From NCBI RefSeq assembly GCF_025717065.2, contig NZ_JAOVZO020000011.1:1-64000 (forward strand): a stretch of DNA of 64,000 bases, given 5' to 3'. Source of the stretch: Tahibacter soli. GTDB lineage: Bacteria > Pseudomonadota > Gammaproteobacteria > Xanthomonadales > Rhodanobacteraceae. The position numbers and the translations under genes are program-made. Of the stretch, positions 1-64,000 are shown piece by piece (within the stretch, counting starts at the first letter, position 1; every line of letters starts with the position of its first letter). Below the pieces are notes generated by a model. That model was not told the DNA's origin and made no database searches. It worked only from the letters and a program-made list of their open reading frames with translations.

Positions 1-67
1 AGCGGAAGCTGGAATCCAGCTTTTGGGCGCCAAGAGCAACAGCAACGGCTGGATTCCAGCTTCCGCT
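1..67. repeat. Inverted repeat, 20-bp perfect arms
   Basis: Positions 1-20 and 48-67 are perfect reverse complements, so the segment can fold into a long hairpin. The arms contain the GGAATCCAGC / GCTGGATTCC core seen in many interspersed extragenic repeats. No coding sequence is seen here. The element may continue upstream of the window. Confidence 0.8.
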
Positions 68-104
68 GGAATGACAAACCATTTGCACGGCCCATCTACA
101 AAGC

Positions 105-192
105 CGTCATACCGGCGAAGGCCGGTATCCAGCTTCTATGCTCGGTTTTCGCCGACACCGAAAAGCTGGATACCGGCCTTCGCCGATATGAC
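105..192. repeat. REP-like inverted repeat pair (about 30-bp arms)
   Basis: Arms 105-134 and 163-192 are reverse complements with a single mismatch. The motif GTCATACCGGCGAAGGCCGG is of the common 'CGTCATxCCGGCGAAGGCCGG' extragenic palindrome type. A related single copy lies near 20,250-20,275. It sits immediately upstream of the structured leader of the first SymE-like gene. Confidence 0.8.
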
Positions 193-209
193 GAGCAAAG
201 AGACGCCAG

Positions 210-442
210 AGCTCGCAGCGTTTGGCGCAATACAACTGCTCGCTGCGGTCGTCTCAGCCTTGCACCGCGCACAAGGCGGTCAAGGACTGCGCAAGTTCGA
301 TAAAACCGAATCCTTGTCCGCCTTGCGCGCGGCGCTCTCAAAGGCCGCCCACAGCGACCAATCGCCGGAAGGGCGAAAGCGCGAACGGCGCGGTTAGCGT
401 CCACGCCGTTCGCCAACCACAAACCACTGTTTGGAGTGGCTC
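210..442 (+). ncRNA. Structured leader of SymE-like gene, copy 1
   Basis: About 230 bases directly upstream of the first SymE-like gene, strongly conserved with 20,414-20,641 ahead of the second. Two hairpins stand out. Hairpin A pairs 273-286 with 311-324 (14 bp, one mismatch) around the fully shared loop GCAAGTTCGATAAAACCGAA. Hairpin B pairs 381-390 with 404-413 (10 bp perfect). Between the copies, hairpin A shows a compensatory change (GGCGG/CCGCC here, GGCCG/CGGCC there), which favours an RNA structure over a conserved DNA site. It could be a 5' UTR regulator, a separate small RNA, or the region where a SymR-like antisense RNA acts; strand and extent of transcription are unknown. Confidence 0.55.
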
Positions 443-655
443 ATGGATAAGCGCAAGCATACGTCATCCCATTCTTCCACAAAGCAAATCCGCGTCGGTA
501 CGGCCTACTACCCGGCCGTCGACGCCGCGCATCTTCCCCGCGAGGTCCCCCACCTCCGCCTCTGCGGCATCTGGCTCATCAACGCCGGCTTCCTGCCCGG
601 CGACATCGTCACCATCCGCGCCACCTCAGGCCGTCTCGTCATCGTTCGCGAGTAG
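443..655 (+). CDS. SymE-like small protein (type I toxin family), copy 1
   Basis: A 70-residue protein. Residues about 14-70 match the SymE family pattern: KQIRVGTAYYP near the start, then PHLRLCGIWL, AGFLPGDIV and GRLVIVRE. The family has an AbrB/MazE-like swapped-hairpin fold; E. coli SymE is an SOS-induced toxin repressed by the antisense RNA SymR. The ATG at 443 is preferred over an in-frame TTG at 431 because GGAG (433-436) is well spaced before it. The protein is shorter than E. coli SymE and essentially just the domain. A second copy lies at 20,642 behind the same leader. Toxicity and antisense control are inferred from family membership, not shown. Confidence 0.75.
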   Translation: MDKRKHTSSHSSTKQIRVGTAYYPAVDAAHLPREVPHLRLCGIWLINAGFLPGDIVTIRATSGRLVIVRE

Positions 656-669
656 CCGCCATCACCAAC

Positions 670-693
670 GAAGGCCCCGTATCCGGGGCCTTC
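670..693 (+). terminator. Hairpin after SymE-like gene
   Basis: A perfect 10-bp stem (GAAGGCCCCG / CGGGGCCTTC) with a 4-base loop, 15 bases after the stop codon. There is no T tract, so intrinsic termination is only likely, not certain. Confidence 0.55.
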
Positions 694-742
694 GCTGTCG
701 TGCCTCCGACCTTCTCCGCGACATAGCCGCTATCCTTCGCCG

Positions 743-1276
743 ATGCCGAACCTCACGCACCGCCTCGCGCTCGAATCCGACCTCGCCGCCCTGCGCAACC
801 TCATGCATGCCGCGATCGACGCGTTGCAGTCGTCGTTTCTCACGCCTGCACAAGTGGCGGCGAGCCACGCGATCATGGGCCTCGACACCACGCTCGTCGC
901 CGACGGCACGTACTACGTCATCGAATGCGACGGCGCGCTCGCCGGTTGCGGCGGCTGGAGCCGTCGCGCGACGCTGTACGGCGGCAACCACACCGCCGGA
1001 CGCGACGACGCGCTGCTCGACCCCGCTCGCGACGCCGCGCGCATCCGCGCGATGTATACGCATCCCGCGTTCGCGCGCCTGGGCGTCGGCAAGCGCGTGA
1101 TCGGTCTGTGCGAATCGGCCGCGCGCGCCGAAGGTTTTCGCCGCACCGAACTCGTCGCGACGCTCGCCGGCGAACCCTTGTACCGCGCTTGCGGCTATAC
1201 GCAGATCGAACGCTTCGACAGCGCCGTCATCGACGGCGTCACAGTGCCGCTCGTGCGCATGGGCAAGACGCTCTGA
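743..1276 (+). CDS. GNAT family N-acetyltransferase
   Basis: A 177-residue cytoplasmic enzyme of the Gcn5-related acetyltransferase fold, which transfers an acetyl group from acetyl-CoA to an amine. The acetyl-CoA-binding motif A is visible as MYTHPAFARLGVGKRVIGLC, with the R-x-x-G-x-G/A pattern in RLGVGK, and the end carries the usual GY-x-Q-I-E-R-F strand. The substrate cannot be read from sequence. The ATG at 743 starts shortly after the hairpin that closes the SymE-like gene and looks like an independent unit. The next gene faces it on the opposite strand. Confidence 0.85.
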   Translation: MPNLTHRLALESDLAALRNLMHAAIDALQSSFLTPAQVAASHAIMGLDTTLVADGTYYVIECDGALAGCGGWSRRATLYGGNHTAGRDDALLDPARDAARIRAMYTHPAFARLGVGKRVIGLCESAARAEGFRRTELVATLAGEPLYRACGYTQIERFDSAVIDGVTVPLVRMGKTL

Positions 1277-1336
1277 CGGCCGTCGACGGCGCCTTCGAAC
1301 GATCGCGCCGCGCGGCTGCGGCGGGGCGCGCGTTCG

Positions 1337-2398
1337 TCACCGGCAATGCAGTTGGCACGCGAGCATCGCGCTGCCTTCAATGCGCACGCAGGCCAGGATG
1401 TAGCCAAGCTGGCATCCGCCCTGGCTGCCGCCGATGTAGTCGACCGTGCCAAGCCGCTGCGCGCGCATCCAGTTCGCATAGGCGTTCGCACCGTCGCGAC
1501 CGTTCTGGCGCCAGCTCAATCGCACGGGCTGATGTTCATTGGGCAAAGTGACGCCGTGCCGGTCGCGCGTATCCTTGTAGGTGACCTGTACATAACGCCC
1601 CTCCTTCTTGACGACGACCGTCACGCAGTTTCCGTCGTCGTCGCACAGCCTCAGCTCGACGGTCGGTTTGATGCGCTCCCAGCTGATGCCGACGCTCGCC
1701 GACGTGAGTCCGACCGATACCGACAGGCCGCTCGAGCGCCCCTGGATGCCGTGCACGACGTCGGCGAGCTCGCGGCTGATGCGCTCGGTCGATGTCGCGT
1801 CGTCCAACTGGTCCGCCAGCCGGTCCATGAAGTCGTTGTAGCGCGAGCCCTGCGGCGACCCCGAGAACCACGCGATCTCGCGCGGGTCGTGCGCGCGCGG
1901 CCCGATGTCGCCGGGCGTCAGCCCGATGTTGCGGATCGGCACCTCGATCGACCGCTGGCCCGCGAGCACGCCGGGCAGGCGCGCCTCGATGCCGACGATG
2001 GTATCGAACACCTGCCGGACCTCGCGATCGACCGCGTATTCCCACAGTTCGCGCGTGACGCCGACGCGCGCCGTGTCGTCGCCCGCGGCGGGCGCGTCGA
2101 TCACGTCGTCGGTCGCGTCGATGCGTCTGGCGCCGACGGCGGCACGCAGTTTCTCTGCGGCGGGATCGGAAACGCGTGCGCCGTCGACGGCGTACACGAG
2201 GATCTCGAACTTGCGGATGCGGTTGCCGGCCACGTTGTATACGAACAGATAACCGCGACTTCGCTGGGACAGCGCTTTCTGCTCTTCCTGCAACGGGCTG
2301 CAACCGTCGCAGGCGAAAGCGCCGATTTCGGCCGCTTGCGCGGCACCGCAAGACAGCAACGACAATGCGACGAACTTCAAGGCGATGCGTAGGGACAT
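1337..2398 (-). CDS. Secreted protein of a three-member CxxC-type family (1)
   Basis: A 353-residue exported protein of unknown function. It begins with a clear signal peptide (MSLRIALKFVALSLLSCGAA...AQAA). The mature N terminus carries CDGCSPLQEEQKAL. The same layout of signal peptide, cysteine pair, a Q-rich helix, and later a 'V-x-FKDG' strand plus C-terminal cysteines recurs in the products at 10,603 and 11,452, so the three are probably paralogues. The C terminus is cysteine-rich. The ATG at 2398 is preferred over one 24 bases upstream because it opens directly into the signal peptide and has AGAAGG ahead of it. No enzymatic motif was recognised. Confidence 0.65.
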   Translation of the reverse strand: MSLRIALKFVALSLLSCGAAQAAEIGAFACDGCSPLQEEQKALSQRSRGYLFVYNVAGNRIRKFEILVYAVDGARVSDPAAEKLRAAVGARRIDATDDVIDAPAAGDDTARVGVTRELWEYAVDREVRQVFDTIVGIEARLPGVLAGQRSIEVPIRNIGLTPGDIGPRAHDPREIAWFSGSPQGSRYNDFMDRLADQLDDATSTERISRELADVVHGIQGRSSGLSVSVGLTSASVGISWERIKPTVELRLCDDDGNCVTVVVKKEGRYVQVTYKDTRDRHGVTLPNEHQPVRLSWRQNGRDGANAYANWMRAQRLGTVDYIGGSQGGCQLGYILACVRIEGSAMLACQLHCR

Positions 2399-2509
2399 GG
2401 CAGCCTTCTCCATAGTGGCCACGACGATGAATGGTTGTCCCCGGTCGCCTGAAAAACTCGCAACGCCGCGTCCGCTCGGATCAGCGAATGCGCACTTTGT
2501 TGTTGTGAT

Positions 2510-3994
2510 CTATTGCAAAATGTGCGACTCCTTCAATACGCCGTCGTATCCGCAACTGAGCATCCGCCCGCCGCCGATCCGCGCCGCGTCCGTCGCGAAG
2601 TTCGCATGCGCGGTTTCGTATATGCAGCGCGCGTCGCGCCACACCCGTACGCGATAGTCCTCGCCGCAACTCGTGAGACTTCCGTCGTCGAAATAGCGCA
2701 ACCGCCGGACCGCCGCGTCGTGCGCGGCGAACGCGGCGACCGGCTCGATCGCCGCGCCGGCGATCGAGCACGCGCGCACGCGTCCGCGATCGTCGCCGGC
2801 CGCAAGTTCGATCGAACCGTCGGCGCGGTGTTTCGCCGCTATCGCGCGCAGCGGCCGGTCGCCCGCGACCGTCATGCGGCATCGCGCCTCGCGCAGATCC
2901 CACAGCTTCACGGAGCCGTCCTCGCTGGCGCTCGCGAGCGTGTTGTCGTCGACGATCGCGAGCGCCCACACCCACCCGGCATGGCCGCGCAATCGTGCGA
3001 GTTCGTCGCCGTCGTCGCTCCACAGCGCGATCGTGCCGTCGGCGCCGCCCGTCGCGAGGCGTCCGCGCGACGCGCGCACGACGCACAGCGCGGCCGCGTC
3101 GTGTGCGATCACGGCGCTTTCGCAGCGCTGCGAGTCGAGATTCCACCAGCGCAGGCTGCGGTCGCGCGATACCGACACCAGCCGCCCCGACGCCGTCTGC
3201 GCGAGTCCGAGCACCGACTGCGCGTGTCCGTCGAGTCGGGTGTGGCGCATACCGCCCGGCGACCAGACGCGTATCGCGCCGTCGCGCCCGCCGCTTGCGA
3301 CGCGGCCGTCGGCCAGGTGCTGCAATGTCCACACGTAGCCGTCGTGGCCGGCATACGCTCGCGGCGTTTCGACGCGCGGTCCGACGCGCCGGTATACGAG
3401 ATCGCTGCGCAGGATGTGCTTGCGCCCGCGCGTCAGCGGCTCGCCCGCGTGCCACAGCGCGTGATCGAACACGATCACGCTGCCGCGCCGGGGCCGCACG
3501 CGCGCGATCACGGCGGGCTCCGCGCGCGGGCCGTCGGCGTAGAACACCGTGTCGCCGCCGTCGAAGCTCTCGGGGCCGTCGAGATAGATCATGAACGTCA
3601 GGCGCGACCGCTCGTCGGCGCCGCGATGATGCACGCCGTCCTGGTGGATGCGGAACTGCTGGCCTTCGCGATACCGGCATAGCCTCAGGCGCTCGTTCAA
3701 CGCGGCGAGGCGCCACGTCGAGCCGTCGGCATCCGTGATCGTCTCCGGTATCCGGCCGCGCAGCCGCAGCAGCAGGTGCTTCGCAAGCGCGGGATCGTCG
3801 ACCACCTGCCGTTCGTTGTCGCGGTACGACGGCGGGTAGTTGGCGGCGGCGCTCGCGAAGCCGCGTTCCACCGCCTGCGCGATCAGGTCGGCGCATTCGT
3901 GCGGCGCGAGAAAGTCGTGGATCACGAAGCACGTGCCGAACGTCGGCGGCAGCGGATGCTCGACGGCGTCGAAGGAGCGTATCGCGACGGACAT
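2510..3994 (-). CDS. 2OG-Fe(II) oxygenase fused to a WD40 propeller
   Basis: A 494-residue two-domain protein. Residues about 1-205 form a prolyl-4-hydroxylase-like dioxygenase: the iron ligands are H117 and D119 in RIHQDG and H182 in LWHAGEP, and R196 in HILRSDLVYR is the expected 2-oxoglutarate anchor. Residues about 215-494 hold seven WD40-like units (GHDGYVWTL, GHAQSVLGL, AHDAAALCV, GHAGWVWAL and so on, several ending in VW or LWD), enough for one closed propeller. The likely role is hydroxylation of a peptide or protein bound by the propeller; the substrate is unknown. The ATG at 3994 is preferred because more upstream ATGs fall in or next to the palindromic operator. It is divergent from the TetR gene at 4088. 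Confidence 0.8.
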   Translation of the reverse strand: MSVAIRSFDAVEHPLPPTFGTCFVIHDFLAPHECADLIAQAVERGFASAAANYPPSYRDNERQVVDDPALAKHLLLRLRGRIPETITDADGSTWRLAALNERLRLCRYREGQQFRIHQDGVHHRGADERSRLTFMIYLDGPESFDGGDTVFYADGPRAEPAVIARVRPRRGSVIVFDHALWHAGEPLTRGRKHILRSDLVYRRVGPRVETPRAYAGHDGYVWTLQHLADGRVASGGRDGAIRVWSPGGMRHTRLDGHAQSVLGLAQTASGRLVSVSRDRSLRWWNLDSQRCESAVIAHDAAALCVVRASRGRLATGGADGTIALWSDDGDELARLRGHAGWVWALAIVDDNTLASASEDGSVKLWDLREARCRMTVAGDRPLRAIAAKHRADGSIELAAGDDRGRVRACSIAGAAIEPVAAFAAHDAAVRRLRYFDDGSLTSCGEDYRVRVWRDARCIYETAHANFATDAARIGGGRMLSCGYDGVLKESHILQ

Positions 3995-4008
3995 GGGTGT
4001 TCCCATAT

Positions 4009-4024
4009 TTGGTTGGTCAACCAA
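4009..4024. promoter_or_regulatory. Probable TetR operator 1
   Basis: TTGGTT-N4-AACCAA palindrome; the symmetry extends in an overlapping register to 4009-4028 (9-bp arms around CA). It lies 15 bases upstream of the oxygenase start and has the same half-site and spacing as the site at 4068-4083. Confidence 0.7.
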
Positions 4025-4067
4025 CCAAGGTCAGGCTAGCGCAGCGCGCGCTGGCGATCAAGCGTTC

Positions 4068-4083
4068 TTGGTTGTATAACCAA
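4068..4083. promoter_or_regulatory. Probable TetR operator 2
   Basis: A second TTGGTT-N4-AACCAA palindrome, 4 bases before the TetR-family start codon. Two copies of one palindrome in a divergent promoter region suggest that the TetR-type protein represses both itself and the oxygenase-WD40 gene. Confidence 0.7.
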
Positions 4084-4087
4084 AACC

Positions 4088-4696
4088 ATGCCACGCCCGA
4101 CCACCGAAACGCGTCGCGAGCAGATCGTCGACGCGCTGCTCAAGCAGATCGCGCATGCCGGCTATGCCGGCGCGACGATCCAGTCGATCGCCGCGACCGC
4201 CGGCATCAATCCCGGCCTGATCCATTACCACTTCAAGGACAAGCGCGGAATCCTCGTCGCGGCGGTCGCCACGCTCACGGCCTACGCGCAGGCGCGCTAC
4301 GAACGCCGCGCCGAAGCGGCGAAAACGCCGGGAGCGCGCCTGCGCGCCTACATCGACGCGCGCCTGGCCTACGGCGACGACGCGCGGACCGACGCCGTCG
4401 CCGCGTGGGTGATGATCGGCGCCGAAGCGGTGCGCGATGCCGACGTGCGCGCGGTATACGGGCAGGCCGTCGACGCCGAACTGCGCCAGGTGCGCGCGCT
4501 GCTGCGTGCGCGGCTCGCCCACGCCGGCAAGCGTACGCGCGGCGCGGCGCGGCTCGCGGCGGCCCTGCTCGCGTACGTCGAGGGTGTGTTCTCGCTCGCG
4601 AGCGCGGCGCGCGATCTCGTGCCGAAAGGCTTCGCGGCCGATATGGCGCAGGAACTGATCGAGCGCTACGTCGCGGCGGAGCCGGACGCCCGCTGA
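4088..4696 (+). CDS. TetR family transcriptional regulator
   Basis: A 202-residue repressor. The N-terminal DNA-binding domain is typical: RREQIVDALLKQIAHAGY, then the helix-turn-helix TIQSIAATAGINPGLIHYHF followed by KDKRGIL. The C-terminal ligand-binding half is helical, and the YHFKDK region and overall layout recall BetI-like members. It starts 4 bases after one TTGGTT-N4-AACCAA operator and is divergent from the oxygenase gene, whose start is close to the other. It probably controls itself and that gene, and possibly the hydrolase 91 bases downstream on the same strand. The ligand is unknown. Confidence 0.88.
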   Translation: MPRPTTETRREQIVDALLKQIAHAGYAGATIQSIAATAGINPGLIHYHFKDKRGILVAAVATLTAYAQARYERRAEAAKTPGARLRAYIDARLAYGDDARTDAVAAWVMIGAEAVRDADVRAVYGQAVDAELRQVRALLRARLAHAGKRTRGAARLAAALLAYVEGVFSLASAARDLVPKGFAADMAQELIERYVAAEPDAR

Positions 4697-4787
4697 CGGA
4701 TTTCGCCACGAAACCGGCCGACGCCGCGCCGTACGCGCGACCGCGGCGATGCGAGGCTGTGCGCAACTCCTCGCAGCGACGCCGCCC

Positions 4788-5699
4788 ATGAACGTCATCC
4801 AGTTGCTTGCCGCCGAAGCCGCCGGCACCGCGCGCGCCGACTGGCGCGTGCGCATCGTCCGCGCGGCCTTGCGCGCCGCGTGTTCGCTCGCGCCCGAACG
4901 CACGTCGCGCCTCGTCGAGCGCCTGTGGTTCACGCCGCCGAGGGCGCGGATATCGCCCGAGATCGCGGCGTTTCTCGATACGGCGGAACCGTTGTCGCTG
5001 ACGCACGGCGATACGCGCGTCGCCGCCTACGCCTGGGGCGACGGCCCGCTCGCGCTCGTCATGCACGGATGGGGCAGCAACGCGGGCCGCCTGCGCTCCG
5101 TCATCGAAGCGCTGACGGGCGCGGGCCTACGCGTCATCGCGTTCGACGCGCCGGGTCACGGCCGCTCCGGCGATAGCGAATGGGGACCGCGCCAGGCGAA
5201 TTTCCGCGAGATGGCGGCGATCCTCGTCGCGCTCGGCCGCGAGCACGGGCCGGCGCGCGCGATCGTCGCGCATTCGGGCGGCTGCACGGCGAGCGCGCTC
5301 GCGCTGCGGCGCGGCCTCGTCGCCGAACGCGCGGTGTGGTTCGCGCCGATGGCCAACCCCACGGTCTACGCGGCGCGTTTCCAGCGCGCGCTGGCGCTCT
5401 CCGACGAAGTGATGCTGCGCTTCCAGGCGCGCTCGACGCGCCGGCTCGGCTTTCCGTGGAGCGATCTCGACATGGTTGCGCTGCCGCGCCACGCGCGCAC
5501 GCCGCCGGCGCTCGTCGTGCACGATCGCGACGACATTGAGACGTTCTCTAGCGACGGCACGGCGGTCGCCGCGAGCTGGCCGCACAGCCGGCTGATCAAG
5601 ACGCAGGGGCTCGGCCACCGCGGCGTGCTGCGCGATGCGAAGTCGCTCGACGCGATGTCCGATTTCGTGGCGCAGCCGGTGCTGCGGGCGGTGGGGTGA
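4788..5699 (+). CDS. Alpha/beta hydrolase
   Basis: A 303-residue alpha/beta-hydrolase-fold enzyme. The oxyanion-hole strand is LVMHGWGSNAGR, followed by VIAFDAPGHGRSG. The nucleophile elbow is VAHSGGC with Ser as nucleophile, and the late GLGHRGVLRD supplies the probable catalytic His. The substrate is unknown. There is no signal peptide. The ATG at 4788 was chosen over an in-frame ATG at 4749 because it begins the conserved helix MNVIQLLAAEAAG. It follows the TetR gene on the same strand and may belong to the same regulated unit. Confidence 0.8.
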   Translation: MNVIQLLAAEAAGTARADWRVRIVRAALRAACSLAPERTSRLVERLWFTPPRARISPEIAAFLDTAEPLSLTHGDTRVAAYAWGDGPLALVMHGWGSNAGRLRSVIEALTGAGLRVIAFDAPGHGRSGDSEWGPRQANFREMAAILVALGREHGPARAIVAHSGGCTASALALRRGLVAERAVWFAPMANPTVYAARFQRALALSDEVMLRFQARSTRRLGFPWSDLDMVALPRHARTPPALVVHDRDDIETFSSDGTAVAASWPHSRLIKTQGLGHRGVLRDAKSLDAMSDFVAQPVLRAVG

Positions 5700-5736
5700 G
5701 CTACTAATTATCTTTTGCAACAACGCGGATTTTGGC

Positions 5737-5863
5737 GTCGCCCCACAACCCAGCCTTCTCGCCCAACGCGGTTGAGGGAGAAGGAGCCGAGAAACCAAGG
5801 GTTGCGCCGCTCGAGCCCTCTCCCCCGAGCTAGCTCGGAGGAGAGGGTTGGGTGGGGGGCGAC
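5737..5863. repeat. Mosaic intergenic repeat, copy A
   Basis: First of five copies in this window of a two-hairpin extragenic element bounded by GTCGCCCC and GGGGCGAC. Inner hairpins have the form CCTTCTC-CCAACGCGGTTG-GAGAAGG and CCCTCTCCCCC...GGAGAGGG. Other copies are at 20,322, 29,979, 30,194 and 45,511. It lies between the convergent hydrolase and M36 peptidase genes and accounts for most of that 209-base gap. Confidence 0.85.
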
Positions 5864-5908
5864 GCGGACGATCGCGACGGCGACCGTTTTTCGCGCGTCG
5901 ATCGCCCG

Positions 5909-8900
5909 TCAGTTCACGTCGTCGACGAGCCGCGTAAACGGCGTCGCGCCCTGCACCTCGACGCGCGAAACGGCCCAGAACGTCGGGTCCGCGGAGAACG
6001 ACGGCGGCACCGTCGCCTGCAGGCGCAGCCGCACCGTCATGCCGGCGAGGCTCGTGCCGAGACCGAGCGTCGAGGTCGTCCAGCCGTTCGAACTGCCCGT
6101 GAATCCGCCGATGCCGTACCACTCGCTGCCGCCGAGGTTGACGAACATCTGCCCGCGGCCGTTGTACGTCGCGAGCGGATCGCCGGTCGTGCGGAAGTCG
6201 TGCGCGTGGCGCAGCGTCACGACGAACGGGGTGGACGCATCGACGACGAACGGCGCGCTGTCGAGCGTCGCGTCGACGCCCATGTGCGCGCCGTCCGCGA
6301 CGCGATACGCGTCCACGCCGTCGTGGCGCGCGCGCTGCCACGTCAGGAGGCAGGTCAGCGAGCAGAGCGTCGGATTCGTGCGGGGTCCGAAGCCCGGCGT
6401 CCAGTCGACGGCGAAAGTCGCGTCCGATGCCGCCGCGTCGACGGCGACGTCGCGTACGCGATCGGCGTTGACGAGGAACGATGCGTTCTTCAGCGCGCCG
6501 ACCCACGGCCGCGCCGTATCGAGCGCGACGATCGCGAACGGCAGGTTCGCGCGGCCCGTGCGGCTCGTGACGCTCGCCGAGAACGCCACGGTGCGACGCG
6601 CGCCGGGCGGTATCGCAACCGGATCGGCGAGGCCGTTGCCGGACAGCGAGTAACCGCCCAGATACGGTGCGGCGGCGAACTGTGCGGTCGCGTTCGAGAA
6701 GCCGGTGTTCTGCAGCGTCACGTCGAGGCGGCCGGTTTCGCCGCGATCGAGGATGCCGTCGCCGTCGCCGGCCGTTTCGACGAGCGCGACGCCGACGATG
6801 TCGAGCGCGTGCTCGGCGTCGGTGCGGCTTTCGACGACGCCGGCGAGGTCGACGGAACGCGCGTCCGGCGCGATGGCGCCGGCGCCGAAGCCGCGCGCGG
6901 CGAAACCGGCGCGGCAACGGCGATAGTCGCCCTCGTCGTCCGCGCGCAGCGCGAACAGCACGGCGTCGCGCGCCTGCGTGTACGTCGGATCGGACGGAAA
7001 CAGCGCGAGGCCCGCGAGCACGTTCGACATCACGCGATCGCGCGTCGCGGCGAACGCGTGCGCCGGCTGCGCGGCGATGACGTTGCGCGCGCACTGCCAC
7101 AGCGCGCTCGCCCACACTTCGCCGGCGGTGTGGATGTACGCGTTCGTCAGCGAGCGCAGCTTCCAGTCGAACTTCGGCAGGTTCGCGGGCGTCGGATGCT
7201 CGTCGCTGATGTGACGCAGGCTCAGCGGATTGACCGTCATGTCGGCCGAATACGGAAAGCGCCGCACGCCGTGGTAGTAGCTGTTGTCGGGATTGCCCGG
7301 CGCGCCCGCGGGCGGCAGCGTGTCGCGCGGGTGGTCGTACTCGAGGTTGCTGTACGCGCCGGCGCCGGGATACGCGCCCGAGAACGCCGGCTTGCCCGGA
7401 TAGACGTTGCGGTCGTCGGCGCGCGCGATTGCCATCAGCGCCGCGAAATCGGCCGTGCCCTCGCCGAGCGCGTAGAGCTGCACGCTGGCGTCGTACGGCA
7501 GCGGCACGAGGCGACCCATCACCGCGTGCAGCCATTCGTGGCCGAGCACGCCGTAGTCGAACGCGCTCGAGTCGCGCTGCGTCAGCGAGACGTTGTTGAT
7601 GCCGAGGTTGATGACCGGGCTGATGCCTTCGGGCGTCACCATCGTGTACGCGCCGTAGTTGCCGGCGTTGGCGATCAGCGGATCGCCGCCGACGCCGCCG
7701 CGGCCGTAGTTGTCGCGCTGCATGTTGCCGGCGGTCTCGGTGAAGCCGAGGTCGTAGTACCAGTCGTGCAGCACGTTCGTCGCGTAGAACATCTGCACGA
7801 CCTTCGCGTTGAGCTGCGCCGACGTCGCCGGGATCGGCAGGCCGAGATACGTCTCCGGGTCGCACTGCACGAAGTCGTTCGCCGTGTCGTTGGTGTCGAA
7901 CGCGTAGTCGAACGTGCGTGCGCCGGTCGTGCGCGCGCGCAGGTCGCCTTCGGCCGGCCGGTAGTCGAGCACGAAGTCGTCGTAGCAGTAGCCATCGGCG
8001 TCGAGCGAGACCGCATTGAAGAACGCGTCGGTGTTGTTGCCGGCGGTTTCGGTCGCGTCGTCGGCGAGCCACGGATCGCCGGTCGCGATGCCGCCGTGCA
8101 CGCGCGACACGAGGTTCATCGGGGCGGGCACCGCCGGGCGCCAGCCGTCGGCGACGCCGGTCGGATGCGGCGCGGTGTAGCCGTAGTTGTCGGCGTACGG
8201 CGTGCCGCCGGCGCTCGCGAAGACGCGGTACGAGAACGGCTGGTGTTCGCGAATCAAGTCGACGTCGCCGAGCACGCGGCCGTCGTCGGCCGCGACGAGC
8301 ACCTGTCGCGCGATCGGGCGTTCGTCGCCGGGCCGGCGGCCGACGAGCGTCACGCGCCATGCGGCGTCGAGGCCTTGCGCGGCCGGAAAGCGCACGCGCT
8401 CGACGCGCGACGGCGCCGACGGCACGAAGCCGACCGACGCGTCGAGCGCGAACTGGCGCGTCGCGTCGCCGCCTGCCGACAGCTCGCGCGCGCCGCTCGC
8501 GGCCGCGAGCCCGTCGATCGCGCCGGCGGCGAATTTCAGCGCCGCGCCGGCGTCGAGATTGCCGGCGCGCTTGACGACCGGGCCGGCCGGCACGTTGCCG
8601 GTGATCGCGCGCACGGCGAGGCCGCGGTCGAGCAGCACGTTCGTGCGCGCGCCGACGACTTCCTCGCCGTCGACGCGCGGTACGAACGTCACCGCGTGCG
8701 TGCCGGCTTTCGTCGTCAGCACGCGCACGTCGGCCGAATCGCCGCCGTGGCCGCCGTGCGCGGCGACGGCGGCGCGCGCCGCGGCGACGATCGCCGCGTG
8801 CGTCGGTGCGGTCTTGGCGACGGTTCGCGCTTCGGCCGCGCCGAGCCAGCCCGGTTGCGCGGCGAGTTCGGCGCGGCCGGCCGCGGTCGCGGCGCCGGTA

Positions 8901-8962
8901 TTTGCCAGCAGTGTCCACAGTGCTACGGTGCTAATGCGCTGCAAAGGTCTTTTTGCGTACAT
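5909..8962 (-). CDS. Secreted M36 (fungalysin-like) zinc metallopeptidase
   Basis: A 1,017-residue exported peptidase. A signal peptide (LQRISTVALWTLLANTGAATA) is followed by a fungalysin/thermolysin-type propeptide region. The catalytic motif is H475-E-W-L-H479, and E501 in LGEGTADF is the expected third zinc ligand at M36 spacing. The region around FDYGVLGHEWLHAVMGRL is typical of the family. The C-terminal third is beta-rich and probably a substrate-binding or secretion-linked module. It likely degrades extracellular protein. The gene stands alone, and the MATE exporter is divergent upstream. The reading frame is intact. Confidence 0.88.
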   Translation of the reverse strand: MYAKRPLQRISTVALWTLLANTGAATAAGRAELAAQPGWLGAAEARTVAKTAPTHAAIVAAARAAVAAHGGHGGDSADVRVLTTKAGTHAVTFVPRVDGEEVVGARTNVLLDRGLAVRAITGNVPAGPVVKRAGNLDAGAALKFAAGAIDGLAAASGARELSAGGDATRQFALDASVGFVPSAPSRVERVRFPAAQGLDAAWRVTLVGRRPGDERPIARQVLVAADDGRVLGDVDLIREHQPFSYRVFASAGGTPYADNYGYTAPHPTGVADGWRPAVPAPMNLVSRVHGGIATGDPWLADDATETAGNNTDAFFNAVSLDADGYCYDDFVLDYRPAEGDLRARTTGARTFDYAFDTNDTANDFVQCDPETYLGLPIPATSAQLNAKVVQMFYATNVLHDWYYDLGFTETAGNMQRDNYGRGGVGGDPLIANAGNYGAYTMVTPEGISPVINLGINNVSLTQRDSSAFDYGVLGHEWLHAVMGRLVPLPYDASVQLYALGEGTADFAALMAIARADDRNVYPGKPAFSGAYPGAGAYSNLEYDHPRDTLPPAGAPGNPDNSYYHGVRRFPYSADMTVNPLSLRHISDEHPTPANLPKFDWKLRSLTNAYIHTAGEVWASALWQCARNVIAAQPAHAFAATRDRVMSNVLAGLALFPSDPTYTQARDAVLFALRADDEGDYRRCRAGFAARGFGAGAIAPDARSVDLAGVVESRTDAEHALDIVGVALVETAGDGDGILDRGETGRLDVTLQNTGFSNATAQFAAAPYLGGYSLSGNGLADPVAIPPGARRTVAFSASVTSRTGRANLPFAIVALDTARPWVGALKNASFLVNADRVRDVAVDAAASDATFAVDWTPGFGPRTNPTLCSLTCLLTWQRARHDGVDAYRVADGAHMGVDATLDSAPFVVDASTPFVVTLRHAHDFRTTGDPLATYNGRGQMFVNLGGSEWYGIGGFTGSSNGWTTSTLGLGTSLAGMTVRLRLQATVPPSFSADPTFWAVSRVEVQGATPFTRLVDDVN

Positions 8963-9153
8963 GGCGTTCCCCTGCGTTGAGGAGGCTCCAACTTTACACG
9001 ATGCTTTTCGTACACTGTTATTCGTAGGTTAAGCGGCGGCTGGCCGGCGGCTCCGGATGCGAAACGGTCGTAGCGGGCGCTCGGCCCTGGGGCCGTAGCG
9101 CGACGCGGGCGCGTGCGAGACAATGAAAGATCGCCCCGGAGGTTCCGCGCGCC

Positions 9154-10506
9154 ATGAAAGATCTCACCCAAGGCTCGATCCGCCGCCATCTGGTCGAAAT
9201 GGCGGTGCCGATCGCCGTCAGCATGCTCGTGCAGACGCTGTACTTCATGGTCGACCTGTATTTCGTCGCCAAGCTCGGCGACGCGGCGATCGCCGGCGTC
9301 AGTTCGGCCGGCACGATCATGTTCGTGATCATGGGCCTGACGCAGATGCTCGGCGTCGGCACGGTCGCGCTGATCGCCCACGCGGTCGGACGCAAGGACC
9401 AGCCCGACGCGAACCTCATCTTCAACCAGTCGCTCGTGCTGTCGGCGATCTGCGCGGCGCTGACGCTCGCGGCCGGCTACGGTCTCGCCGGCGCGTACAT
9501 GCGCTCGGTCGGCGCCGATGCCGCGACGACGCAGGCCGGCATCACGTACCTGTACTGGTATACGCCGGGCCTCGCGCTGCAGTTCGCGCTGGTCGCCATG
9601 GGTTCGGCGCTGCGCGGCACCGGCATCGTCGCGCCGACGATGGTGGTGCAGCTGATCACGGTGGTGCTCAACATCGTGCTCGCGCCGATCCTGATCGCCG
9701 GCTGGGGCACCGGACGGCCGCTCGGCGTCGCCGGTGCGGGCCTCGCGAGTTCGGTCTCGATCGCCGTGGGTGTCATCGTGCTGTCGCTGTACTTCGTGCG
9801 GCTGGAAAAATACGTCGGCTTCCATGCCGACCTGTGGCGACCGCGGCTGGAAACGTGGCGGCGCATGCTCGCGATCGGCCTGCCGGCCGGCGGCGAGTTC
9901 GCACTGATGTTCGTGTTCATGGCCGTGACGTACGCGGTCATCAGCACCTTCGGCGCCGCGGCGCAGGCGGGATTCGGCATCGGCTCGCGCGTGATGCAGG
10001 CCGTGTTCCTGCCGGCGATGGCGGTCGCGTTCGCGGTGCCGGCCGTCGCCGGCCAGAACGTCGGCGCGCGCCACCCCGAGCGCGTGCGCGAAACGTTTCG
10101 CACGGCGCTCCTGTTCGGCACCGTCGTCATGCTGTTTCCGATGCTGCTGTGCCAGTGGAAGCCGGCGTGGCTGATCTCGCTGTTCAGCGACGAGGCCGCG
10201 GTGATCGAGGTCGGTGCCGGCTTCCTGGCCGTCATTTCGTGGAACTTTATCCTTTCCGGCATCGTGTTCACGAGCTCGGGCATGTTCCAGGCGCTCGGCA
10301 ACACCGTGCCGGGACTGATCGCGACCGGTACGCGCCTCGTCACGTACGCGGTGCCGGCGATCTGGCTGTCTAAGCAGCCGGGTTTCCAGCTGCACCACCT
10401 GTGGTACGTGTCGGTCGCGACGGTCTGCCTGCAGACGCTGCTGATATTGTGGCTCGTGCGGCGCGAGATGGACCGCAAACTCGGCGCACTCGCGCCGGTC
10501 GCGTAG
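9154..10506 (+). CDS. MATE family multidrug/toxin efflux transporter
   Basis: A 450-residue inner-membrane protein of the MATE class, which exports drugs or metabolites in exchange for Na+ or H+. It opens with LTQGSIRRHLVEMAVPIAVSML and repeats the characteristic two six-helix halves, with hydrophobic stretches through the whole length and GLPAGGEFALMFVFMAVT at the start of the second half. Length fits the family. The ATG at 9154 has GGAGG about 15 bases upstream. The transported substrate cannot be predicted. A strong hairpin follows the stop codon. Confidence 0.9.
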   Translation: MKDLTQGSIRRHLVEMAVPIAVSMLVQTLYFMVDLYFVAKLGDAAIAGVSSAGTIMFVIMGLTQMLGVGTVALIAHAVGRKDQPDANLIFNQSLVLSAICAALTLAAGYGLAGAYMRSVGADAATTQAGITYLYWYTPGLALQFALVAMGSALRGTGIVAPTMVVQLITVVLNIVLAPILIAGWGTGRPLGVAGAGLASSVSIAVGVIVLSLYFVRLEKYVGFHADLWRPRLETWRRMLAIGLPAGGEFALMFVFMAVTYAVISTFGAAAQAGFGIGSRVMQAVFLPAMAVAFAVPAVAGQNVGARHPERVRETFRTALLFGTVVMLFPMLLCQWKPAWLISLFSDEAAVIEVGAGFLAVISWNFILSGIVFTSSGMFQALGNTVPGLIATGTRLVTYAVPAIWLSKQPGFQLHHLWYVSVATVCLQTLLILWLVRREMDRKLGALAPVA

Positions 10507-10534
10507 TTCGCCAACCGCAATTTGCGATTGCCAA

Positions 10535-10561
10535 ACGACGCTTGCCATACGCAAGCGTCGT
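10535..10561 (+). terminator. Terminator hairpin after MATE gene
   Basis: A 10-bp perfect stem (ACGACGCTTG / CAAGCGTCGT, 7-base loop) 28 bases past the stop codon, followed by CTCTT. Confidence 0.65.
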
Positions 10562-10602
10562 CTCTTAGCGTCAAGTTTCTTCCATTGGGAACTTGTACGC
10601 GC

Positions 10603-11448
10603 ATGGTCACGAAGACGACGTTCCTCGCGTTGCTGCTGGCGGCGGCATCGGCCGCGCCGGCGTTCGCTCAATCGGGCGACATCCACGCGCTGCGCTGTCA
10701 CGGCTGCAGCGATCCGCAGTTCGAACAGGCGGCGATCGGGGCGGGCCTCGGCAAGCGCTGGCTGTACGACTTCGCGGGCGGCGAACTGCGCGCGTATCTG
10801 GTGGGGCGCGAACCGAACGGTACGGGCGGTTTCTTCTACGAAGCCGTGCCGCTGCCGGTCGAGGCGGTGTATCAGACGCTGTTCGATCGGGCGTGGGCGG
10901 TGTATCGCGGCAACGGGTCGTTGTCGAAGTCGGTCGTTCTGACGCTGGCGGGTGCGCCCGCGACCGGCGGCCATTCCGATGACAGCGTGTTCACGCTTTT
11001 CAACTCCGATGTCGGTATGGGTCGCTTCAATACGTGGCTGGCGCAATACATGGCACAGCAGGGTATTCCCGTGTCGCCGGATGCGTCCGAGATTCAGACG
11101 CTGATCGTCTCGAACCCGACAATCAAATTTGCCGGCGACTACAAACGCGTCGGTGTTCGCGTCATATTCAAGGACGGTCAAGCGCAATTCGAACTGGAGG
11201 ACGACGAAGCCGCGTACAGGTTCAAACCGGGAAGTGCGTGGGATTCCGATGGCCGAAAGATTCCCGAGTCGCCGTCCCAGATCGGGCAGGGCGAATACCG
11301 GTTTCCGCACGGCGAGCAGTCGCAGGACTATCAGAACTATCTGTCGTTGATCCGATACTGGGGCGTACCGATCGGCAACGGCGGCTGGATTTGTACTGAA
11401 GTTACCGGCGGCGGCAGCGTCGAACGCGGTTGTCGTTTGGGCCGCTGA
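10603..11448 (+). CDS. Secreted protein of a three-member CxxC-type family (2)
   Basis: A 281-residue exported protein of unknown function: signal peptide MVTKTTFLALLLAAASAAPAF, then CHGCSDPQFEQAAI at the mature N terminus. The middle has SVVLTLAGAPATG and a motif DYKRVGVRVIFKDGQAQF that matches LRVVFKDGEALF in the next gene. The C terminus has two cysteines (WICTEV...ERGCRLG). The ATG at 10,603 was chosen because it begins the signal peptide. The stop is followed after 3 bases by the start of the next paralogue, so the two are very likely co-transcribed. It may be a stress- or envelope-associated protein, but nothing in the sequence proves this. Confidence 0.65.
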   Translation: MVTKTTFLALLLAAASAAPAFAQSGDIHALRCHGCSDPQFEQAAIGAGLGKRWLYDFAGGELRAYLVGREPNGTGGFFYEAVPLPVEAVYQTLFDRAWAVYRGNGSLSKSVVLTLAGAPATGGHSDDSVFTLFNSDVGMGRFNTWLAQYMAQQGIPVSPDASEIQTLIVSNPTIKFAGDYKRVGVRVIFKDGQAQFELEDDEAAYRFKPGSAWDSDGRKIPESPSQIGQGEYRFPHGEQSQDYQNYLSLIRYWGVPIGNGGWICTEVTGGGSVERGCRLGR

Positions 11449-11451
11449 GCC

Positions 11452-12321
11452 ATGCGACTCGACACGATCTTGCCCGGGTTTCTTCTCCCGTTTCTGTTGT
11501 CGGCGATCCTGGTGCCGGTCTCGTCTGCGACGCGCGCTGCAGACTGCGGCTCGGCCTGCCGCTCGCAGCATTTCCAGCAGCGTGCGATCACGCAAGGCCC
11601 CGGCACGCACAGCTATTACGACGAGACATCGGCATCGGTCCGCACTTTCGTCGTCACGCGCAGCGCGCGCGACGGTGGCGGCGCGCGCTACGACATCGCC
11701 GAAATCGCTGCAACACCGGTGCCCGTCGACGACGACCTGTTCAGATCGAGCGGCGGCGCGTTCATGGTGGCGCAGCTCGCGTTGCCGGCGCGCACCGATG
11801 CCGGCACGCATAGTGACATGAGCGCGTTCGACTTGTTCGTGCCGATACGGACGGCATCGAATACGTTCGGCATCTGGCTCGGCAAATATCTCAAGGAGGC
11901 CGGCCTGCCGGTCGCCGTGCCGTCGCCACCCGAACTCGCCGCGCTGCAATCGGTGCAGCGCGGCGTGCGCTACGGCAGCACACTCGACCGCCGCATGCTG
12001 CGCGTCGTGTTCAAGGACGGCGAGGCGCTGTTCGCGCTCAGCATCGATGACGTCGACTATCGGTACGTTGACAATAGTGCCCGCGACATCGATGGCCACC
12101 GCATCCCTGCGTCGCTCGAGCAGATGCGCGACGAGGGGCCGTATACGTTTTCTGGCCGTGCGTCGTCGTCGTGGCGCGGATTCGAGCGACTCCTTGCCGA
12201 ATACTACGTCCCGCAGCGCGATGAGCCGCCGCAGTGGCGCTGCGACGACGCAGGCGATGGCGGATTGCGTTGCGCGGTGACTCCCGGCAAACGCCTGCGC
12301 TCGCCCGCACCGGCCGAATGA
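11452..12321 (+). CDS. Secreted protein of a three-member CxxC-type family (3)
   Basis: A 289-residue exported protein starting with a hydrophobic signal (ILPGFLLPFLLSAILVPVSS). The mature N terminus is CGSACRSQHFQQRAI, a looser version of the cysteine pair in the two paralogues. Shared features with the previous gene include LRVVFKDGEALF, a Y-R-Y-V-D strand and a C-terminal cysteine pair (WRCDDAG...LRCAV). It begins 3 bases after the previous stop, so the two form an operon. The function is unknown. Sequence similarity to the other two members is low outside the shared motifs, suggesting an old duplication. Confidence 0.65.
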   Translation: MRLDTILPGFLLPFLLSAILVPVSSATRAADCGSACRSQHFQQRAITQGPGTHSYYDETSASVRTFVVTRSARDGGGARYDIAEIAATPVPVDDDLFRSSGGAFMVAQLALPARTDAGTHSDMSAFDLFVPIRTASNTFGIWLGKYLKEAGLPVAVPSPPELAALQSVQRGVRYGSTLDRRMLRVVFKDGEALFALSIDDVDYRYVDNSARDIDGHRIPASLEQMRDEGPYTFSGRASSSWRGFERLLAEYYVPQRDEPPQWRCDDAGDGGLRCAVTPGKRLRSPAPAE

Positions 12322-12331
12322 CCGCTCAGCT

Positions 12332-13261
12332 TCAACCGCCCGCGGGCGCCAGTACAGCCGCGTACAACGCCCCAGGCCGGCTTCGATCGTCCGCGTCGCT
12401 CACGAGCAGCAAGCGGATGACATCGCCGTCCAGGCGCGCATCGACGCCTTCGATCTTGCGCATCGGCCGCACGAATTCGAGCGTCTGCACGCATCCGTCC
12501 GCGCCGAGAACACCGATCGCCGCGTCGACGCATGCGCCGTCGTTGTACGTGTCGTCGGTACCTTCCGCCACCGCGCTGAAGACCAGCCTTCCGTCGGGCA
12601 GCGCCGCCGCATCGGTGAAGCCGAGCGGCACGCCGTCGACGCGGCCGAGATCGATCGTCCGCGTTTCGAACGGCAGCGCGGGCAGGCGCAGTTCGTTCGT
12701 CGTGTCCAATGCGTGCAGCACCTCGCTCAGCGCGAAGCGGATCGTCGCGTTCTCGGGATGTCCGCCGCTCGCGCGCTGCAGCAGCACGAGATGCGCACCA
12801 CACACGGCCGCGCCTTCGAGGTTCAGCGCCGGAAAACGGCGCTGCAAAGGGGCGTACAGCGCGGACAGATCGACGGCGCGAGGTGCGCCGATCAGGGCGC
12901 CGGCGTCGTCCAGGCCCAGCAGCACGCCGGTCTGCCGGTTGGGTTTCGACCCGGACGCGAACGCGAACAACGCGCCCGCCGGATAGCCGGCGAAAGGCGG
13001 CAGGCGAACCAGCGCTTCGAGGTCGGGCTTGCGCGCCTTGCGAGCGGCCGCATCGTCCGGCAGATCGCCCGGAAAGAGCCGCACCTTCATACCGTCGCGC
13101 TGTCCGGCCGGATCGAACACGCCGAGATATCGTTCGTCGTCGGCGATCACGTACAGGAACCGGCCGGCGACTACGATGCCGCTGGCGGCGCCGAGGTGGT
13201 CTGCGGCGGCGGTTTGCGACGCGGGGAACGTCAGTTCGCGCAGGTGTTCGAGATCGATCAT
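12332..13261 (-). CDS. Conserved hypothetical protein, probable beta-propeller
   Basis: A 309-residue protein without a signal peptide. It has short, regularly spaced beta-strand-like runs typical of a propeller (ASGIVVAGRFLYVIADDERY, PDLEALVRLPP, NLEGAAVCGAHLVLLQ, FTDAAALPDGRLVFSAVAE, GVDARLDGDVIRLLLVSD). The Glu/Asp-rich strand ends and the KIEGVDAR motif resemble the DUF6929/phytase-like group of bacterial propellers; this assignment is from memory and tentative. It is convergent with the CxxC-type gene pair (10 bases between stops) and is followed upstream by the TPR gene on the same strand after 38 bases. Confidence 0.55.
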   Translation of the reverse strand: MIDLEHLRELTFPASQTAAADHLGAASGIVVAGRFLYVIADDERYLGVFDPAGQRDGMKVRLFPGDLPDDAAARKARKPDLEALVRLPPFAGYPAGALFAFASGSKPNRQTGVLLGLDDAGALIGAPRAVDLSALYAPLQRRFPALNLEGAAVCGAHLVLLQRASGGHPENATIRFALSEVLHALDTTNELRLPALPFETRTIDLGRVDGVPLGFTDAAALPDGRLVFSAVAEGTDDTYNDGACVDAAIGVLGADGCVQTLEFVRPMRKIEGVDARLDGDVIRLLLVSDADDRSRPGALYAAVLAPAGG

Positions 13262-13299
13262 GCGGCGAGTCTATGCGAGCGACGCGGCGCAAACGGCAA

Positions 13300-14601
13300 T
13301 CAGGGCTTGTTACACCGCTCGCCGCCGCCGTCGAGCATTTCCAGCCGCTGCACGAAATGACGCTGCCGTGGCGACTGCGGCCCTTCGATCTTCACCGCAA
13401 GCGCCTTGCCTTGTTCGAAATGCCGGCGCGCCTCGTCGAACGTGCCGGCGTTGCACGCGATGTCGCCGAGACTCAGCAGCGCGTGCAGCGTGTAGACGCT
13501 GTCCGGCGCCTCGCGCGGCAGGCGTTCGAGCAGGCGCTTCGCGGCTTGCGCGTCGCCGGCCTGAAACTGCGCCCAGCCGAGATTGATCAGCGCGTTGCGC
13601 ACGTCGTCGTCTTTCTTCGCGAGCGTGGCGAGCGTCAGCGCCTGCGACAGATACGGCAGCGCGTCCTTCGCGCGCGCGGCGCCCTGGTTCTGGATCGCCA
13701 TGCCGTGGCCGAGCGTGAGCGGATAGAGATAAAGGCTGCGCCGGCCCGAGATGTCGCGATGTTCGACGAGCCGCGTCGCCTTCTCGCACGCGGCTTCGCT
13801 GCGCGCGTAGTCGGCGTCCTCGGGAAACGACAGATTGCAGTAGTTCATCAGCGTCAGCACGAGCGCCGGCGTGTCGGGGCCGACGCGCGCGTCGATCCAC
13901 GCCGCGAGCGATGCGGCAACGTGTTCGGTGTCGCGGCCGTTGACGTCGAGCGTGTGCAGCACGAACACGCGCTGCTGCAGGCACGACAGGTGTTCGGGCA
14001 TCGCCTCGTCGACATGCTCGCGCAGCGACCAGCACAGGTCGGACGCCGCGCGCGCGTCGGCGAATCGCCGGCGGTCCGACAGCGCGACCGACAGCTGCGA
14101 CGCGGCGGCGAACCGCACGTCGGCCGGTGCGTCGTCGCGCGCAAGCTTGCGCAGCGTCTCGATCGCGGCATCGTCGTTGGCGACGCGCGCGCGCTGTATC
14201 GCGAGCCTTGCGCCGGCGAGCGCGTGCTCCGGCGCGATCAGTGTCGCCGCCTTGTCGGTTGCCGCGGCGCTCTGCGCGCCCATGCCGTTCATCGTGTACA
14301 GATATGCCGCCTCCAGCAGCGCGTTCGCGCGTGCCGCGCCGTCGCTGCGCGACGCTGCGTAGGCGGCGAGCTTCGCGCCGGCGTCGTACGCGCCGAGCGC
14401 GCGGAAATACAGCGACCGGCGCAGCGCGAGATCGACCGCCCTGGGCGTGTCGTCGCCCGTTTCGGCGACGATCGCGCGCACTTCCTCGCGCTCGCGCTGG
14501 CCCGGCACCGTGAACGGATCGGATCGCGCCGGCGCGGCGCTTTCCGCCGCGTGCGCAACGGCGCTTGCGAGCGCGAGCAGCGCGACGGCGAGGCGGCGCA
14601 T
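13300..14601 (-). CDS. Exported TPR-repeat protein
   Basis: A 433-residue protein with a signal peptide (MRRLAVALLALASAVAHA) followed by helical TPR-like pairs across the whole chain, clearest in DALPYLSQALTLATLAK, ALINLGWAQFQAGDAQAAKR and LLSLGDIACNAGTFDEARRH. TPR arrays mediate protein-protein contact; the partner is unknown. The start overlaps the stop of the NADAR gene upstream (TGATG, sharing the A at 14,601), so translation is probably coupled. Only the tail from about residue 330 scores clearly as TPR; the first half is an alpha-helical region of the same kind but degenerate. Confidence 0.7.
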   Translation of the reverse strand: MRRLAVALLALASAVAHAAESAAPARSDPFTVPGQREREEVRAIVAETGDDTPRAVDLALRRSLYFRALGAYDAGAKLAAYAASRSDGAARANALLEAAYLYTMNGMGAQSAAATDKAATLIAPEHALAGARLAIQRARVANDDAAIETLRKLARDDAPADVRFAAASQLSVALSDRRRFADARAASDLCWSLREHVDEAMPEHLSCLQQRVFVLHTLDVNGRDTEHVAASLAAWIDARVGPDTPALVLTLMNYCNLSFPEDADYARSEAACEKATRLVEHRDISGRRSLYLYPLTLGHGMAIQNQGAARAKDALPYLSQALTLATLAKKDDDVRNALINLGWAQFQAGDAQAAKRLLERLPREAPDSVYTLHALLSLGDIACNAGTFDEARRHFEQGKALAVKIEGPQSPRQRHFVQRLEMLDGGGERCNKP

Positions 14602-15053
14602 CACGCGTCGCCGTCCCCGCGCAGCTCGGCGCGAACGTCCATCAGGATCTGCCCGAGCCGGTTGCGTCCGCGCCCGTCGCCGCCGTCGCCCCAGTAGGCG
14701 TCGTTGCTCGTGTGCTCGACGAGCGTCGCGTCGCCGGTGGCGACCAGTAGCGCGCGCAGTTGCGCGTGCTGCGTGAACTTCGCGCGTACGGCCTTGCGCA
14801 TCACGTCGTCCTTCGCCGATTCCCAGTCGCGGCGCAGCTTGCGCTTGCGGTCGCGGCCGATGTTCGCCGCCTCCATCGGACCGTGCGCGAAACGCACGGC
14901 GTCGCGGTCGGCCGGGTTCTCGAATTTCATCGCCTGGAAATAGTGCTCGCTCGTCTTCCAGTACGCACCGTCGAGGTGAATGCGGTACGGCGCGAAGTTC
15001 GAGAACTCGCCGTATTCGTCGCTGACGCGATAGAAATGGATGATCTGGGTCAT
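14601..15053 (-). CDS. NADAR/YbiA family protein
   Basis: A 150-residue cytoplasmic protein of the NADAR family. YbiA-type members are N-glycosidases acting on early riboflavin-pathway intermediates, and others act in ADP-ribose metabolism. Family landmarks are FSNFAPYRIHLDG, YWKTSEHYFQAMKF, the RDR-K-LRRDWESAKD segment, RAKFTQHAQLRALLVATGDA and the closing SNDAYWGDGGDGRGRNRLG. Length is normal for the family. The ATG at 15,053 is preferred over an upstream in-frame start because GGAGCG precedes it closely and the conserved domain begins there. It is translationally coupled to the TPR gene downstream. Confidence 0.88.
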   Translation of the reverse strand: MTQIIHFYRVSDEYGEFSNFAPYRIHLDGAYWKTSEHYFQAMKFENPADRDAVRFAHGPMEAANIGRDRKRKLRRDWESAKDDVMRKAVRAKFTQHAQLRALLVATGDATLVEHTSNDAYWGDGGDGRGRNRLGQILMDVRAELRGDGDA

Positions 15054-15240
15054 GGGACGCTCCGTGTCGGTTGAACGCGCGATCGTGCAAGAAGCGAACG
15101 GCTCTCGCAACCTGTCAAGGGGCCTTGGTCACGCATTCGCCCGGGATAATTTTTGCTAGCGTGCAAAGTGGACGCAACCGTTGGGCGTGCCGGCACATCC
15201 GATCACCGATCGGATCACAGCTCGTCAACCCGGAGTACCC

Positions 15241-18200
15241 ATGAAACCTCGTTCACTCCTCCTCGCGCTCGCGGCGGGCCTCGCCGCGGCGCCGTCGTCG
15301 TTCGCGGCGACCAAGCTCCTGCGCTTTCCCGACGTCTGCGGCGATCGCGTCGTCTTCACCTATGCCGGCGACCTGTGGACCGTCTCCGCCCAGGGCGGTA
15401 CCGCGGTCCGCCTGACCGCCGGCCCCGGCCTCGAACAGTCGGCGCGCTTCTCGCCCGACTGCCGCGAAGTGGCCTTCACCGGCGAATACGGCGGCGACGA
15501 TCAGGTGTATGTGATCGCGGCCGGCGGCGGCGAGCCGCGCCAGCTCACGTACTACCCGGGCCGCGGTCCGCTGCCGCAGCGCTGGGGCTTCGACAACCAG
15601 GTGTACGGCTGGACGCCCGACGGCACGTCGGTGCTGTTCCGTTCGTGGCGCGATTCGATCAACGACTCGCAGCCGAAGCTGTTCACCGCGCCGGCCAAGG
15701 GCGGCGCCTCGGTCGCGCTGCCGATGCCCAACGCCGGCATCGGCCGCTACTCGCCGGACGGCAAGCAGATCGTCTACTCGCCGAAGTTCCGCGACTTCCG
15801 CACGTGGAACCGCTACACCGGCGGCTGGGCGCAAGATCTGTACATCTACGATTTCGCGTCGAAGTCCGCGCGCAACATCACCAACGATCCGAACACCGAT
15901 CGCGATCCGGTGTGGATCGGCAATACCGTGTATTTCATCGCCGACCGCGGCTCGCACCTGAACCTGTACGGCTACGACACCGCCAGCGGCCAGACGAAGC
16001 AGCTGACCGACTACAAGGGTGCCGACGCGCGCTGGGCGAGCGGCGACAACAAAGGCAGCATCGCGTTCGAAGTCGACGGCGTGCTGCACGTCTACGACAC
16101 CGCGAGCGGCCAGGACCGCGCGCTCGACATCACCGTGCCGTCCGACCTCGTGCGCACGCGCGCGATGGAGCGCAGCGTCAAGGACTACGTCGAGGACTTC
16201 GAGCTCTCGACGAACGGCAAGCGCGCGCTGATCGCCGCGCGCGGCGAAGTGTTCAGCGTGCCGCTCAAAGACGGCGTCACGACGAATCTCACACACACGC
16301 CGGGCGTGCACGAGCGCGAAGTGAACTGGTCGGCCGACGGCAAGCGCGTGACGTACGTGTCGGACGCCGGCGGCGAAGAAGCCGTATGGGTGCGCGACGC
16401 CGACGGCACGAACGCGCGCGCGCTGACGAAAGAAGTCTACGGCCGCCTGTACGCCCCGCGCTGGTCGCCGGACGGCGCGCACATCGCGTTCGTCGACAGC
16501 GAAAGCCGCCTGCGCATCGTCGCGACGGCCTCCGGCGCGGTCACGCTCGTCGCCGACGACAAGGGCGAATCGCGCCGCGACTACGCGTGGTCGCCGGCCG
16601 GGCACTATCTCGCCTATGGGCTGACCGACCCCGAGAGCGTGCAGCCGCGCCTGAGCATCTACGACGTGGCCGCCAAACGCAGCGTGCAGCTCGGCCACAC
16701 GCTGTTCAACGCGTACGCGGCGACGTTCTCGCCGGACGGCAAGTATCTGTACTTCGTCGGCGACCGCGAATGGGGCGTGCAGCTGTCGCAGATCGAATGG
16801 AACTTCGCCGCGAACCGCAACGGCAGCATCATGGCGCTGGCGCTGCGCAAGGACGTGCCGAACCCGTTCTCGCCGCGCAACGACAGCGCACAGGCCGACG
16901 AACAGAAAGCCGTCGATGAAGCGGCGGCGGCCGGAGACAAAGATAAAAAGGACAAAAAAGACAAAGGAGAAAAGAAGGTCGACGACCGCATCGACTTCGA
17001 CGGCCTCGACGACCGCCTCGTGCGCGCGCCGATCGACGCCGACAACGTCTACGGCATCTCGATCAGCGAGAAGGCGATCTACTACGTCGTCGGCGACGCG
17101 CCGTACTACGGCCGCGACGGCCAGTTCAAGACGCGCCTGAAAGCCTGGTCGTTCAAGGACCGCAAGGAGTCGCAGATCTACGAAGGCGTCGACGGCCTGG
17201 AGATTTCCGGCGACGGCACCACCGCGCTCGTGCGCAACGGCAAGGACTTCAAGTCGCTCGATCTCACGGCCGACAAGCCCGAAGCCAAGGACGTCAGCAT
17301 CGACGGCCTGTTCGCACTGGTCGATCCGAAGGCCGAGTACGCCGCGATCTTCGGCGACGTGTGGCGCCGCTACCGCGACCAGTTCTACGTCACGAACATG
17401 CACGGCTACGACTGGAAGGCGATCCGCGCCAAGTACGAGCCGCTGCTCGCGCACGTCGGCGACCGCAGCGATCTCAATTACCTGCTGGGCCAGATGGTCG
17501 CCGAACTGTCGGCCGGCCACGCGTACGTCAGCGGCGGCGACATCGGCCTGCCGTCCAAGCCGTACGTGGGCCTCATCGGCGCGCGCTTCGCGCTCGACGA
17601 GGCCAGCGGCCGCTATCGCATCGCGAAGATCTTCAAGGGTCAGAACGACGAGCCGCGCTATCGCTCGCCGCTGACCGAACTCGGCGTCGACGTCAAGGAA
17701 GGCGACTACGTGCTCGCGATCGGCGGCCAGCCGCTCGAGCGCGACGACGACCCGTATCGCCTGTTGCGCACGACGCAGGGCCAGCTGATCCAGCTCACGG
17801 TCAACGGCAAGCCGAGCACGCAGGGCGCGCGCGAAGTGCTGGTGAAACCGATCGACAACGAAGAATCGCTGATCTACTACGGCTGGGTCGAGCACAACCG
17901 CGAATACGTCGCCAAGGCCAGCAACGGTACGCTGGGATATCTGCACATTCCCGACATGGGCGGCGACGGCATCCGCGAATTCGTCAAGTGGTTCTACCCG
18001 CAGCTGCGCAAGCAGGGCCTCGTGATCGACGCGCGCGACAACGGCGGCGGCAACGTCTCGCAGATGGTCATCGAGCGCCTGTCGCGCAAGCCGCTCGCGC
18101 TCGACTACGGCCGCGGCAGCGAGATCGTCGGCACGTATCCGAACCAGACGTTCATCGGCCACCTCGTCGCGCTGTGCAACGGCACGACGGCGTCGGACGG

Positions 18201-18552
18201 CGACATCTTCTCGTACATGTTCAAGCAGGCGAAGCTCGGACCGCTGATCGGTGTGCGCACGTGGGGCGGCGTCGTCGGCATCAGCAATTTCGGCCCGGCG
18301 ATCGACGGCGGCGAAATCTTCGTGCCGCAGTTCGCGACGGCGGACACGAAGGGCAACTACGTCGTCGAAGGCACCGGCGTCGAACCCGACATCGTCGTCG
18401 AGCAGGACGTGGCCGCGCAGCTGGCCGGACGCGATCCGCAGCTCGACCGCGGCATCGCGGAACTGAAAGCGGCGATCGCCGCGAAGCCGGTTTCGCTGCC
18501 GCCGGTGCAGTCGCCGCCGGTCAAGGCGCCGCCGGAAATGCGCATGAAGTGA
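15241..18552 (+). CDS. Tricorn-like S41 serine peptidase
   Basis: A 1,103-residue exported peptidase: signal peptide (MKPRSLLLALAAGLAAAPSS), two N-terminal TolB-like beta-propellers (repeated FSPD, WTPDG, WSPDG units, residues about 30-560), a lysine-rich linker with KKDKKDKGEKK around residue 570, a tricorn C1 helical region, a PDZ-like domain, and the S41 core. Predicted catalytic residues are H760 in ELSAGHAYVSGG and S985 in NGTTASDGDIFSYM, with the acidic residue further on. Tricorn-type enzymes cut oligopeptides; here the signal peptide places it in the envelope. It stands alone and ends in a strong convergent hairpin. Confidence 0.92.
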   Translation: MKPRSLLLALAAGLAAAPSSFAATKLLRFPDVCGDRVVFTYAGDLWTVSAQGGTAVRLTAGPGLEQSARFSPDCREVAFTGEYGGDDQVYVIAAGGGEPRQLTYYPGRGPLPQRWGFDNQVYGWTPDGTSVLFRSWRDSINDSQPKLFTAPAKGGASVALPMPNAGIGRYSPDGKQIVYSPKFRDFRTWNRYTGGWAQDLYIYDFASKSARNITNDPNTDRDPVWIGNTVYFIADRGSHLNLYGYDTASGQTKQLTDYKGADARWASGDNKGSIAFEVDGVLHVYDTASGQDRALDITVPSDLVRTRAMERSVKDYVEDFELSTNGKRALIAARGEVFSVPLKDGVTTNLTHTPGVHEREVNWSADGKRVTYVSDAGGEEAVWVRDADGTNARALTKEVYGRLYAPRWSPDGAHIAFVDSESRLRIVATASGAVTLVADDKGESRRDYAWSPAGHYLAYGLTDPESVQPRLSIYDVAAKRSVQLGHTLFNAYAATFSPDGKYLYFVGDREWGVQLSQIEWNFAANRNGSIMALALRKDVPNPFSPRNDSAQADEQKAVDEAAAAGDKDKKDKKDKGEKKVDDRIDFDGLDDRLVRAPIDADNVYGISISEKAIYYVVGDAPYYGRDGQFKTRLKAWSFKDRKESQIYEGVDGLEISGDGTTALVRNGKDFKSLDLTADKPEAKDVSIDGLFALVDPKAEYAAIFGDVWRRYRDQFYVTNMHGYDWKAIRAKYEPLLAHVGDRSDLNYLLGQMVAELSAGHAYVSGGDIGLPSKPYVGLIGARFALDEASGRYRIAKIFKGQNDEPRYRSPLTELGVDVKEGDYVLAIGGQPLERDDDPYRLLRTTQGQLIQLTVNGKPSTQGAREVLVKPIDNEESLIYYGWVEHNREYVAKASNGTLGYLHIPDMGGDGIREFVKWFYPQLRKQGLVIDARDNGGGNVSQMVIERLSRKPLALDYGRGSEIVGTYPNQTFIGHLVALCNGTTASDGDIFSYMFKQAKLGPLIGVRTWGGVVGISNFGPAIDGGEIFVPQFATADTKGNYVVEGTGVEPDIVVEQDVAAQLAGRDPQLDRGIAELKAAIAAKPVSLPPVQSPPVKAPPEMRMK

Positions 18553-18558
18553 TCGCGC

Positions 18559-18590
18559 GCTGCGGCCGGCGTCAACGCGCCGGCCGCAGC
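18559..18590. terminator. Bidirectional terminator hairpin
   Basis: A 13-bp perfect stem (18,559-18,571 with 18,578-18,590) with a 6-base loop, between the convergent tricorn-like and GNAT genes. It overlaps the last codons of the GNAT gene. Confidence 0.6.
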
Positions 18591-19090
18591 CACGCCATCG
18601 GGATGTCGGCCTCGTAGCCGCCGCCGACGCTCGCGACGCGGCCGGTCATGCGGCCTTCGACGACGAAGCCGAGGCTTTCGTAGAACGCGATCGCGCGCGC
18701 GTTGCTTTCCTGAGCGCCGAGTTCGACACGCAGAATGTCGGGGCGTTCGTGCTCGACGATGTCCATGAGCCGGCGGAACAGCGCGCGTCCGACGCCCGCG
18801 CCCTGGTGCGCCGGATGCACCGCGATCGTCAGTTCGCCGAGCACGTGCGCGAACTTCTTCGGCCCCATCGGATACGTGTGGATTTCGCCGGCGAGCGAGC
18901 CGTCGGCCAGACGCGCCACGAGGCTGTAGCCGTGCGCGAGCGCCTCGCTCAAGAAACCGCCGACGTAGTCCGGCGTAATTTCGTCGACGCCGCGCGCGAG
19001 GCCGCCTTCGATCGCGGCGACGGCGCGGTACAGCGAGAGCAGGGCGGCCGCGTCGTCGGCGCGTGCGGGTTCGATGGCGTAGTCGGGCAT
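18572..19090 (-). CDS. GNAT family N-acetyltransferase
   Basis: A 172-residue acetyl-CoA-dependent acetyltransferase. Motif A is textbook: ELTIAVHPAHQGAGVGRALF, followed by RVELGAQESNARAIAFYESL and GFVVEGRMTGRV. The ATG at 19,090 is preferred because GGAG precedes it by a normal gap and the domain starts at once (MPDYAIEPARADDAAALLSL). The substrate is unknown, though proteins with N-E-x-A-I-x-F-Y-E-S-L-G tails are often aminoglycoside-like or ribosomal-protein-like acetylases. It is divergent from the spermidine-synthase-like gene, with a 59-base intergenic region shared by both promoters. Confidence 0.87.
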   Translation of the reverse strand: MPDYAIEPARADDAAALLSLYRAVAAIEGGLARGVDEITPDYVGGFLSEALAHGYSLVARLADGSLAGEIHTYPMGPKKFAHVLGELTIAVHPAHQGAGVGRALFRRLMDIVEHERPDILRVELGAQESNARAIAFYESLGFVVEGRMTGRVASVGGGYEADIPMAWLRPAR

Positions 19091-19149
19091 GGCGGGTCTC
19101 CGTTCGGTCGCATCGATGTAGTGCCGTCGCGGGCCGTTACAATCGCGCG

Positions 19150-19884
19150 ATGGCGCACCCGAAACCATATCTCGTCGAGACCGACGCGGCGATCTCGCTG
19201 CACTTCACCGACGGCGAAACGCAGAGCCGCATGTGGAAGCGCGAGCCCGATGCGCTCGTGTTCGACTACACGCGCCTGATGATGGGTTTCGCGCTGTTCG
19301 CGCCGGCCGTGCGCGACATCGCGATGATCGGCCTCGGCGGCGGCTCGCTGGCGAAATTCTGCCATCGCTACCTGCCGCGCGCGCGCATTGACGTCGTCGA
19401 GATCAACCCGCACGTGATCGCGCTGCGCGACACGTTTCGCGTGCCGCCGGACGACCGCCGCTTCGCGATCCACGCCGACGACGGCGTGCGCTTCGTACGC
19501 GCGGCGCAGCGGCGCTACGACGCGCTGCTCGTGGACGGGTACGACGCGAACGGCATGCCCGCGAAGCTGCGCGCGCCTTCGTTCGTGGCCGATTGCCGCG
19601 CGGCGTTGAGGCCGGACGGCCTCTTCGTGGTCAATCTCAACAGCGACGATGCGAACGCCATGCGCCTCATCGCGACGGTGCGCGCGGCGTTCGGCGATCG
19701 CGTGCTCGTCGTCGACGATGCCGTCGGCGGCAATCGCATCGTGTTCGCGGGGGCGCCGCTGGCGCGGCGGATCGGTGTTATCGAGCGGCCGGAGTCGCTC
19801 GATCGCGAGGCTTGGGCTCAGCTGGTGTTGCCGTTTGCTCGGATTCGGGCGGTGCAGCACCAGTGGCTCGTTGCTGGTTCTTAG
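19150..19884 (+). CDS. Spermidine synthase-like methyltransferase-fold protein
   Basis: A 244-residue protein with the Rossmann-like fold of polyamine synthases. The nucleotide-binding glycine loop is IAMIGLGGGSLAKFCHRYLP; the strand ending in VVEINPHVIALRD supplies the acidic residue that holds the cofactor ribose; HADDGVRFV and DALLVDGYDANGMPAKL complete the active-site face. It is shorter than true spermidine synthase (about 280 residues) and belongs to the 'spermine/spermidine synthase domain' group whose exact aminopropyl or methyl transfer is mostly unknown. The ATG at 19,150 begins the conserved region. It is divergent from a GNAT gene; no neighbour points to polyamine metabolism. Confidence 0.75.
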   Translation: MAHPKPYLVETDAAISLHFTDGETQSRMWKREPDALVFDYTRLMMGFALFAPAVRDIAMIGLGGGSLAKFCHRYLPRARIDVVEINPHVIALRDTFRVPPDDRRFAIHADDGVRFVRAAQRRYDALLVDGYDANGMPAKLRAPSFVADCRAALRPDGLFVVNLNSDDANAMRLIATVRAAFGDRVLVVDDAVGGNRIVFAGAPLARRIGVIERPESLDREAWAQLVLPFARIRAVQHQWLVAGS

Positions 19885-20413
19885 CTCGTCACCCCAGCGG
19901 ACGCTGGGGCACAGCTTTTTTCTTTGTAGCTAACGCTCGGCTTTAAACAAAGCGTTTCGCTCGCTGCCGCGAGCGAGCAGAGAGGGATTGCTTGTCCAAT
20001 CCCTCTCTGCACTCTCCAAGGACACCCCGACGGCCGCGGTTTGCGGGCATCCATGCCCGCAAACTTCGCGAGCTTGCTCCGGGGTTCGTTGAAGGGCCAT
20101 CCATGGCCCGTCAACGAACTGCGCGCATCCCTGCGCGCACCCGCTACGCGGGCCGATCCTCCGCAATCTCGCCGCGACCGACGGGGCCCCAGGTAGAGCG
20201 GGCGGCTTCCTGCCGCCAGAAGCAACAGCGTCGCCGCATATTAGCCTGTCATGCCGGCGAAGGCTGGTATCCCGCTTTTTACGCAAAGTAAACACGTGGA
20301 CGTCAAGCTACGCTGGGCGTAGCCCTCTCCCCCAAACGCTTTTGGGGGAGAGGGTTGGGTGAGGGGGCGACGCCCAGGTCTCCGTTGCGGATTCCGCGCC
20401 GGCGAGAAGCCAA
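19885..20413. repeat. Extragenic hairpin array
   Basis: About 530 bases with no credible gene, densely packed with palindromes. Perfect or near-perfect stems are 19,978-19,990 with 19,997-20,009 (13 bp), 20,040-20,050 with 20,053-20,063 (11 bp around CC), a compound stem 20,084-20,119 whose inner arms are GGGCCAT/ATGGCCC, and 20,120-20,127 with 20,132-20,139. Three consecutive hairpins carry ATCCATG- or ATCCCTG-type centres. A REP-like GTCATGCCGGCGAAGGC unit lies near 20,250, and a half copy of the mosaic repeat at 20,322-20,372. Open frames across it are shadows of the symmetry. Confidence 0.75.
20322..20372. repeat. Mosaic intergenic repeat, copy B (half)
   Basis: Only the second hairpin and the GGGGGCGACG end of the element are present (CCCTCTCCCCCAAACGC...GGGGGAGAGGG). 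The first hairpin seen in the other copies is missing. Confidence 0.8.
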
Positions 20414-20641
20414 AGCTCGCATCGTGTAGCGCAATACAACTGCTCGCTGCGGTCGTCGCAGCCTAGCACCGTGCTCAGGCCGTCAAGGACTGCGCAAGTT
20501 CGATAAAACCGAATCCTTGACGGCCTTCCGCTCGGTGCTCTGAAAGGTCGCCCACAGCGACCAATCGCTCAAGGGCAGAGCGCGAACGGCGTGCTCCACC
20601 ACGCCGTTCGCTGACCACAACCCACTACAACGGAGTGGATC
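20414..20641 (+). ncRNA. Structured leader of SymE-like gene, copy 2
   Basis: Counterpart of 210-442. Hairpin A pairs 20,477-20,489 with 20,514-20,526 (13 bp perfect), extended by an outer stem 20,465-20,471 with 20,533-20,539. A small stem pairs 20,546-20,551 with 20,557-20,562. Hairpin B pairs 20,582-20,593 with 20,600-20,611 (12 bp perfect, 6-base loop). Loop sequences are almost identical to copy 1 while stem bases co-vary. The conservation covers only this segment and then drops inside the coding region, so selection acts on the leader itself. Confidence 0.6.
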
Positions 20642-20851
20642 ATGATCAACCGCAATCCTACCTCACGCAAACCTTCCACAAAGCAAATCCGCATCGGTAC
20701 GGCACACTATTCCCAAGGCATCTACCATGCCGCGCGTCCTGTCCCCTACATCCGCCTCCGCGGCGACTGGCTCGCCAAAGCCGGCTTCGCCCCGAACGAT
20801 CTCGTTCTCATCCGCGTCGCCCGCGGCCGCCTCGTCATCACCCGCGCTTAG
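20642..20851 (+). CDS. SymE-like small protein (type I toxin family), copy 2
   Basis: A 69-residue SymE-domain protein. KPSTKQIRIGTAHYSQG, VPYIRLRGDWLAKAGF, APNDLVLIRVARGRLVITR follow the same pattern as the copy at 443, and STKQIR(V/I)GTA(Y/H)Y is nearly identical between them. GGAG at 20,632-20,635 is correctly placed before the ATG. The coding parts have diverged more than the leaders. The gene sits between the hairpin array and the M28 peptidase gene. Its function is expected to be the same as copy 1 and is likewise unproven. Confidence 0.75.
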   Translation: MINRNPTSRKPSTKQIRIGTAHYSQGIYHAARPVPYIRLRGDWLAKAGFAPNDLVLIRVARGRLVITRA

Positions 20852-20861
20852 CGCTATCGTC

Positions 20862-20890
20862 GCGGAAGCCTCGCTCGTCGAGGCTTCCGC
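20862..20890 (+). terminator. Hairpin after second SymE-like gene
   Basis: A 12-bp perfect stem (GCGGAAGCCTCG / CGAGGCTTCCGC) with a 5-base loop, 10 bases after the stop codon, in the same relative place as the hairpin after copy 1. Confidence 0.55.
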
Positions 20891-20959
20891 CTGCGGCTTC
20901 GTCGCGAACTCGCGCCCGCGAACGCGGTCCTACCGCCCACCCGACACGGAACGACCGGC

Positions 20960-21949
20960 ATGCCGCGCATCATCCCGAAACTCCTGCGCCACGTCGTCCG
21001 CGTCATCGCGGTGACGCTCGCGATCTTCGCCGCCCTCGTGATCTACGTCGTCCAGCCCGTCGGCACCGTGCAGGCATCGCCGCTCCCGCCCGCCGACGCG
21101 CAACGCCTCGAAGCGCACGTGCGCATGCTGTCCGAAGCCCTCGCACCGCGCGACGCGGGCCGCCCCGAACGGCTCGACGCGGTCGCGGCCTACATCCGCA
21201 AGGAATTCGAGCGCAGCGGCGCGCGCGTCTCCGAGCAGCCCTTCGCGGTCGAAGGCGCGACGTATCGCAACGTCGTCGCGAGCTTCGGTCCGGCCGACGG
21301 CGACGTCATCGTCGTCGGCGCGCACTACGATGCTTGCGAGGCATTGCCCGGCGCCGACGACAACGCGAGCGGCGTCGCCGGCCTCATCGAACTCGCGCAG
21401 GCGCTCGGCAAGGCCAAGCCCGCCACGCGCGTCGACCTCGTCGCCTACACGCTCGAAGAACCGCCGTACTTCCGCACCGAACACATGGGCAGCGCCGTGC
21501 ACGCGGCGAGTCTCGCGCAGGCGAAGACGCCGGTACGCCTGATGATCGCGCTCGAAATGATCGGCTACTTCACCGATGCGCCCGACAGCCAGCGTTTTCC
21601 CGTGCCGGCAATGAGCGCGGTGTATCCGTCGACGGGCAACTTCGTCGCCGTGGTCGGCGGCGTCGGCGCCGGCAGGCTCGTCGCGCGGGTCAAGCGCGCG
21701 ATGCTCGGCGCGAGCGACCTGCCGGTGTATTCGATGAACGCGCCGAGCGCGCTCGTCGGCGTCGACTGGTCGGACCACCGCAGCTACTGGGCGCACGGCT
21801 ACGACGCGGTGATGGTCACCGACACCGCGTTCTTCCGGAATACGGCCTATCACACGGCCGGCGATACGGCCGATCGGCTCGACTACGCCCGCATGGGGAA
21901 GGTGGTCGCCGGCGTGTACGCGACGGTAATGGATTTTTCCGCAAAGTAG
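20960..21949 (+). CDS. M28 family zinc aminopeptidase, membrane-anchored
   Basis: A 329-residue peptidase with an N-terminal hydrophobic segment (VIAVTLAIFAALVIYVV) acting as signal anchor. The two-zinc M28 site is visible as H122 in VGAHYDA, the bridging Asp in PGADDNASG, the catalytic Glu-Glu in TLEEPPYF, and the last His in TAYHTAGDT. The domain is placed in the periplasm by the anchor. M28 enzymes remove N-terminal residues from peptides. The gene stands after the SymE-like unit on the same strand, with its own start at 20,960, and is convergent with the following gene. Confidence 0.87.
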   Translation: MPRIIPKLLRHVVRVIAVTLAIFAALVIYVVQPVGTVQASPLPPADAQRLEAHVRMLSEALAPRDAGRPERLDAVAAYIRKEFERSGARVSEQPFAVEGATYRNVVASFGPADGDVIVVGAHYDACEALPGADDNASGVAGLIELAQALGKAKPATRVDLVAYTLEEPPYFRTEHMGSAVHAASLAQAKTPVRLMIALEMIGYFTDAPDSQRFPVPAMSAVYPSTGNFVAVVGGVGAGRLVARVKRAMLGASDLPVYSMNAPSALVGVDWSDHRSYWAHGYDAVMVTDTAFFRNTAYHTAGDTADRLDYARMGKVVAGVYATVMDFSAK

Positions 21950-21962
21950 CGAACGGGAAACT

Positions 21963-22559
21963 TCAGGATGGCGTCGCCGCTGCGACGCCGTCGATCGCGC
22001 CGATCGCCCGCCTCGCCGCCTCGCGTATCTCCGGATCTTCGTCGCGCGCCAGCGGATCGATCGCAGTGCGCGTCGTCGCCGCCTGCGCGCCGAGCGCTTC
22101 GATCGCGCGCAACGCCGCGATGCGCGGCGCGGGCGACTCCTGCACGTCCGTCGCGATGTGCTGCCACGTCGCCGCCATGCCGGCCGCCGCCGCGCCCATG
22201 CGGCGGATCACGTCCTGCGCCGCGCTCCAGCGTTCTTCGCGTGCTTCGTGCTCGACCATGTAGTCGAACACCGCGCGCAGCATCGGGCTGCCGATGCCGG
22301 CCAGCGCGCAGGCCGCATAGCGGCGCGCGGGTTCCGCCGCGTCGAGCCGTTCGAACAGCGCGCGTCGCGCGCTTTGTCCGAAACGCGGCAACTGCGCCTG
22401 CGCCAGTTCGCACAGCCGCTCGCCGTCGCCGGCGAGGCGCTGCGCGTTCGCGTCGAACCAGGCGATGCACGTATCGAGCGACGCGCACTCGGGCGCGTCG
22501 GCGGCGTCGGCCGGCGCGAGCGTCGCGACGGCGAGGAGGGCGGCGGCGAGGAGAGTCAT
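21963..22559 (-). CDS. Exported HEAT-like repeat protein
   Basis: A 198-residue protein with a signal peptide (MTLLAAALLAVATLAPADA). The mature part begins CASLDTCIAWFDANAQRL and is entirely alpha-helical; the tail IAALRAIEALGAQAATTRTA...EIREAARRAIGAID resembles HEAT repeats, which bind proteins. The function is unknown. The start is placed at 22,559 to give the signal peptide; an in-frame ATG at 22,583 is also possible. It may be co-transcribed with the AraC gene, which lies 41 bases upstream on the same strand. Confidence 0.55.
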   Translation of the reverse strand: MTLLAAALLAVATLAPADAADAPECASLDTCIAWFDANAQRLAGDGERLCELAQAQLPRFGQSARRALFERLDAAEPARRYAACALAGIGSPMLRAVFDYMVEHEAREERWSAAQDVIRRMGAAAAGMAATWQHIATDVQESPAPRIAALRAIEALGAQAATTRTAIDPLARDEDPEIREAARRAIGAIDGVAAATPS

Positions 22560-22600
22560 CGCGCGATGTTGCCGCGCGCGCATCGCCGCGGCAATCGGCC

Positions 22601-23554
22601 TTACGGCACGGTGCCGCGCCGCACCGCGCCCGGCGAAACGCCGACGCAGCGCTTGAACGCGCGGCTGAATGCCGCTTCCGACTGGTAGCCCAGCCGCGCC
22701 GCGACGTCGGCCAGCGCCGCGCCGCTTTCTTTGAGCGTCGTCGCCGCGAGCTGCATGCGCCAGCGCGCGACGTACTGCATCGCCGGCACGCCGACGAGTT
22801 CGGCGAATCGCGCGGCGAACGCCGAGCGCGACATCGCCACCTGCGATGCCAGCGACGCGAGCGTCCACGCGTGCGCCGGATCGCGGTGGATCAGCGTGAG
22901 CGCGCGGCCGATCTGCCGGTCCTTCAGTGCGCCGAGCCAGCCGGTGCGCGCGGCCGGATCGCGTTCGATCCATGCGCGGATCGCCTGGATCACGAGAATG
23001 TCGGACAGCCGCGTGATGATCGTCTCGCCGCCGGGCCGCAGCTCGCGCGCTTCGGCGGCCATGAGGCGCAGCGTGTGGCCGATCCAGTCGTCGTGCAGCG
23101 TGTGCGCCGCTTCGATCACGATCGCCTTCGGCAGCAGCGCGACGAGTTGCCGCGCCGCCGGATGATCGAAGCGCACCGCGCCGCACACCATGTGCGTCGG
23201 CGCGCCGCCTCCGCCGTGGCGCAGGATGTCGTAGCGCTCGCTGACGGCTTCGCGCGGCAGGTCGAACAGCGCGTCGGCCGCGCCGTCGGGTTCGCTCGCG
23301 AGCGTGTGGCCGAGGCCGTGCGGCACGAGCGCGAGATCTCCCGGTCGCAGCAGCACGCGTTCGTGGCCGTCGACATCGAGCCATGCGCGGCCCGCGTTGA
23401 CGACGTGAAACATCAGGCAGTCCGCGAGCGGCGGCAGCGCGAGGCCCCACGGTGCCGAGAACTCCGAGCGCGTATAGAAAGTGCCCGACAGTCGCAGGAA
23501 GTGCAGCGCTTCGCCGAGCGGGTCGACCGGCGTCCAGTTCGCGGTGGCGTTCAT
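22601..23554 (-). CDS. AraC family transcriptional regulator (cupin-type)
   Basis: A 317-residue activator. The N-terminal half is a cupin-6-type sensor (FSAPWGLALPPLADCLMFHV, GDLALVPHGLGHTLASEP). The C-terminal 100 residues hold the two helix-turn-helix motifs: WTLASLASQVAMSRSAFAAR and GAALADVAARLGYQSEAAFS followed by RAFKRCVGVSPGAVRR. The arrangement is that of AraC regulators with an 'AraC-binding-like domain', often next to oxidoreductases or efflux genes. The effector is unknown. The ATG at 23,554 begins the sensor domain; longer in-frame starts have no better ribosome site. Confidence 0.88.
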   Translation of the reverse strand: MNATANWTPVDPLGEALHFLRLSGTFYTRSEFSAPWGLALPPLADCLMFHVVNAGRAWLDVDGHERVLLRPGDLALVPHGLGHTLASEPDGAADALFDLPREAVSERYDILRHGGGGAPTHMVCGAVRFDHPAARQLVALLPKAIVIEAAHTLHDDWIGHTLRLMAAEARELRPGGETIITRLSDILVIQAIRAWIERDPAARTGWLGALKDRQIGRALTLIHRDPAHAWTLASLASQVAMSRSAFAARFAELVGVPAMQYVARWRMQLAATTLKESGAALADVAARLGYQSEAAFSRAFKRCVGVSPGAVRRGTVP

Positions 23555-23704
23555 GGCGGCGAGTCTGCGCGGGGCATCGCCGATCGTCCAGGCGATTGGA
23601 CGATCGGGCATGAGGCGGCGACGCAGAAGCATGCGCGAACCGGCGCTCGACGACGGCCGGGGCGTGCGACATGCTTGGTCGACGGTGGACGCAGGAGCGC
23701 TCGC

Positions 23705-24424
23705 GTGGGACTGGATTTGATGCACTACAAAACGGTGATGACGCCGGAGGAGTACCAGCCATGGTCGACGCCGGACGGGCTTTTCCAGCAGTACGGGATC
23801 GAAGATTTTCCGGCGGAAGCGTTTTCGGAGTATGGATTCGAGCGGCACTTGCAGAGCCTGGCGGTCCCGCAGAACATACATTTTGCCAATTTCTACGAAA
23901 ACGACGAGGCTCGGGCATACGATCGCAAACGTCATTCACGGATGTCGGATTCCGAGCGAGACAGCTACTGGCTGGGCACGCCCGAAACAAACGACGACGC
24001 GCTTCGTGAGCTCGAGAATCGGCTGGGCCTGGATCGTTCCTGGTCGACGCTTTCGGAGACCATGGTCAAGCATGCCGATCTGGATCGTCGACTGGAGCGA
24101 GGACAGTCGCTTGCATCGATGCCTCTGTCGTTGATGCAAAGCGGAGCGCGCCGGTATCGCAGGACGGTGCTCAGATATCACGGCATGGTCGTCGAGCGCG
24201 GCATCTTTGCGGTCGAGGTCGGCTATCAGCGCAAGGGGATGACCCACGCGTTCTACGAATACTTCGACGGAAAGGGGCGAGCCATCTTCGTGTGCGAAGA
24301 AGAGTTCAAGAGTCTTGAGGGATTCCTCTGCGAGGAGATGCGGGACGAACTGCTGCCGAACTTGCGCGCGAACTTCATCGACAACTATGAGCGTGGCCGC
24401 AGCTTCTTGTACGTCTCGTCTTGA
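23705..24424 (+). CDS. Hypothetical protein, low-GC orphan
   Basis: A 239-residue soluble protein that I do not recognise. It starts at GTG 23,705, with AGGAG at 23,693-23,697; an ATG at 23,720 is the alternative. It is acidic and rich in aromatic and charged residues (for example HLQSLAVPQNIHFANFYEND, VVERGIFAVEVGYQRKGM, EEFKSLEGFLCEEMRDEL), with no signal peptide or membrane segment. Base composition is visibly less GC-rich than neighbouring genes, which suggests transfer from elsewhere. It stands alone between an AraC gene and a membrane-protein operon, both on the other strand. Confidence 0.65.
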   Translation: MGLDLMHYKTVMTPEEYQPWSTPDGLFQQYGIEDFPAEAFSEYGFERHLQSLAVPQNIHFANFYENDEARAYDRKRHSRMSDSERDSYWLGTPETNDDALRELENRLGLDRSWSTLSETMVKHADLDRRLERGQSLASMPLSLMQSGARRYRRTVLRYHGMVVERGIFAVEVGYQRKGMTHAFYEYFDGKGRAIFVCEEEFKSLEGFLCEEMRDELLPNLRANFIDNYERGRSFLYVSS

Positions 24425-24482
24425 TGCCGCTCAGCGCCCGGCCGCGTAGACCCGCTCGTCGAAGAACGGCAACGCCGTGAAT

Positions 24483-24896
24483 TTACGCATAGGCGGCGAT
24501 GCACGCCGCGACGTACAACGCCAGCGACAGCAGAATCCCGTTCCGCGGAATGCTGAACCAGTAACGCACCGCGACGATCGCGAAGCCCGCCAGAAACGCG
24601 AAGCCGACCGCGAGTACGAACGGCATCGCGCGCAGTACGTCGAAGCGAAAGATCGCGAGATAGCCGTAGACGAGGCCGTACAGCGTCGCGCCGTAGCTGT
24701 GGCTCGCGTTGAAACCGATCCAGGCGTTCCACATCGACGTCTCGCGCGAGATCACCGGCGACACTTCGCGCAGGCGCGCTTCGAGCGCGGCGTCGCGCGG
24801 CGAGAACTTGTTCGACGCGAACGTGTAGACGAGGTGGATAGTGCCGAGCACGAGGAAGATCGCGGCACTGGCCGCCAGCAACGATTGCGCGAGCAT
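24483..24896 (-). CDS. Small polytopic membrane protein
   Basis: A 137-residue inner-membrane protein with about four hydrophobic segments (LLAASAAIFLVLGTIHLVYT, GATLYGLVYGYLAIF, MPFVLAVGFAFLAGFAIVAV, GILLSLALYVAACIAAY). The GTIHLVYTFASNKFSPRD motif after the first helix recurs in a group of uncharacterised proteobacterial membrane proteins. It is last in an apparent operon with the 171-residue membrane protein (10-base gap) and the XRE regulator. The function is unknown. Confidence 0.65.
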   Translation of the reverse strand: MLAQSLLAASAAIFLVLGTIHLVYTFASNKFSPRDAALEARLREVSPVISRETSMWNAWIGFNASHSYGATLYGLVYGYLAIFRFDVLRAMPFVLAVGFAFLAGFAIVAVRYWFSIPRNGILLSLALYVAACIAAYA

Positions 24897-24906
24897 GGGC
24901 GTTCCT

Positions 24907-25422
24907 TCAGTCGGGAAGCAGCCGCCACTCGCGGCGCTCGAAGTCGTAGTCGTATAGATCGAACAGCATCAGCGTCGCGCGATAGTACAGCGCCGGGTTG
25001 CCCTCGTCGGCGCGATACCACAGGCGCCACCGTTGCGCGATCGCCTCGTCGTCGAAGCCGACGTCGGCCAGTTTCGCCGGCCACTGCCCGTGCTGCGCGC
25101 GATGCGATTCGACGGCGGTAGCCAGAGCGTCGGCCTGCGCCCGAACGGCGTGTGCGCGATAACTGTGCAACATCACGGGCACGGCCACCGCAAGCGCCCA
25201 GATCGCGAGCAACCAGACGCGCACGCGGCGCTCGTGCGCTCGCCGTACGAGCAACACGAACGTGACGAGCGCCCAGATCGCGACGAACGGCACGACGAGC
25301 ACCATCAGCAGCGCGAGCATCGGATGCGATGCGAGGAGGCCGAACAGCACGGCGCTGCCGATCGCGAACGGGTGAAGCGCAAGCCCGATCGGCAAGCTGG
25401 TCGACTGCGCGGCGGTTGCCAT
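24907..25422 (-). CDS. Membrane protein of unknown function
   Basis: A 171-residue protein with three hydrophobic segments in the first 90 residues (IGSAVLFGLLASHPMLALLM, VPFVAIWALVTFVLLV, VWLLAIWALAVAVPVMLHSY) and a soluble C-terminal domain rich in Trp and Tyr (HRAQHGQWPAKLADVGFDDE, ALYYRATLMLFDLYDYDF). The start lies 4 bases after the XRE stop codon, so the regulator and this gene are surely co-transcribed. I do not recognise the family. Confidence 0.65.
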   Translation of the reverse strand: MATAAQSTSLPIGLALHPFAIGSAVLFGLLASHPMLALLMVLVVPFVAIWALVTFVLLVRRAHERRVRVWLLAIWALAVAVPVMLHSYRAHAVRAQADALATAVESHRAQHGQWPAKLADVGFDDEAIAQRWRLWYRADEGNPALYYRATLMLFDLYDYDFERREWRLLPD

Positions 25423-25426
25423 GGCG

Positions 25427-26266
25427 TCAGCCTTCCCCGGTGTCGTCGCGCGCGAGCCGCCGGCAATGCGCGATCGTCGCCTCGTCGACCGGGAAGCAGC
25501 ATTCGATGTGCAGCTCGTCGATCGTCACGTCGCGCGCGGTGCCGAACTTCGTGATCGTCGAGAAAAAGTGGAATTCGTCGTCGTCGCGGCGCAGCACCGT
25601 CGTGATCAGCGGGCGCGGCGCGTGGTCGAGTTCGCGGCGGCGCCAGCGCGCCGGCACGCCGGGGTAGGCGAGCGCTTCGTCGAGCAGCGCGCGCGCTTTC
25701 TCGTCGGTCGGCGACGCCGCCACTTCGCCGTGCAGGTGGCGGATCAGATCGCCTGCCACTTCTTCCCAGTTAGCCACCGCGGCGCGCAGATCGTCCGGGT
25801 CGAAAATCTGCCGGATCATGTTCGTATGCGGGCTTTGCCGGCCGCGCATGACGTACGCGTTGACGCGCTGCGCGGCGCGGTTGGCCATCAGCACGTCCCA
25901 GTGGCGATTGAGCAGGAAAGCGGGATACGGCTCCTGCTGCGCGAGGATGAATTCGATCGCGCGGCGCACCTGCGCGAGCTCCGGCGTCGCCAGCGCCGAC
26001 TCGGGATATTTCGGCGCGTAACCGGCTGCGACGAGCAGCGCGTTGCGCTCGCGCAGCGGCATGTCGAGCGTGTCGGCCAGGCGCATCACCATCTCGCGGC
26101 TCGGCTGCGACTTGCCGGTCTCGACGCAGCTCATGTGCCGCGCCGAGACGCCGGCTTCGAGCGCGAGATCGAGCTGGCTCATGCGCCGGGCGGCGCGCCA
26201 TTCGCGCAGTAGCGCGCCCACGGGCGTGGCCGGTGCGGACGATGACGACGAGTTGATGCGTTCCAC
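25427..26266 (-). CDS. XRE-family regulator with MmyB-like sensor domain
   Basis: A 279-residue regulator. Residues about 15-72 are an XRE helix-turn-helix (LLREWRAARRMSQLDLALEA, GVSARHMSCVETGKSQPSRE). The rest is an MmyB-like ligand-binding domain: PAFLLNRHWDVLMANRAAQR, NMIRQIFDPDDLRAAVANWE and the closing TRDVTIDE-type segment, here FGTARDVTIDELHIECCFPV. MmyB-type proteins bind small ligands, some of them fatty acids. It heads a three-gene operon with two membrane proteins and is divergent from the Tat-like hydrolase, a common arrangement when the regulator controls the divergent enzyme. Confidence 0.88.
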   Translation of the reverse strand: MERINSSSSSAPATPVGALLREWRAARRMSQLDLALEAGVSARHMSCVETGKSQPSREMVMRLADTLDMPLRERNALLVAAGYAPKYPESALATPELAQVRRAIEFILAQQEPYPAFLLNRHWDVLMANRAAQRVNAYVMRGRQSPHTNMIRQIFDPDDLRAAVANWEEVAGDLIRHLHGEVAASPTDEKARALLDEALAYPGVPARWRRRELDHAPRPLITTVLRRDDDEFHFFSTITKFGTARDVTIDELHIECCFPVDEATIAHCRRLARDDTGEG

Positions 26267-26424
26267 GCGACGAACCGGCTGCTGCGATGGCCCGACATGT
26301 TACGGCGCGGCCCACACGGAAACCATGACCTGCGACGTCATGCGGCGATGACCTCGCACGACATTGAGCGCATGCCCTGCGATGCCAATGATGTGCGCCA
26401 TCCAATCACTCGATGGAGCACGAC

Positions 26425-27390
26425 ATGCAACGCAGACACTTCCTCCAGATCGCGGCCGGCGCCTTCGCAGCGGGCGCATTCGGCGCACCGGCATTCGGCG
26501 CGGCGAGCGGCGACGCGCCGTTCACTGTGGCGTCGTTCACGGCGGCGCGGCGCTATGCGAAGACGCGCTTCGGCCGCATTGCCTACGTCGATCGCGGTCG
26601 CGGCGACGTGGTGCTGTTCCTGCACGGCTTTCCGCTCAACAGCTACCAGTGGCGCGGTGCGATCGACCGCCTGCAGGGCGAGCGACGCTGCATCGCGGCC
26701 GACTTCATGGGCCTTGGCTATACCGAAGTCGCGCCGGGGCAGAGCGTCGCGCCCGACGCGCAGGTCGAAATGCTCGTCGCGCTGCTCGATCATCTGTCGG
26801 TCGGGAAGGTCGATCTCGTGGCCAACGACAGCGGCGGCGCGGTGGCGCAGCTCTTCGTCGCGCGGGATCCCGAACGCGTGCGCACCCTGCTGCTGACGAC
26901 GTGCGACGCCGAGTTCGACAGTCCGCCGCCGCTCGTGATTCCGGTGATCGAAGCGGCGCGCAAGGGTACGTTCGCGACCGACACGTTCGTGCCGCAGATC
27001 AACGACAAGCACTACGCGCGCACCGACAAGAACGGCATCGGTCCGTTCTGCTTCACGTATCCCGACAAGCTCGCCGACGAGACGATCGACTACTACTTCA
27101 AGCCGCTCGTGGCGACGCCGGAGCGCACGAAGCTGACCAACGCCTACGCGATCGGACTCGACCCGAACCCGCTCGCCGGCATCGAGGCGAAACTGAAAAA
27201 GTGCACATTGCCGGTGCGCATCGTGTGGGGCACCGGCGATCCGATCTTCAAGCAGGAGAGCGCCGACTACCTCGCGAACACGTTTCCGAACGCGCGCGGC
27301 GTGCGGCGCATCGAAGGCGCGAAACTGTTCTTCCCGGAAGAATTTCCGGAGGTGATCGTGGAGGAGCTGCGGGCGTTGTGGCGGGCGTAG
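26425..27390 (+). CDS. Exported alpha/beta hydrolase with Asp nucleophile
   Basis: A 321-residue alpha/beta hydrolase with a Tat-type signal: the twin arginine in QRRHFLQIAAG is followed by a hydrophobic stretch and AFGAAS. HGFPLNSYQWR is the oxyanion loop. The elbow reads VANDSGG with D135 where most hydrolases have Ser, as in haloalkane dehalogenases and epoxide hydrolases. WGTGDPIFK provides the late acidic position. The usual catalytic-His position is occupied by KLFFPEEFPE (residues 300-309), so the triad may be incomplete. The ATG at 26,425 has GGAG six bases ahead and is preferred over the ATG at 26,413. It is divergent from the XRE operon. Confidence 0.75.
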   Translation: MQRRHFLQIAAGAFAAGAFGAPAFGAASGDAPFTVASFTAARRYAKTRFGRIAYVDRGRGDVVLFLHGFPLNSYQWRGAIDRLQGERRCIAADFMGLGYTEVAPGQSVAPDAQVEMLVALLDHLSVGKVDLVANDSGGAVAQLFVARDPERVRTLLLTTCDAEFDSPPPLVIPVIEAARKGTFATDTFVPQINDKHYARTDKNGIGPFCFTYPDKLADETIDYYFKPLVATPERTKLTNAYAIGLDPNPLAGIEAKLKKCTLPVRIVWGTGDPIFKQESADYLANTFPNARGVRRIEGAKLFFPEEFPEVIVEELRALWRA

Positions 27391-27398
27391 CTGTACCA

Positions 27399-27427
27399 GG
27401 CACCGGTCGCCGAGGGCGGCCGGTGCC
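27399..27427. terminator. Bidirectional terminator hairpin
   Basis: GGCACCGG at 27,399-27,406 pairs perfectly with CCGGTGCC at 27,420-27,427, between the convergent hydrolase and carboxypeptidase-regulatory-domain genes. Confidence 0.55.
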
Positions 27428-27436
27428 CCGACGCGA

Positions 27437-27793
27437 TCATTTGTCGGCCGACGGATTCGGCACGAGTTCGATCCTGAGCCGGTACGTCTGGCCCGCGTTG
27501 ACCGCGAGATCGCGGCGTTCGTAGGGGTTGTAGCCGTCGTTGACGACGCTGACCGTAAAGAGTCCGGGCTGCAGATTCGCGAAACGGTAGCCGCCGTCGT
27601 TGCCGCTGTGCGCGATCTCTTCGCTCTCAAGGCTCGTGCCGGTGAGGACGATGATGATGTCCGCAACCGGCTTCTTCGTCGTCTTGTCGAGCACGGTGCC
27701 TGCGATCGTGCCCGTCGTCTGCGCGGCGCAGATCGGCGGAGCGGCGAGGGCGACGGCGAACAGCGCGGCGGACAGCAGCTTCGTGAACGGCAT
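27437..27793 (-). CDS. Exported carboxypeptidase-regulatory-like (CarbopepD_reg) protein
   Basis: A 118-residue exported protein: signal peptide MPFTKLLSAALFAVALAAPP, then a single beta-sandwich domain of the carboxypeptidase-D regulatory-like type (TGTIAGTVLDKTTKKPVADI, GYRFANLQPGLFTVSVVNDG, GYNPYERRDLAVNAGQTYRL). Such domains usually sit at the start of TonB-dependent receptors or surface proteins; here the domain stands alone. GGAG precedes the ATG at 27,793. It is probably a periplasmic or outer-membrane-associated small protein of unknown role. Confidence 0.8.
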   Translation of the reverse strand: MPFTKLLSAALFAVALAAPPICAAQTTGTIAGTVLDKTTKKPVADIIIVLTGTSLESEEIAHSGNDGGYRFANLQPGLFTVSVVNDGYNPYERRDLAVNAGQTYRLRIELVPNPSADK

Positions 27794-27897
27794 GGCGGAA
27801 CTCCGTTGCGGGGGCGTGGAAGGCCGGCGCCCGCGCGAGCGGACGCGGCTCTTCCACAATGCGCAATTGTGTTGCCTCGCCTATCGTCCGGCTTGGG

Positions 27898-28203
27898 TCA
27901 TCGAAACACCGGCCGGAAGAAACTGCGCTCGTAGCTGAGGAAACAGCGCGTCTCCTGCGCGTAGCGCACGGCGGCCTGACAGTCGGCATCGCCGAACGAG
28001 CGCGAGCGATAGTCCTCGTACGCGGCGAGGCTCGGAAAACTGAACATCGCCAACGCCACGTCGCTGGCGCCTTCGGACGGCAGAAAATACCCGTGATGCG
28101 TACCGCCGAACTTCTCGACGAGCGGTATCCACAGTTTGCCGTAGTGCTCGAATTCGGAGAGCTTGTACGGATCGACGATGTAGCGGATGTAGCAGGTGAT
28201 CAT
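27898..28203 (-). CDS. NIPSNAP family protein
   Basis: A 101-residue dimeric alpha-beta barrel-type protein. MITCYIRYIVDPYKLSEFEH...WIPLVEKFGGTHHGYFLPSE follows the NIPSNAP pattern, including the conserved GG-x-x-x-G-Y-F. NIPSNAP proteins have no settled activity. There is no signal peptide. It lies 28 bases downstream of the possible SMI1-like gene on the same strand. A second NIPSNAP-like protein, with a signal peptide, is at 34,542. Confidence 0.8.
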   Translation of the reverse strand: MITCYIRYIVDPYKLSEFEHYGKLWIPLVEKFGGTHHGYFLPSEGASDVALAMFSFPSLAAYEDYRSRSFGDADCQAAVRYAQETRCFLSYERSFFRPVFR

Positions 28204-28231
28204 GGCGGCTCCTGTCGAAAGGCGCCCATTC

Positions 28232-28690
28232 TTACCGATCGTCCGCGTCGCGGCGCAGCCGGATCATGGCCCAGAAGCCGTCGAACGTCGGCGCCACCTG
28301 CTGCCAGCGGTTCGGCGGCCTGGGTCTTTCTCCCTCGCCCCAGACGAGGCGGATAACCGACGGTTCGCTCGCGTCATGGCGATAGTCGAGCGCGATCGGC
28401 GCATCGGAGCCGAGCCCGAAGTCGGCAATGATGAGCGTGCGGTCGGGATCGATGTCCTGGACGGCCCATTGTTCGGGCGTCATTCCGCCGGGCGGGCGCA
28501 GGTGCGATGCGATCGTCGCGAAACTTTTCGGATGGCACAGATCGAGCGTGGATTCGTTCGGCGCGAACGCCTTGACGCAGCCGGGATCCACGCGCGCCGG
28601 CCACATGCCGATGTCGATCAGCCGTTGCAGTTGTTCCGGCAGCACGAATCCGGCGATCCGCGGCGATGTCGCATTCTCGGACGATGTCAT
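28232..28690 (-). CDS. Possible SMI1/KNR4-like (SUKH) protein
   Basis: A 152-residue soluble protein. The central segment IADFGLGSDAPIALDYR followed by SVIRLVW and RWQQVAPTFDGFWAMIRL has the order seen in SMI1/KNR4 (SUKH) proteins, where a compact alpha/beta domain ends with a Trp-rich helix. Many bacterial SUKH proteins are immunity partners of secreted toxins, but no toxin is adjacent here. It may be co-transcribed with the NIPSNAP gene downstream. The family call is tentative; a plain hypothetical protein is the alternative. Confidence 0.45.
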   Translation of the reverse strand: MTSSENATSPRIAGFVLPEQLQRLIDIGMWPARVDPGCVKAFAPNESTLDLCHPKSFATIASHLRPPGGMTPEQWAVQDIDPDRTLIIADFGLGSDAPIALDYRHDASEPSVIRLVWGEGERPRPPNRWQQVAPTFDGFWAMIRLRRDADDR

Positions 28691-28862
28691 CGATGCCTCC
28701 TCTCCGACCGTGCTGGATGTCGCGCAGTATCACGTTGCGGGCGGCAGCGCGCAGCGTTTTGCGCAGTGCGGAGCCCGTCGGTCCCCGATCGGTTCGCAGC
28801 GGTGAGAGGTCGGGAGCCCGAACGACAGTAGTCGAAGCACGTCTGGTTGGGTGTCGATATTC

Positions 28863-29378
28863 ATGGCGACGAAAATGCCGGAAGAAATTCGCGCCGAGAT
28901 TTGCAAGATCGCGTACGACGAAAGCAAGAAAGGCCTCGATCTTCAGGATGCGACTTTGGCTTCCGTTCGGCAAAGCGCGGTGGCAATCGGCACGTTGTGC
29001 GGGCTTGTTGCGACTTTTCTCGGGCGCGAAGTCTTGACGATGTTGAGCAAGCCGCAAGCCGGCGCAGATTGCTTGACTCAAGTGTCCGCGGCGGTTGCGT
29101 TGACTGCGCTGTTCGTCTCGCTGCTGGTAGTGGCAGACCTGTTGCGCCCCAAGGCCGGTTGGAAGCTGCATTCGTCGGCGCGGATCATTCTCGGCCAGTT
29201 CGCGGATCGATCGAATCCGGTCGACCTCGATGTGGTCTACGAGGAGTTGGCGAAGTTCAAAGAAGGTCACTTCGAAAGCAACAGACGGTCCCTGACACGT
29301 CAGTACCCCAAGATTTATGCGCTGATTTTCCTGCTCTTTGTGCAAGTCGTCGCGTGGATATTCGCATTGCTTCCATAA
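28863..29378 (+). CDS. Low-GC membrane protein (two-gene cassette)
   Basis: A 171-residue membrane protein. A charged amphipathic N terminus (MATKMPEEIRAEICKIAYDE) is followed by two neighbouring hydrophobic segments (SAVAIGTLCGLVATFLG and VSAAVALTALFVSLLVVADL), a soluble stretch, and a C-terminal hydrophobic segment (IYALIFLLFVQVVAWIFALL). The layout of a short helix, a transmembrane hairpin and a soluble loop is like small effector-type membrane proteins, but I can name no family. ATG 28,863 is chosen over GTG 28,851. Composition is clearly lower in GC than the surroundings. A 55-residue protein follows 16 bases later. Confidence 0.7.
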   Translation: MATKMPEEIRAEICKIAYDESKKGLDLQDATLASVRQSAVAIGTLCGLVATFLGREVLTMLSKPQAGADCLTQVSAAVALTALFVSLLVVADLLRPKAGWKLHSSARIILGQFADRSNPVDLDVVYEELAKFKEGHFESNRRSLTRQYPKIYALIFLLFVQVVAWIFALLP

Positions 29379-29394
29379 CGGTAAGGAGGATGTC

Positions 29395-29562
29395 ATGAGC
29401 CAGTCGTCCGACGATCGCAAGCCCTCGGATCCGAAGCCCCAGTCGGGCAATCAAGGCAAGACACCGGACAAGCCCGCGGTGCCAACGCCCGTGTTCAAGG
29501 ATCCCGGCGTCGAGATATTGCGCAACAGCGACCCGGATCTTGGAACCAGCAAACGTTTCTAG
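29395..29562 (+). CDS. Small Pro/Lys/Asp-rich protein, partner of the membrane protein
   Basis: A 55-residue hydrophilic protein, probably unstructured over most of its length (DRKPSDPKPQSGNQGKTPDK then PVFKDPGVEILRNSDPD). It has the strongest ribosome-binding site in the window, AAGGAGG at 29,383-29,389, five bases before the ATG. It follows the membrane-protein gene after 16 bases and shares its lower GC content, so the two appear to form one transferred unit. No family was recognised. Confidence 0.7.
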   Translation: MSQSSDDRKPSDPKPQSGNQGKTPDKPAVPTPVFKDPGVEILRNSDPDLGTSKRF

Positions 29563-29978
29563 CCGGTTCCCGACTTGTGTGCCAGCCCGCGCGGGCGTTG
29601 CCGGCCATGTGACTTGACTGCGCCACGCGACATGGCCTGGCGAAAACCGAGGTATGGCTTGCGGCGCCCTCGCGCGTCACGCCGGCAGCGCGTTCGCGTC
29701 GTACTGCCGCTCGGCGGTATCGGCGTGATCACGTCGATCAGCACGCACTGGCGCAACTGCTGTCGGCCGCGTTCGATCGCGCGGCGCTGGCGATCGAAGC
29801 CGGCGTCAATGCGCGGCAGGTGCGCGAGGCGATGGTGTGGTTGTTGCGGCGGGTGTTGCCGGGGAATGTGGGCAAGACGGCGGCGAAGAAATCGCGGCGG
29901 TGGTTGATACCTATTAAAAAATTAACTTTTCAAAGTAAAGCGTTTCGATACTTTCCTGGCCTCGCCGGACCATCGAAC
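29563..29978. other. Stretch without a credible gene
   Basis: About 415 bases. A short in-frame peptide on the plus strand around 29,730-29,915 (HALAQLLSAAFDRAALAIEA, then NARQVREAMVWLLRRVLPG) looks protein-like but has no start or upstream domain; it may be the remnant of a gene. An inverted repeat GGCCATGT/ACATGGCC brackets about 29,603-29,640. Nothing else was recognised. Confidence 0.5.
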
Positions 29979-30107
29979 GTCGCCCCCTCATCCCAGCCTT
30001 CTCCCCCAACGCGGTTGGGGGAGAAGGAGCCGAGGATTCCGGCGTTGCGCCGCTTTGGCCCTCTCCTCCAAGCTTGCTTGGGGGAGAGGGTGGGGTGAGG
30101 GGGCGAC
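29979..30107. repeat. Mosaic intergenic repeat, copy C
   Basis: Full copy: GTCGCCCC boundary, hairpin CCTTCTCCCCCAACGCG...GGGGGAGAAGG, spacer with GGATTCCGGCGTTGCGCCGC, hairpin CCCTCTCC...GGGGGAGAGGG, GGGGGCGAC boundary. A further conserved tail (CGGTTTTCGCCGATGCGGG...CCGCAAAACCCGCTA) runs to about 30,187, then the element repeats as copy D. Confidence 0.9.
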
Positions 30108-30193
30108 GTCGACGCGCTCGTCGAGGATCGGTTTTCGCCGATGCGGGTGTGCCTGCATCCGCAATATCCGTACCGCAAAACCCGCTAGCCGCG

Positions 30194-30392
30194 CTCATCC
30201 CAGCCTTCTCCCCCAACGCGGTTGGGGGAGAAGGAACCGAGGATTCCGGCGCTGCGCCGCTTTGGCCCTCTCCCCCAAGCTCGCTTGGGGGAGAGGGTGG
30301 GGTGAGGGGGCGACGCCGACGATCTCGTCGAGGCACGGTTTTCGCCGATGCGGGTGCGCCCGCACCCGCAACATCCGTACCGCAAAACCCGC
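30194..30392. repeat. Mosaic intergenic repeat, copy D (tandem with C)
   Basis: Second full copy, including the conserved tail, in direct orientation about 210 bases after copy C and almost identical to it. The tandem pair lies between the low-GC cassette region and the HNH nuclease gene, whose stop codon falls at the end of the tail. Confidence 0.9.
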
Positions 30393-30760
30393 TACCCCCG
30401 CTTCTTGAGCATATCCGCCAACCCCGCAAACGGATTCGACGTCGCCGGCTTCACCTCGTCGTCGAGCCCCATCGAATTGCCGGCTTCGAGCTGCCGCTGG
30501 TGCTCGTTGTCGTGGCAGTACAGGCAGAGCAGTTCCCAGTTGGAACCGTCGGCCGGATTGTCGCCGTGGTTGTGGTTGCGATGGTGCACCGTCAGCTGGC
30601 TCAGGTTGCTGCGGTCGAATTCGCGACCGCACCGGCCGCATACCCACGGATACAGCTTGAGCGCCTGCTCGCGGTAGCCGCTCTGGCGCGCTTCGCTGTC
30701 GCGGCGCGCCTGCGCGACGATCGCGTCGAGTTTTTTCGTGTCGGGTGTCTTCGCTGCCAT
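30392..30760 (-). CDS. YajD-type HNH nuclease
   Basis: A 122-residue HNH endonuclease-fold protein. The zinc-binding cysteine pairs CGRCGREF and CLYCHDNEH frame the HNH core LTVHHRNHNHGDNPADGSNW. Size and order of motifs match the YajD family. YajD proteins are widespread; their DNA target and role are not settled. The ATG at 30,760 begins MAAKTPDTKKLDAIVAQARR, the normal N terminus for the family. The gene stands alone next to the tandem repeats. Confidence 0.88.
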   Translation of the reverse strand: MAAKTPDTKKLDAIVAQARRDSEARQSGYREQALKLYPWVCGRCGREFDRSNLSQLTVHHRNHNHGDNPADGSNWELLCLYCHDNEHQRQLEAGNSMGLDDEVKPATSNPFAGLADMLKKRG

Positions 30761-30912
30761 CGCCTTTCGTTCCTGCGCCGTGGGTCGTGCGGCGCCGCGG
30801 CGCTCGCCCGCGCAAGCTATCAACCGTCGCGGCATCGGTAAAGCGCCGGCATCGCGTACGGTTTTCGCGTCGTCCGGCGTTGTCTACGGCGACTGCTTTT
30901 CGGAGATCCGTG

Positions 30913-32385
30913 ATGAATCCGCTCGCACGCAACGCGCTGGCAGCGATGTTCGGCATCGCCGCGACCTCCGCCGCGGTCGCCGCCGAAGGGTATCCCGATA
31001 TCGCGTTCGGCACGAACGGCGCGCGCATCGTCGATTTCCAGCAGGCGTTCGTCGACGACAACCTGTACGAAACCGCGGTGATGCCCGACGGACGCATCGT
31101 CGCCGCCGGCATCGCGGGCGTCACGCCGTTCGACGTGACGCCGAGCCAGAACCGGCTCGCCGTCGCGCGCCTCCTGGCCGACGGCACGCCCGATCCGGGC
31201 TTCGGCGACGGCTTCGGCCGGCTCGTCGTGCCCGGCACCGTGCAGCACGACGGCGGCAGCTTCCATCCGTACGCGCTCGCGCTGCAGACCGACGGCAAGA
31301 TCGTCGTCGCCGGCACGTATCTCGGGCCCGATTCGAACGCGAACGACTTCCTCGTCGTACGCGTGCGCGCCGACGGCAGCGGACTCGACCCCACGTTCGC
31401 GACGAACGGCGTGCGCGTGATTCCGTTCGATCTCGGCGGCGGGAACATCGACGTCGCGACGCGTGTCGCCGTGCAGCCCGACGGCCGGATCGTCGTGCTC
31501 GGCAGCGTGCGCACCGGCGCCGTCGCGTCCGACATGGCGCTCGTACGGCTCATGCCCGACGGCGCGTTCGACGTGTCGTTCGACGGCGACGGCAGGCGCC
31601 TCGTCACGTTCGGTCTGACGGGCTCCGACGGCAGCAGCTACGACAACGCCGGCGCACTCGCGCTGCAGCCCGACGGCAAGATTATCGTCGCCGGCGAGGC
31701 GAGCAGCGCGAACGGCTACGACACGGTCGTCGCGCGCCTGATGCCGAACGGCGCGCTCGACGCGACGTTCGGCAATTATCTGACCGGCCGCACGCGGCTG
31801 ACTTACCTCGCCGGCCGCATGAGCGGTGCGCGCGACGTCGCGATCAGCGAGCTGGCGCTCGATCCGAACCACACGAGCCGCCGCATCGTCGTCGCGGGCC
31901 ATTCGCAAACGAGTACCGTCGACGCCTTCGCGCTCGCGGTGCTCAAGGACGACGGCACGCTCGATGCGGGTTTCTCCGGCGACGGCAAGCTCTTGATACC
32001 GTTCGACGGACCGTCGGAATCGGCGTCGATCGCGACCTCGGTCGCGATCCAGGCCGGCTGGCGGCGCGTCGGCTCGCTGCTCGTGCAGTACCGGCAGATC
32101 GTCGCGGGCGGCTACGTCGCCAGCGCTTCCGGCGGGTCGCATTTCGAGATCGCGCTCGCGCGCGCGAACTTCGACGGTTCGCTCGATGCAGCATTCGGCA
32201 ATGGTGGAAAAAGCCGCTTCACGTCGAATCACTTCTCGCTGTTCGGACCGCCGGCGAGCTGCTTCGGCCAGAGCATCGCGAAGCAGGGCGCTCAACTCAT
32301 TGTCGGCGCGAGCTGCCGCTCGCGGCCCGGCAACGTCTGGGGACCGCAGAAGTTCGCGTGGATGCGCGCCGTGCTCGACGAGTAG
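30913..32385 (+). CDS. Exported delta-60 repeat protein
   Basis: A 490-residue exported protein with signal peptide MNPLARNALAAMFGIAATSA. It is built of delta-60 repeats, each with a core such as LQTDGKIVVAGT, QPDGRIVVLGSV or LQPDGKIIVAGE, spaced 55-60 residues apart and interleaved with LD(A/P)xFG segments (LDATFGNYL, LDAGFSGDG, LDAAFGNGG). These repeats probably form a beta-propeller. GGAG precedes the ATG. Its role is unknown; similar proteins are surface-exposed or secreted. The HNH gene is divergent and the large membrane-protein gene convergent. Confidence 0.82.
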   Translation: MNPLARNALAAMFGIAATSAAVAAEGYPDIAFGTNGARIVDFQQAFVDDNLYETAVMPDGRIVAAGIAGVTPFDVTPSQNRLAVARLLADGTPDPGFGDGFGRLVVPGTVQHDGGSFHPYALALQTDGKIVVAGTYLGPDSNANDFLVVRVRADGSGLDPTFATNGVRVIPFDLGGGNIDVATRVAVQPDGRIVVLGSVRTGAVASDMALVRLMPDGAFDVSFDGDGRRLVTFGLTGSDGSSYDNAGALALQPDGKIIVAGEASSANGYDTVVARLMPNGALDATFGNYLTGRTRLTYLAGRMSGARDVAISELALDPNHTSRRIVVAGHSQTSTVDAFALAVLKDDGTLDAGFSGDGKLLIPFDGPSESASIATSVAIQAGWRRVGSLLVQYRQIVAGGYVASASGGSHFEIALARANFDGSLDAAFGNGGKSRFTSNHFSLFGPPASCFGQSIAKQGAQLIVGASCRSRPGNVWGPQKFAWMRAVLDE

Positions 32386-32397
32386 CGAGGCTCGCGA

Positions 32398-34362
32398 CTA
32401 CCGCCCCGGCGCCTTCTGGCCGCGCTCGGTCGCGTCGGGTATCTCGATCGGCGTGAAGCCGGCTTCCATGGCCGGCGCGAACAGCGATTCGTGCGAGGGC
32501 GAATCGACGACGACGCGCACGCGCGCGACCGTAACGCGCTCGTCGTTGAAGTACCACGCGAGGTACGACTGCGCGTCGCCGAGCATCGGCGACAGCAGAA
32601 AGCCGCCGCGCGCGACATGGCGCGGCAACCGATACGAGGCCGTCACGCCGTTCGCCGACTGCGTTTCGAGCATCAGCATCGGTTCGCTCAGCAGCCACGC
32701 GCGCAGTTTTCCGGCGAACGTCAGGTCGTAGCGCACGTGCATCAGCGTCGCGCCGCCTTCGGGCACGTCGAGCCAGTCGCCGCGCGCGAGCGGCGTGCAC
32801 GGGCACGCCGGCGCCGGCACGGGCGCCGGATTCGCCGTCGGCACCCGGCGCATCAGCAGGAGGTTCTTCTCGACCGCCGCCGGCTGGTACGCGCGCAGGA
32901 TCGCCAGCAGCGCGAGGCCGTCGTCGCCGGTCGGCACGTGCTTGTCGATCGCGCACGAATCGATCAGCACGAACGGCGGCGCCTGCGGCCCTAGCAGGTA
33001 CGCCTCGTTCATGCGCCGCAGCGATTCGGTGTACGCCGCGTAGCTCTGCATCACCGGCCGCGGCGCGTAGGTGAACCCGTTGAGCAGCACCGACGCCTGG
33101 CCGCAGCCGAAGAGGTCCACGCGCGCGTCGCCGACGATGCCGCGTATCGTCGGCAGGCCGAACTGGCGCTGCAGCATCGTGCGGTGGCGATCGAACTTCT
33201 CGCGCGTCGTCGACGGCAGCGACGTGGTCAGGCGTGCGCGCGAGATCTCGATGATGTCCGGCTGTTCGCGCACCCACTGCACCGTTGCGGCGACCGACGC
33301 CGCGACGCACAGCGTCGCGCAGGCGACGAGCGCGGTCGCGCGCCGGCGCGTGCGCAGCGCGAGCAGCGCGAACACGACGCAGCACGCCAGCGAAAAGAAG
33401 AAGTACATGTGCCACACGTCGGCGCGCGTGAAGCTCGCGCGCCACGCGATCCACAGGCACAGCGCCAGATGCGCGCCGACGACGAGCGCGCGGCTGCCGT
33501 GTTCGCGCCACGAAGCGAGGAGCGCTGCGGCGATCGCGGCGAACGTGGCGACGAGCGCCGTGACGCCGAGCGCGAGCGCCGCGGCCGGCGCTTCCAGACC
33601 CATCGCCGCGCCGTAGCCCGAGGCGCTTGCCAGGCTCGTGCGCAGGTACGCCGGCAGGTCGCCGATGCGTTGCCCGCCCGCGAACGTCCACAACACGAGC
33701 AGGGCGGCGAGCCAGACGAGCAGCCAGGTCGCGGCTGCGGCGTAACGGCGTTGACGCGCGAACAGCCACGCGCCGACGCCGGCGAGCGCGACCGCGGGCG
33801 GAAACGCCGAGAACTTGATCAGGCCCGCGGCGCAGACGACGAGCGCCACGATCGCGAGCGCGACCCAGACGCGGCGGTCGTCCTGCGAGCGCGCGATGAA
33901 ACGGTCGAGCGCGACGGCGGCGACGATGGCGGCGCCGAGCAGCAGCGTATCGGCCGACAACACGGCGCCGGCGAGCACGACGATCGCGAACGCGACGCGC
34001 GCGAAAGCCCCGAGGCAGTGGAAGCAGTAGCCGAAGACGAACGCATAGCCGAGCGTGAGCGCCACCTGGCCCGCGAGAAACGTGCCGAACAACTCCGGGG
34101 TATACGGCGCGTTCGGCTGCAGGAAACCGAGCGGCCCGTAGGTGAACACGAGATCGACGCCCCAGCGCAGGCCCTTGAGCCATGCCCAGCCGACGACGGC
34201 GCCCCACGATTCGTCGACGGTCGGCGACGCGGTGGCCCAGCCGTAGCGGAACGCCACCCAAGAGAACGCGATGACGAAGAGGGCCGTGGCGATCCACGCG
34301 TAGCGGGACGAAGTGCGTTCGGTTTTCGTGGTCGTTTCGGTCACGTCGGCGTCGGCGTTCAA
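32398..34362 (-). CDS. Large polytopic membrane protein, glycosyltransferase-like
   Basis: A 654-residue inner-membrane protein. The first hydrophobic segment is YAWIATALFVIAFSWVAF, followed by TVDESWGAVVGWAWLKGLRW and about ten more hydrophobic segments to residue 390. The C-terminal part is soluble and includes a cysteine pair (ACPCTP). The overall plan, with a short loop containing Asp-Glu after the first helix, is similar to GT-C-type glycosyltransferases or O-antigen-related proteins, but no catalytic motif can be named with confidence. It is divergent from the exported NIPSNAP gene. Confidence 0.6.
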   Translation of the reverse strand: MNADADVTETTTKTERTSSRYAWIATALFVIAFSWVAFRYGWATASPTVDESWGAVVGWAWLKGLRWGVDLVFTYGPLGFLQPNAPYTPELFGTFLAGQVALTLGYAFVFGYCFHCLGAFARVAFAIVVLAGAVLSADTLLLGAAIVAAVALDRFIARSQDDRRVWVALAIVALVVCAAGLIKFSAFPPAVALAGVGAWLFARQRRYAAAATWLLVWLAALLVLWTFAGGQRIGDLPAYLRTSLASASGYGAAMGLEAPAAALALGVTALVATFAAIAAALLASWREHGSRALVVGAHLALCLWIAWRASFTRADVWHMYFFFSLACCVVFALLALRTRRRATALVACATLCVAASVAATVQWVREQPDIIEISRARLTTSLPSTTREKFDRHRTMLQRQFGLPTIRGIVGDARVDLFGCGQASVLLNGFTYAPRPVMQSYAAYTESLRRMNEAYLLGPQAPPFVLIDSCAIDKHVPTGDDGLALLAILRAYQPAAVEKNLLLMRRVPTANPAPVPAPACPCTPLARGDWLDVPEGGATLMHVRYDLTFAGKLRAWLLSEPMLMLETQSANGVTASYRLPRHVARGGFLLSPMLGDAQSYLAWYFNDERVTVARVRVVVDSPSHESLFAPAMEAGFTPIEIPDATERGQKAPGR

Positions 34363-34541
34363 GATTGTCCGTAGGCTACCCGAAGCGGCGCTTTCGGAAA
34401 GCTGCCGGCCTCACGATTCGCTCTGCCGTCGACGCGGACGACGCCGTGCTCCCCAAGCAATGCGCGACGGGACGGCGTATCGGCGCCACGGTTCGGCGTA
34501 TGCGCCGAACCGCAAGGCACGCTCGCGGCAATACTCGCGCG

Positions 34542-34970
34542 ATGAACAGGACGATCCGGATTCTGGCGCTGACGTTCGCGCTCGCCGCAGGCACGGCGCT
34601 CGCCGTCGACGCGCAGACGCACAAAGAAACAGTGCAACAACTGCGCATCTACCAGATCTACGACGATACGAAGCCGGCGTTCCACGACCGCTTTCGCGAC
34701 CACGCGATGCGCATCATGGCGCGCTACGGCTTTCGCATCGTCGCGACGTGGGAAACGCAAAACGACGGCCGCATCGAGTTCGCGTATCTGCTCGACTGGC
34801 CCGACGAGGCGACCATGAAAGCCGCGTGGGACGGTTTCATGGCCGACGAGGAATGGAAGGACATCAAGCGCCGCACGCGCGGCGACAAGCCGCTCGTGCA
34901 GGTGCTGTCCGATCGCACGCTGCGACCGACCGCGTACTCGCCGCGGCGGATCGCCGAACCGTCGCGCTGA
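34542..34970 (+). CDS. Exported NIPSNAP family protein
   Basis: A 142-residue protein: signal peptide MNRTIRILALTFALAAGTAL, then a NIPSNAP domain (VQQLRIYQIYDDTKPAFHDR, HAMRIMARYGFRIVATWETQ, IEFAYLLDWPDEATMKAAWD). Compared with the cytoplasmic NIPSNAP at 27,898, this one is exported. The ATG at 34,542 begins the signal peptide. The activity of the family is unknown. Confidence 0.8.
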   Translation: MNRTIRILALTFALAAGTALAVDAQTHKETVQQLRIYQIYDDTKPAFHDRFRDHAMRIMARYGFRIVATWETQNDGRIEFAYLLDWPDEATMKAAWDGFMADEEWKDIKRRTRGDKPLVQVLSDRTLRPTAYSPRRIAEPSR

Positions 34971-35400
34971 ACGCGCGGAACGCGATTCGAAAACCTCGGG
35001 AAACCTCACGCACCGGAAGTCGTGTCGGCGGACAGCCCCCCGGCGTCACGCGCCCGGGTCGTTGTGTGCGCCGCGAATCCGTCTTGTGCAGTTGCGTCGT
35101 GACGATGAGAGGAAGCGGTCGGACAGAGCAGCAGGTAACCGAGCAGAAGCATTGCGCGGGGCTTTGTCACGGACGGGGGCGGCAGTCATGACTGATGAGC
35201 GCAGCGATATCGAGACGTAGGCGCGCGTGCTGTCGGGCAGGAATGCGACGGAGAACGGCTGCGCGCAGACTGAAAATGTCGCGACGACCGTGCGCGCCCA
35301 TGGCGAAGCAGCCGCGCGGCGTGCGCAGCGATGGCATCGGTGTTCCCCCGGCGACCGTGACGGTCTTGCCGATGCTTACGTTTTTCGATCGCGCCGGTTG
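34971..35400. other. Gene-free stretch downstream of the retron RT
   Basis: About 430 bases between the NIPSNAP and RT stop codons, with no credible reading frame, ribosome site or repeat. I looked here for a retron effector gene and saw none. Confidence 0.6.
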
Positions 35401-36720
35401 TCAGTTCCAGTCGATGCGCGCGTACAGCGCGACGAGCTTGCCCGCGCGCGCCGGATTGATCGCCTGCGCATGCGCCAGATGGCCGCGTAGCCACGCGCGG
35501 AAATCGGCGCGTCCGTCGCGATTCTGCGACGCGGGACCGTGCCGCACGCAGTTCGCGAGGATCGCCTTCAGCCGGTCGTAGTCGCGCCGCGCGAGATTCG
35601 CATGGCGGTTGACCACGACGCCGGTCACCGTCTGTGCATGCTGCGCGCCCATCACGAGCGTCTTGCGCGGATTGATCGTGAAGCCGCACTCGGCCGCGAC
35701 GACGGCGGCCGTGCGCGCGCAGCGCGACGCGGCGGCGCGCGACCAGCGCGGATGCGAGAACGTCAGGTCGTCGGCATAGCGCGAATACGTCGCGCCGAAC
35801 GTCGTCGCGAGCGCGGCGAGCCGCACGTCGAGCGCATAGGCGACGAGATTGGCGAGCGCGGGCGACGTCGGCGCGCCTTGCGGCAAATGCGGCATACGCA
35901 ACAACTGGCGTTGTTCCCACGACGGTGCGCCGTGCGGCGCGGCTGCGATCACTGGCGTCGGCACGCGATTGGTGCACAACGCGGCGAGCAGGGCCGCGAC
36001 GCGCGCGTCGTAGCCGAGCAGCGCGAACACGCCGCGCACGCGCGGGCGCGTGATGCGGCAGAAGAACTGCGACAGGTCGAGCCGCACCACCCACGCGGCG
36101 CCGGTGTGCAGGCGCGCGTGTCCGATCGCGCCGCGTCCGCGCACGAAGCCCTGCGCGGCGGCGTGCACGGGAACGTGCCGCAGCAGCGCCTGGTGGATGA
36201 GTCGCTGCGCGTCGCGCAGGCGGGGCTTCGGCATTTCGATCAGCCGGTCCGGGCCGTAGTCGCGTGCGAGCCAGCGATAGCGGTAGTGGCGCTGCGGCCC
36301 TTCGGCGCGCCGCGCTTCCTGCGACCATTCGTCGGCGAGCCAGACGAGTTCGCCGGCGTCGAGTTCGAGCCGGTCGGCGAGTTCGGCGTCGGTCGTGATG
36401 ACGGGCAGGCCGGGTACGTCGAGGCTCGGCGGTCCGACATCGGCAACGGCGGTGCGCGGCACCGGAATCTCGCCGCGCGCGATGCCGTCGCGCACGAGCG
36501 CGTCGCGATGCAGGCGATCGGTCAGCGTGTCGACGTCGAGCGCGGCGGCCTGCGCGGCGTCGTAGCGGTCGACGAGTGCGCGCGCCAGATCGGCCAGCCA
36601 GTGCGGCGCGGGCCGAAAACTCGCGACGAAGCGGCGCGCGAGCGCGACGGCGTTCCAGGGCCCGGCGAGCGCGGCGATGGCGAGGTGGCGGGCGACGACG
36701 CGCGGGTTCGGACTACGCAT
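35401..36720 (-). CDS. Retron-type reverse transcriptase
   Basis: A 439-residue reverse transcriptase. Motifs in order: HYRYRWLARD and RLIEMPKPRLRDAQRLI (residues about 145-175), motif A RLDLSQFF with D215, LPQGAPTSPALANL (279-292), the catalytic YSRYADDLTFS with YADD at 315-318, FTINPRKT, and the retron-specific VTGVVVN (365-371). The N-terminal extension of about 140 residues is like that of myxobacterial retron RTs. It should copy the msd part of the RNA at 36,744-36,906 into multicopy single-stranded DNA branched from an internal G. The ATG at 36,720 is 23 bases past the a2 repeat. No effector is adjacent. Codon use matches the neighbours. Confidence 0.88.
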   Translation of the reverse strand: MRSPNPRVVARHLAIAALAGPWNAVALARRFVASFRPAPHWLADLARALVDRYDAAQAAALDVDTLTDRLHRDALVRDGIARGEIPVPRTAVADVGPPSLDVPGLPVITTDAELADRLELDAGELVWLADEWSQEARRAEGPQRHYRYRWLARDYGPDRLIEMPKPRLRDAQRLIHQALLRHVPVHAAAQGFVRGRGAIGHARLHTGAAWVVRLDLSQFFCRITRPRVRGVFALLGYDARVAALLAALCTNRVPTPVIAAAPHGAPSWEQRQLLRMPHLPQGAPTSPALANLVAYALDVRLAALATTFGATYSRYADDLTFSHPRWSRAAASRCARTAAVVAAECGFTINPRKTLVMGAQHAQTVTGVVVNRHANLARRDYDRLKAILANCVRHGPASQNRDGRADFRAWLRGHLAHAQAINPARAGKLVALYARIDWN

Positions 36721-36743
36721 TGAACGAGCCTTGCGAATTCGGG

Positions 36744-36906
36744 GCGACCGCACCGCTTCCACCTGCTGGCGATGCGTCGACCGCCGTGCGCGCAGCGCAC
36801 ATGCGTCGATGCCGTGCAATGCCGAAGAAGCGTGCTACCGCGGGGTAACCCCGCAGCGTTCGATGCGCCTGCGCGTAGCGAACGAAGACTGGAAGCGGGC
36901 GGTCGC
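36744..36906 (-). ncRNA. Retron msr-msd RNA (predicted)
   Basis: A 163-nt segment directly upstream of the reverse transcriptase, bounded by an inverted repeat: a1 (36,890-36,906) and a2 (36,744-36,761) pair over 17 bp with a single one-base bulge (a1 reads GCGACCGCCCGCTTCCA on the minus strand). The base right after a1 is G (minus-strand base at 36,889), in the place of a branching guanosine. Inside are an msr stem (36,879-36,884 with 36,857-36,862), a strong hairpin 36,840-36,854 (GCGGGG/CCCCGC), and an msd-side hairpin 36,778-36,808 with GTGCGC/GCGCAC. Order a1-msr-msd-a2-RT is canonical. Exact msr/msd boundary and branch site are inferred. Confidence 0.72.
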
Positions 36907-37042
36907 GGCGCGAGTACATCACCGGGTCGGTGACGCGTGCAAGCGCGGATGACTTGTGGCACCTCGAAGTGATGCTTTCCGGCATCTGCCGCGCGACGCG
37001 CCGGCAGCGCACGATGCGTACCGTCGATCGAGGAGACCTGCG

Positions 37043-37588
37043 ATGTCGATTCCCGTGATGAAGATACTGGCCGGCACACCGCCGTGGGTGTTCGCGCTGT
37101 TCGCGTATCTCGCTTACCGCGGCGCGCGACGGCTGCGCACCGGCGTCGCGCCGGTCGCGAAAGTGTTCGTGATGCCGGCGCTGTTCGTGGCCTGGGGAGT
37201 GATCGGCCTGTTCGGCCACGATCCCGGACAGACGCTGCTGTCGTGGCTCGCGGGCGCCGCCGCCGGCGGCGTGCTCGGCGTCGCGCTGCCGGTGCCGCTC
37301 GAGGTCGATGCGCGGCGCAAGCTCGTATTGCAGGCCGGCAGCGCGATTCCGCTCGCGCGCATCCTCGCGATCTTCGGCGCGCACTACGCGCTGAACGTCG
37401 CCGCGGCGATGCATCCGGCGGCGCGCGCGGCGTATCTCGCATGGGACGTCGTCGTGTCGGGCGTCAGCGCCGGCTACTTCTCCGGCTGGGCGCTGCGCTT
37501 TCTGCGCGCGTATCGCGCGGCGCCGCGCATCGACCTCGGCGAGTGGGTCGACGCGGACGCCGATCGTACGGCCGGCGGCGCTACTTGA
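37043..37588 (+). CDS. Membrane protein of unknown function (DUF6622-like)
   Basis: A 181-residue inner-membrane protein with five or so hydrophobic segments (PPWVFALFAYLAYRGARRLR, VFVMPALFVAWGVIGLFG, LLSWLAGAAAGGVLGVALPV, AYLAWDVVVSGVSAGYFSGW). The pattern resembles the small DUF6622 group of proteobacterial membrane proteins. AGGAGA at 37,031 precedes the ATG. It is divergent from the retron; gene type and composition suggest an ordinary chromosomal gene rather than a retron partner. Confidence 0.65.
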   Translation: MSIPVMKILAGTPPWVFALFAYLAYRGARRLRTGVAPVAKVFVMPALFVAWGVIGLFGHDPGQTLLSWLAGAAAGGVLGVALPVPLEVDARRKLVLQAGSAIPLARILAIFGAHYALNVAAAMHPAARAAYLAWDVVVSGVSAGYFSGWALRFLRAYRAAPRIDLGEWVDADADRTAGGAT

Positions 37589-37899
37589 CGACGCCGAGCT
37601 GTTTCATCAGCGACAGCTCGTCGGTCACGCGCCAGTGTGCGCATGCCGGGCACGATCGGCTTGAGTCCGCCGGGGCCGGGCGGCGGATTCGGCGTGTAGT
37701 TGACGTCGTCGGGCGCCAGCAGTTCGTCGAGCGAGTCCACTTTTCCGCGATTCCACACTTCTTCGAAGTAGCGGCGGCCGAGTTCGCGGTTACGTCCAGC
37801 GTTCGTACTGTTTTTCGACGCTTCCGCGGCAACGGCGGACAGCGCGAGCGCGGCGGCGGCGATGGCGAACGCGGCGCGGCATGAATGTGCGGGAGACAT
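37581..37899 (-). pseudogene. Broken SnoaL-like (polyketide cyclase-like) gene
   Basis: A signal peptide (CRAAFAIAAAALALSAVAA) and the first half of a SnoaL-type domain (LGRRYFEEVWNRGKVDSLDE then LLAPDDVNYTP) are intact, but the frame then breaks at about 37,650. The normal C-terminal tail DELSLMKQLGVVK is found in another frame right after. About 70-80 residues of the domain are missing between. So the gene has suffered an internal deletion plus frameshift and should be inactive. Confidence 0.75.
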
Positions 37900-38231
37900 C
37901 GGCTATTCCTGCGAGGCGAGGCATGGCCCGGTGCGTATCGGGAAAGGGCCGGCGCGCGCTGCCTTTCGGTGAAAACCGGTAGCTCCGTCGAAATCGGCAC
38001 GGATGGTTCCCTCGCGGCGAAGCCTTGTCATACGCGCGACGGAGCGCCGATCCGGCCGCCGTATTGCCCGTCGCGCGACGATGCGCCAGCGACGCCGAAA
38101 GCCGTCGCATGCAACTGCCCTGCAACACGTTTGTCCTAGCGTGCCGCCCTGCGGAACTGTCCGCCACGGTGCCGACGGCGCAGCAAGCCGGACGCAATCG
38201 CGCCACACGCGTCACGAAAGGAACGTCCTCG
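37900..38231. other. Upstream region of the TonB receptor
   Basis: About 330 bases between the broken SnoaL gene and the receptor start. It has no credible gene. It presumably carries the receptor promoter, but I could not single out -35/-10 boxes or a Fur-type site by eye. Confidence 0.45.
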
Positions 38232-40625
38232 ATGTCTGCCTCCCCTGAATTTCACCTTGCGACGCGCAGCCGCGTCGGCCATGCCGTTCGCGCGATCGCT
38301 CTGCCGTGCAAACACGCGCTCGCCCGCGCCTGCGCCAGCCTGTTGCTCGCGTCGGTCGCGTTCGCCGCATCGGCCGCCGACAGCACGCAACCCGATATCG
38401 CCGACGCGCAGACGCAGCGCGATTCGTCGGGCACCGCGACCACGGCGCTCGAAGCCGTCACGGTGACCGCCGAGCGGCGCGAGGAGAATCTGCAGGAAGT
38501 ACCGGTATCGGTCGGCGTCGTGCAGGGCGACGCCATGCGCGACTACACCGCCGGCGGCGACGATACGCTGCTCGCGCTGTCCGGCCGCGTGCCGTCGCTG
38601 TACGCGGAAACGACCACCGGGCGCATCTTCCCGCGCTTCTACATTCGCGGCCTCGGCAACATCGACTTCTATCTCGGCGCCTCGCAGCCGGTGTCGATCA
38701 TCCAGGACGACGTCGTGCTCGAGCACGTCGTACTCAAATCCAATCCGGTGTACGACCTCGACCAGGTGGAAGTGCTGCGCGGTCCGCAAGGTTCGCTGTT
38801 CGGGCGCAACACCACGGCCGGCATCGTCAAGTTCGACAGCATCAAGCCGAGTCGCGAATACGCCGGCCGCGCGCAGGCGAGCTACGGCAGCTACGGCACG
38901 TTCTCGTTCGACGGCGGCTTCGGCGGGCCGATCAACGACACCGCGTCGTTCCGCGTGTCCACGCTGTACCAGCACCGCGACGACTGGGTCAGCAACGTCT
39001 ACGCGGGCCCCAGCGCCGACGGCACCGTCGCGCCGAAGAAAGACGCGATGGGCGGCTACGACGACCGCAACGTGCGCGTGCAGCTGCTGCTCGAACCGTC
39101 GGACGATTTCTCGCTGCTCGCCTCGGCGCACGCGCGCGACTACGACGGCACTTCAACGCTGTTCCTGCGCAACGCCATCGTGAAAGGCTCGAACAAGGTC
39201 GACGTGCCGCGCGACGAGGTGGCCTACGACGAAGCGAACGACAACCCGCAGGCCTACAAGACCTACGGCGGTTCGGTGAAGGCGACGTATCGCTTCGACG
39301 GCATGTCGCTCACGTCGATCAGCGCGTACGAAACCACGTCGGGCTACAGCCGCGGCGACACCGACGGCGGCGCCGCCGTGAACTATCCGTTCAACGGCGC
39401 GCCGAACGGCTACGGCCAGTCGATGGGGCGCGTGCGCGATCTCGACCAGTACACGCAGGAGTTCCGTCTCGCCAGCGAAAACGACGACGCGCTGCAATGG
39501 CAGACCGGCGCGTTCTGGTTCAGCGGTCGCGACACCACCGACTTCTACCAGCGCGCGTGGTTCCTCACGCTGCCGGCGAACAATCCGAACAACTGGGTGC
39601 GCCTGCGCAACAGCAACACGTCGTGGGCCGTGTTCGGACAACTGAGCTACCAGGCGACCGACGCGCTGACGCTGACGGCCGGCGTGCGCGAGACCGACGA
39701 CAGCAAGCGCACGCGCCTCATCAAGACCGCCGATACGGCGGCCGGCGTCGTGACCTACACCGGCCGTCGCGACGTGACGATGTCCGACCGCACGCCGAGC
39801 TGGGATTTGAGCGCAATGTATACGGTCAGCCCCGAAGTGGGCCTGTATGCGCGCGTGGCCAGCGGCTTTCGCGGGCCGACCATCCAGGGCCGCTCCGCGG
39901 TGTTCAATGCCGATTTCACCACGGCCGACTCCGAAACCATCCTGTCGTGGGAGGCGGGCATCAAGACGAGCCTCGACGACAATCGCCTGCGCCTGAACGT
40001 CGCCGGATTCGCCTACACGGTCGACGACATCCAGCTCAACGGCAACGACGCCAACGGCAACGGCGTGCTGTTCAACGCCGACAAGGCGAAGGCCCACGGC
40101 CTCGAAGCCGATCTCGACTGGCGCCCGATCCCGAACCTGTCGATCACCGCGGGCCTGAGCCTGCTCAAGAGCGAAATAAAGGACAAGCGCGTCTACGCGC
40201 AGGTCTGTGCGCTCAACGGCGTGGTGGTGTGCACGGTCAACGACCCGACGATCCGCATCGGCAACAACACCTTCGCGCAGATCGACGGCAACCCGCTGCC
40301 GAACGCGCCGAAGTACAACGTGAGCCTCGCGGCGCGCTACGACATTCCGGTCAGCGACAGCGGCACGTTCTTCGTCGCGACCGACTGGAACAAGCAGGGC
40401 CGCACGAGCTTCGTGCTGTACGACTCGGTGGAATTCAACTCGAACGGCAACTTCGAAGGCGGCGTGAAGCTCGGCTATTCCGGCGGCTACGGCGCGTACG
40501 AAGTGGCGCTGTTCGGCCGCAACATCACGAACGAGAAGAATCTGAAGGGCGTGATCGAGAACTACATGGCCGCGGTGTACAACGAGCCGCGCATCGTCGG
40601 CGTGTCGCTCAACTACAACTGGTAG
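38232..40625 (+). CDS. TonB-dependent outer-membrane receptor
   Basis: A 797-residue outer-membrane receptor. After the signal region (LARACASLLLASVAFAASAA) comes the TonB box and plug start LEAVTVTAERREENLQEVPV. The plug carries PRFYIRGLGNIDFY and the VEVLRGPQGSLFGRNTTAGI motif. The rest is the beta-barrel, ending in the aromatic terminal strand VGVSLNYNW. It is of the iron-siderophore/carbohydrate-type receptor class common in Xanthomonadales; the substrate is not evident. The ATG at 38,232 was chosen, with AAAGGAAC 8-15 bases upstream. It is a single-gene unit closed by a convergent hairpin at 40,639. Confidence 0.9.
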   Translation: MSASPEFHLATRSRVGHAVRAIALPCKHALARACASLLLASVAFAASAADSTQPDIADAQTQRDSSGTATTALEAVTVTAERREENLQEVPVSVGVVQGDAMRDYTAGGDDTLLALSGRVPSLYAETTTGRIFPRFYIRGLGNIDFYLGASQPVSIIQDDVVLEHVVLKSNPVYDLDQVEVLRGPQGSLFGRNTTAGIVKFDSIKPSREYAGRAQASYGSYGTFSFDGGFGGPINDTASFRVSTLYQHRDDWVSNVYAGPSADGTVAPKKDAMGGYDDRNVRVQLLLEPSDDFSLLASAHARDYDGTSTLFLRNAIVKGSNKVDVPRDEVAYDEANDNPQAYKTYGGSVKATYRFDGMSLTSISAYETTSGYSRGDTDGGAAVNYPFNGAPNGYGQSMGRVRDLDQYTQEFRLASENDDALQWQTGAFWFSGRDTTDFYQRAWFLTLPANNPNNWVRLRNSNTSWAVFGQLSYQATDALTLTAGVRETDDSKRTRLIKTADTAAGVVTYTGRRDVTMSDRTPSWDLSAMYTVSPEVGLYARVASGFRGPTIQGRSAVFNADFTTADSETILSWEAGIKTSLDDNRLRLNVAGFAYTVDDIQLNGNDANGNGVLFNADKAKAHGLEADLDWRPIPNLSITAGLSLLKSEIKDKRVYAQVCALNGVVVCTVNDPTIRIGNNTFAQIDGNPLPNAPKYNVSLAARYDIPVSDSGTFFVATDWNKQGRTSFVLYDSVEFNSNGNFEGGVKLGYSGGYGAYEVALFGRNITNEKNLKGVIENYMAAVYNEPRIVGVSLNYNW

Positions 40626-40638
40626 TCGGACGAATTCG

Positions 40639-40666
40639 GCAAGCCGGCGTTCGCGCGCCGGCTTGC
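40639..40666. terminator. Bidirectional terminator hairpin
   Basis: An 11-bp perfect stem (GCAAGCCGGCG / CGCCGGCTTGC) with a 6-base loop between the convergent receptor and metallopeptidase genes. Confidence 0.65.
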
Positions 40667-40677
40667 GCGCGGCGCCG

Positions 40678-42045
40678 CTATTCGAACCCGTCGGCGAACA
40701 GCGTATCGTCGACCACGCATCCGGGATTCGTCTGCGCGAGATCCGCGACGTAGTTCTTCATGCGCGTCGCGACGCGCTCCGGCGCGGTGCCGTAGGCATG
40801 TCCGGTGCCGAAGTTCATGCTGATGTTCGCCATGCCGGGCGAGAGAAGATGACAGTAGCTCATGATCGTCCCTGAGCCCTGGCCGGCCGGGCCAGGCAGC
40901 GACGTGACGCCCGAGTAGCAGCCGATCTGTCCGTTGTAGCACCGGTCGATCGGATCGGGATTGCCGCCGATGCCGTTGTAGCAATGCGTGTGCGGCGAAT
41001 TGAAATTGTGGCCGATTTCGTGCGCCGGCGCTTCGACGTCCCAGATCACCTGCGGATTGCCGGGGTCGAACGCGCCGTTCAGTCGGCCGGTGTAGCCGTA
41101 GTCGCCGCCGGCGCTCAGCGTGCCGCTGCCGAAGTTGCAGCTGCCGGCGGAAATTTGCACGGAGAACGGCGCCGCGCACAGCGCGCCGATCCACGCACTG
41201 CCGCCGCTCGTCTGCCGCGCGCTCAGCATGTGCGCGAAGGTGCGCGACACGCCGGTCATGTTCGCGTTCCAGTACGTGCCGAATCCGTACAGCGCGCAGT
41301 TCGACGAGGTTTCGTTCGACCACGGATCGTCGGCGCTCGTCCACAGGCGCACGTAGACGACTTCGAGGCGCGTATCGATTTCCGCGGTGTATTTCGTCGA
41401 CGCGTAGCCGATCACGTCGCCGACATAGGCGATAGCACGCGGCGCATCGTTGAATTTCTGGAAGAATTCGTAATCCGTTTCGATCGCGACGCGTGCGCGA
41501 TAGGGACGCGTGACGCCGGCCGGCGTTGCGGCCTGCGCCTGCCCGGCCCGTGCCTTCTCGACGATCCCGCGCGCCTGCGCGAGATCGTCGCTGTCGCAGC
41601 GAAAGCCGCCGTCGGTGCGCGGTGTACTCGTATCGATCGGCACGAGGCGCAGTGCGCGCGTCGCGTCGCCGTCGATCGACGCGGCGGCGCCGTCGCGATC
41701 GACGATGCCGCGCGCGCGGCCGTCGGGTTCCACCGCGAGAAACACGCTGCCGCCGCCGTCGCCGGCGACGCGGCCGGTGTAGTAGCGCGTGAGCGGACGC
41801 GGCAGAGGCTTGACGTTGTCGTGGCCGTCGTCGGCGACGAGCTGCACGTTGCGCGCGAACACCTCGAAGCGGCGCAGCTCGAGCGCGACCGCGGCGTCGC
41901 CGGCCCGCACGCCGGTGACGCGCACCTCGGCGTAGCGCTCGGTCTGGCGCAGGAACGTCGCCGCGTCGACGCCGGTCGCGGCGAACGAGCGCGCGGCGGT
42001 GAGAAGGAAGAGTACAGCGAGCCCGGCGCGGATGGCGCTCGTCAT
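40678..42045 (-). CDS. Secreted M12-like zinc metallopeptidase with FADGFE tail
   Basis: A 455-residue secreted peptidase: signal peptide SAIRAGLAVLFLLTAARSFA, a prodomain, then a reprolysin-like catalytic domain with the long zinc motif H342-EIGHNFNSPH352 (HExxHxxxxxH). The Met-turn follows as GSGTIMSYCH. Conserved cysteines (SNCALYG, GSCNFGSG, DRCYNGQIGCYSG) indicate disulphides. The chain ends VDDTLFADGFE, the tail shared with the GH5 enzyme at 44,423. The start is at 42,045. An adjacent amidohydrolase gene lies upstream on the same strand but is separated by a strong hairpin. Confidence 0.87.
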   Translation of the reverse strand: MTSAIRAGLAVLFLLTAARSFAATGVDAATFLRQTERYAEVRVTGVRAGDAAVALELRRFEVFARNVQLVADDGHDNVKPLPRPLTRYYTGRVAGDGGGSVFLAVEPDGRARGIVDRDGAAASIDGDATRALRLVPIDTSTPRTDGGFRCDSDDLAQARGIVEKARAGQAQAATPAGVTRPYRARVAIETDYEFFQKFNDAPRAIAYVGDVIGYASTKYTAEIDTRLEVVYVRLWTSADDPWSNETSSNCALYGFGTYWNANMTGVSRTFAHMLSARQTSGGSAWIGALCAAPFSVQISAGSCNFGSGTLSAGGDYGYTGRLNGAFDPGNPQVIWDVEAPAHEIGHNFNSPHTHCYNGIGGNPDPIDRCYNGQIGCYSGVTSLPGPAGQGSGTIMSYCHLLSPGMANISMNFGTGHAYGTAPERVATRMKNYVADLAQTNPGCVVDDTLFADGFE

Positions 42046-42144
42046 GATCGGCCTCGGAAAGACGTGACGACCGGCGATGGTACGCAATCCAAAGCGCAAA
42101 GAGGGCGACGTCGCCATCACGGCCGCGAACGCCGGCGCCACGGC

Positions 42145-42175
42145 ATCGCGAACGCGGCACCGCCGCGTTCGCGAT
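42145..42175 (-). terminator. Terminator hairpin after amidohydrolase gene
   Basis: A 14-bp perfect stem (ATCGCGAACGCGGC / GCCGCGTTCGCGAT) with a 3-base loop, 11 bases past the amidohydrolase stop codon. Confidence 0.65.
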
Positions 42176-42185
42176 ATCGCGTCGA

Positions 42186-44252
42186 TCAGAAGTGCGCGTG
42201 CTCGGCCGATGCCGCCGGCGGCACGCTCGCGGTCTTCGGCGCCTCGGTCACCGCCGGCTTGTCGGCGAACGGCGTGATGCCGAACTTCGGATACACCTCG
42301 CTCGGGTAGTAGAACACGCCGTCCTTCACGACCATCGCGATTTTCTTGATGGCTTTCAGATCCTGCGTCGGATCGCCCGGCACGAGGAAGAAGCTCGCGA
42401 GCTTGCCCTTCGCGATCGAACCCAGGCGCTGGTCCTCGCCGAGATAGCGCGCGCTGTCGAGCGTCGCGCGCTTCAGGATTTCCGGTGCGGTCATGCCGGC
42501 CTTCTGGTAAAGCTCCAACTCGCGGTGATACGTGAACGAGCCGCCCGTGTCGGTGCCGAACACGATGAACACGCCGCGATCGTGCAGCTGCTTGACCACG
42601 CCGATCAGCTTGTCGAACGCGTCGCGATACGCCTTGTCGTCGCCGGGCGCGGAAGTGTCGACCCACGCCTTCATCATGTCGCGCCGCGTGCCGATCGGCA
42701 GATGGTCGAAGTAGTCCACGGCGCCCGGCGGAATCTTGCCGTCGCGGTTCTGCGTGAGCTGCTCGTGGATGCCGAGCGTCGGGTCGATCGCCTTCTTGCC
42801 CTGCGCCATCGCGTCGATCGTGCGCTGCACCTTCGGGCTGGCGAGATCGAGCGCCGGCAGGCGCTTCAGCGCCGTCAGACGGAACAGCGTGCGCGTATCC
42901 TCGTCGGGCTTGATCACCCAGCCGAGCACGAACTGGTTGATGTGCGTGAGTTCGTCGTAGCCCGCCTCGATCATCTGGTCGGCCGTGGCGAACGCCGGCA
43001 CGTGGCCGGCCACGCGCATGCCGAGCTTGTGCGCCTCGGCGACGACGGCCGGAACCCACTTCGGGTCCATGCTGTTGTATACCTTTACCTGCCAGAAGCC
43101 CCGCGCGGCGTACCAGCGCACGGCGTCGATCGCTTTTTCCTCGCTGTCGACGACGAAGCCGTTGTTCGCGCTGAACGGGCTGCGGCCCTCGATGAAGCCC
43201 GAGCGCACGACGTGCGGCCCCGCGATCTCGCCCGCGTCGATGCGGCGCACGAGCGTGTCGAGCACGGCGTTGTCGTTGCCCATGTCGCGCATCGTCGTCA
43301 CGCCGGCGAGAAGGTTCAGCAGCGCGCTGTCCTGGCCGACGTGCGCGTGCATCTCGTGCATGCCCGGCACGAGCGTGCCGCCGGCGCCGTCGATCGTCGT
43401 TTCGCCCGGCGTGGCAGGGCTGTCAAGCGGTTCGATCGCGGCGATCTCGCGGCCGTTGACGAGCACGGCGACCGGCGCGGTCAGCGTGCCGGTCTGCGCG
43501 TCGAATACGCGCACGTTGCGGATGCGCACCGGACCGCCGTACTGGTGCGCCACGTCGCGCTGGATGCCGACGTAGCGCTCGGTCACCCAGTCGGCGGCGA
43601 GCTTGCGCAGGCGCACTTCCTCGCCCTCGTAGCCTTCGCGCACGACGATCGCGTTCGGCGACACCGTGGCGAACAGCGTGCCGTCGGCCTCGACGAGCAG
43701 CGTTTCGGGCGTGGTGTCGATGCCCGACAGGTCGTAGCGCGTCACCTCGCGCGGACCGCCCTTGCCCTGCACGGTGAGCGTCGCGCCCTTCTCCAGGCGC
43801 AGCGTGCCGCCGGGCAGCGCCGGCATCGACAGGTCGGCGCGCTTGAGCAGCGCGCGCAGGTAGATCTGGTTCGACCACGGGCTGCCGCTCTGCGCGACGT
43901 AGACCGTCGGATCCTTCGGCGACGCCTTGCCGGGGCCGGTGGAATCCTTCCACGTCGCGCGCGCGCCGGCGCGCGCGAAGGTTTCGTCGACCTTGCTGCC
44001 GAACGTGGTGGTGCCGGTGATCTTCCAGTCGACCGGCAGGCCGGCGTCGTCGAACGTGATGGCTTCGGCGATGGTCGGGCCGCGGCCGTTGTTCTTGATG
44101 TTGAAGTCGACCTTGGCCTTGCGGCCGTCGATGTCGATCTTGACGTGGCCGACGTTGCGGCCGCCGAAGACGGCGGTGTAGGCGACCTGTTCGGCCGCGA
44201 GCGCGGACAGCGGAAGGCACAGGGCGAGGGCGAGCGCGGTAAGGCGGAGCAT
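42186..44252 (-). CDS. Exported amidohydrolase family protein
   Basis: A 688-residue exported protein. A signal peptide (MLRLTALALALCLPLSALA) is followed by a beta-rich N-terminal domain of about 230 residues (VDFNIKNNGRGPTIAEAITF). The C-terminal part is a metal-dependent amidohydrolase: the first metal site is GMHEMHAHVG, where family members usually have H-x-H, the later ligands are in RVAGHVPAF, DELTHINQF and the Asp of FGTDTGG. Related enzymes are prolidases, imidazolonepropionases and cytosine deaminases; the substrate is unknown. The ATG at 44,252 begins the signal peptide. It ends at a strong hairpin and forms its own unit. Confidence 0.88.
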   Translation of the reverse strand: MLRLTALALALCLPLSALAAEQVAYTAVFGGRNVGHVKIDIDGRKAKVDFNIKNNGRGPTIAEAITFDDAGLPVDWKITGTTTFGSKVDETFARAGARATWKDSTGPGKASPKDPTVYVAQSGSPWSNQIYLRALLKRADLSMPALPGGTLRLEKGATLTVQGKGGPREVTRYDLSGIDTTPETLLVEADGTLFATVSPNAIVVREGYEGEEVRLRKLAADWVTERYVGIQRDVAHQYGGPVRIRNVRVFDAQTGTLTAPVAVLVNGREIAAIEPLDSPATPGETTIDGAGGTLVPGMHEMHAHVGQDSALLNLLAGVTTMRDMGNDNAVLDTLVRRIDAGEIAGPHVVRSGFIEGRSPFSANNGFVVDSEEKAIDAVRWYAARGFWQVKVYNSMDPKWVPAVVAEAHKLGMRVAGHVPAFATADQMIEAGYDELTHINQFVLGWVIKPDEDTRTLFRLTALKRLPALDLASPKVQRTIDAMAQGKKAIDPTLGIHEQLTQNRDGKIPPGAVDYFDHLPIGTRRDMMKAWVDTSAPGDDKAYRDAFDKLIGVVKQLHDRGVFIVFGTDTGGSFTYHRELELYQKAGMTAPEILKRATLDSARYLGEDQRLGSIAKGKLASFFLVPGDPTQDLKAIKKIAMVVKDGVFYYPSEVYPKFGITPFADKPAVTEAPKTASVPPAASAEHAHF

Positions 44253-44422
44253 CGGAAGTTCTCGGCGGGAGTGAGCATCGAAGAGTCGGCGAGGCGGGTG
44301 CCGAAGACAAGCGGCGGTGCAGCGTAGCGGCGCGACCGGTCGCGCCTCGGGCGCAGTGAGGCGCGGGTCGCAGCGCAGCCGGACGCAAATTTGCATCATC
44401 CCTGCGACGAACGGGAGCCGGC

Positions 44423-45439
44423 ATGCGACGAAACGACAAGCGACTCAGGGTACTCGGCGCGGCGGTACTCGCCTGCGCCGCGTCATCGGCGGGTGCCGCC
44501 GTGGAATGGGCAGGCGTAAACCTCGCCGGCGCGGAGTTCAACGGCACCAGTTTCTGGCCGAACGGCGACGAAATCCGCTACTTCCGCAACGCGGGCATGA
44601 ACGTCGTGCGCGTGCCGTTTCTGTGGGAGCGGCTGCAGCCGGCGCTGTCCGGCGCGCTCGACGCGACGCAGCTCGCGGCGTTGCGGCGCATCGTCGACGA
44701 CGCGCGCGCCGCGGGCATCTCGGTGATTCTCGATCCGCACAACTACGCGCGCTACAACGGCAACGTCATCGGCAGCGCCGCCGTGCCGCGCGCCGCGTTC
44801 ACCGATTTCTGGAACCGGCTCGCGACGGCGTTTCGCGACGATGCCAACGTGATGTTCGGCCTGATGAACGAGCCGAACAACATGCCGACCGAGGATTGGC
44901 TGTCGGCCGCGAACGCCGGTATCTCGGGCATCCGCAACGCGGGCGCGCAGCAGTGGATACTCGTTCCCGGCAACGCGTGGACCGGCGCGCACAGCTGGCT
45001 GCAGAACTGGTACGGCACGCCGAACGGCACGGTCATGAGCGGGGTGGTCGATCCGCTCAACCACTACGCCTACGAGCTGCACCAGTACTTCGACGGCGAC
45101 TATTCCGGGCAGTCGTCGTGGTGCAACGCGGTCAACGGCGCCGCGCAGCTCGCGGCGGTCACGCAGTGGCTGCGCGAACGCGGCAAGCGCGGCTTTCTCG
45201 GCGAGTTCGCGGGCGGCGCGAACGACGACTGCCGCGCGGCCGTGACGAGCGCGCTCGGCCATCTCGCGGGCAATACCGACGTGTGGCTCGGCTGGACGTG
45301 GTGGGCGGCCGGGCCGCAGTGGGGCGAGTACATCTTTACGCTCGAACCGACGAACAATTACACGGTCGACCGGCCGCAGATGGCGTGGCTGCGGCCGTTT
45401 TTTGCGAGCGATCAGATTTTTGCGGACGGATTTCAGTAG
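44423..45439 (+). CDS. Secreted GH5 glycoside hydrolase (cellulase-like) with FADGFQ tail
   Basis: A 338-residue secreted enzyme. A signal peptide (VLGAAVLACAASSAGAA) is followed by a GH5 (beta/alpha)8 barrel. The acid/base Glu is E150 in MFGLMNEPN and the nucleophile is E261 in RGFLGEFAGG; RVPFLWERL, HNYARY and LHQYFDGD are the usual substrate-site strands. Such enzymes cleave beta-1,4-glucans or related polysaccharides. The chain ends ASDQIFADGFQ, matching the tail of the M12-like peptidase. GGGAG precedes the ATG. The gene is divergent from the amidohydrolase gene, 170 bases apart. Confidence 0.9.
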   Translation: MRRNDKRLRVLGAAVLACAASSAGAAVEWAGVNLAGAEFNGTSFWPNGDEIRYFRNAGMNVVRVPFLWERLQPALSGALDATQLAALRRIVDDARAAGISVILDPHNYARYNGNVIGSAAVPRAAFTDFWNRLATAFRDDANVMFGLMNEPNNMPTEDWLSAANAGISGIRNAGAQQWILVPGNAWTGAHSWLQNWYGTPNGTVMSGVVDPLNHYAYELHQYFDGDYSGQSSWCNAVNGAAQLAAVTQWLRERGKRGFLGEFAGGANDDCRAAVTSALGHLAGNTDVWLGWTWWAAGPQWGEYIFTLEPTNNYTVDRPQMAWLRPFFASDQIFADGFQ

Positions 45440-45510
45440 CTTTGCTTCAGTGGAAAATCCATAAAGTAACTAAAGATCGGCGTGTCCTTTGCCGCAGCGA
45501 ACACCTTGGC

Positions 45511-45690
45511 GTCGCCCCCCTCACCTGACGTACATGGATGTACTAATGCCGCGGGCGCAGGATGCGCACGAGCGGCCAACCTTCTCCCCCAACGCGCTTG
45601 GGGGAGAAGGAGCCGAAGAATCAGGCGTCGCGCCGCTTGAGCCCTCTCCCTCAAGCTTGCTTGGGGGAGAGGGTTGGGTGAGGGGGCGAC
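45511..45690. repeat. Mosaic intergenic repeat, copy E (interrupted)
   Basis: Full-length copy with both hairpins, but about 50 bases are inserted between the GTCGCCCC boundary and the first hairpin. The insert has the palindromic TACATGGATGTA and GGGCGCAGGATGCGC, itself typical of another extragenic repeat. The conserved tail follows to about 45,760. The copy fills the gap between the GH5 gene and the regulator at 45,777. Confidence 0.85.
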
Positions 45691-45776
45691 GCGCACGATC
45701 GCGTCGGTTTCCGGTTTTCGCGGCGCACGCGCCGCAACACCGTGCGAAACCCGCCGCCGCGCGCTAGCCTCGCCCG

Positions 45777-46994
45777 ATGGACTCCCTGATCGCCGCCGCC
45801 GCGCGCGCGCTGTCCGCGGGCGATGCGCTCGGCGCGCTCAATCGCGTCGCGCTGCGCGACGACCCGCCCGCGCTCGCGTTGCGCGGCATCGCCATGGCGC
45901 AGCTCGGCGAATATCCGCGCGCCCGCGAACTGCTGCGCCTCGCCGCGCGCCGCTTCGGCGCACGCGAGGCGCTGGCGCGCGCACGCTGCGTCGTCGCCGA
46001 AGCCGAAGTCGCGCTCGCCATGCGCGACTTCGCCGGTTCGCCGCGTGCACTCGCCGACGCCGCGGCCGTGCTCGACGCGCGCGCCGATCGCGCCAACGCC
46101 TTGCAGGCGCGCCTGATCGCCGCGCGCCGGTCGCTGCTGCTCGGGCGGCTCGACGTAGCGGCGGCGTCGCTCGCCGGACTCGACGCATCGGGCCTTTCGC
46201 CGTCGCTCGAAGCCGTCGCCGAACTCGCCACGGCCGAAGTCGCGTTGCGCTCGCTGCGTACCGCCGTCGCGGGCGCGGCGTTCGATCGTGCCGCCGCCGC
46301 CGCCGAACGCGCCCGCGTACCGGCGCTCGTCGCCGAAGTGATCGACGCCCGCGCCGCGCTCGATCGCGCCGCCGCGCGGCGCATCCACGCGGGCCACGAA
46401 ACGCCGCTGCGCCTGCACGAAGTGGAAGCGCTGCTCGCGTCCGGCGCGCTCGTGGTCGACGCGTGCCGCCGCGGCCTGCGCGCGGGCGACGCGTGGCTGC
46501 CGCTCGCGCGGCGGCCCGTGCTGTTCGCGCTGCTGCGCGCGCTCGCGCAGGGCTGCCCGGGCGATGTCGACCGCAACGCGCTCATCGCGCAGGTGTTTCG
46601 CACGCGCCATCCCGACGACACGCTGCGCGCGCGCCTGCGCGTCGAGATCGGCCGCCTGCGCGCGCTCGTCGCGCCGTTCGCCGACATCGAAGCCACGCCG
46701 CACGGCTTTGCCCTGTCGCCGCGCGATGCGCGTGCCGTCGCCGTGCTCGTGCCGCCGATCGACGGCGAAGAAGCGTCGCTGCTCGCGCTGCTCGCCGACG
46801 GCGCGGCGTGGTCCACCTCGGCGCTCGCGCTGGCGCTCGGCGACAGCCAGCGCACCGTGCAGCGCGCGCTGGTCGACCTCGAAGCGGCCGGCCGCGTCCG
46901 CTCGATCGGCCGCGCGCGCGCCCAGCGCTGGCTGGCGCCGCCGCTCGCGGGATTCACGACGATCTTGTTACTCCCGGCCGCGCTGCCGGCGTGA
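45777..46994 (+). CDS. Transcriptional regulator with TPR-like domain and two winged-helix segments
   Basis: A 405-residue cytoplasmic protein. The first 210 residues are alpha-helical and TPR-like (LRGIAMAQLGEYPRARELLR, LRLAARRFGAREALARARCV). The middle holds a winged-helix-like unit (PLARRPVLFALLRALAQGCP, NALIAQVFRTRHPDDTLRAR, LRVEIGRLRAL, FALSPRD) resembling OmpR/SARP-type DNA binding, and a second HTH near the end (WSTSALALALGDSQRTVQRA). It is followed by the propeller, DUF899 and membrane-protein genes on the same strand, which it probably controls. Similar regulator-propeller-DUF899 neighbourhoods occur in other proteobacteria, as far as I recall. Confidence 0.75.
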   Translation: MDSLIAAAARALSAGDALGALNRVALRDDPPALALRGIAMAQLGEYPRARELLRLAARRFGAREALARARCVVAEAEVALAMRDFAGSPRALADAAAVLDARADRANALQARLIAARRSLLLGRLDVAAASLAGLDASGLSPSLEAVAELATAEVALRSLRTAVAGAAFDRAAAAAERARVPALVAEVIDARAALDRAAARRIHAGHETPLRLHEVEALLASGALVVDACRRGLRAGDAWLPLARRPVLFALLRALAQGCPGDVDRNALIAQVFRTRHPDDTLRARLRVEIGRLRALVAPFADIEATPHGFALSPRDARAVAVLVPPIDGEEASLLALLADGAAWSTSALALALGDSQRTVQRALVDLEAAGRVRSIGRARAQRWLAPPLAGFTTILLLPAALPA

Positions 46995-47042
46995 GTAGAG
47001 TGTTCCCACGGCGCCGAACCGCGCGCCACCAGGAGACGGATC

Positions 47043-47723
47043 ATGCCAGGTATACAAAAGAGCCCCCGCGACGCCGCCGAGCCGGTGCCGGCGCGCATCG
47101 CCGACATCGTGCGCGAATACGGCCCGTTCGACGGCGCCCATGACGTCGGCGGCATCACGCACGACGGTCGCCACGTCTGGGCGGCGACGGGTGCGAAACT
47201 CGTCGCGTTCGATCCCGCGAGCGGCGGCGTCGCGCGGACGATCGACTGCCCCGCGCACGCCGGCACCGCGTTCGACGGCACCTACCTCTACCAGATCGCC
47301 GAAGCGCGCATCCACAAGATCGACCCCGCGACCGGCGGCATCGTCTCGTCGATTCCCGCGCCCGGCAACGGCGGCGACTCGGGCCTCGCGTGGGCCGAAG
47401 GCAGCCTGTGGGTGGGGCAGTACCGCGACCGTAAGATCCATCAGATCGACCCCGCCACCGGCGCGGTGAAGCGCACGATCGAATCGAACCGCTTCGTCAC
47501 CGGCGTGACGTGGGTCGACGGCGAGCTGTGGCACGGCACGTGGGACGGCGACGAGAGCGAGCTGCGCCACATCGACCCCGACACCGGCGCCGTGCTCGAA
47601 CGGCTCGAAATGCCGCCCGGCACGAACGTGAGCGGTCTCGAATCCGACGGCGCCGATCTCTTCTACTGCGGCGGCGGCCCGACCGGAAAAGTCCGCGCCG
47701 TGCGGCGGCCGAAGACCGCGTAG
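47043..47723 (+). CDS. Beta-propeller protein, glutamine cyclotransferase/Vgb-like
   Basis: A 226-residue protein without a signal peptide. Repeating strands of four-bladed or longer propeller type are clear: GGITHDGRHVWAATGAKLVA, GTAFDGTYLYQIAEARIHKI, GLAWAEGSLWVGQYRDRKIH, GVTWVDGELWHGTWDGDESE, GLESDGADLFYCGGGPTGKV. The D-P-A-T/S-G linkers recur. The closest known groups are glutamine cyclotransferase-like and virginiamycin B lyase (Vgb)-like propellers; catalytic residues are not obvious. It is first in a three-gene unit with DUF899 and a membrane protein, behind the HTH/TPR regulator. Confidence 0.75.
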   Translation: MPGIQKSPRDAAEPVPARIADIVREYGPFDGAHDVGGITHDGRHVWAATGAKLVAFDPASGGVARTIDCPAHAGTAFDGTYLYQIAEARIHKIDPATGGIVSSIPAPGNGGDSGLAWAEGSLWVGQYRDRKIHQIDPATGAVKRTIESNRFVTGVTWVDGELWHGTWDGDESELRHIDPDTGAVLERLEMPPGTNVSGLESDGADLFYCGGGPTGKVRAVRRPKTA

Positions 47724-47856
47724 CGATACGCGCCGCCGCGCGCCGCTCGTCTCAAGTTTCTTTGTAAACCCTTTCACTCCGGCCGGTCGGCCGGAGACGG
47801 ACGCGCCTTGCCCGCGCATTCATCCACCAAAGGCCCATCGGGCCGAGGAGCACACC

Positions 47857-48645
47857 ATGAACGCCGCAATCGCCGTATCGAACACCGAGCAACACCCCGT
47901 CGTCACCCGCGAGCGCTGGCTTGCCGCGCGCAAGACGCTGCTGGCGCGCGAGAAGGAACTGACGCAGCTGCACGATGCGATCGCGCGCGAACGCCGCGCG
48001 CTGCCGTGGGTGCGCGTCGAGAAGGACTACGTCTTCGACACGCCCGAAGGCCCGCGCCGCCTCGCCGATCTGTTCGACGGCCGCAGCCAGCTGTTCGTGC
48101 AGCACTTCATGTTCGCGCCGGGCTGGGAGCAGGGCTGCAAGAGCTGCTCGTACATGGCCGACCACAACGACGGCGCGAACATCCATCTCGCGCAGCGCGA
48201 CGTGACGCTGATCGCCGTGTCGCGCGCGCCGCTCGCCGACCTCGAGCGCTTCCGCCGGCGCATGGGCTGGCAGTTCCGCTGGGTGTCGTCGCATCGCAGC
48301 GACTTCAACCACGACTTCGGCGTGAACTTCACGCAGGACGAAATGACGAGCGGCAAGGTGGACTACAACTACGTCAGGCAGCCGTTTCCGCACGAGGAAG
48401 CGCCGGGCATCAGCGTGTTCGTGCGCGACGACGAAGGCAGCGTTTTCCACACTTACTCGCGCTTCGGCCGCGGCGTGGAAGTGATGATGCACACGTACGC
48501 GCTGCTCGATCTGACGCCTGCCGGCCGCGACGAAGACGCGCTCGAATACCCGATGGCGTGGGTGCGCCACAACGACCGATACGAGGCTCAGACATCCGCG
48601 AACGCCGCGCCGAAAGCAGCGGGCTGTTGCGGCTCGCAGGTCTGA
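47857..48645 (+). CDS. DUF899 family thioredoxin-like protein
   Basis: A 262-residue DUF899 protein. The family hallmark is visible in VEKDYVFDTPEGPRRLADLF, QHFMFAPGWEQGCKSCSYMA and LIAVSRAPLADLERFRRRMG. The CKSC motif is in the thioredoxin CxxC position, which suggests a redox role, as for related AhpC/thioredoxin-like enzymes. There is no signal peptide. It ends in AAGCCGSQV, a second cysteine pair that may bind metal. It lies between the propeller and membrane-protein genes; the three are on the same strand with gaps of 133 and 24 bases. Confidence 0.88.
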   Translation: MNAAIAVSNTEQHPVVTRERWLAARKTLLAREKELTQLHDAIARERRALPWVRVEKDYVFDTPEGPRRLADLFDGRSQLFVQHFMFAPGWEQGCKSCSYMADHNDGANIHLAQRDVTLIAVSRAPLADLERFRRRMGWQFRWVSSHRSDFNHDFGVNFTQDEMTSGKVDYNYVRQPFPHEEAPGISVFVRDDEGSVFHTYSRFGRGVEVMMHTYALLDLTPAGRDEDALEYPMAWVRHNDRYEAQTSANAAPKAAGCCGSQV

Positions 48646-48669
48646 TCGGCGACGGCCGGGGAGAACGTC

Positions 48670-49314
48670 ATGACGACATGGTGGCCTTGGCTCGCCGTCG
48701 CCGGGCTCGGCGCCCTGCATGGCCTCTCCCCGGCGAACGGGTGGATGTTCGCCGCCGCGTGCGGCGTGAGCGCACGCGACGGCGCCGCGGCACGCCGCGC
48801 GTTGCTGCCGATCGCGCTCGGACACGGCGTGTCGATCGCGATCGTCGCGTTCGCGGTGACGCAGGGCGTGCTGATGGATCGCGCGCTCGCGCAGTGGCTG
48901 GCCGGCGCGTTGCTGATCGGCGTGGCGGCGTATCGGCTGCTGCGTGGCGCATGGCCGCGCGTGCCGGCCGCGCGCATCGGCGTTGGGGAACCCGCGAGCC
49001 AGGCCGGCATCGCGGCGTGGTCGTGCCTGATGGCGACCGCGCACGGCGCGGGACTGATGCTCGTGCCGGCGATGGGGGCGATCTGCATGTCCGATTCGCC
49101 GGCGAAGGAAATCACCGCGTCGGGATCGATGATGCTGGCGCTGATCGCGGTCGCGGTGCATCTCGCGGCGATGCTCGCGACGACGGGCGCGGTGGCGAGC
49201 GGCGTGTGCCGCGCGGCGGTGCGGATGTCGACGTCGCGGGGCGACGCGACGTTGCGGCATGCGTGGACCGGCGCGCTCGCCGTCACCGGGCTCGCGCTGA
49301 TGGCGTTCCGATAG
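48670..49314 (+). CDS. Polytopic membrane protein, possible metal/cation exporter
   Basis: A 214-residue inner-membrane protein with six hydrophobic segments (WWPWLAVAGLGALHGLSPAN, LPIALGHGVSIAIVAFAV, LAGALLIGVAAYRLLRG, LMATAHGAGLMLVPAMGAI, LALIAVAVHLAAMLATTG). The repeated G-x-x-HG motifs (GALHGLSPANG, TAHGAGLML) recall NicO/RcnA-like and HupE-like transporters, so a metal-transport role is possible but unproven. It is last in the unit after DUF899, 24 bases apart. Confidence 0.65.
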   Translation: MTTWWPWLAVAGLGALHGLSPANGWMFAAACGVSARDGAAARRALLPIALGHGVSIAIVAFAVTQGVLMDRALAQWLAGALLIGVAAYRLLRGAWPRVPAARIGVGEPASQAGIAAWSCLMATAHGAGLMLVPAMGAICMSDSPAKEITASGSMMLALIAVAVHLAAMLATTGAVASGVCRAAVRMSTSRGDATLRHAWTGALAVTGLALMAFR

Positions 49315-49594
49315 CGCGACGCCACGCGGCGCGGCGATTCCGTCTGCCCGAGCAAGGCTCCCGGTGCGGGCCTTGCTCGACGCTCCGGGCGGTCGCCTTC
49401 GTCGGCGTGATGCGAACCGCCGCAAGAACGGCACGCAATACCTTTCGGCCGCGCACCGCGCCATGCCCCGCGAACGGCGTCTCGTGACGACGCAAGTATC
49501 GCGCGCGAAGCAAACCTCTCAGGCATCCCACACGCGCGCGAAGCGGCGAAAGCGGCCCGTTGCGCGACGCGGGCGTCGGTGCGACAGATGGAAT

Positions 49595-49740
49595 CTGCGG
49601 CGCATCGGTTACGACGTCGTCGACAGGCAGCGGTTCGGTCCCGACCACGGCAATCGGATCGAGAAACTCACGAAACAGATCGAAGCGTGCGACGCCATGG
49701 TCCACGTCGTCGGATTTCGCTATGGCGCCGACCGTCGCCG
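49595..49740 (+). pseudogene. Fragment of a TIR/DUF4062-like domain
   Basis: The peptide LRRIGYDVVDRQRFGPDHGN followed by EACDAMVHVVGFRYGA matches the start of bacterial TIR- or DUF4062-like domains (a beta strand, an alpha helix, then 'ACD-x-x-V-x-x-x-G-x-x-Y-G'). It has no upstream start, and no continuation in frame. About 150 bases later another fragment (NCEWYSYSTKLRLKMHGDEI, to a stop at 49,991) looks like the C terminus of a different protein. The stretch 49,315-50,153 therefore seems to be decayed sequence. Confidence 0.4.
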
Positions 49741-50153
49741 AAGCTTCTGCCGCCCGGCACGCCGAAACTCGAGCGGACCACGCGCCCGAACTACGAACCG
49801 CGGCGATCGGGAGACCAGTCGACGTTCGCCGTCGCCAGGCCGCAGATCGAGGGAATCCTGCAGACGTGCAACGGTCTGCGGTGCCCACCACGGACGAGAA
49901 CTGCGAGTGGTACAGCTATTCGACGAAGCTGCGGCTGAAGATGCACGGCGACGAGATCGACGTCGCGCTGTCCGGCAGCTGCGGCTTGTGAGCCGCGCCG
50001 AAATCCCGATGCGCGTTCGCGGATCGCGCACGACCGCAAACGATGTTTCACGGCCACCGGCGGCGATCGACGCGGCGACGCATGAAGCCCCGGCGCAGGC
50101 CGTGCGCCGGGGCTGTGACGTCGCGGTCAGTATCCGGTCGTCGGGCGGGGAGG

Positions 50154-50843
50154 CTACGGTACGACGCACTGCGTCGGGAACTGGCGCCGGTTCGTCGCGA
50201 TCGCGACGACCGACGGCGTCGTGTGGCCGGGGCAGGTGATCGTCGCCTTCGAGTCGGCGAAGCAGCCCCTGGCGGCATTGTAGGCCGTCGCCACCGCCGA
50301 CGTCGCGCCGTACTGCGTCGACGTCTGCTGCGAGAGCACGACGTGGTCGACGTCATACACGGCCGCCGACGCGAAGTTCGTCGTATTGACGATGGGGCTC
50401 GTCGCGTTCGTCGTCATTGCGCTCGCGCCGTACGTCGATCCGGCGAAACCGCCGCCGGCCAGCGCCTGCACGCGCAGCGGGCCGGTGTCGTGCGGACCGG
50501 TGCAGTCGCCGAACACGTCCTGGTTCTTGGGCCGGTCCGCCGACAGCGTCGCGATGATGTCGTCGAAGAAGCCCTCGCGCGCGTAGCCGGGGCGCATGGG
50601 CCCGTGGCTTGCGGGCGTCGCGTCGCGAATGGCGACGAGCTTTTCGAGCAGCGCGCGCTGCCCGGCCGGCGTCGTTGCGACGTACGATGCTCCGTCGTCG
50701 CCGACGCGCGCATACAAACCGTCGCTGACCTGCGTCAGCGTGTCTTCCGCGTCATAGCGCTTGCCGATGTCGGCGGACGGGTACTGCGCGAACGCGACGT
50801 TCGAGACGCAGGCGAGCGCGAGTGCGGAGATCAAGGTCTTCAT
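50154..50843 (-). CDS. Secreted protein of unknown function
   Basis: A 229-residue exported protein: signal peptide MKTLISALALACVSNVAFAQ, then a soluble domain (ADIGKRYDAEDTLTQVSDGL, GYAREGFFDDIIATLSADRP) and a Ser/Thr/Ala-rich C-terminal half with four cysteines (FGDCTGP, RGCFAD, TCPGH, TQCVVP). I do not recognise the family. Length and cysteine pattern are compatible with a stable extracellular protein. It is divergent from the lumazine-binding-like gene, which lies 415 bases away. Confidence 0.6.
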   Translation of the reverse strand: MKTLISALALACVSNVAFAQYPSADIGKRYDAEDTLTQVSDGLYARVGDDGASYVATTPAGQRALLEKLVAIRDATPASHGPMRPGYAREGFFDDIIATLSADRPKNQDVFGDCTGPHDTGPLRVQALAGGGFAGSTYGASAMTTNATSPIVNTTNFASAAVYDVDHVVLSQQTSTQYGATSAVATAYNAARGCFADSKATITCPGHTTPSVVAIATNRRQFPTQCVVP

Positions 50844-50891
50844 GGATGCGATCCTCATGGATGATGGGCGCAGTCCTCGCGAATTCCCCAA

Positions 50892-51258
50892 ATCCGATAG
50901 TATCGCGGTTCACACGTATAAAAAACGAGCGCGCGCCGGTGTGCCGCGTCGCAAAAGGCGGCCGCGAGAACGATCGTCGCTGGGCCCGGCGACGGGCCGT
51001 CGGTGCGCTCGAAGCGGCGCACCTCGCCGTCGACCGATGTCGCATCCATGGCGGATTTGCCGGGCGGTCGATGCGCGGCAATGTCGCGGCCGGCGTGCGA
51101 GAACGGCGACGCGTCTACGGCCTTTGCGCGAGGCGGGCCGGTATCGCGGAGTGGCCGACGGTCGCGAGCGGCATGATGCGAGTGAAATCCCGCTGCCGGT
51201 TTGCCGGTCATTGACGGCTTGCAACCGCCGATTCCTCTCACCCCTTTCGAGGACAGAG
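50892..51258. other. Intergenic region, no gene seen
   Basis: About 370 bases between two divergent exported-protein genes. Open frames across it are shadows. The AT-richer patch CGGTTCACACGTATAAAAAA near 50,905-50,925 is a plausible promoter zone for the minus-strand gene, but I cannot assign boxes with confidence. Confidence 0.4.
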
Positions 51259-51717
51259 ATGACATCCATCGCCGCAATCACGATCACCGCCGTCGCACTG
51301 GCCGCGGGCAGCCCGGCGCAGAGCGCCGACATCAAGGCCGACCCCAAGGTCGTCGAGGCGGTCAAGGCTACGTGTTTCGACTACGTCGACGGCCAGCTGG
51401 AAGGCAACCCGGATCGCGTCGCCCGCTCGCTGCATCCGGATCTCGCCAAGCGGGCGGTGATCGGCGACACGCCGTACGAGCGGTACGGCCTGCGCCGCAT
51501 GAGCAAGGAAGAACTGGTCGACCTGACCAAGCAAGGCGTGCTGAAGACGCCGGCCGGCGAATGGAACCGCACCTGCACGGTGCTCGACATCACCGGCAAC
51601 GCGGCGTCGGTTCGCCTGGAAACGCCGTGGTTCGTCGACTATTTCCACATGGGAAATTTCGGCGATCGTTGGCTGATCGTGAATGCGTTGTGGTACAGCA
51701 AGCCGAAGGCGCGGTGA
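51259..51717 (+). CDS. Exported lumazine-binding-like (NTF2-fold) protein
   Basis: A 152-residue protein with a signal peptide (MTSIAAITITAVALAAGSPA). The mature protein follows the pattern of the putative lumazine-binding group (PF12893) of NTF2-like proteins: VVEAVKATCFDYVDGQLEGN, RVARSLHPDLAKRAVIG, LDITGNAASVRLETPWFVDY and FHMGNFGDRWLIVNALW. The ligand is unknown. GAGGACAG sits directly before the ATG. It is convergent with the LuxR gene. Confidence 0.8.
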   Translation: MTSIAAITITAVALAAGSPAQSADIKADPKVVEAVKATCFDYVDGQLEGNPDRVARSLHPDLAKRAVIGDTPYERYGLRRMSKEELVDLTKQGVLKTPAGEWNRTCTVLDITGNAASVRLETPWFVDYFHMGNFGDRWLIVNALWYSKPKAR

Positions 51718-51738
51718 TCGGCGCGCGGGTGCCGAACG

Positions 51739-52557
51739 TCATTGCGCGGGTTTCGATTTGCCGCCGGAGGCGCCCTGGCCCAGCCACAGCGCGGTCAGCG
51801 CCGGGCGGTTGCGAACGCCGAATTTGTAATAAATGGATTTGACGTGGATGTGCACGGTGTTCCGGCTCTTGCCCGTCGCCTGCGCGATCTGCTTTTCGGT
51901 CTTGCCGCCGAGCAGCGCCAGCAGCACGGCGCGCTCGGCCGGCGTCAGCGGCGCGCTGGCCGCGTGAATGCCGTGACTGAGCACGAACCGGTACTGCAGC
52001 CAGCGCAGCCCGCGGATCGCGAGCGTGAACGGCGCCTTGATGTCGGCCGTGAAGCGCGGGCTATCGGGTCCGCGGTAGAGAAACAAATGCGTGCGCACGT
52101 CGTCGCTGATCGCGCAGCGGGCCGACAGCTGGTCGGCGTGCCCCACCTCGAGATAGTGGCGCCGGTAGAACGGGCCGTCGAACCATTCCGGCGGCATCAC
52201 CTCGAACAACAGCCGCGCAAGAAACGGTTCGTTGCCGGCGACGGCGACGATCGACGCCGCGTCGGCTTCCGATTTCATCAGCTTGTCGACGCGCGTCTTC
52301 ACCGATGCCGCGACCGCCGGCGTCGGATGGAGCGGGCGGGCCACGCGCGGACGCCAGCCGTCGAGCAGGTCGCCCTCGGGCGGTACGGGCAGTCGCACGA
52401 CGACCGCGAACAGCGCGTTGCCGCAGTCGAAGATGCGGCACAGCCGCGCGAGCAGGTGATCGATTGCGTCGTCGGGGCGGTCGACGGGGAAATCGGCGAG
52501 TTCGTCCCAGAGTCGATAGATGTCGTCGGTCGTCGCTTCGCTCATTGCTGCGTTCAT
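51739..52557 (-). CDS. LuxR family transcriptional regulator
   Basis: A 272-residue regulator. The C-terminal domain is a LuxR-type helix-turn-helix: PLTPAERAVLLALLGGKTEK then QIAQATGKSRNTVHIHVKSI and YYKFGVRNRPALTAL. The N-terminal 190 residues form a sensor of PAS/GAF-like size with several Trp and Tyr residues but no receiver-domain Asp pattern. It does not look like an acyl-homoserine-lactone sensor (the typical W-x-x-Y-Y-x-x-x-x-W motif is not seen). It is divergent from the RCC1 surface-protein gene, 182 bases away, which it may control. Confidence 0.85.
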   Translation of the reverse strand: MNAAMSEATTDDIYRLWDELADFPVDRPDDAIDHLLARLCRIFDCGNALFAVVVRLPVPPEGDLLDGWRPRVARPLHPTPAVAASVKTRVDKLMKSEADAASIVAVAGNEPFLARLLFEVMPPEWFDGPFYRRHYLEVGHADQLSARCAISDDVRTHLFLYRGPDSPRFTADIKAPFTLAIRGLRWLQYRFVLSHGIHAASAPLTPAERAVLLALLGGKTEKQIAQATGKSRNTVHIHVKSIYYKFGVRNRPALTALWLGQGASGGKSKPAQ

Positions 52558-52739
52558 TCTTCTTCGGCGGCACTGCGCGCCCGGCGTTCGACGCGGCCGA
52601 CGATACGGCGCGCGTCAGCATACCCGCTTCGGACGATCTAACCTTTTCAGGTTATACCGCGACACTCGCCCGCTTCGTACGCTGCCGCGGTCCGGCCGGC
52701 GGCGCGCCGCGCACGCGACTCTACAGGGGAAGTTCCAAC

Positions 52740-55379
52740 ATGAAACTCGCGCTCTTCGCGCCGTGCCTGCGTGCCGGGTGGGCTTTGCTGTGGCTGGCGG
52801 GCGTCGCGCACGCGCAGTCGGGAACGCCCACGGTCAGCCAGGTGGCCGGCGGCAGCGAACATGGCTGCGCCGTGACGACCGCCGGTGCGGTGAAGTGCTG
52901 GGGCTACAACGCGTTCGGCCAGCTCGGCAACGGCGCCAGCGGCGGAGGTACCAACTCGACCGCGCCGGTCGACGTGCAGACCCTCGGCAGCGGCGCGGTC
53001 GCCGTTGCCGCGGGTTCCCACCACAACTGCGCGCTCACGCAACAGGGCGCCGTGAAGTGCTGGGGTAGCGGCACCGCCGGCAAGCTCGGCAACGGGGCGT
53101 CGTCGTCGTCCGCCGTGCCGGTGAACGTGCTCACGCTCGGCCAGGGCGTGATCGCCCTTGCGGCGAGCGACTACCACACGTGTGCGCTGACCGATCGCGG
53201 CGCGGTGAAGTGCTGGGGATGGAACCGCTACGGTCAGCTCGGCAACGCCACGAACAGCGGCAACGACGCAGCCAACGCCAGCCCGCTCGACGTGCAGACC
53301 CTCGGTAGCGGCGTCGTCGCGATCGCCGCCGGCCAGTTGTTCACCTGCGCGTTGACGAGCGTCGGCGCGGTGAAGTGCTGGGGCATCAACGACAGCGGCC
53401 AGCTCGGCAACACCGCCAACATCGGCACCGAGAACGCGAACGACAGTCCGCTGGCCGTGCAGACCCTCACCGGCGGCGCGGCAGCCATCGCCACCGGCGC
53501 CTCGCACGCCTGCGCGCTGCTCGACGGCGGTGCGATCAAATGCTGGGGATCGAACAGCGCCGGCCAGCTCGGCGCACCGACCAACTCGGGGACCGGCACG
53601 CTCAACCCCGGTCCGCTCGACGTGTGGCTTGCCAACGTCACGCGCATCACCGCGGGCCTCGACCACACCTGCGCGGTCACCGACGCGGGCGTTCCGTATT
53701 GCTGGGGCAGGAACGACGTCGGCCAGCTCGGTGTCGCCGCGAACGCGGGCACCGGCAACGCGACCTGGCAGCCGGCCATGGTCTGGAACCCGGTCGTCGC
53801 CGGCGTTTCCGTCGGCAGCCTGGATGCCGGCGAACGCCACACGTGCGTGCTGACCACGACGGGCAGTGCGCGATGCTGGGGGTGGAACTCCAGCGGCCAG
53901 CTCGGCAACGCGGCGAACCTCGGTTCCTACAACGTCGGCCCGCTCGCCGTGCAAGGCTTCGACATGCCGGCGCAGGGCCAGTCGATCGCCTTCAACGCGC
54001 CGCAGAAGCTGCGCCTCTCCACCACCGCGACGCTCGCCGCGGGCGCCACGAGCGGCGGCACGGTGTCGTTCGACACCTGGAGCGCGAACGCGTGCGTCGT
54101 CAGCGGCAACACGTTGAGCCCGGCCGTCGGCGCGGTCGACGGCATGCTGTGCGGCGTGCGGGCATCGCAGGCGGGGTCGGGCAGCGTGGCTGCCGCGCCG
54201 CAGCAGCTGCGCATCGTGCGCGTCGTGCGCGAAGACCGGCTGATCGTGAACGTTGCGGGCCAGGGCAGCGTGGCGGCGACGCCGGCACCGGCGGCCGGCA
54301 ACGGCATCGTCGCGTGCACCGCGGCGAACGCGCCGTGCACGGCCGCCTACGTTGCCGGCGACGCGACGGCCGTGACGTTGGCCGCGACACCGGCGGCACA
54401 CTGGCACGTGACCGGATGGAGCGGCGACTGCACGGCGAACGGCGCGAATCCGCAGCAGGCGCAGCTGAACCTGGCCGGTGACAAAAATTGCAATGTGACA
54501 TTCGCGATCGACACCGTTACCGCTACCGTGACCGTGACGAGCGGCAACGGCACGATCACGCCGCCGTCGCGCACGGTGAACTACGGCGAGACGACGACGT
54601 TCGCGGTAAACCCGGCGGCCGGCCATCAGGCCAGCGTCACCGGCTGCGGCGGCAGTCTCGCCGGAAACACGTACACCACCGGCGCGATTACGGCGAACTG
54701 CGCGATCACGGCGACCTTCACGCCGATCGCGTATCAGGTCACCGCGACGGCGGTCGGCGGCAACGGCACGATCGCGCCGGCATCGCGCACCGTGAATCAC
54801 GGCGAGACCGCGACGTTCACGGTGAATCCGGCGAACGGCTACCAGGCGAACGTGAGCGGCTGCGGCGGCAACCTCGCCGGCACGACGTACACCACCGGCG
54901 CGATCACGGCGGCATGCGCGGTCACGGCGAGCTTCGTCGCGCTGGTGCCGACCCTGTCGCTGACGATCGACGCGAACCGCGACTACGTCGGCTACGGCCA
55001 GGTGTTGACCTACACGGTGACCTTGTCGAACACCGGCACGGGCGCGGCGAACCCGGCGGCCATCGCGCTGACGCTGCCGCCGCAGATCGACGCGAACGCC
55101 GCAACGTGGACATGTACCAACGGCGGCAACGGTGCGGTGTGCGCGGCATCGGGCAGCGGGGCGTTGCAGGACAGTGCGGTGGTGCTGCCGGCTGGTCGCA
55201 TGTTGACGTGGACGGTGACGGCGCCGGTGCGGGCGAACGCGACGGGCGGCGATGTCGTGACGACGGTGAGCGCGAGTGCCGGCGCGGTAGTGGCGAATGC
55301 CAGCGACACCGCGGTGCTGGTGTTGATGCGCGACGGGTTCGAGATGCCAGCCGTCGGCGTGCGGGGCGGCGATCGGTGA
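52740..55379 (+). CDS. Secreted RCC1-repeat protein with B-repeats
   Basis: An 879-residue secreted or surface protein. A signal peptide (LRAGWALLWLAGVAHAQ) is followed by seven RCC1-type repeats (residues about 30-410), each with a Cys pair at fixed spacing, for example GCAVTTAGAVKCWGYNAFGQ and HTCALTDRGAVKCWGWNRYG, expected to form a disulphide-linked seven-bladed propeller. Next come a linker and two near-identical units of an InlB-type B-repeat (VTATAVGGNGTIAPASRTVN), then a DUF11-like domain (SLTIDANRDYVGYGQVLTYT). The C terminus reads LVLMRDGFEMPAV, a variant of the FADGFE tail. GGGGAAG precedes the ATG. Confidence 0.87.
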   Translation: MKLALFAPCLRAGWALLWLAGVAHAQSGTPTVSQVAGGSEHGCAVTTAGAVKCWGYNAFGQLGNGASGGGTNSTAPVDVQTLGSGAVAVAAGSHHNCALTQQGAVKCWGSGTAGKLGNGASSSSAVPVNVLTLGQGVIALAASDYHTCALTDRGAVKCWGWNRYGQLGNATNSGNDAANASPLDVQTLGSGVVAIAAGQLFTCALTSVGAVKCWGINDSGQLGNTANIGTENANDSPLAVQTLTGGAAAIATGASHACALLDGGAIKCWGSNSAGQLGAPTNSGTGTLNPGPLDVWLANVTRITAGLDHTCAVTDAGVPYCWGRNDVGQLGVAANAGTGNATWQPAMVWNPVVAGVSVGSLDAGERHTCVLTTTGSARCWGWNSSGQLGNAANLGSYNVGPLAVQGFDMPAQGQSIAFNAPQKLRLSTTATLAAGATSGGTVSFDTWSANACVVSGNTLSPAVGAVDGMLCGVRASQAGSGSVAAAPQQLRIVRVVREDRLIVNVAGQGSVAATPAPAAGNGIVACTAANAPCTAAYVAGDATAVTLAATPAAHWHVTGWSGDCTANGANPQQAQLNLAGDKNCNVTFAIDTVTATVTVTSGNGTITPPSRTVNYGETTTFAVNPAAGHQASVTGCGGSLAGNTYTTGAITANCAITATFTPIAYQVTATAVGGNGTIAPASRTVNHGETATFTVNPANGYQANVSGCGGNLAGTTYTTGAITAACAVTASFVALVPTLSLTIDANRDYVGYGQVLTYTVTLSNTGTGAANPAAIALTLPPQIDANAATWTCTNGGNGAVCAASGSGALQDSAVVLPAGRMLTWTVTAPVRANATGGDVVTTVSASAGAVVANASDTAVLVLMRDGFEMPAVGVRGGDR
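54515..54940 (+). repeat. In-gene tandem repeat (B-repeat units)
   Basis: Two tandem units of about 200 bases inside the RCC1 gene, encoding near-identical modules starting VTVTSGNGTITPPSRTVNYG and VTATAVGGNGTIAPASRTVN. High DNA identity suggests recent duplication or gene conversion, so copy number may vary between strains. Confidence 0.75.
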
Positions 55380-55416
55380 TGCGCGGAGAGCCGTCCGTGG
55401 CTCGGAAGGCGAGGTC

Positions 55417-55911
55417 TTACGGATAGTTCGAAATGGCGATCTGCGTGGCGCTGGTGGCGTCGTAGGTGACGCCGTTCTTTTCGGCGTGATGCGTGCACTG
55501 TACGTTGACGATGCCCGATCCGCCGATCGGCGGATGCGCACTTGAATAGAAGTGCACATCGACGAGCGCGCCGTTGGTTTCCGAGTCGTAGTCCATCGTC
55601 GTGGCGGTGGGGCCGTAGGCGTAGCAGCGCACTTCGATGTAGTCGGCGTCGACGCGGTCGTTGTTCTGGTTGGCGAGGCGCGAGTAGCCGCGGATGCGCG
55701 CATGCACGCCGCCGCCGCTGTCGCTCTCGTTGCCTTCGTGCTGTATCACGCCTTGCAGCGTGTAGGTCGGCGGCGTGCCGCCTCCGCCGCCGGGCGGCTG
55801 GTAGTTGCACGAACCGGGGCCTTCCTCGATATCGATGCTGCAGGCGGCCGCGAGCGGCGCGGCGAGGCTGGCGGCAACGAGCAGAACCCACTTTCCGACG
55901 TACTTCGTCAT
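55417..55911 (-). CDS. Secreted protein of unknown function
   Basis: A 164-residue exported protein: signal peptide MTKYVGKWVLLVAASLAAPL, then CSIDIEEGPGSCNYQPPGGG with a Pro/Gly linker, then a beta-rich domain (TYTLQGVIQHEGNES, YIEVRCYAYGPTAT, GIVNVQCTHHAEKNGV). The AGGAG ribosome site 8 bases ahead fixes the start at 55,911. Cys in the first residues after the signal could allow lipid modification, but the lipobox is imperfect (LAAAC is near-consensus). No family was recognised. Confidence 0.6.
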   Translation of the reverse strand: MTKYVGKWVLLVAASLAAPLAAACSIDIEEGPGSCNYQPPGGGGGTPPTYTLQGVIQHEGNESDSGGGVHARIRGYSRLANQNNDRVDADYIEVRCYAYGPTATTMDYDSETNGALVDVHFYSSAHPPIGGSGIVNVQCTHHAEKNGVTYDATSATQIAISNYP

Positions 55912-56263
55912 CTTTCTCTCCTGGGTGGAAACGCGTGCGTGCCGTGGATGCGGCCGGGTTCCGGCGCGAGGCGGAGTGCGGCTAAGACAAAATGTTACCG
56001 TTTTCCATAACGCACAGAGTGCGGCGATATCCACAGCGCTGTGCTACTCGCAGTGGGAGGGGGCAAAGGCTCGGCGCGGGTGTGACGCAGGAGCCGTGCC
56101 GGCGTCAGGTGCGCGTCGTGAAACGGTCGAGGCCGGTTCGCGCGCGTCGAAAGAACCGGCGAAGCGGTGCGACGTGCAGATGGCGCATCGCGTCGATCTT
56201 CGTACGCAAAGAGACACGGTCGATGGCCATATCGACTCGGCGGCGCCGTGCGACTTTCTTGCG
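55912..56263. other. Intergenic region, no gene seen
   Basis: About 350 bases with no credible gene, repeat or ribosome site. It holds the upstream region of the secreted-protein gene at 55,911. Confidence 0.4.
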
Positions 56264-56596
56264 TCAGCTGTCGTTGTACACGTCGATGAACAGGCCGAAC
56301 GCGCGCTCCAGGTAGTTCGCCGCGATTCGTGCGGCATCGGGCGTCGGAACCGTCACGTCAGCGAGCAACAGCGAAACTCCGCTGCGCTCATCAGGATTGG
56401 CGGTGAATATCCGTCCGTGCACCTCGACCATTCCCACGAATCCTGATCGCGGATCCAGCACCACGCCAGCCTTTCCCGACTGGAACGACACGGTATCCCC
56501 GATTTGCGGTGGCGACGCGAACTCAATGAAGCCGTGGACGGTACCGAACGAACCGTCGGATTCGGTGAACAATGAGAAGTCGACATGGATCTTCAT
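56264..56596 (-). CDS. Hypothetical small protein
   Basis: A 110-residue soluble protein (MKIHVDFSLFTESDGSFGTV, IGDTVSFQSGKAGVVLDPRS, GFVGMVEVHGRIFTANPDER). The beta-rich first half and helical tail give no clear family. Composition is lower in GC than average for this window, like the nuclease gene that follows at 57,057. The ATG at 56,596 is the only start that gives a protein-like N terminus. Confidence 0.5.
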   Translation of the reverse strand: MKIHVDFSLFTESDGSFGTVHGFIEFASPPQIGDTVSFQSGKAGVVLDPRSGFVGMVEVHGRIFTANPDERSGVSLLLADVTVPTPDAARIAANYLERAFGLFIDVYNDS

Positions 56597-57056
56597 AGCG
56601 GTGTCAGCGGAAGGTACTGCGGCGCTGCCAGCGTAACTTCTTCGGACATATTGCATGCCATCTGGGCGAGGGAAATCATCGTTGCGATCGAATCCGGCCG
56701 GTCCATACTGAGTCGGAGCGATTCGCTCACGGCTAGTGTCACCACTCAACGGCACGGTCCAAATTAGTGCCTGAGCTAGACAAAGTCGGGAGTCCCCCGG
56801 CTGTGCCGGGGAGGCAGTAGAAGTTCGACACTTGCTGAAGTATGCGACTCGCGTAATGAGCGTGTTGCCGGCGAAGGCTGCCAGGGGGCGCAGAGAGATA
56901 TCGCGTGAGAGAACGCCGCCCGACGCGAAAGAGTAGCGTGGCCGCAGTAGGTCTCTGGTCTATGTCGGCCTTGGAGCAATAGTCTCGTATGCATTGCCCC
57001 ACGACTTCGACTCGCAGGGCAGGTGCTAAATAGCAGGATGATTCGAGGAGCGATTC
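56597..57056. other. Upstream region of the Mrr-like nuclease
   Basis: About 460 bases. It contains a palindrome CCCCGGCTGTGCCGGGG near 56,794-56,812. An open frame on the minus strand (56,739-57,131) overlaps the nuclease start and has no domain, so I leave it out. No clear gene. Confidence 0.4.
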
Positions 57057-58067
57057 ATGACTGAAAGGGTAACTTTCTTCTCGCGCTGCAAGCCGCAAAA
57101 CGTTGATGCGGTGGAGATCGCCCGCGACCATCGGCGGATCTTCATCGGGTATCCGCTAGCAAGGCCGGGCGTGAAGTACGACCCTCGAAACCTGAGAAAC
57201 TGCGTCGTCGACCTGCTGAGTGATGAAGACACGTGGTTGGCTGCGCATTCGGTGTCGGACCGGCGCAGGGCATACAACGCGAATCGCAATCTGGTCGGCA
57301 AAGTTGTCGAGGGTTCCATGGCGATGATTCCGCGGCCCGAACACGGTGTCGCTTACTGCGGGCGGGTCATAAGCGGGTTCGAACTCGTCGACAACCCCGC
57401 GTGGTACGACGCGTACATGACGCTGCGTGGCGACACGGATACCGACGATACGTGGCACTCGGCCGACATCGGGCAATGCTGGCGTGTCGACGAGTTCAAG
57501 CCTTTGCCGGTATCGCGAATTCCCGGATGGATCAGGCGATCTCTCTACGGGAGATCAACCTTCGGTGTGATTCATCCCGATTCGATCTGTGGCGATCCCA
57601 CGCCCGTCATGGACGCGTTGCTCGAAAACAGGAGTCGTGTTGTTCGCGAATGGACGCTCGACCCGAGGCAGATCGAACGACGGCTATTAGAGGACTCGAC
57701 GCCGACCGTCTTCGAGCACTTGGTGGTTTCGTTGCTGCAATTGGAGCACTCCGGTGAAACCTGGATCCAGGTTGGAGGTGTGGGCGACGGCGGAATCGAC
57801 GGTGTCGGGTTCGATGCGAACGGCGATGTTTGCGGGTTGCTTCAGTGTAAGTGGCAGTACTGGGGCGAGGAGGTGTTTGCCGGAGCGACAACATCGAGTG
57901 CCACGGGGCGGCCGATTCGACGATATCTGGCGGTACTTCGGGACGAGTCGGGCGGGTCGATGGTCGACGGCACCTTTCTCGATGCGGGGCGGATCGCCGA
58001 GTTGCTTGCAAAACACCACGCGAGGCTTCCGCTTGCCGTTTCGTTGCGGGTCGGCAGCGGAGCCTGA
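57057..58067 (+). CDS. Mrr-type restriction endonuclease-like protein
   Basis: A 336-residue protein. The C-terminal third has the PD-(D/E)XK nuclease core of Mrr/type IV-like enzymes: TVFEHLVVSLLQLEHSGETW leads to QVGGVGDGGIDGVGFDANGD and CGLLQCKWQYWGEEV, giving the G-x-G-D-x-G-x-D ... Q-x-K pattern. The N-terminal 200 residues are uncharacterised and may recognise the target. GAGGAG six bases before the ATG supports the start. It has no methyltransferase or other restriction subunit nearby, and a lower GC content than most neighbours. A solitary modification-dependent or defence nuclease is likely, but this is inference. Confidence 0.7.
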   Translation: MTERVTFFSRCKPQNVDAVEIARDHRRIFIGYPLARPGVKYDPRNLRNCVVDLLSDEDTWLAAHSVSDRRRAYNANRNLVGKVVEGSMAMIPRPEHGVAYCGRVISGFELVDNPAWYDAYMTLRGDTDTDDTWHSADIGQCWRVDEFKPLPVSRIPGWIRRSLYGRSTFGVIHPDSICGDPTPVMDALLENRSRVVREWTLDPRQIERRLLEDSTPTVFEHLVVSLLQLEHSGETWIQVGGVGDGGIDGVGFDANGDVCGLLQCKWQYWGEEVFAGATTSSATGRPIRRYLAVLRDESGGSMVDGTFLDAGRIAELLAKHHARLPLAVSLRVGSGA

Positions 58068-58227
58068 CCCATCGAACATACCCGATCGCTGTGGCGAGGT
58101 GAAATTTCCCCAATTTACCGGTGTTGGTCGGAGGCCACGGGTGGCATGGTGACACGGTGTGTCTACCACCCACTCCAAAAATTCCACTAGCGTCGCCCAT
58201 GTCGTCAAACCCGAGTGGAGATGCGTC

Positions 58228-58644
58228 ATGTGCGATCCGTCGTTGAGGGAAGTCGAGAAACAGGAAACGAAGCTGCGGTCTGAAGCTGAGACTGCAACGG
58301 AGCAGGGAGCGCAGCAATGCGACATAGCGCTGAGCTTCGTCCACCGCTACGCCGGCGAAAGCGGCCGCGAATACGTCAACCACTGGAGCGTCGCGCATTC
58401 GCCGAACGACCACTGGAACCGCCGCGTCGAAGCCGGCGCCGCGTTCTTCGCGCAGTTGGAGGCGCTGGCGCTCGCCGACGAATCCGCCGCGCACGACGCC
58501 ATGCGCATGGCCGTGCTGTCGCCGAACTGGAGTTCGCAAGGGTGGGGCGAGGAGAGCGGCTTCGCGTGGCAGATGGCGAGTGCCGCGATCGTCGGTCTGC
58601 GGGCTATTCGCGCCGGTTGGGATCGCTTTGAGCCGGTTGAATGA
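58228..58644 (+). CDS. Hypothetical protein
   Basis: A 138-residue soluble protein. The N terminus is charged and helical (CDPSLREVEKQETKLRSEAE); the rest is Trp-rich (YVNHWSVAHSPNDHWNRRVE, VLSPNWSSQGWGEESGFAWQ). GGAG precedes the ATG at 58,228; an upstream GTG at 58,159 is possible. The 5' end is AT-richer than the 3' end, which has normal GC content. No family was recognised. It follows the Mrr-like gene on the same strand after 160 bases. Confidence 0.5.
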   Translation: MCDPSLREVEKQETKLRSEAETATEQGAQQCDIALSFVHRYAGESGREYVNHWSVAHSPNDHWNRRVEAGAAFFAQLEALALADESAAHDAMRMAVLSPNWSSQGWGEESGFAWQMASAAIVGLRAIRAGWDRFEPVE

Positions 58645-59179
58645 CGCGCCGTGCGGTCTGCCAATCGCGCCGGCAGACCGCTACCGCATACCGTTCACTG
58701 CCGGATGTGCAGGGGTACGTCCGTGCAGCGGTTTGTGTGCAGGTTCTTCGTCTCGCCGCGACGGATCTTTTGGCAGCTTGGTTACTTTGGGATGGCGCGG
58801 CATTCGCGCGCAGCGCAGGCGGGCGCCAGCATGCCAACCGCCGGTTGCGATCGGATTGCAATATTTTGCATTTCTCGTGTGGCGCGATGTTGCTCGTCAA
58901 CCATTCAAGACGAATCTGTACGGTTGTAGCAAAGTTACGGTGTGCTAATTCCAGCAAATCCGGACTCTCGCGCATGCAGGCTTCCGCCGGTCGATTCTGC
59001 GACTGCAGATCGCCCGCGGCCTGATCACGTTTCTCTCCCTTTTGCGATAAACCGCAGACACCGCGTGAGGCGTCGCCATGAGAGTCCGGCGGCCATCGCA
59101 GCAGTGGTGCGCATCGGGTCGGCGGGACGGACGCGCCGGGCTGGCGATTTCTCTGCAGATCGACAAAGGGGGATGGGAC
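58645..59179. other. Intergenic region upstream of the SpvB/Rhs gene
   Basis: About 535 bases, lower in GC than average, with no credible gene. It should hold the promoter of the large gene that starts at 59,180. The stretch TTGCATTTCTCGTG (58,867-58,880) and TGTAGCAAAGTTACG (58,924-58,938) are AT-rich patches, but no box is certain. Confidence 0.45.
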
Positions 59180-62100
59180 ATGGATCGAGGCATTCCGCTG
59201 CGCGACCGTCTTGCCGTCGCGTGGATCGTAGCGACACTGACGCTGGCCGCCGGTGTCGGCGTACCGATCCGCGGCTCGTACGCACTCGACGCGCCGCTCG
59301 GCGTACTGGCCGACCTGCCCCCGCACGACGCCACGGTCGGCACCATGGCCGGCGAGGCGATGGCCGAAGGCGGTGCGGCGTCGTATACGATTCCGATCAC
59401 GCTGCCGCCCGGCCGCCGCGGCATGCAACCGTCGTTGTCTCTGTCGTATTCGAGCCGCAGCGGCGCGGGAACGGCGGGCCTCGGCTGGTCGCTTGGCGGC
59501 ACGTCGTCGATCCATCGCTGTCCGCGTACGCCGGAGCAGGACGGCGAGGCGCGCGCGGTGCGCGGCGACGCATCCGATCGACTTTGCCTCGATGGTCAGC
59601 GCCTGATCGTGGTCAACCCGACTACGTTGGTACCGATCGCGGGGCAAGCGGGCTACGGCGCCAATGGCGCGGTCTATCGCACCGAGATCGACAGCTTCGC
59701 GCGCATCACGCAATTCGGCGACACGCTCGGCGGCGCCGGCAGTTGTTTCAAAGTGGAATCGAAGTCCGGCGTGGTGCGCTACTACGGCGGCACGCCGATC
59801 GGCATCAGCTGCAGCGACGGCGCGCGCGTGATTCCCGGCGGCGTCACAGCGCCGTTGTCGTGGATGGTGAAACGCGAAGTCGACTCGCTCGGCAACACCG
59901 TCACCTACACCTATGCATCGAGCGATGCGACCGGCACATACGGCGTCGGCGAAGTACTGCTGCAAGGCGTGCAGTACACCGGCTTCGGCGCCGATCCGGG
60001 CGATCGTTCGGTCACGTTGCTCTACGAAGAACGCCCGGCGATCGACCGGACGTCTTCCTACGTCGCGGGCGGCGTTACGCGCCAGACGCGCCGGCTCAGC
60101 GCGATCGGCACGCACGACGGCAGCCAAGCGGTGCGCTCGTACGCGCTGGCCTATCACGCGAGCAACTACAGTGGTCACAGCGTGCTTGAGAGCGTGACCG
60201 AGTGCGCCTATGCGCCGGGCAGCGCGACGCCGGTCTGCCACTCCCCGACCACGTTCACCTATGCCGACAGCGGCGAGATTCGCTGGCCGCACGAATTCAA
60301 GCGCTTGACGATTCCGGGCCTGACGTCGGCGCAGCTCGACCAGCCGGACGCGAATTCTGTCGTGCCTGCCGGCCATCCGACCGAACCCGAGGGCACCGTC
60401 AACGTCGCGCGTCCCTCGTACGTCCGCGAGCTTGGCGACTTCGACGGCGATGGCACGCGCGAACTCGGCATCACGCACTACAACGCGAGTGGCGTGCCCA
60501 AACAGTATCTTGCCGCATTCACGACCGACCGCCAGTTGCGCGGCATCGTCGACGCCGATACGGGCCTCGGTGTGCCGGGCGTGTTGTCGGCCGGCACCCA
60601 GCTCGCCGATGTCAACGGCGACGGCCGCACCGATCTGGTCGGCCGCCGCGTCGTCGGCGGTCAACGCAAGATCTATGTCGGCGTCTGGACCACGACCGGC
60701 GCAACGAGCTGGTTGCCTGGCAATTTCACGCCGTACGATCTTGCCGTGCCGTTGCCGAGTCCGACGGATGCGGTCGGCTGCGAGGCGGTGTCGTTCGCCG
60801 ACATGAACGGCGACGGCCGCGCCGACCTCCTGCTCGAAGTGCCGACGAGCATGACCTGCGGCACGGCATCGCCGCCGCGCGAACTGCGCATCTATCTCGG
60901 CCAAGCCGGCACAGATCCGCTCGTACCCACGTTCGCGGCGACGCCGAGCGTCACGCGCGCGCTTGCGAACGTGCCCGGCAGCGGCAGCACCGTGCATTCC
61001 GAAGGCATCTCGCTGATGGACTTCGACGGCGACGGTCTGCCCGACGCACTCGTATCGCGCCCGGCCGACGAGACGGAGCAGAACCGCACGCTCAAGGTCT
61101 GGTTCGGCCGCAATACCGGCGGTACGTACACACTCGGTGGTACCGGCCAGGAAATTGCCTCGATCGCAGGGCTCGCCAATCCGCCGCTCGCGGCCGACGA
61201 GACGCACAAGCAGGCGTACACGGTGTGGGCCGACGTCAACGGCGATGGTCTGCAGGACTGGATCTCGATTGCGATCGGGGGAGACGGCATCGGCTATTGG
61301 GCCGTACGCCTGAACAAAGGCGGCGTCCTCGGCGCGCGAATGATCACGACGAGCCGTCGCGGCATCGAGCGCTGCGTCAACGATCCGCAACCGAACACGA
61401 CGAACAACCACTGCGGCGTACGTTGGCAACCGGTGTTCACGGCGCTCACGCGCACCGCCGATGTCGACAGCGACGGCCGCGCCGACTTGCTGGTGCCGCG
61501 CGCGTTCGCCGCGCGGTTGTGCGTGCGGCGTGTCGCCGCGCATCCGAGCAAACCCGGCGAGGAGGTCTACCACTACTGGTGTCCGGAAAATCCGCAGACG
61601 GGCGCGCTCGATCCTGCGCCGGGCGACCTGATCGTGACACCGCCGAACAAGTACTACGGCATGTACGCGCCGGGCGGCGACGCGACCGACGGTAGCCAAG
61701 CCGGCCGCTTCGGCGGCGACTTTGACCCGAGCGCCTACTTCATGGACGCGCTGCGCTTCGTGCAGACGAGCGAGACCACGTTCGGTATCGAAGCGACGCC
61801 AACCGATATCGTGCGCGGCCAATCGAGCTTCGACATGTACGGCGACGGCCTGACCGATGAGATCGCGTACATCGGCAACGCCTACAAGCCGGTGACGACG
61901 TTGCCACGCTACGACGCCGTGGCGCTCTACGGCAGCGGGCTCGGACCGGACACGCTGCCCGACGGTACCCCGGTGACCGACCTCGAAGCGCAGCGCTACA
62001 CCTACGTCAGCGAAAACGTCGGCGTCGGACGTATCACGCCGACGTTGTCGGGTGCGTTGCCGCGGCCGGCCGCGGTCGAAGCCATCGGCGATCTGCCGCG

Positions 62101-64000
62101 CCTGCCTGAACTGATGACCGGTGCGACGAACGGCCTGGGCGACACGGCGAACTGGACACACTTGCCGCTCGGCGTGGGTCTGTCGGTACCGAACTTCACG
62201 GTCGCCGGCCAGCCGTTCTATGCGATTCCGGCACAGCGCTATACCGACGCGCGGCACTACTACTTCGCTTCGTCGATGCCGGTCGTCTATGCGCTGCTGC
62301 GCAGTAACGGTATCGGTGGCAGTTCCGGCGCGCGGACGCAGGTCTTCACCTACGCCGAGGCGATGTACAACCACCAGGGGCGCGGCTTCCAGGGGTTCCG
62401 TCAGATAGCGACATACACTGCGACGGGCGATCAGGCGGTCGACCGCGAACTGCGGACGCTGACGACGTTCCACCAGAAATTTCCGTTGACCGGCAAAGCC
62501 GCGTCGGTCGCCGTCGCACCGAGCAGCCAGCCGGGTTTCCCGATCTCGCGCGAAGCCAACGACTGGCGCTGCACGCTCGGCGCGAGCGAGCGCCAGGTCT
62601 GCCCCGGCGACGGCGCAACGCCGAATTCTCCACAACGCGATACGGTGTACTTCCCGTATCTCGATCACCAGGTCGCAACGACGTACGACCTGGTGCAAGC
62701 CGAGGCCGGTGTCAGCGCGGCGATCAGCGAAGTCGACACGCTCAACGCCGCGAGCAGCAGTGCGACAACCTCGGGCTGGGATGCGTTCGGCAACCTGCGC
62801 CATGAAGTCGTCACGAGCCGTGATCTCGGCGGCGGCGCCTACCCCGACGGGCCTTTCGTCGCCGAACATCGCCGCACGACGGAACGTGCGTTCACGTCGA
62901 GCACGAGTACGTGGTTCCTCGACCAGCTCGACAGCGAAACCACGACCGCGACGATCACGTACAGCGCGGGGCACACGCCACCCGCCGGCGTCGCCGCGCC
63001 GCCGCGCACGCTGACGACGGGGTATGCCTGGAACGCCGATCGCACGCCGAGCCGGCAAGTCGTACAGTTCGGCATCGCGGGCCAGGAGGCGAAAACGGCG
63101 TGGTGCTATCGCACGGCGAACGCCGACTGTCCGTCGCCGCCGGGCGGCACGAACTACGGCCTGCCGAGCAGCATGGTGGTCAGCGCACCGGATGCCGGTA
63201 CCGCGCGGCGCGCGAGCTACACGTATTCCAGGAACGGCATCGCCGCGGCCGACGATGGCTATTTCGTGCTGACGACGACGAATGCTGTCGGCCACGTGGT
63301 GACGACCGAGCGGCGTCCGCGCGACGGCCAGGTATCACGCGCGATTGCGCCAAATCTGACCTCGGCGGTCACGACCTACGACGCCTTCGATCGGCCGGTC
63401 GCGGTCGAGGCGCGCGGCACGAACAGCGCGCTGATCGAACCGGAGACGCGCATGGCGTTGACGCGCTACGCCGCGGGGCGCTGCTCGACAGAAGTCGGTA
63501 CGGTTGGCGGAGGGGGCGAAGCCTATGCCGCGTACTGCGCGACGACCGTCAAGGCCGGCGCACCGACGACGGTGACGTGGAATGACCGGCTCGGTCGGCC
63601 GGTCAAGGCCGCGCAGCGCGGCTTCGACGGCCGCTTCATCGTGACCAAGACCGAATACGACCTGATGGGGGCAGTACACCGTCAGTCGATGCCGCGCTAT
63701 GCCGATGCCGTGACCGACCTCTGGCAAGAACGCACTTACGACCGACAGGGGCGTCTCGCGGTGCAGATTGATCCGGCCACCGATCTCGCGCCGGGCAACG
63801 GCGATCGCCGGACCCGGATGACCTATGCGGGCCGGCGCACGACAACGCGCGTGCAGGACAACACGCTGAACCCGGCGTTGCCCTGCGCCGCGGGCACGGC
63901 ATGCTACGAGACGAAGGCTTATACGAACGTGCTCGGCAGCGTGATGTACGGCGTCGATGCCGGCAACACGGCCACGCGCAGTTGGGTCGATCCGAACGGC
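59180..64000 (+). CDS. SpvB/FG-GAP/Rhs-type large exported protein (5' part, runs off the window)
   Basis: One uninterrupted frame of about 1,607 codons that continues past the window end. A signal-like segment (LAVAWIVATLTLAAGVGVPI) precedes a SpvB-type domain (ASYTIPITLPPGRRGMQPSL, SYSSRSGAGTAGLGWSLGG, residues about 55-330). Then a series of FG-GAP/VCBS-type calcium-site motifs (LGDFDGDGTRELGIT, LADVNGDGRTDLVG, FADMNGDGRADLLLE, LMDFDGDGLPDALVS, WADVNGDGLQDWIS) runs to about residue 900. The TcdB-middle-type motif NHQGRGFQGFRQ lies near residue 1,067, and Rhs/YD-like strands follow. This is the layout of TcB-like toxin shells or wall-associated Rhs proteins; the C-terminal effector lies outside the window. 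AAAGGGGG precedes the ATG. Confidence 0.82.
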   Translation, partial: MDRGIPLRDRLAVAWIVATLTLAAGVGVPIRGSYALDAPLGVLADLPPHDATVGTMAGEAMAEGGAASYTIPITLPPGRRGMQPSLSLSYSSRSGAGTAGLGWSLGGTSSIHRCPRTPEQDGEARAVRGDASDRLCLDGQRLIVVNPTTLVPIAGQAGYGANGAVYRTEIDSFARITQFGDTLGGAGSCFKVESKSGVVRYYGGTPIGISCSDGARVIPGGVTAPLSWMVKREVDSLGNTVTYTYASSDATGTYGVGEVLLQGVQYTGFGADPGDRSVTLLYEERPAIDRTSSYVAGGVTRQTRRLSAIGTHDGSQAVRSYALAYHASNYSGHSVLESVTECAYAPGSATPVCHSPTTFTYADSGEIRWPHEFKRLTIPGLTSAQLDQPDANSVVPAGHPTEPEGTVNVARPSYVRELGDFDGDGTRELGITHYNASGVPKQYLAAFTTDRQLRGIVDADTGLGVPGVLSAGTQLADVNGDGRTDLVGRRVVGGQRKIYVGVWTTTGATSWLPGNFTPYDLAVPLPSPTDAVGCEAVSFADMNGDGRADLLLEVPTSMTCGTASPPRELRIYLGQAGTDPLVPTFAATPSVTRALANVPGSGSTVHSEGISLMDFDGDGLPDALVSRPADETEQNRTLKVWFGRNTGGTYTLGGTGQEIASIAGLANPPLAADETHKQAYTVWADVNGDGLQDWISIAIGGDGIGYWAVRLNKGGVLGARMITTSRRGIERCVNDPQPNTTNNHCGVRWQPVFTALTRTADVDSDGRADLLVPRAFAARLCVRRVAAHPSKPGEEVYHYWCPENPQTGALDPAPGDLIVTPPNKYYGMYAPGGDATDGSQAGRFGGDFDPSAYFMDALRFVQTSETTFGIEATPTDIVRGQSSFDMYGDGLTDEIAYIGNAYKPVTTLPRYDAVALYGSGLGPDTLPDGTPVTDLEAQRYTYVSENVGVGRITPTLSGALPRPAAVEAIGDLPRLPELMTGATNGLGDTANWTHLPLGVGLSVPNFTVAGQPFYAIPAQRYTDARHYYFASSMPVVYALLRSNGIGGSSGARTQVFTYAEAMYNHQGRGFQGFRQIATYTATGDQAVDRELRTLTTFHQKFPLTGKAASVAVAPSSQPGFPISREANDWRCTLGASERQVCPGDGATPNSPQRDTVYFPYLDHQVATTYDLVQAEAGVSAAISEVDTLNAASSSATTSGWDAFGNLRHEVVTSRDLGGGAYPDGPFVAEHRRTTERAFTSSTSTWFLDQLDSETTTATITYSAGHTPPAGVAAPPRTLTTGYAWNADRTPSRQVVQFGIAGQEAKTAWCYRTANADCPSPPGGTNYGLPSSMVVSAPDAGTARRASYTYSRNGIAAADDGYFVLTTTNAVGHVVTTERRPRDGQVSRAIAPNLTSAVTTYDAFDRPVAVEARGTNSALIEPETRMALTRYAAGRCSTEVGTVGGGGEAYAAYCATTVKAGAPTTVTWNDRLGRPVKAAQRGFDGRFIVTKTEYDLMGAVHRQSMPRYADAVTDLWQERTYDRQGRLAVQIDPATDLAPGNGDRRTRMTYAGRRTTTRVQDNTLNPALPCAAGTACYETKAYTNVLGSVMYGVDAGNTATRSWVDPNG

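What the first reader, a model, noticed from the sequence alone, without database searches (positions are those of the whole stretch)
35401..36906. Stand-alone retron with a readable msr-msd RNA
The reverse transcriptase has the retron hallmarks YADD and VTGVVVN, and the 163 bases directly upstream are bounded by a 17-bp a1/a2 inverted repeat with one bulge, with a G immediately after a1. That is the geometry of a retron RNA, and it was found without reference to any model. The long N-terminal extension and the absence of an adjacent effector resemble myxobacterial retrons, an uncommon type in gammaproteobacteria. Retrons with known defence roles normally carry an effector, so what this one does is open.
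Basis: partly seen in the sequence, partly recalled or inferred. Interest (0 to 1): 0.85.

Follow-up and report, generated by a model that had tools for sequence, protein, structure and literature searches.

The report
Stand-alone retron with conserved RNA
The window holds what looks like a real retron, a bacterial reverse transcriptase with its own folded template RNA, from a widespread family with no obvious partner gene, so what its small DNA product would do is still unknown.

Summary
A 439-aa reverse transcriptase (RT; 36720-35401, minus strand) follows a 163-nt RNA (36906-36744) closed by a 17-bp a1/a2 stem with one bulge; a G follows a1. The stem alone is weak evidence (15 of 1000 shuffles score as high). 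Comparison makes the case: 28 related RNAs share four covarying helices, and a model from 26 relatives, window left out, finds it at E 5.5e-11. The RNA precedes 77 of 80 related RTs, in one case on the opposite strand. The RT matches PADLOC's RT_other/RT_outgroup retrons and its family forms a clade beside, not within, three XIII-like RTs of one myxobacterial genome. No partner gene common to the family was found. The N-terminal ~105 residues keep their length but no strongly conserved residue. The family is rare in the host's order (7 of 299) yet single-copy in 44 of 65 genomes of Burkholderia. A new member of a known, uncharacterised, stand-alone retron group. msDNA and function are untested; structure prediction never ran.

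The parts
36890..36906 (-). a1 arm (17 nt) of the retron RNA
   Evidence: pairs with 36744-36761; covarying helix 1
36889..36889 (-). G directly after a1, putative branching guanosine (2'-5' priming; inferred)
   Evidence: position equivalent to the G of (C)AA|GC in many relatives; published rule for the priming G in PMC6868368 (passages)
36838..36856 (-). msr hairpin CUGCGGGG-UUA-CCCCGCGG, the best paired element of the RNA family
   Evidence: helix 2, 99.1% of cells paired in 28 RNAs
36774..36812 (-). putative msd stem-loop: outer stem GCAUCGAC/GUCGACGC (one A-C mismatch) and inner stem GUGCGC/GCGCAC
   Evidence: helices 3 and 4, covarying in 28 RNAs; exact msr/msd border not determined
36744..36761 (-). 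a2 arm, one bulged T
36744..36906 (-). whole msr-msd RNA, 163 nt from a1 to a2
   Evidence: leave-window-out covariance model R2: 69.3 bits, E 5.5e-11; R1 98.4 bits (window was a seed); the only match reported in the genome (which scored 150 of 10,144 first-look candidates)
35401..36720 (-). retron reverse transcriptase, 439 aa (RT body about residues 105-439)
   Evidence: PADLOC RT_other 2.4e-136 over residues 4-439, RT_outgroup 3.6e-129; RVT_1 9.6e-21; only RVT_1 match in the genome
36409..36720 (-). N-terminal ~104 residues, no known domain
   Evidence: no Pfam family at E 0.01 in the window member, no PDB sequence match better than E 0.12, length kept (median 108 in 69 rows) but 0 of 100 columns at 80% identity

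Best explanation
It is a genuine retron of the group that PADLOC calls RT_other/RT_outgroup, encoded as one RNA plus one protein. Shown here by comparison: the RNA, its four helices, its place just before the RT gene, and the RT's retron kinship. Inferred from well-studied retrons: the RT binds the msr part (the GGGG-UUA-CCCC hairpin is the likely handle); the G after a1 primes through its 2'-OH; the region upstream of a2 is copied into a single-stranded DNA (roughly 65-80 nt, my estimate) that stays joined to the msr as msDNA. Inferred with less support: because no effector common to the family was found nearby and the faster-changing N-terminal domain has no strongly conserved residue, that domain is probably a docking or sensing module which links the RT-msDNA particle to a partner encoded elsewhere, most likely in phage defence (I give defence about 0.5 and a non-defence cell role about 0.35). 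The confidence below is for the identity as a retron of this group with its RNA, not for the function.
For: RT: full-length match to the retron models RT_other/RT_outgroup; the 46 rows that I took as the family are one clade, SH-aLRT 96, beside XIII-like retron RTs. RNA: 32 predicted pairs, 27 with changes on both sides; 91.1% of cells paired, covariation score 0.508 against 0.154 shuffled and at most 0.108 slid, 0 of 500 shuffles as high; leave-window-out model finds it at E 5.5e-11; found at E up to 0.01 in 77 of 80 related loci, 51 of the 54 not used to build the model, one of them (L066) on the opposite strand; no hit at 0.01 in 11 loci (10 places, L105 and L109 being the same) whose RTs lie outside the family or are unassigned: L105, L107-L110, L128-L133. 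Stand-alone: among 671 flanking ORFs of 89 loci and the window the largest cluster covers 9 loci, all Burkholderia; of 133 nearest neighbours, the 25 of 51 PADLOC families shown at 1e-8 are RT models (2 members, presumably pieces of the broken RTs of L054 and L085) and PDC-M21B (2 members); Pfam gives a mixed set. Maintenance: one match in each of 44 of 65 Burkholderia genomes; dN/dS of the RT body 0.10-0.31 and of the N-terminus 0.23-0.81 in 55 pairs of 11 Burkholderia loci.
Against: No msDNA was seen; that needs an experiment. The window's RNA departs from consensus: CCA|GUC where most of the aligned relatives have CAA|GC, and an A-C mismatch in the outer msd stem. The a1/a2 stem alone is not unusual here. 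Region X reads HARLH at 201 where the recalled retron motif is NAxxH. Two RTs with 40-43% identity to the window, L010 and L104, give no significant RNA hit, so the RNA does not follow the RT everywhere. The defence role rests on analogy; a single-copy, partnerless gene in two thirds of Burkholderia species genomes argues rather for a steady cell role. In the host's own family only 1 of 37 genomes has a strong match. No structure of the N-terminal domain was obtained.
Confidence: 0.82

Rival explanations
1. A retron that once had a neighbouring effector and lost it; the RT and RNA are a relic.
For: Sporadic in the host's family (1 of 37) and order (7 of 299); the window RNA is less canonical than most. 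Two relatives have interrupted RT frames (L054, L085).
Against: No partner common to the family was found, so loss in this host need not be invoked; the window frame is open and all four helices can form; RT body under purifying selection in relatives.
Confidence: 0.1
2. A domesticated, non-defence retron: the msDNA-RT particle has a cell role (for example binding a repair, replication or nucleoid protein), kept by vertical descent as proposed for myxobacterial retrons.
For: One match in each of 44 of 65 Burkholderia genomes; a shared downstream ORF cluster, H-NS-like where Pfam was run (L042; 7 of 133 neighbours), in 9 of 12 loci named Burkholderia, one of which (L019) has no downstream DNA; RT tree partly follows phyla and classes; myxobacterial retrons are described as vertically inherited in PMC6868368 (passages); RT GC 0.73 with GC3 0.88, like its neighbours.
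Against: Absent from nearly all of the host's family that was searched; the retron functions shown so far are, as I recall, mostly anti-phage; the N-terminus changes faster than the RT body in most pairs, as conflict genes often do. Vertical descent was not tested against a species tree.
Confidence: 0.35
3. A single-gene defence retron in which the N-terminal domain itself is the toxin.
For: Single-gene retrons exist (PADLOC RT-Toprim I-C, RT-Protease XI, RT-TIR XII); the N-terminal extension is the family's only extra part.
Against: 0 of 100 N-terminal columns reach 80% identity against 112 of 335 in the RT body; no convincing match to a known family.
Confidence: 0.12
4. Not a retron: another RT class (DRT, group II-like) next to a chance inverted repeat.
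For: The repeat alone is within chance for this window; weak matches to group II (42.5 bits) and Drt2 (34.1 bits) models.
Against: In the same library retron models score 144-165 bits, though below their cut-offs; PADLOC retron models reach 454 bits; covariation and the leave-out search.
Confidence: 0.02

Closest known systems
PADLOC RT_other / RT_outgroup retron RTs
   Same: Best and full-length match including the N-terminal part (residues 4-439); relatives L019, L092, L064 and L005 give the same ranking.
   Different: A collecting name, not a described system; in the word searches (listings) I found no paper that assigns it a partner or function.
Type XIII retrons and the 485-aa myxobacterial RT (size of Mx162 RT, recalled)
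   Same: Nearest named type by RT score (4.6e-86, residues 101-436 only); also an N-terminal extension; sister group in the tree.
   Different: Separate clade; N-terminus of L108 not convincingly alignable; no SWIM-like neighbour (one beside L107, E 0.0012, just under Pfam's cut-off); no R1 RNA.
Single-gene fused retrons (types I-C Toprim, XI protease, XII TIR)
   Same: One protein plus RNA.
   Different: Those carry a recognisable effector domain; here none was found.
Lone retron RTs Retron-Bth1 and Retron-Sda1 (PMC12548924, passages seen)
   Same: Retron RTs without the usual effector.
   Different: Single cases disrupted by intervening genes; here a family found in several phyla has no common partner.

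Membership tests
Retron (general) | Retron-class RT with YADD and region Y VTG | tested here: met
Retron (general) | Region X NAxxH (motif recalled) | tested here: inconclusive
   window has HARLH at 201-205; A202 invariant in 5 rows, H205 in 72 rows; the N is absent in the window
Retron (general) | msr-msd RNA upstream, closed by a1/a2, G after a1 | tested here: met
Retron (general) | RT-dependent msDNA with 2'-5' branch | not testable with these tools
   needs an experiment
Retron (general) | Associated effector gene or fused effector domain | tested here: not met
   a review notes retrons that seem to lack proximal effector genes (PMC8867640, passages), so not required for membership
PADLOC RT_other/RT_outgroup | Best full-length model match | tested here: met
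Type XIII | Best match RT_XIII | tested here: not met
   287.7 bits against 453.7 for RT_other
Type XIII | WH-SWIM and ARM partner genes (recalled from PADLOC names) | tested here: not met
   nearest window genes tested: NIPSNAP, DUF6622, a sub-threshold SnoaL-like ORF, a TonB receptor, a 654-aa ORF without Pfam match
Myxobacterial 485-aa (Mx162-size) retron | Groups with those RTs | tested here: not met
   sister clade; identity of L108 with Mx162 itself rests on size, not on a sequence comparison
Rfam RNA families | Match to any family at gathering score | tested here: not met
PADLOC msr-msd covariance models | Match to a published retron RNA model | not testable with these tools
   such models exist (PMC9252829, passages) but are not held here

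The most novel reading that the evidence does not exclude
This is one member of an undescribed retron type: a partnerless, one-gene retron with its own RNA family (GGGG-UUA-CCCC msr hairpin, about 165 nt) and an adaptor-like N-terminal domain, found in seven phyla by the labels and kept as a single copy in two thirds of Burkholderia species genomes, whose msDNA acts through a protein encoded elsewhere or in a role other than phage defence.
Probability: 0.35. Interest if true: 0.7.

Novelty: new member of a known kind. Interest (0 to 1): 0.5.

Why it matters
Retron function is best understood where an effector sits beside the RT. A large family with a strongly conserved RNA, no common partner gene and steady single-copy presence in a well-studied genus makes the question 'what does msDNA do without an effector' testable. 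The RNA model built here gives exact places to look for msDNA in many soil and water bacteria, and supplies new RT-RNA pairs of possible use for making DNA in cells.

Tried and rejected
A permissive stem search returned long spurious helices in GC-rich DNA and was replaced by a strict one. Rfam gave nothing at gathering score and only sub-threshold noise. EAD2 as the N-terminal domain: 1 of 36 members at E 0.008, next to other unrelated single matches at 0.011-0.33, and no copy over the cut-off in the genome. A second copy of the N-terminal domain in the genome: the best other hit, E 7e-4, lies in a 605-aa ORF that I recognise from memory as DUF1800-like; taken as noise. Empty site: the two flanks gave only short scattered DNA matches in the other genomes of the genus (8 searched, own included), so none could be shown. 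Myxobacterial kinship: rejected. Host class: the best-ranked 16S matches among plasmid records are 87.7% Methylomagnum and 86-87% mostly Burkholderiales; compatible with a gammaproteobacterium in the wide sense, not settled. Structure prediction with 69 relatives (A5): the queue was full at each try, so no fold search was made. Mestre 2020, the FEMS 2021 review and the 2024 retron census are not in the library; what I say of types I-XIII beyond call outputs is recalled.

Full report
What is there. On the minus strand, a 439-aa RT reads from ATG 36720 to 35401. A NIPSNAP gene and a 654-aa ORF without Pfam match lie on one side; DUF6622, a sub-threshold SnoaL-like ORF and a TonB receptor on the other. 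It is the only RVT_1 match in the 6.65-Mb genome. PADLOC puts it with retron RTs: RT_other 453.7 bits over residues 4-439, RT_outgroup 429.6, RT_XIII 287.7 over residues 101-436 only. NCBIfam gives three retron models first (144-165 bits) and group II and Drt2 models far behind, none at its cut-off. The best PDB sequence matches are retron RTs such as Ec86.

The RNA as a single sequence. a1 (36906-36890) and a2 (36761-36744) pair over 17 bp with one bulged T, and G36889 follows a1. Taken alone this is not remarkable in 68% GC DNA: 15 of 1000 shuffles of the upstream 400 nt and 31 of 318 half-overlapping tiles of the window, its own included, reach the same score; the fold has z -2.0, 7 of 200 shuffles as good.

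The RNA in relatives. Upstream of many RTs (not counted) a strict stem search showed the same layout: a1 ending in (C)AA followed by G(C), often a GGGG-UUA-CCCC hairpin some 30-47 nt on, and a2 before the start codon. I printed 32 clear cases picked by eye and aligned 28 of them, the window included; L021, L029, L042 and L067 were left out as near copies. RNAalifold gives 32 pairs, 27 with compensatory change. Counted separately, 91.1% of cells pair; the covariation score is 0.508 against 0.154 in shuffles and at most 0.108 when slid; all ten counted a1/a2 pairs change on both sides in some sequence. Cases were picked for having the a1/a2 stem, and the structure was derived from the same alignment, so the counts lean towards it; helices 3 and 4 were not used in picking. 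A model from 26 relatives without the window (A6; L058 was dropped too, because its a1 had aligned badly in A2) finds the window RNA at 69.3 bits, E 5.5e-11, next-best E 0.16. Model R1 finds the RNA in 77 of the 80 loci at E up to 0.01, 51 of the 54 that were not seeds. The misses are L045, and L068 and L087, which hold little or no upstream DNA. Three of the 77 hits are partial (L033, L034, L055); L066's lies on the strand opposite the RT; L078's lies 466 nt before the start. Of the more distant relatives from the host's order, L003-L006 have a hit at 0.01, L010 does not (L004 and L006 read on the minus strand, as their RTs do). Of 20 sources, only the family members L134 and L017 pass 0.01; L104, a 40% relative, reaches E 0.2; loci of other RT types do not pass.

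Kinship. In a tree of 54 RTs (quick method, SH-aLRT only, rooted on five other retron RTs) the 46 rows that I took as the family are one side of a branch (96), next to three RTs from one myxobacterial genome (96). Those three, one of 485 aa and one beside a SWIM-like gene, score best with RT_XIII. The window RT joins Burkholderiales RTs with weak support (85) on a long branch (1.07); its best identity is 46%. Three of the five outgroup rows have long branches.

Partners. Clustering 671 flanking ORFs of 89 loci and the window found no cluster common to the family. The largest are lineage-bound: a downstream ORF in nine Burkholderia loci (H-NS-like where Pfam was run) and a 241-294-aa protein directly downstream in eight Planctomycetota loci, without a Pfam family at its cut-off in the three tested. 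Of 133 nearest neighbours (up to two per locus, window excluded, ORFs of at least 90 aa within 1.5 kb and filtered by codon-position GC), PADLOC at 1e-8 lists RT models (2 members) and PDC-M21B (2 members) among the 25 of 51 families shown. Pfam shows H-NS 7, PFIN 4, response regulators 3 and otherwise one or two members each among the 25 of 115 families shown. ORFs were called mechanically in GC-rich DNA, and L004, L006 and L010 were held in the other orientation, so small or divergent effectors could be missed.

N-terminal domain. About 108 residues precede the RT body (middle half 104-112, range 72-147, 69 rows). None of 100 columns reaches 80% identity, against 112 of 335 in the RT body. 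A weak pattern (A..LA.A.LAG....L..R....LG....W...LA) runs through 36 members. Pfam and PDB profile searches find nothing convincing. In 55 pairs of 11 Burkholderia loci dN/dS is 0.23-0.81 there and 0.10-0.31 in the RT body; one pair (L035-L046) is reversed, as is the Massilia pair L022-L026, and pairs between genera are too far apart to use. A domain of constant length, fast change and no strongly conserved residue suggests binding rather than catalysis; this is inference.

Distribution. Host family f1: 1 of 37 genomes with a strong match, two others only at about E 4e-6. Host order: 7 of 299 at 1e-30, the window included. Genus of L030's genome (Burkholderia): 44 of 65 genomes at 1e-40, one match each, three of the 44 partial or more distant; completeness of these genomes was not told. 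No plasmid record exceeds 60% identity (78 with a match, 3 covering 80%), and no phage record covers 80%. So the element looks steadily kept in Burkholderia and sporadic in the host's lineage, with host-like codon GC there. Phylum labels are seven: Pseudomonadota, Planctomycetota, Myxococcota, Actinomycetota, Acidobacteriota, Verrucomicrobiota, Bdellovibrionota; many are metagenome bins.

Mechanism. The msr/msd border and DNA length are estimates. Retrons without a nearby effector are acknowledged in print (PMC8867640, passages and one section) and lone retron RTs were reported in 2025 (PMC12548924, passages). PMC8934634 and PMC9252829 were seen as passages. In the word searches I found no paper describing this RNA family or its spread in Burkholderia, but the main classification paper is not held, so it may be described there.

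Verdict. Real, correctly read in position, and a retron by RT and RNA; a new member of a known but uncharacterised group. The interest lies in the family rather than in this copy.

Noticed in passing
L066:4756-4926 (-): In a Solirubrobacterales MAG the retron RNA sits just upstream of the RT but on the opposite strand. Since a1 and a2 are inverted repeats, an inversion between them could flip the RNA; an assembly fault is possible.
   Followed up: partly
L045, L064, L072, L073, L075, L082, L084, L090 (10-251 nt downstream of the RT): Eight Planctomycetota loci share a 241-294-aa protein, hydrophobic-looking by eye, directly downstream of the RT, with no Pfam family at its cut-off in the three tested; a possible lineage-specific partner.
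   Followed up: partly
L014, L016, L021, L030, L035, L042, L046, L057, L083 downstream of the RT: A shared downstream ORF cluster in nine Burkholderia loci, H-NS-like in L042, which suggests a conserved neighbourhood.
   Followed up: partly
L054 and L085, RT gene: The RT reading frame is interrupted although the RNA is found; decay or sequencing error, not examined.
   Followed up: no
L102, L107-L110 (one myxobacterial genome, G061): One myxobacterial MAG has five RT matches (one weak, L110), including a 485-aa one, one after a SWIM-like gene and one of the family described here.
   Followed up: partly
window 29820-30429: Overlapping ORFs on both strands with a repeated PHPTLSPK...GGEG peptide pattern; the tile at 30000 has the strongest inverted-repeat score of the window (68.5), so a dispersed or tandem repeat is likely.
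   Followed up: no
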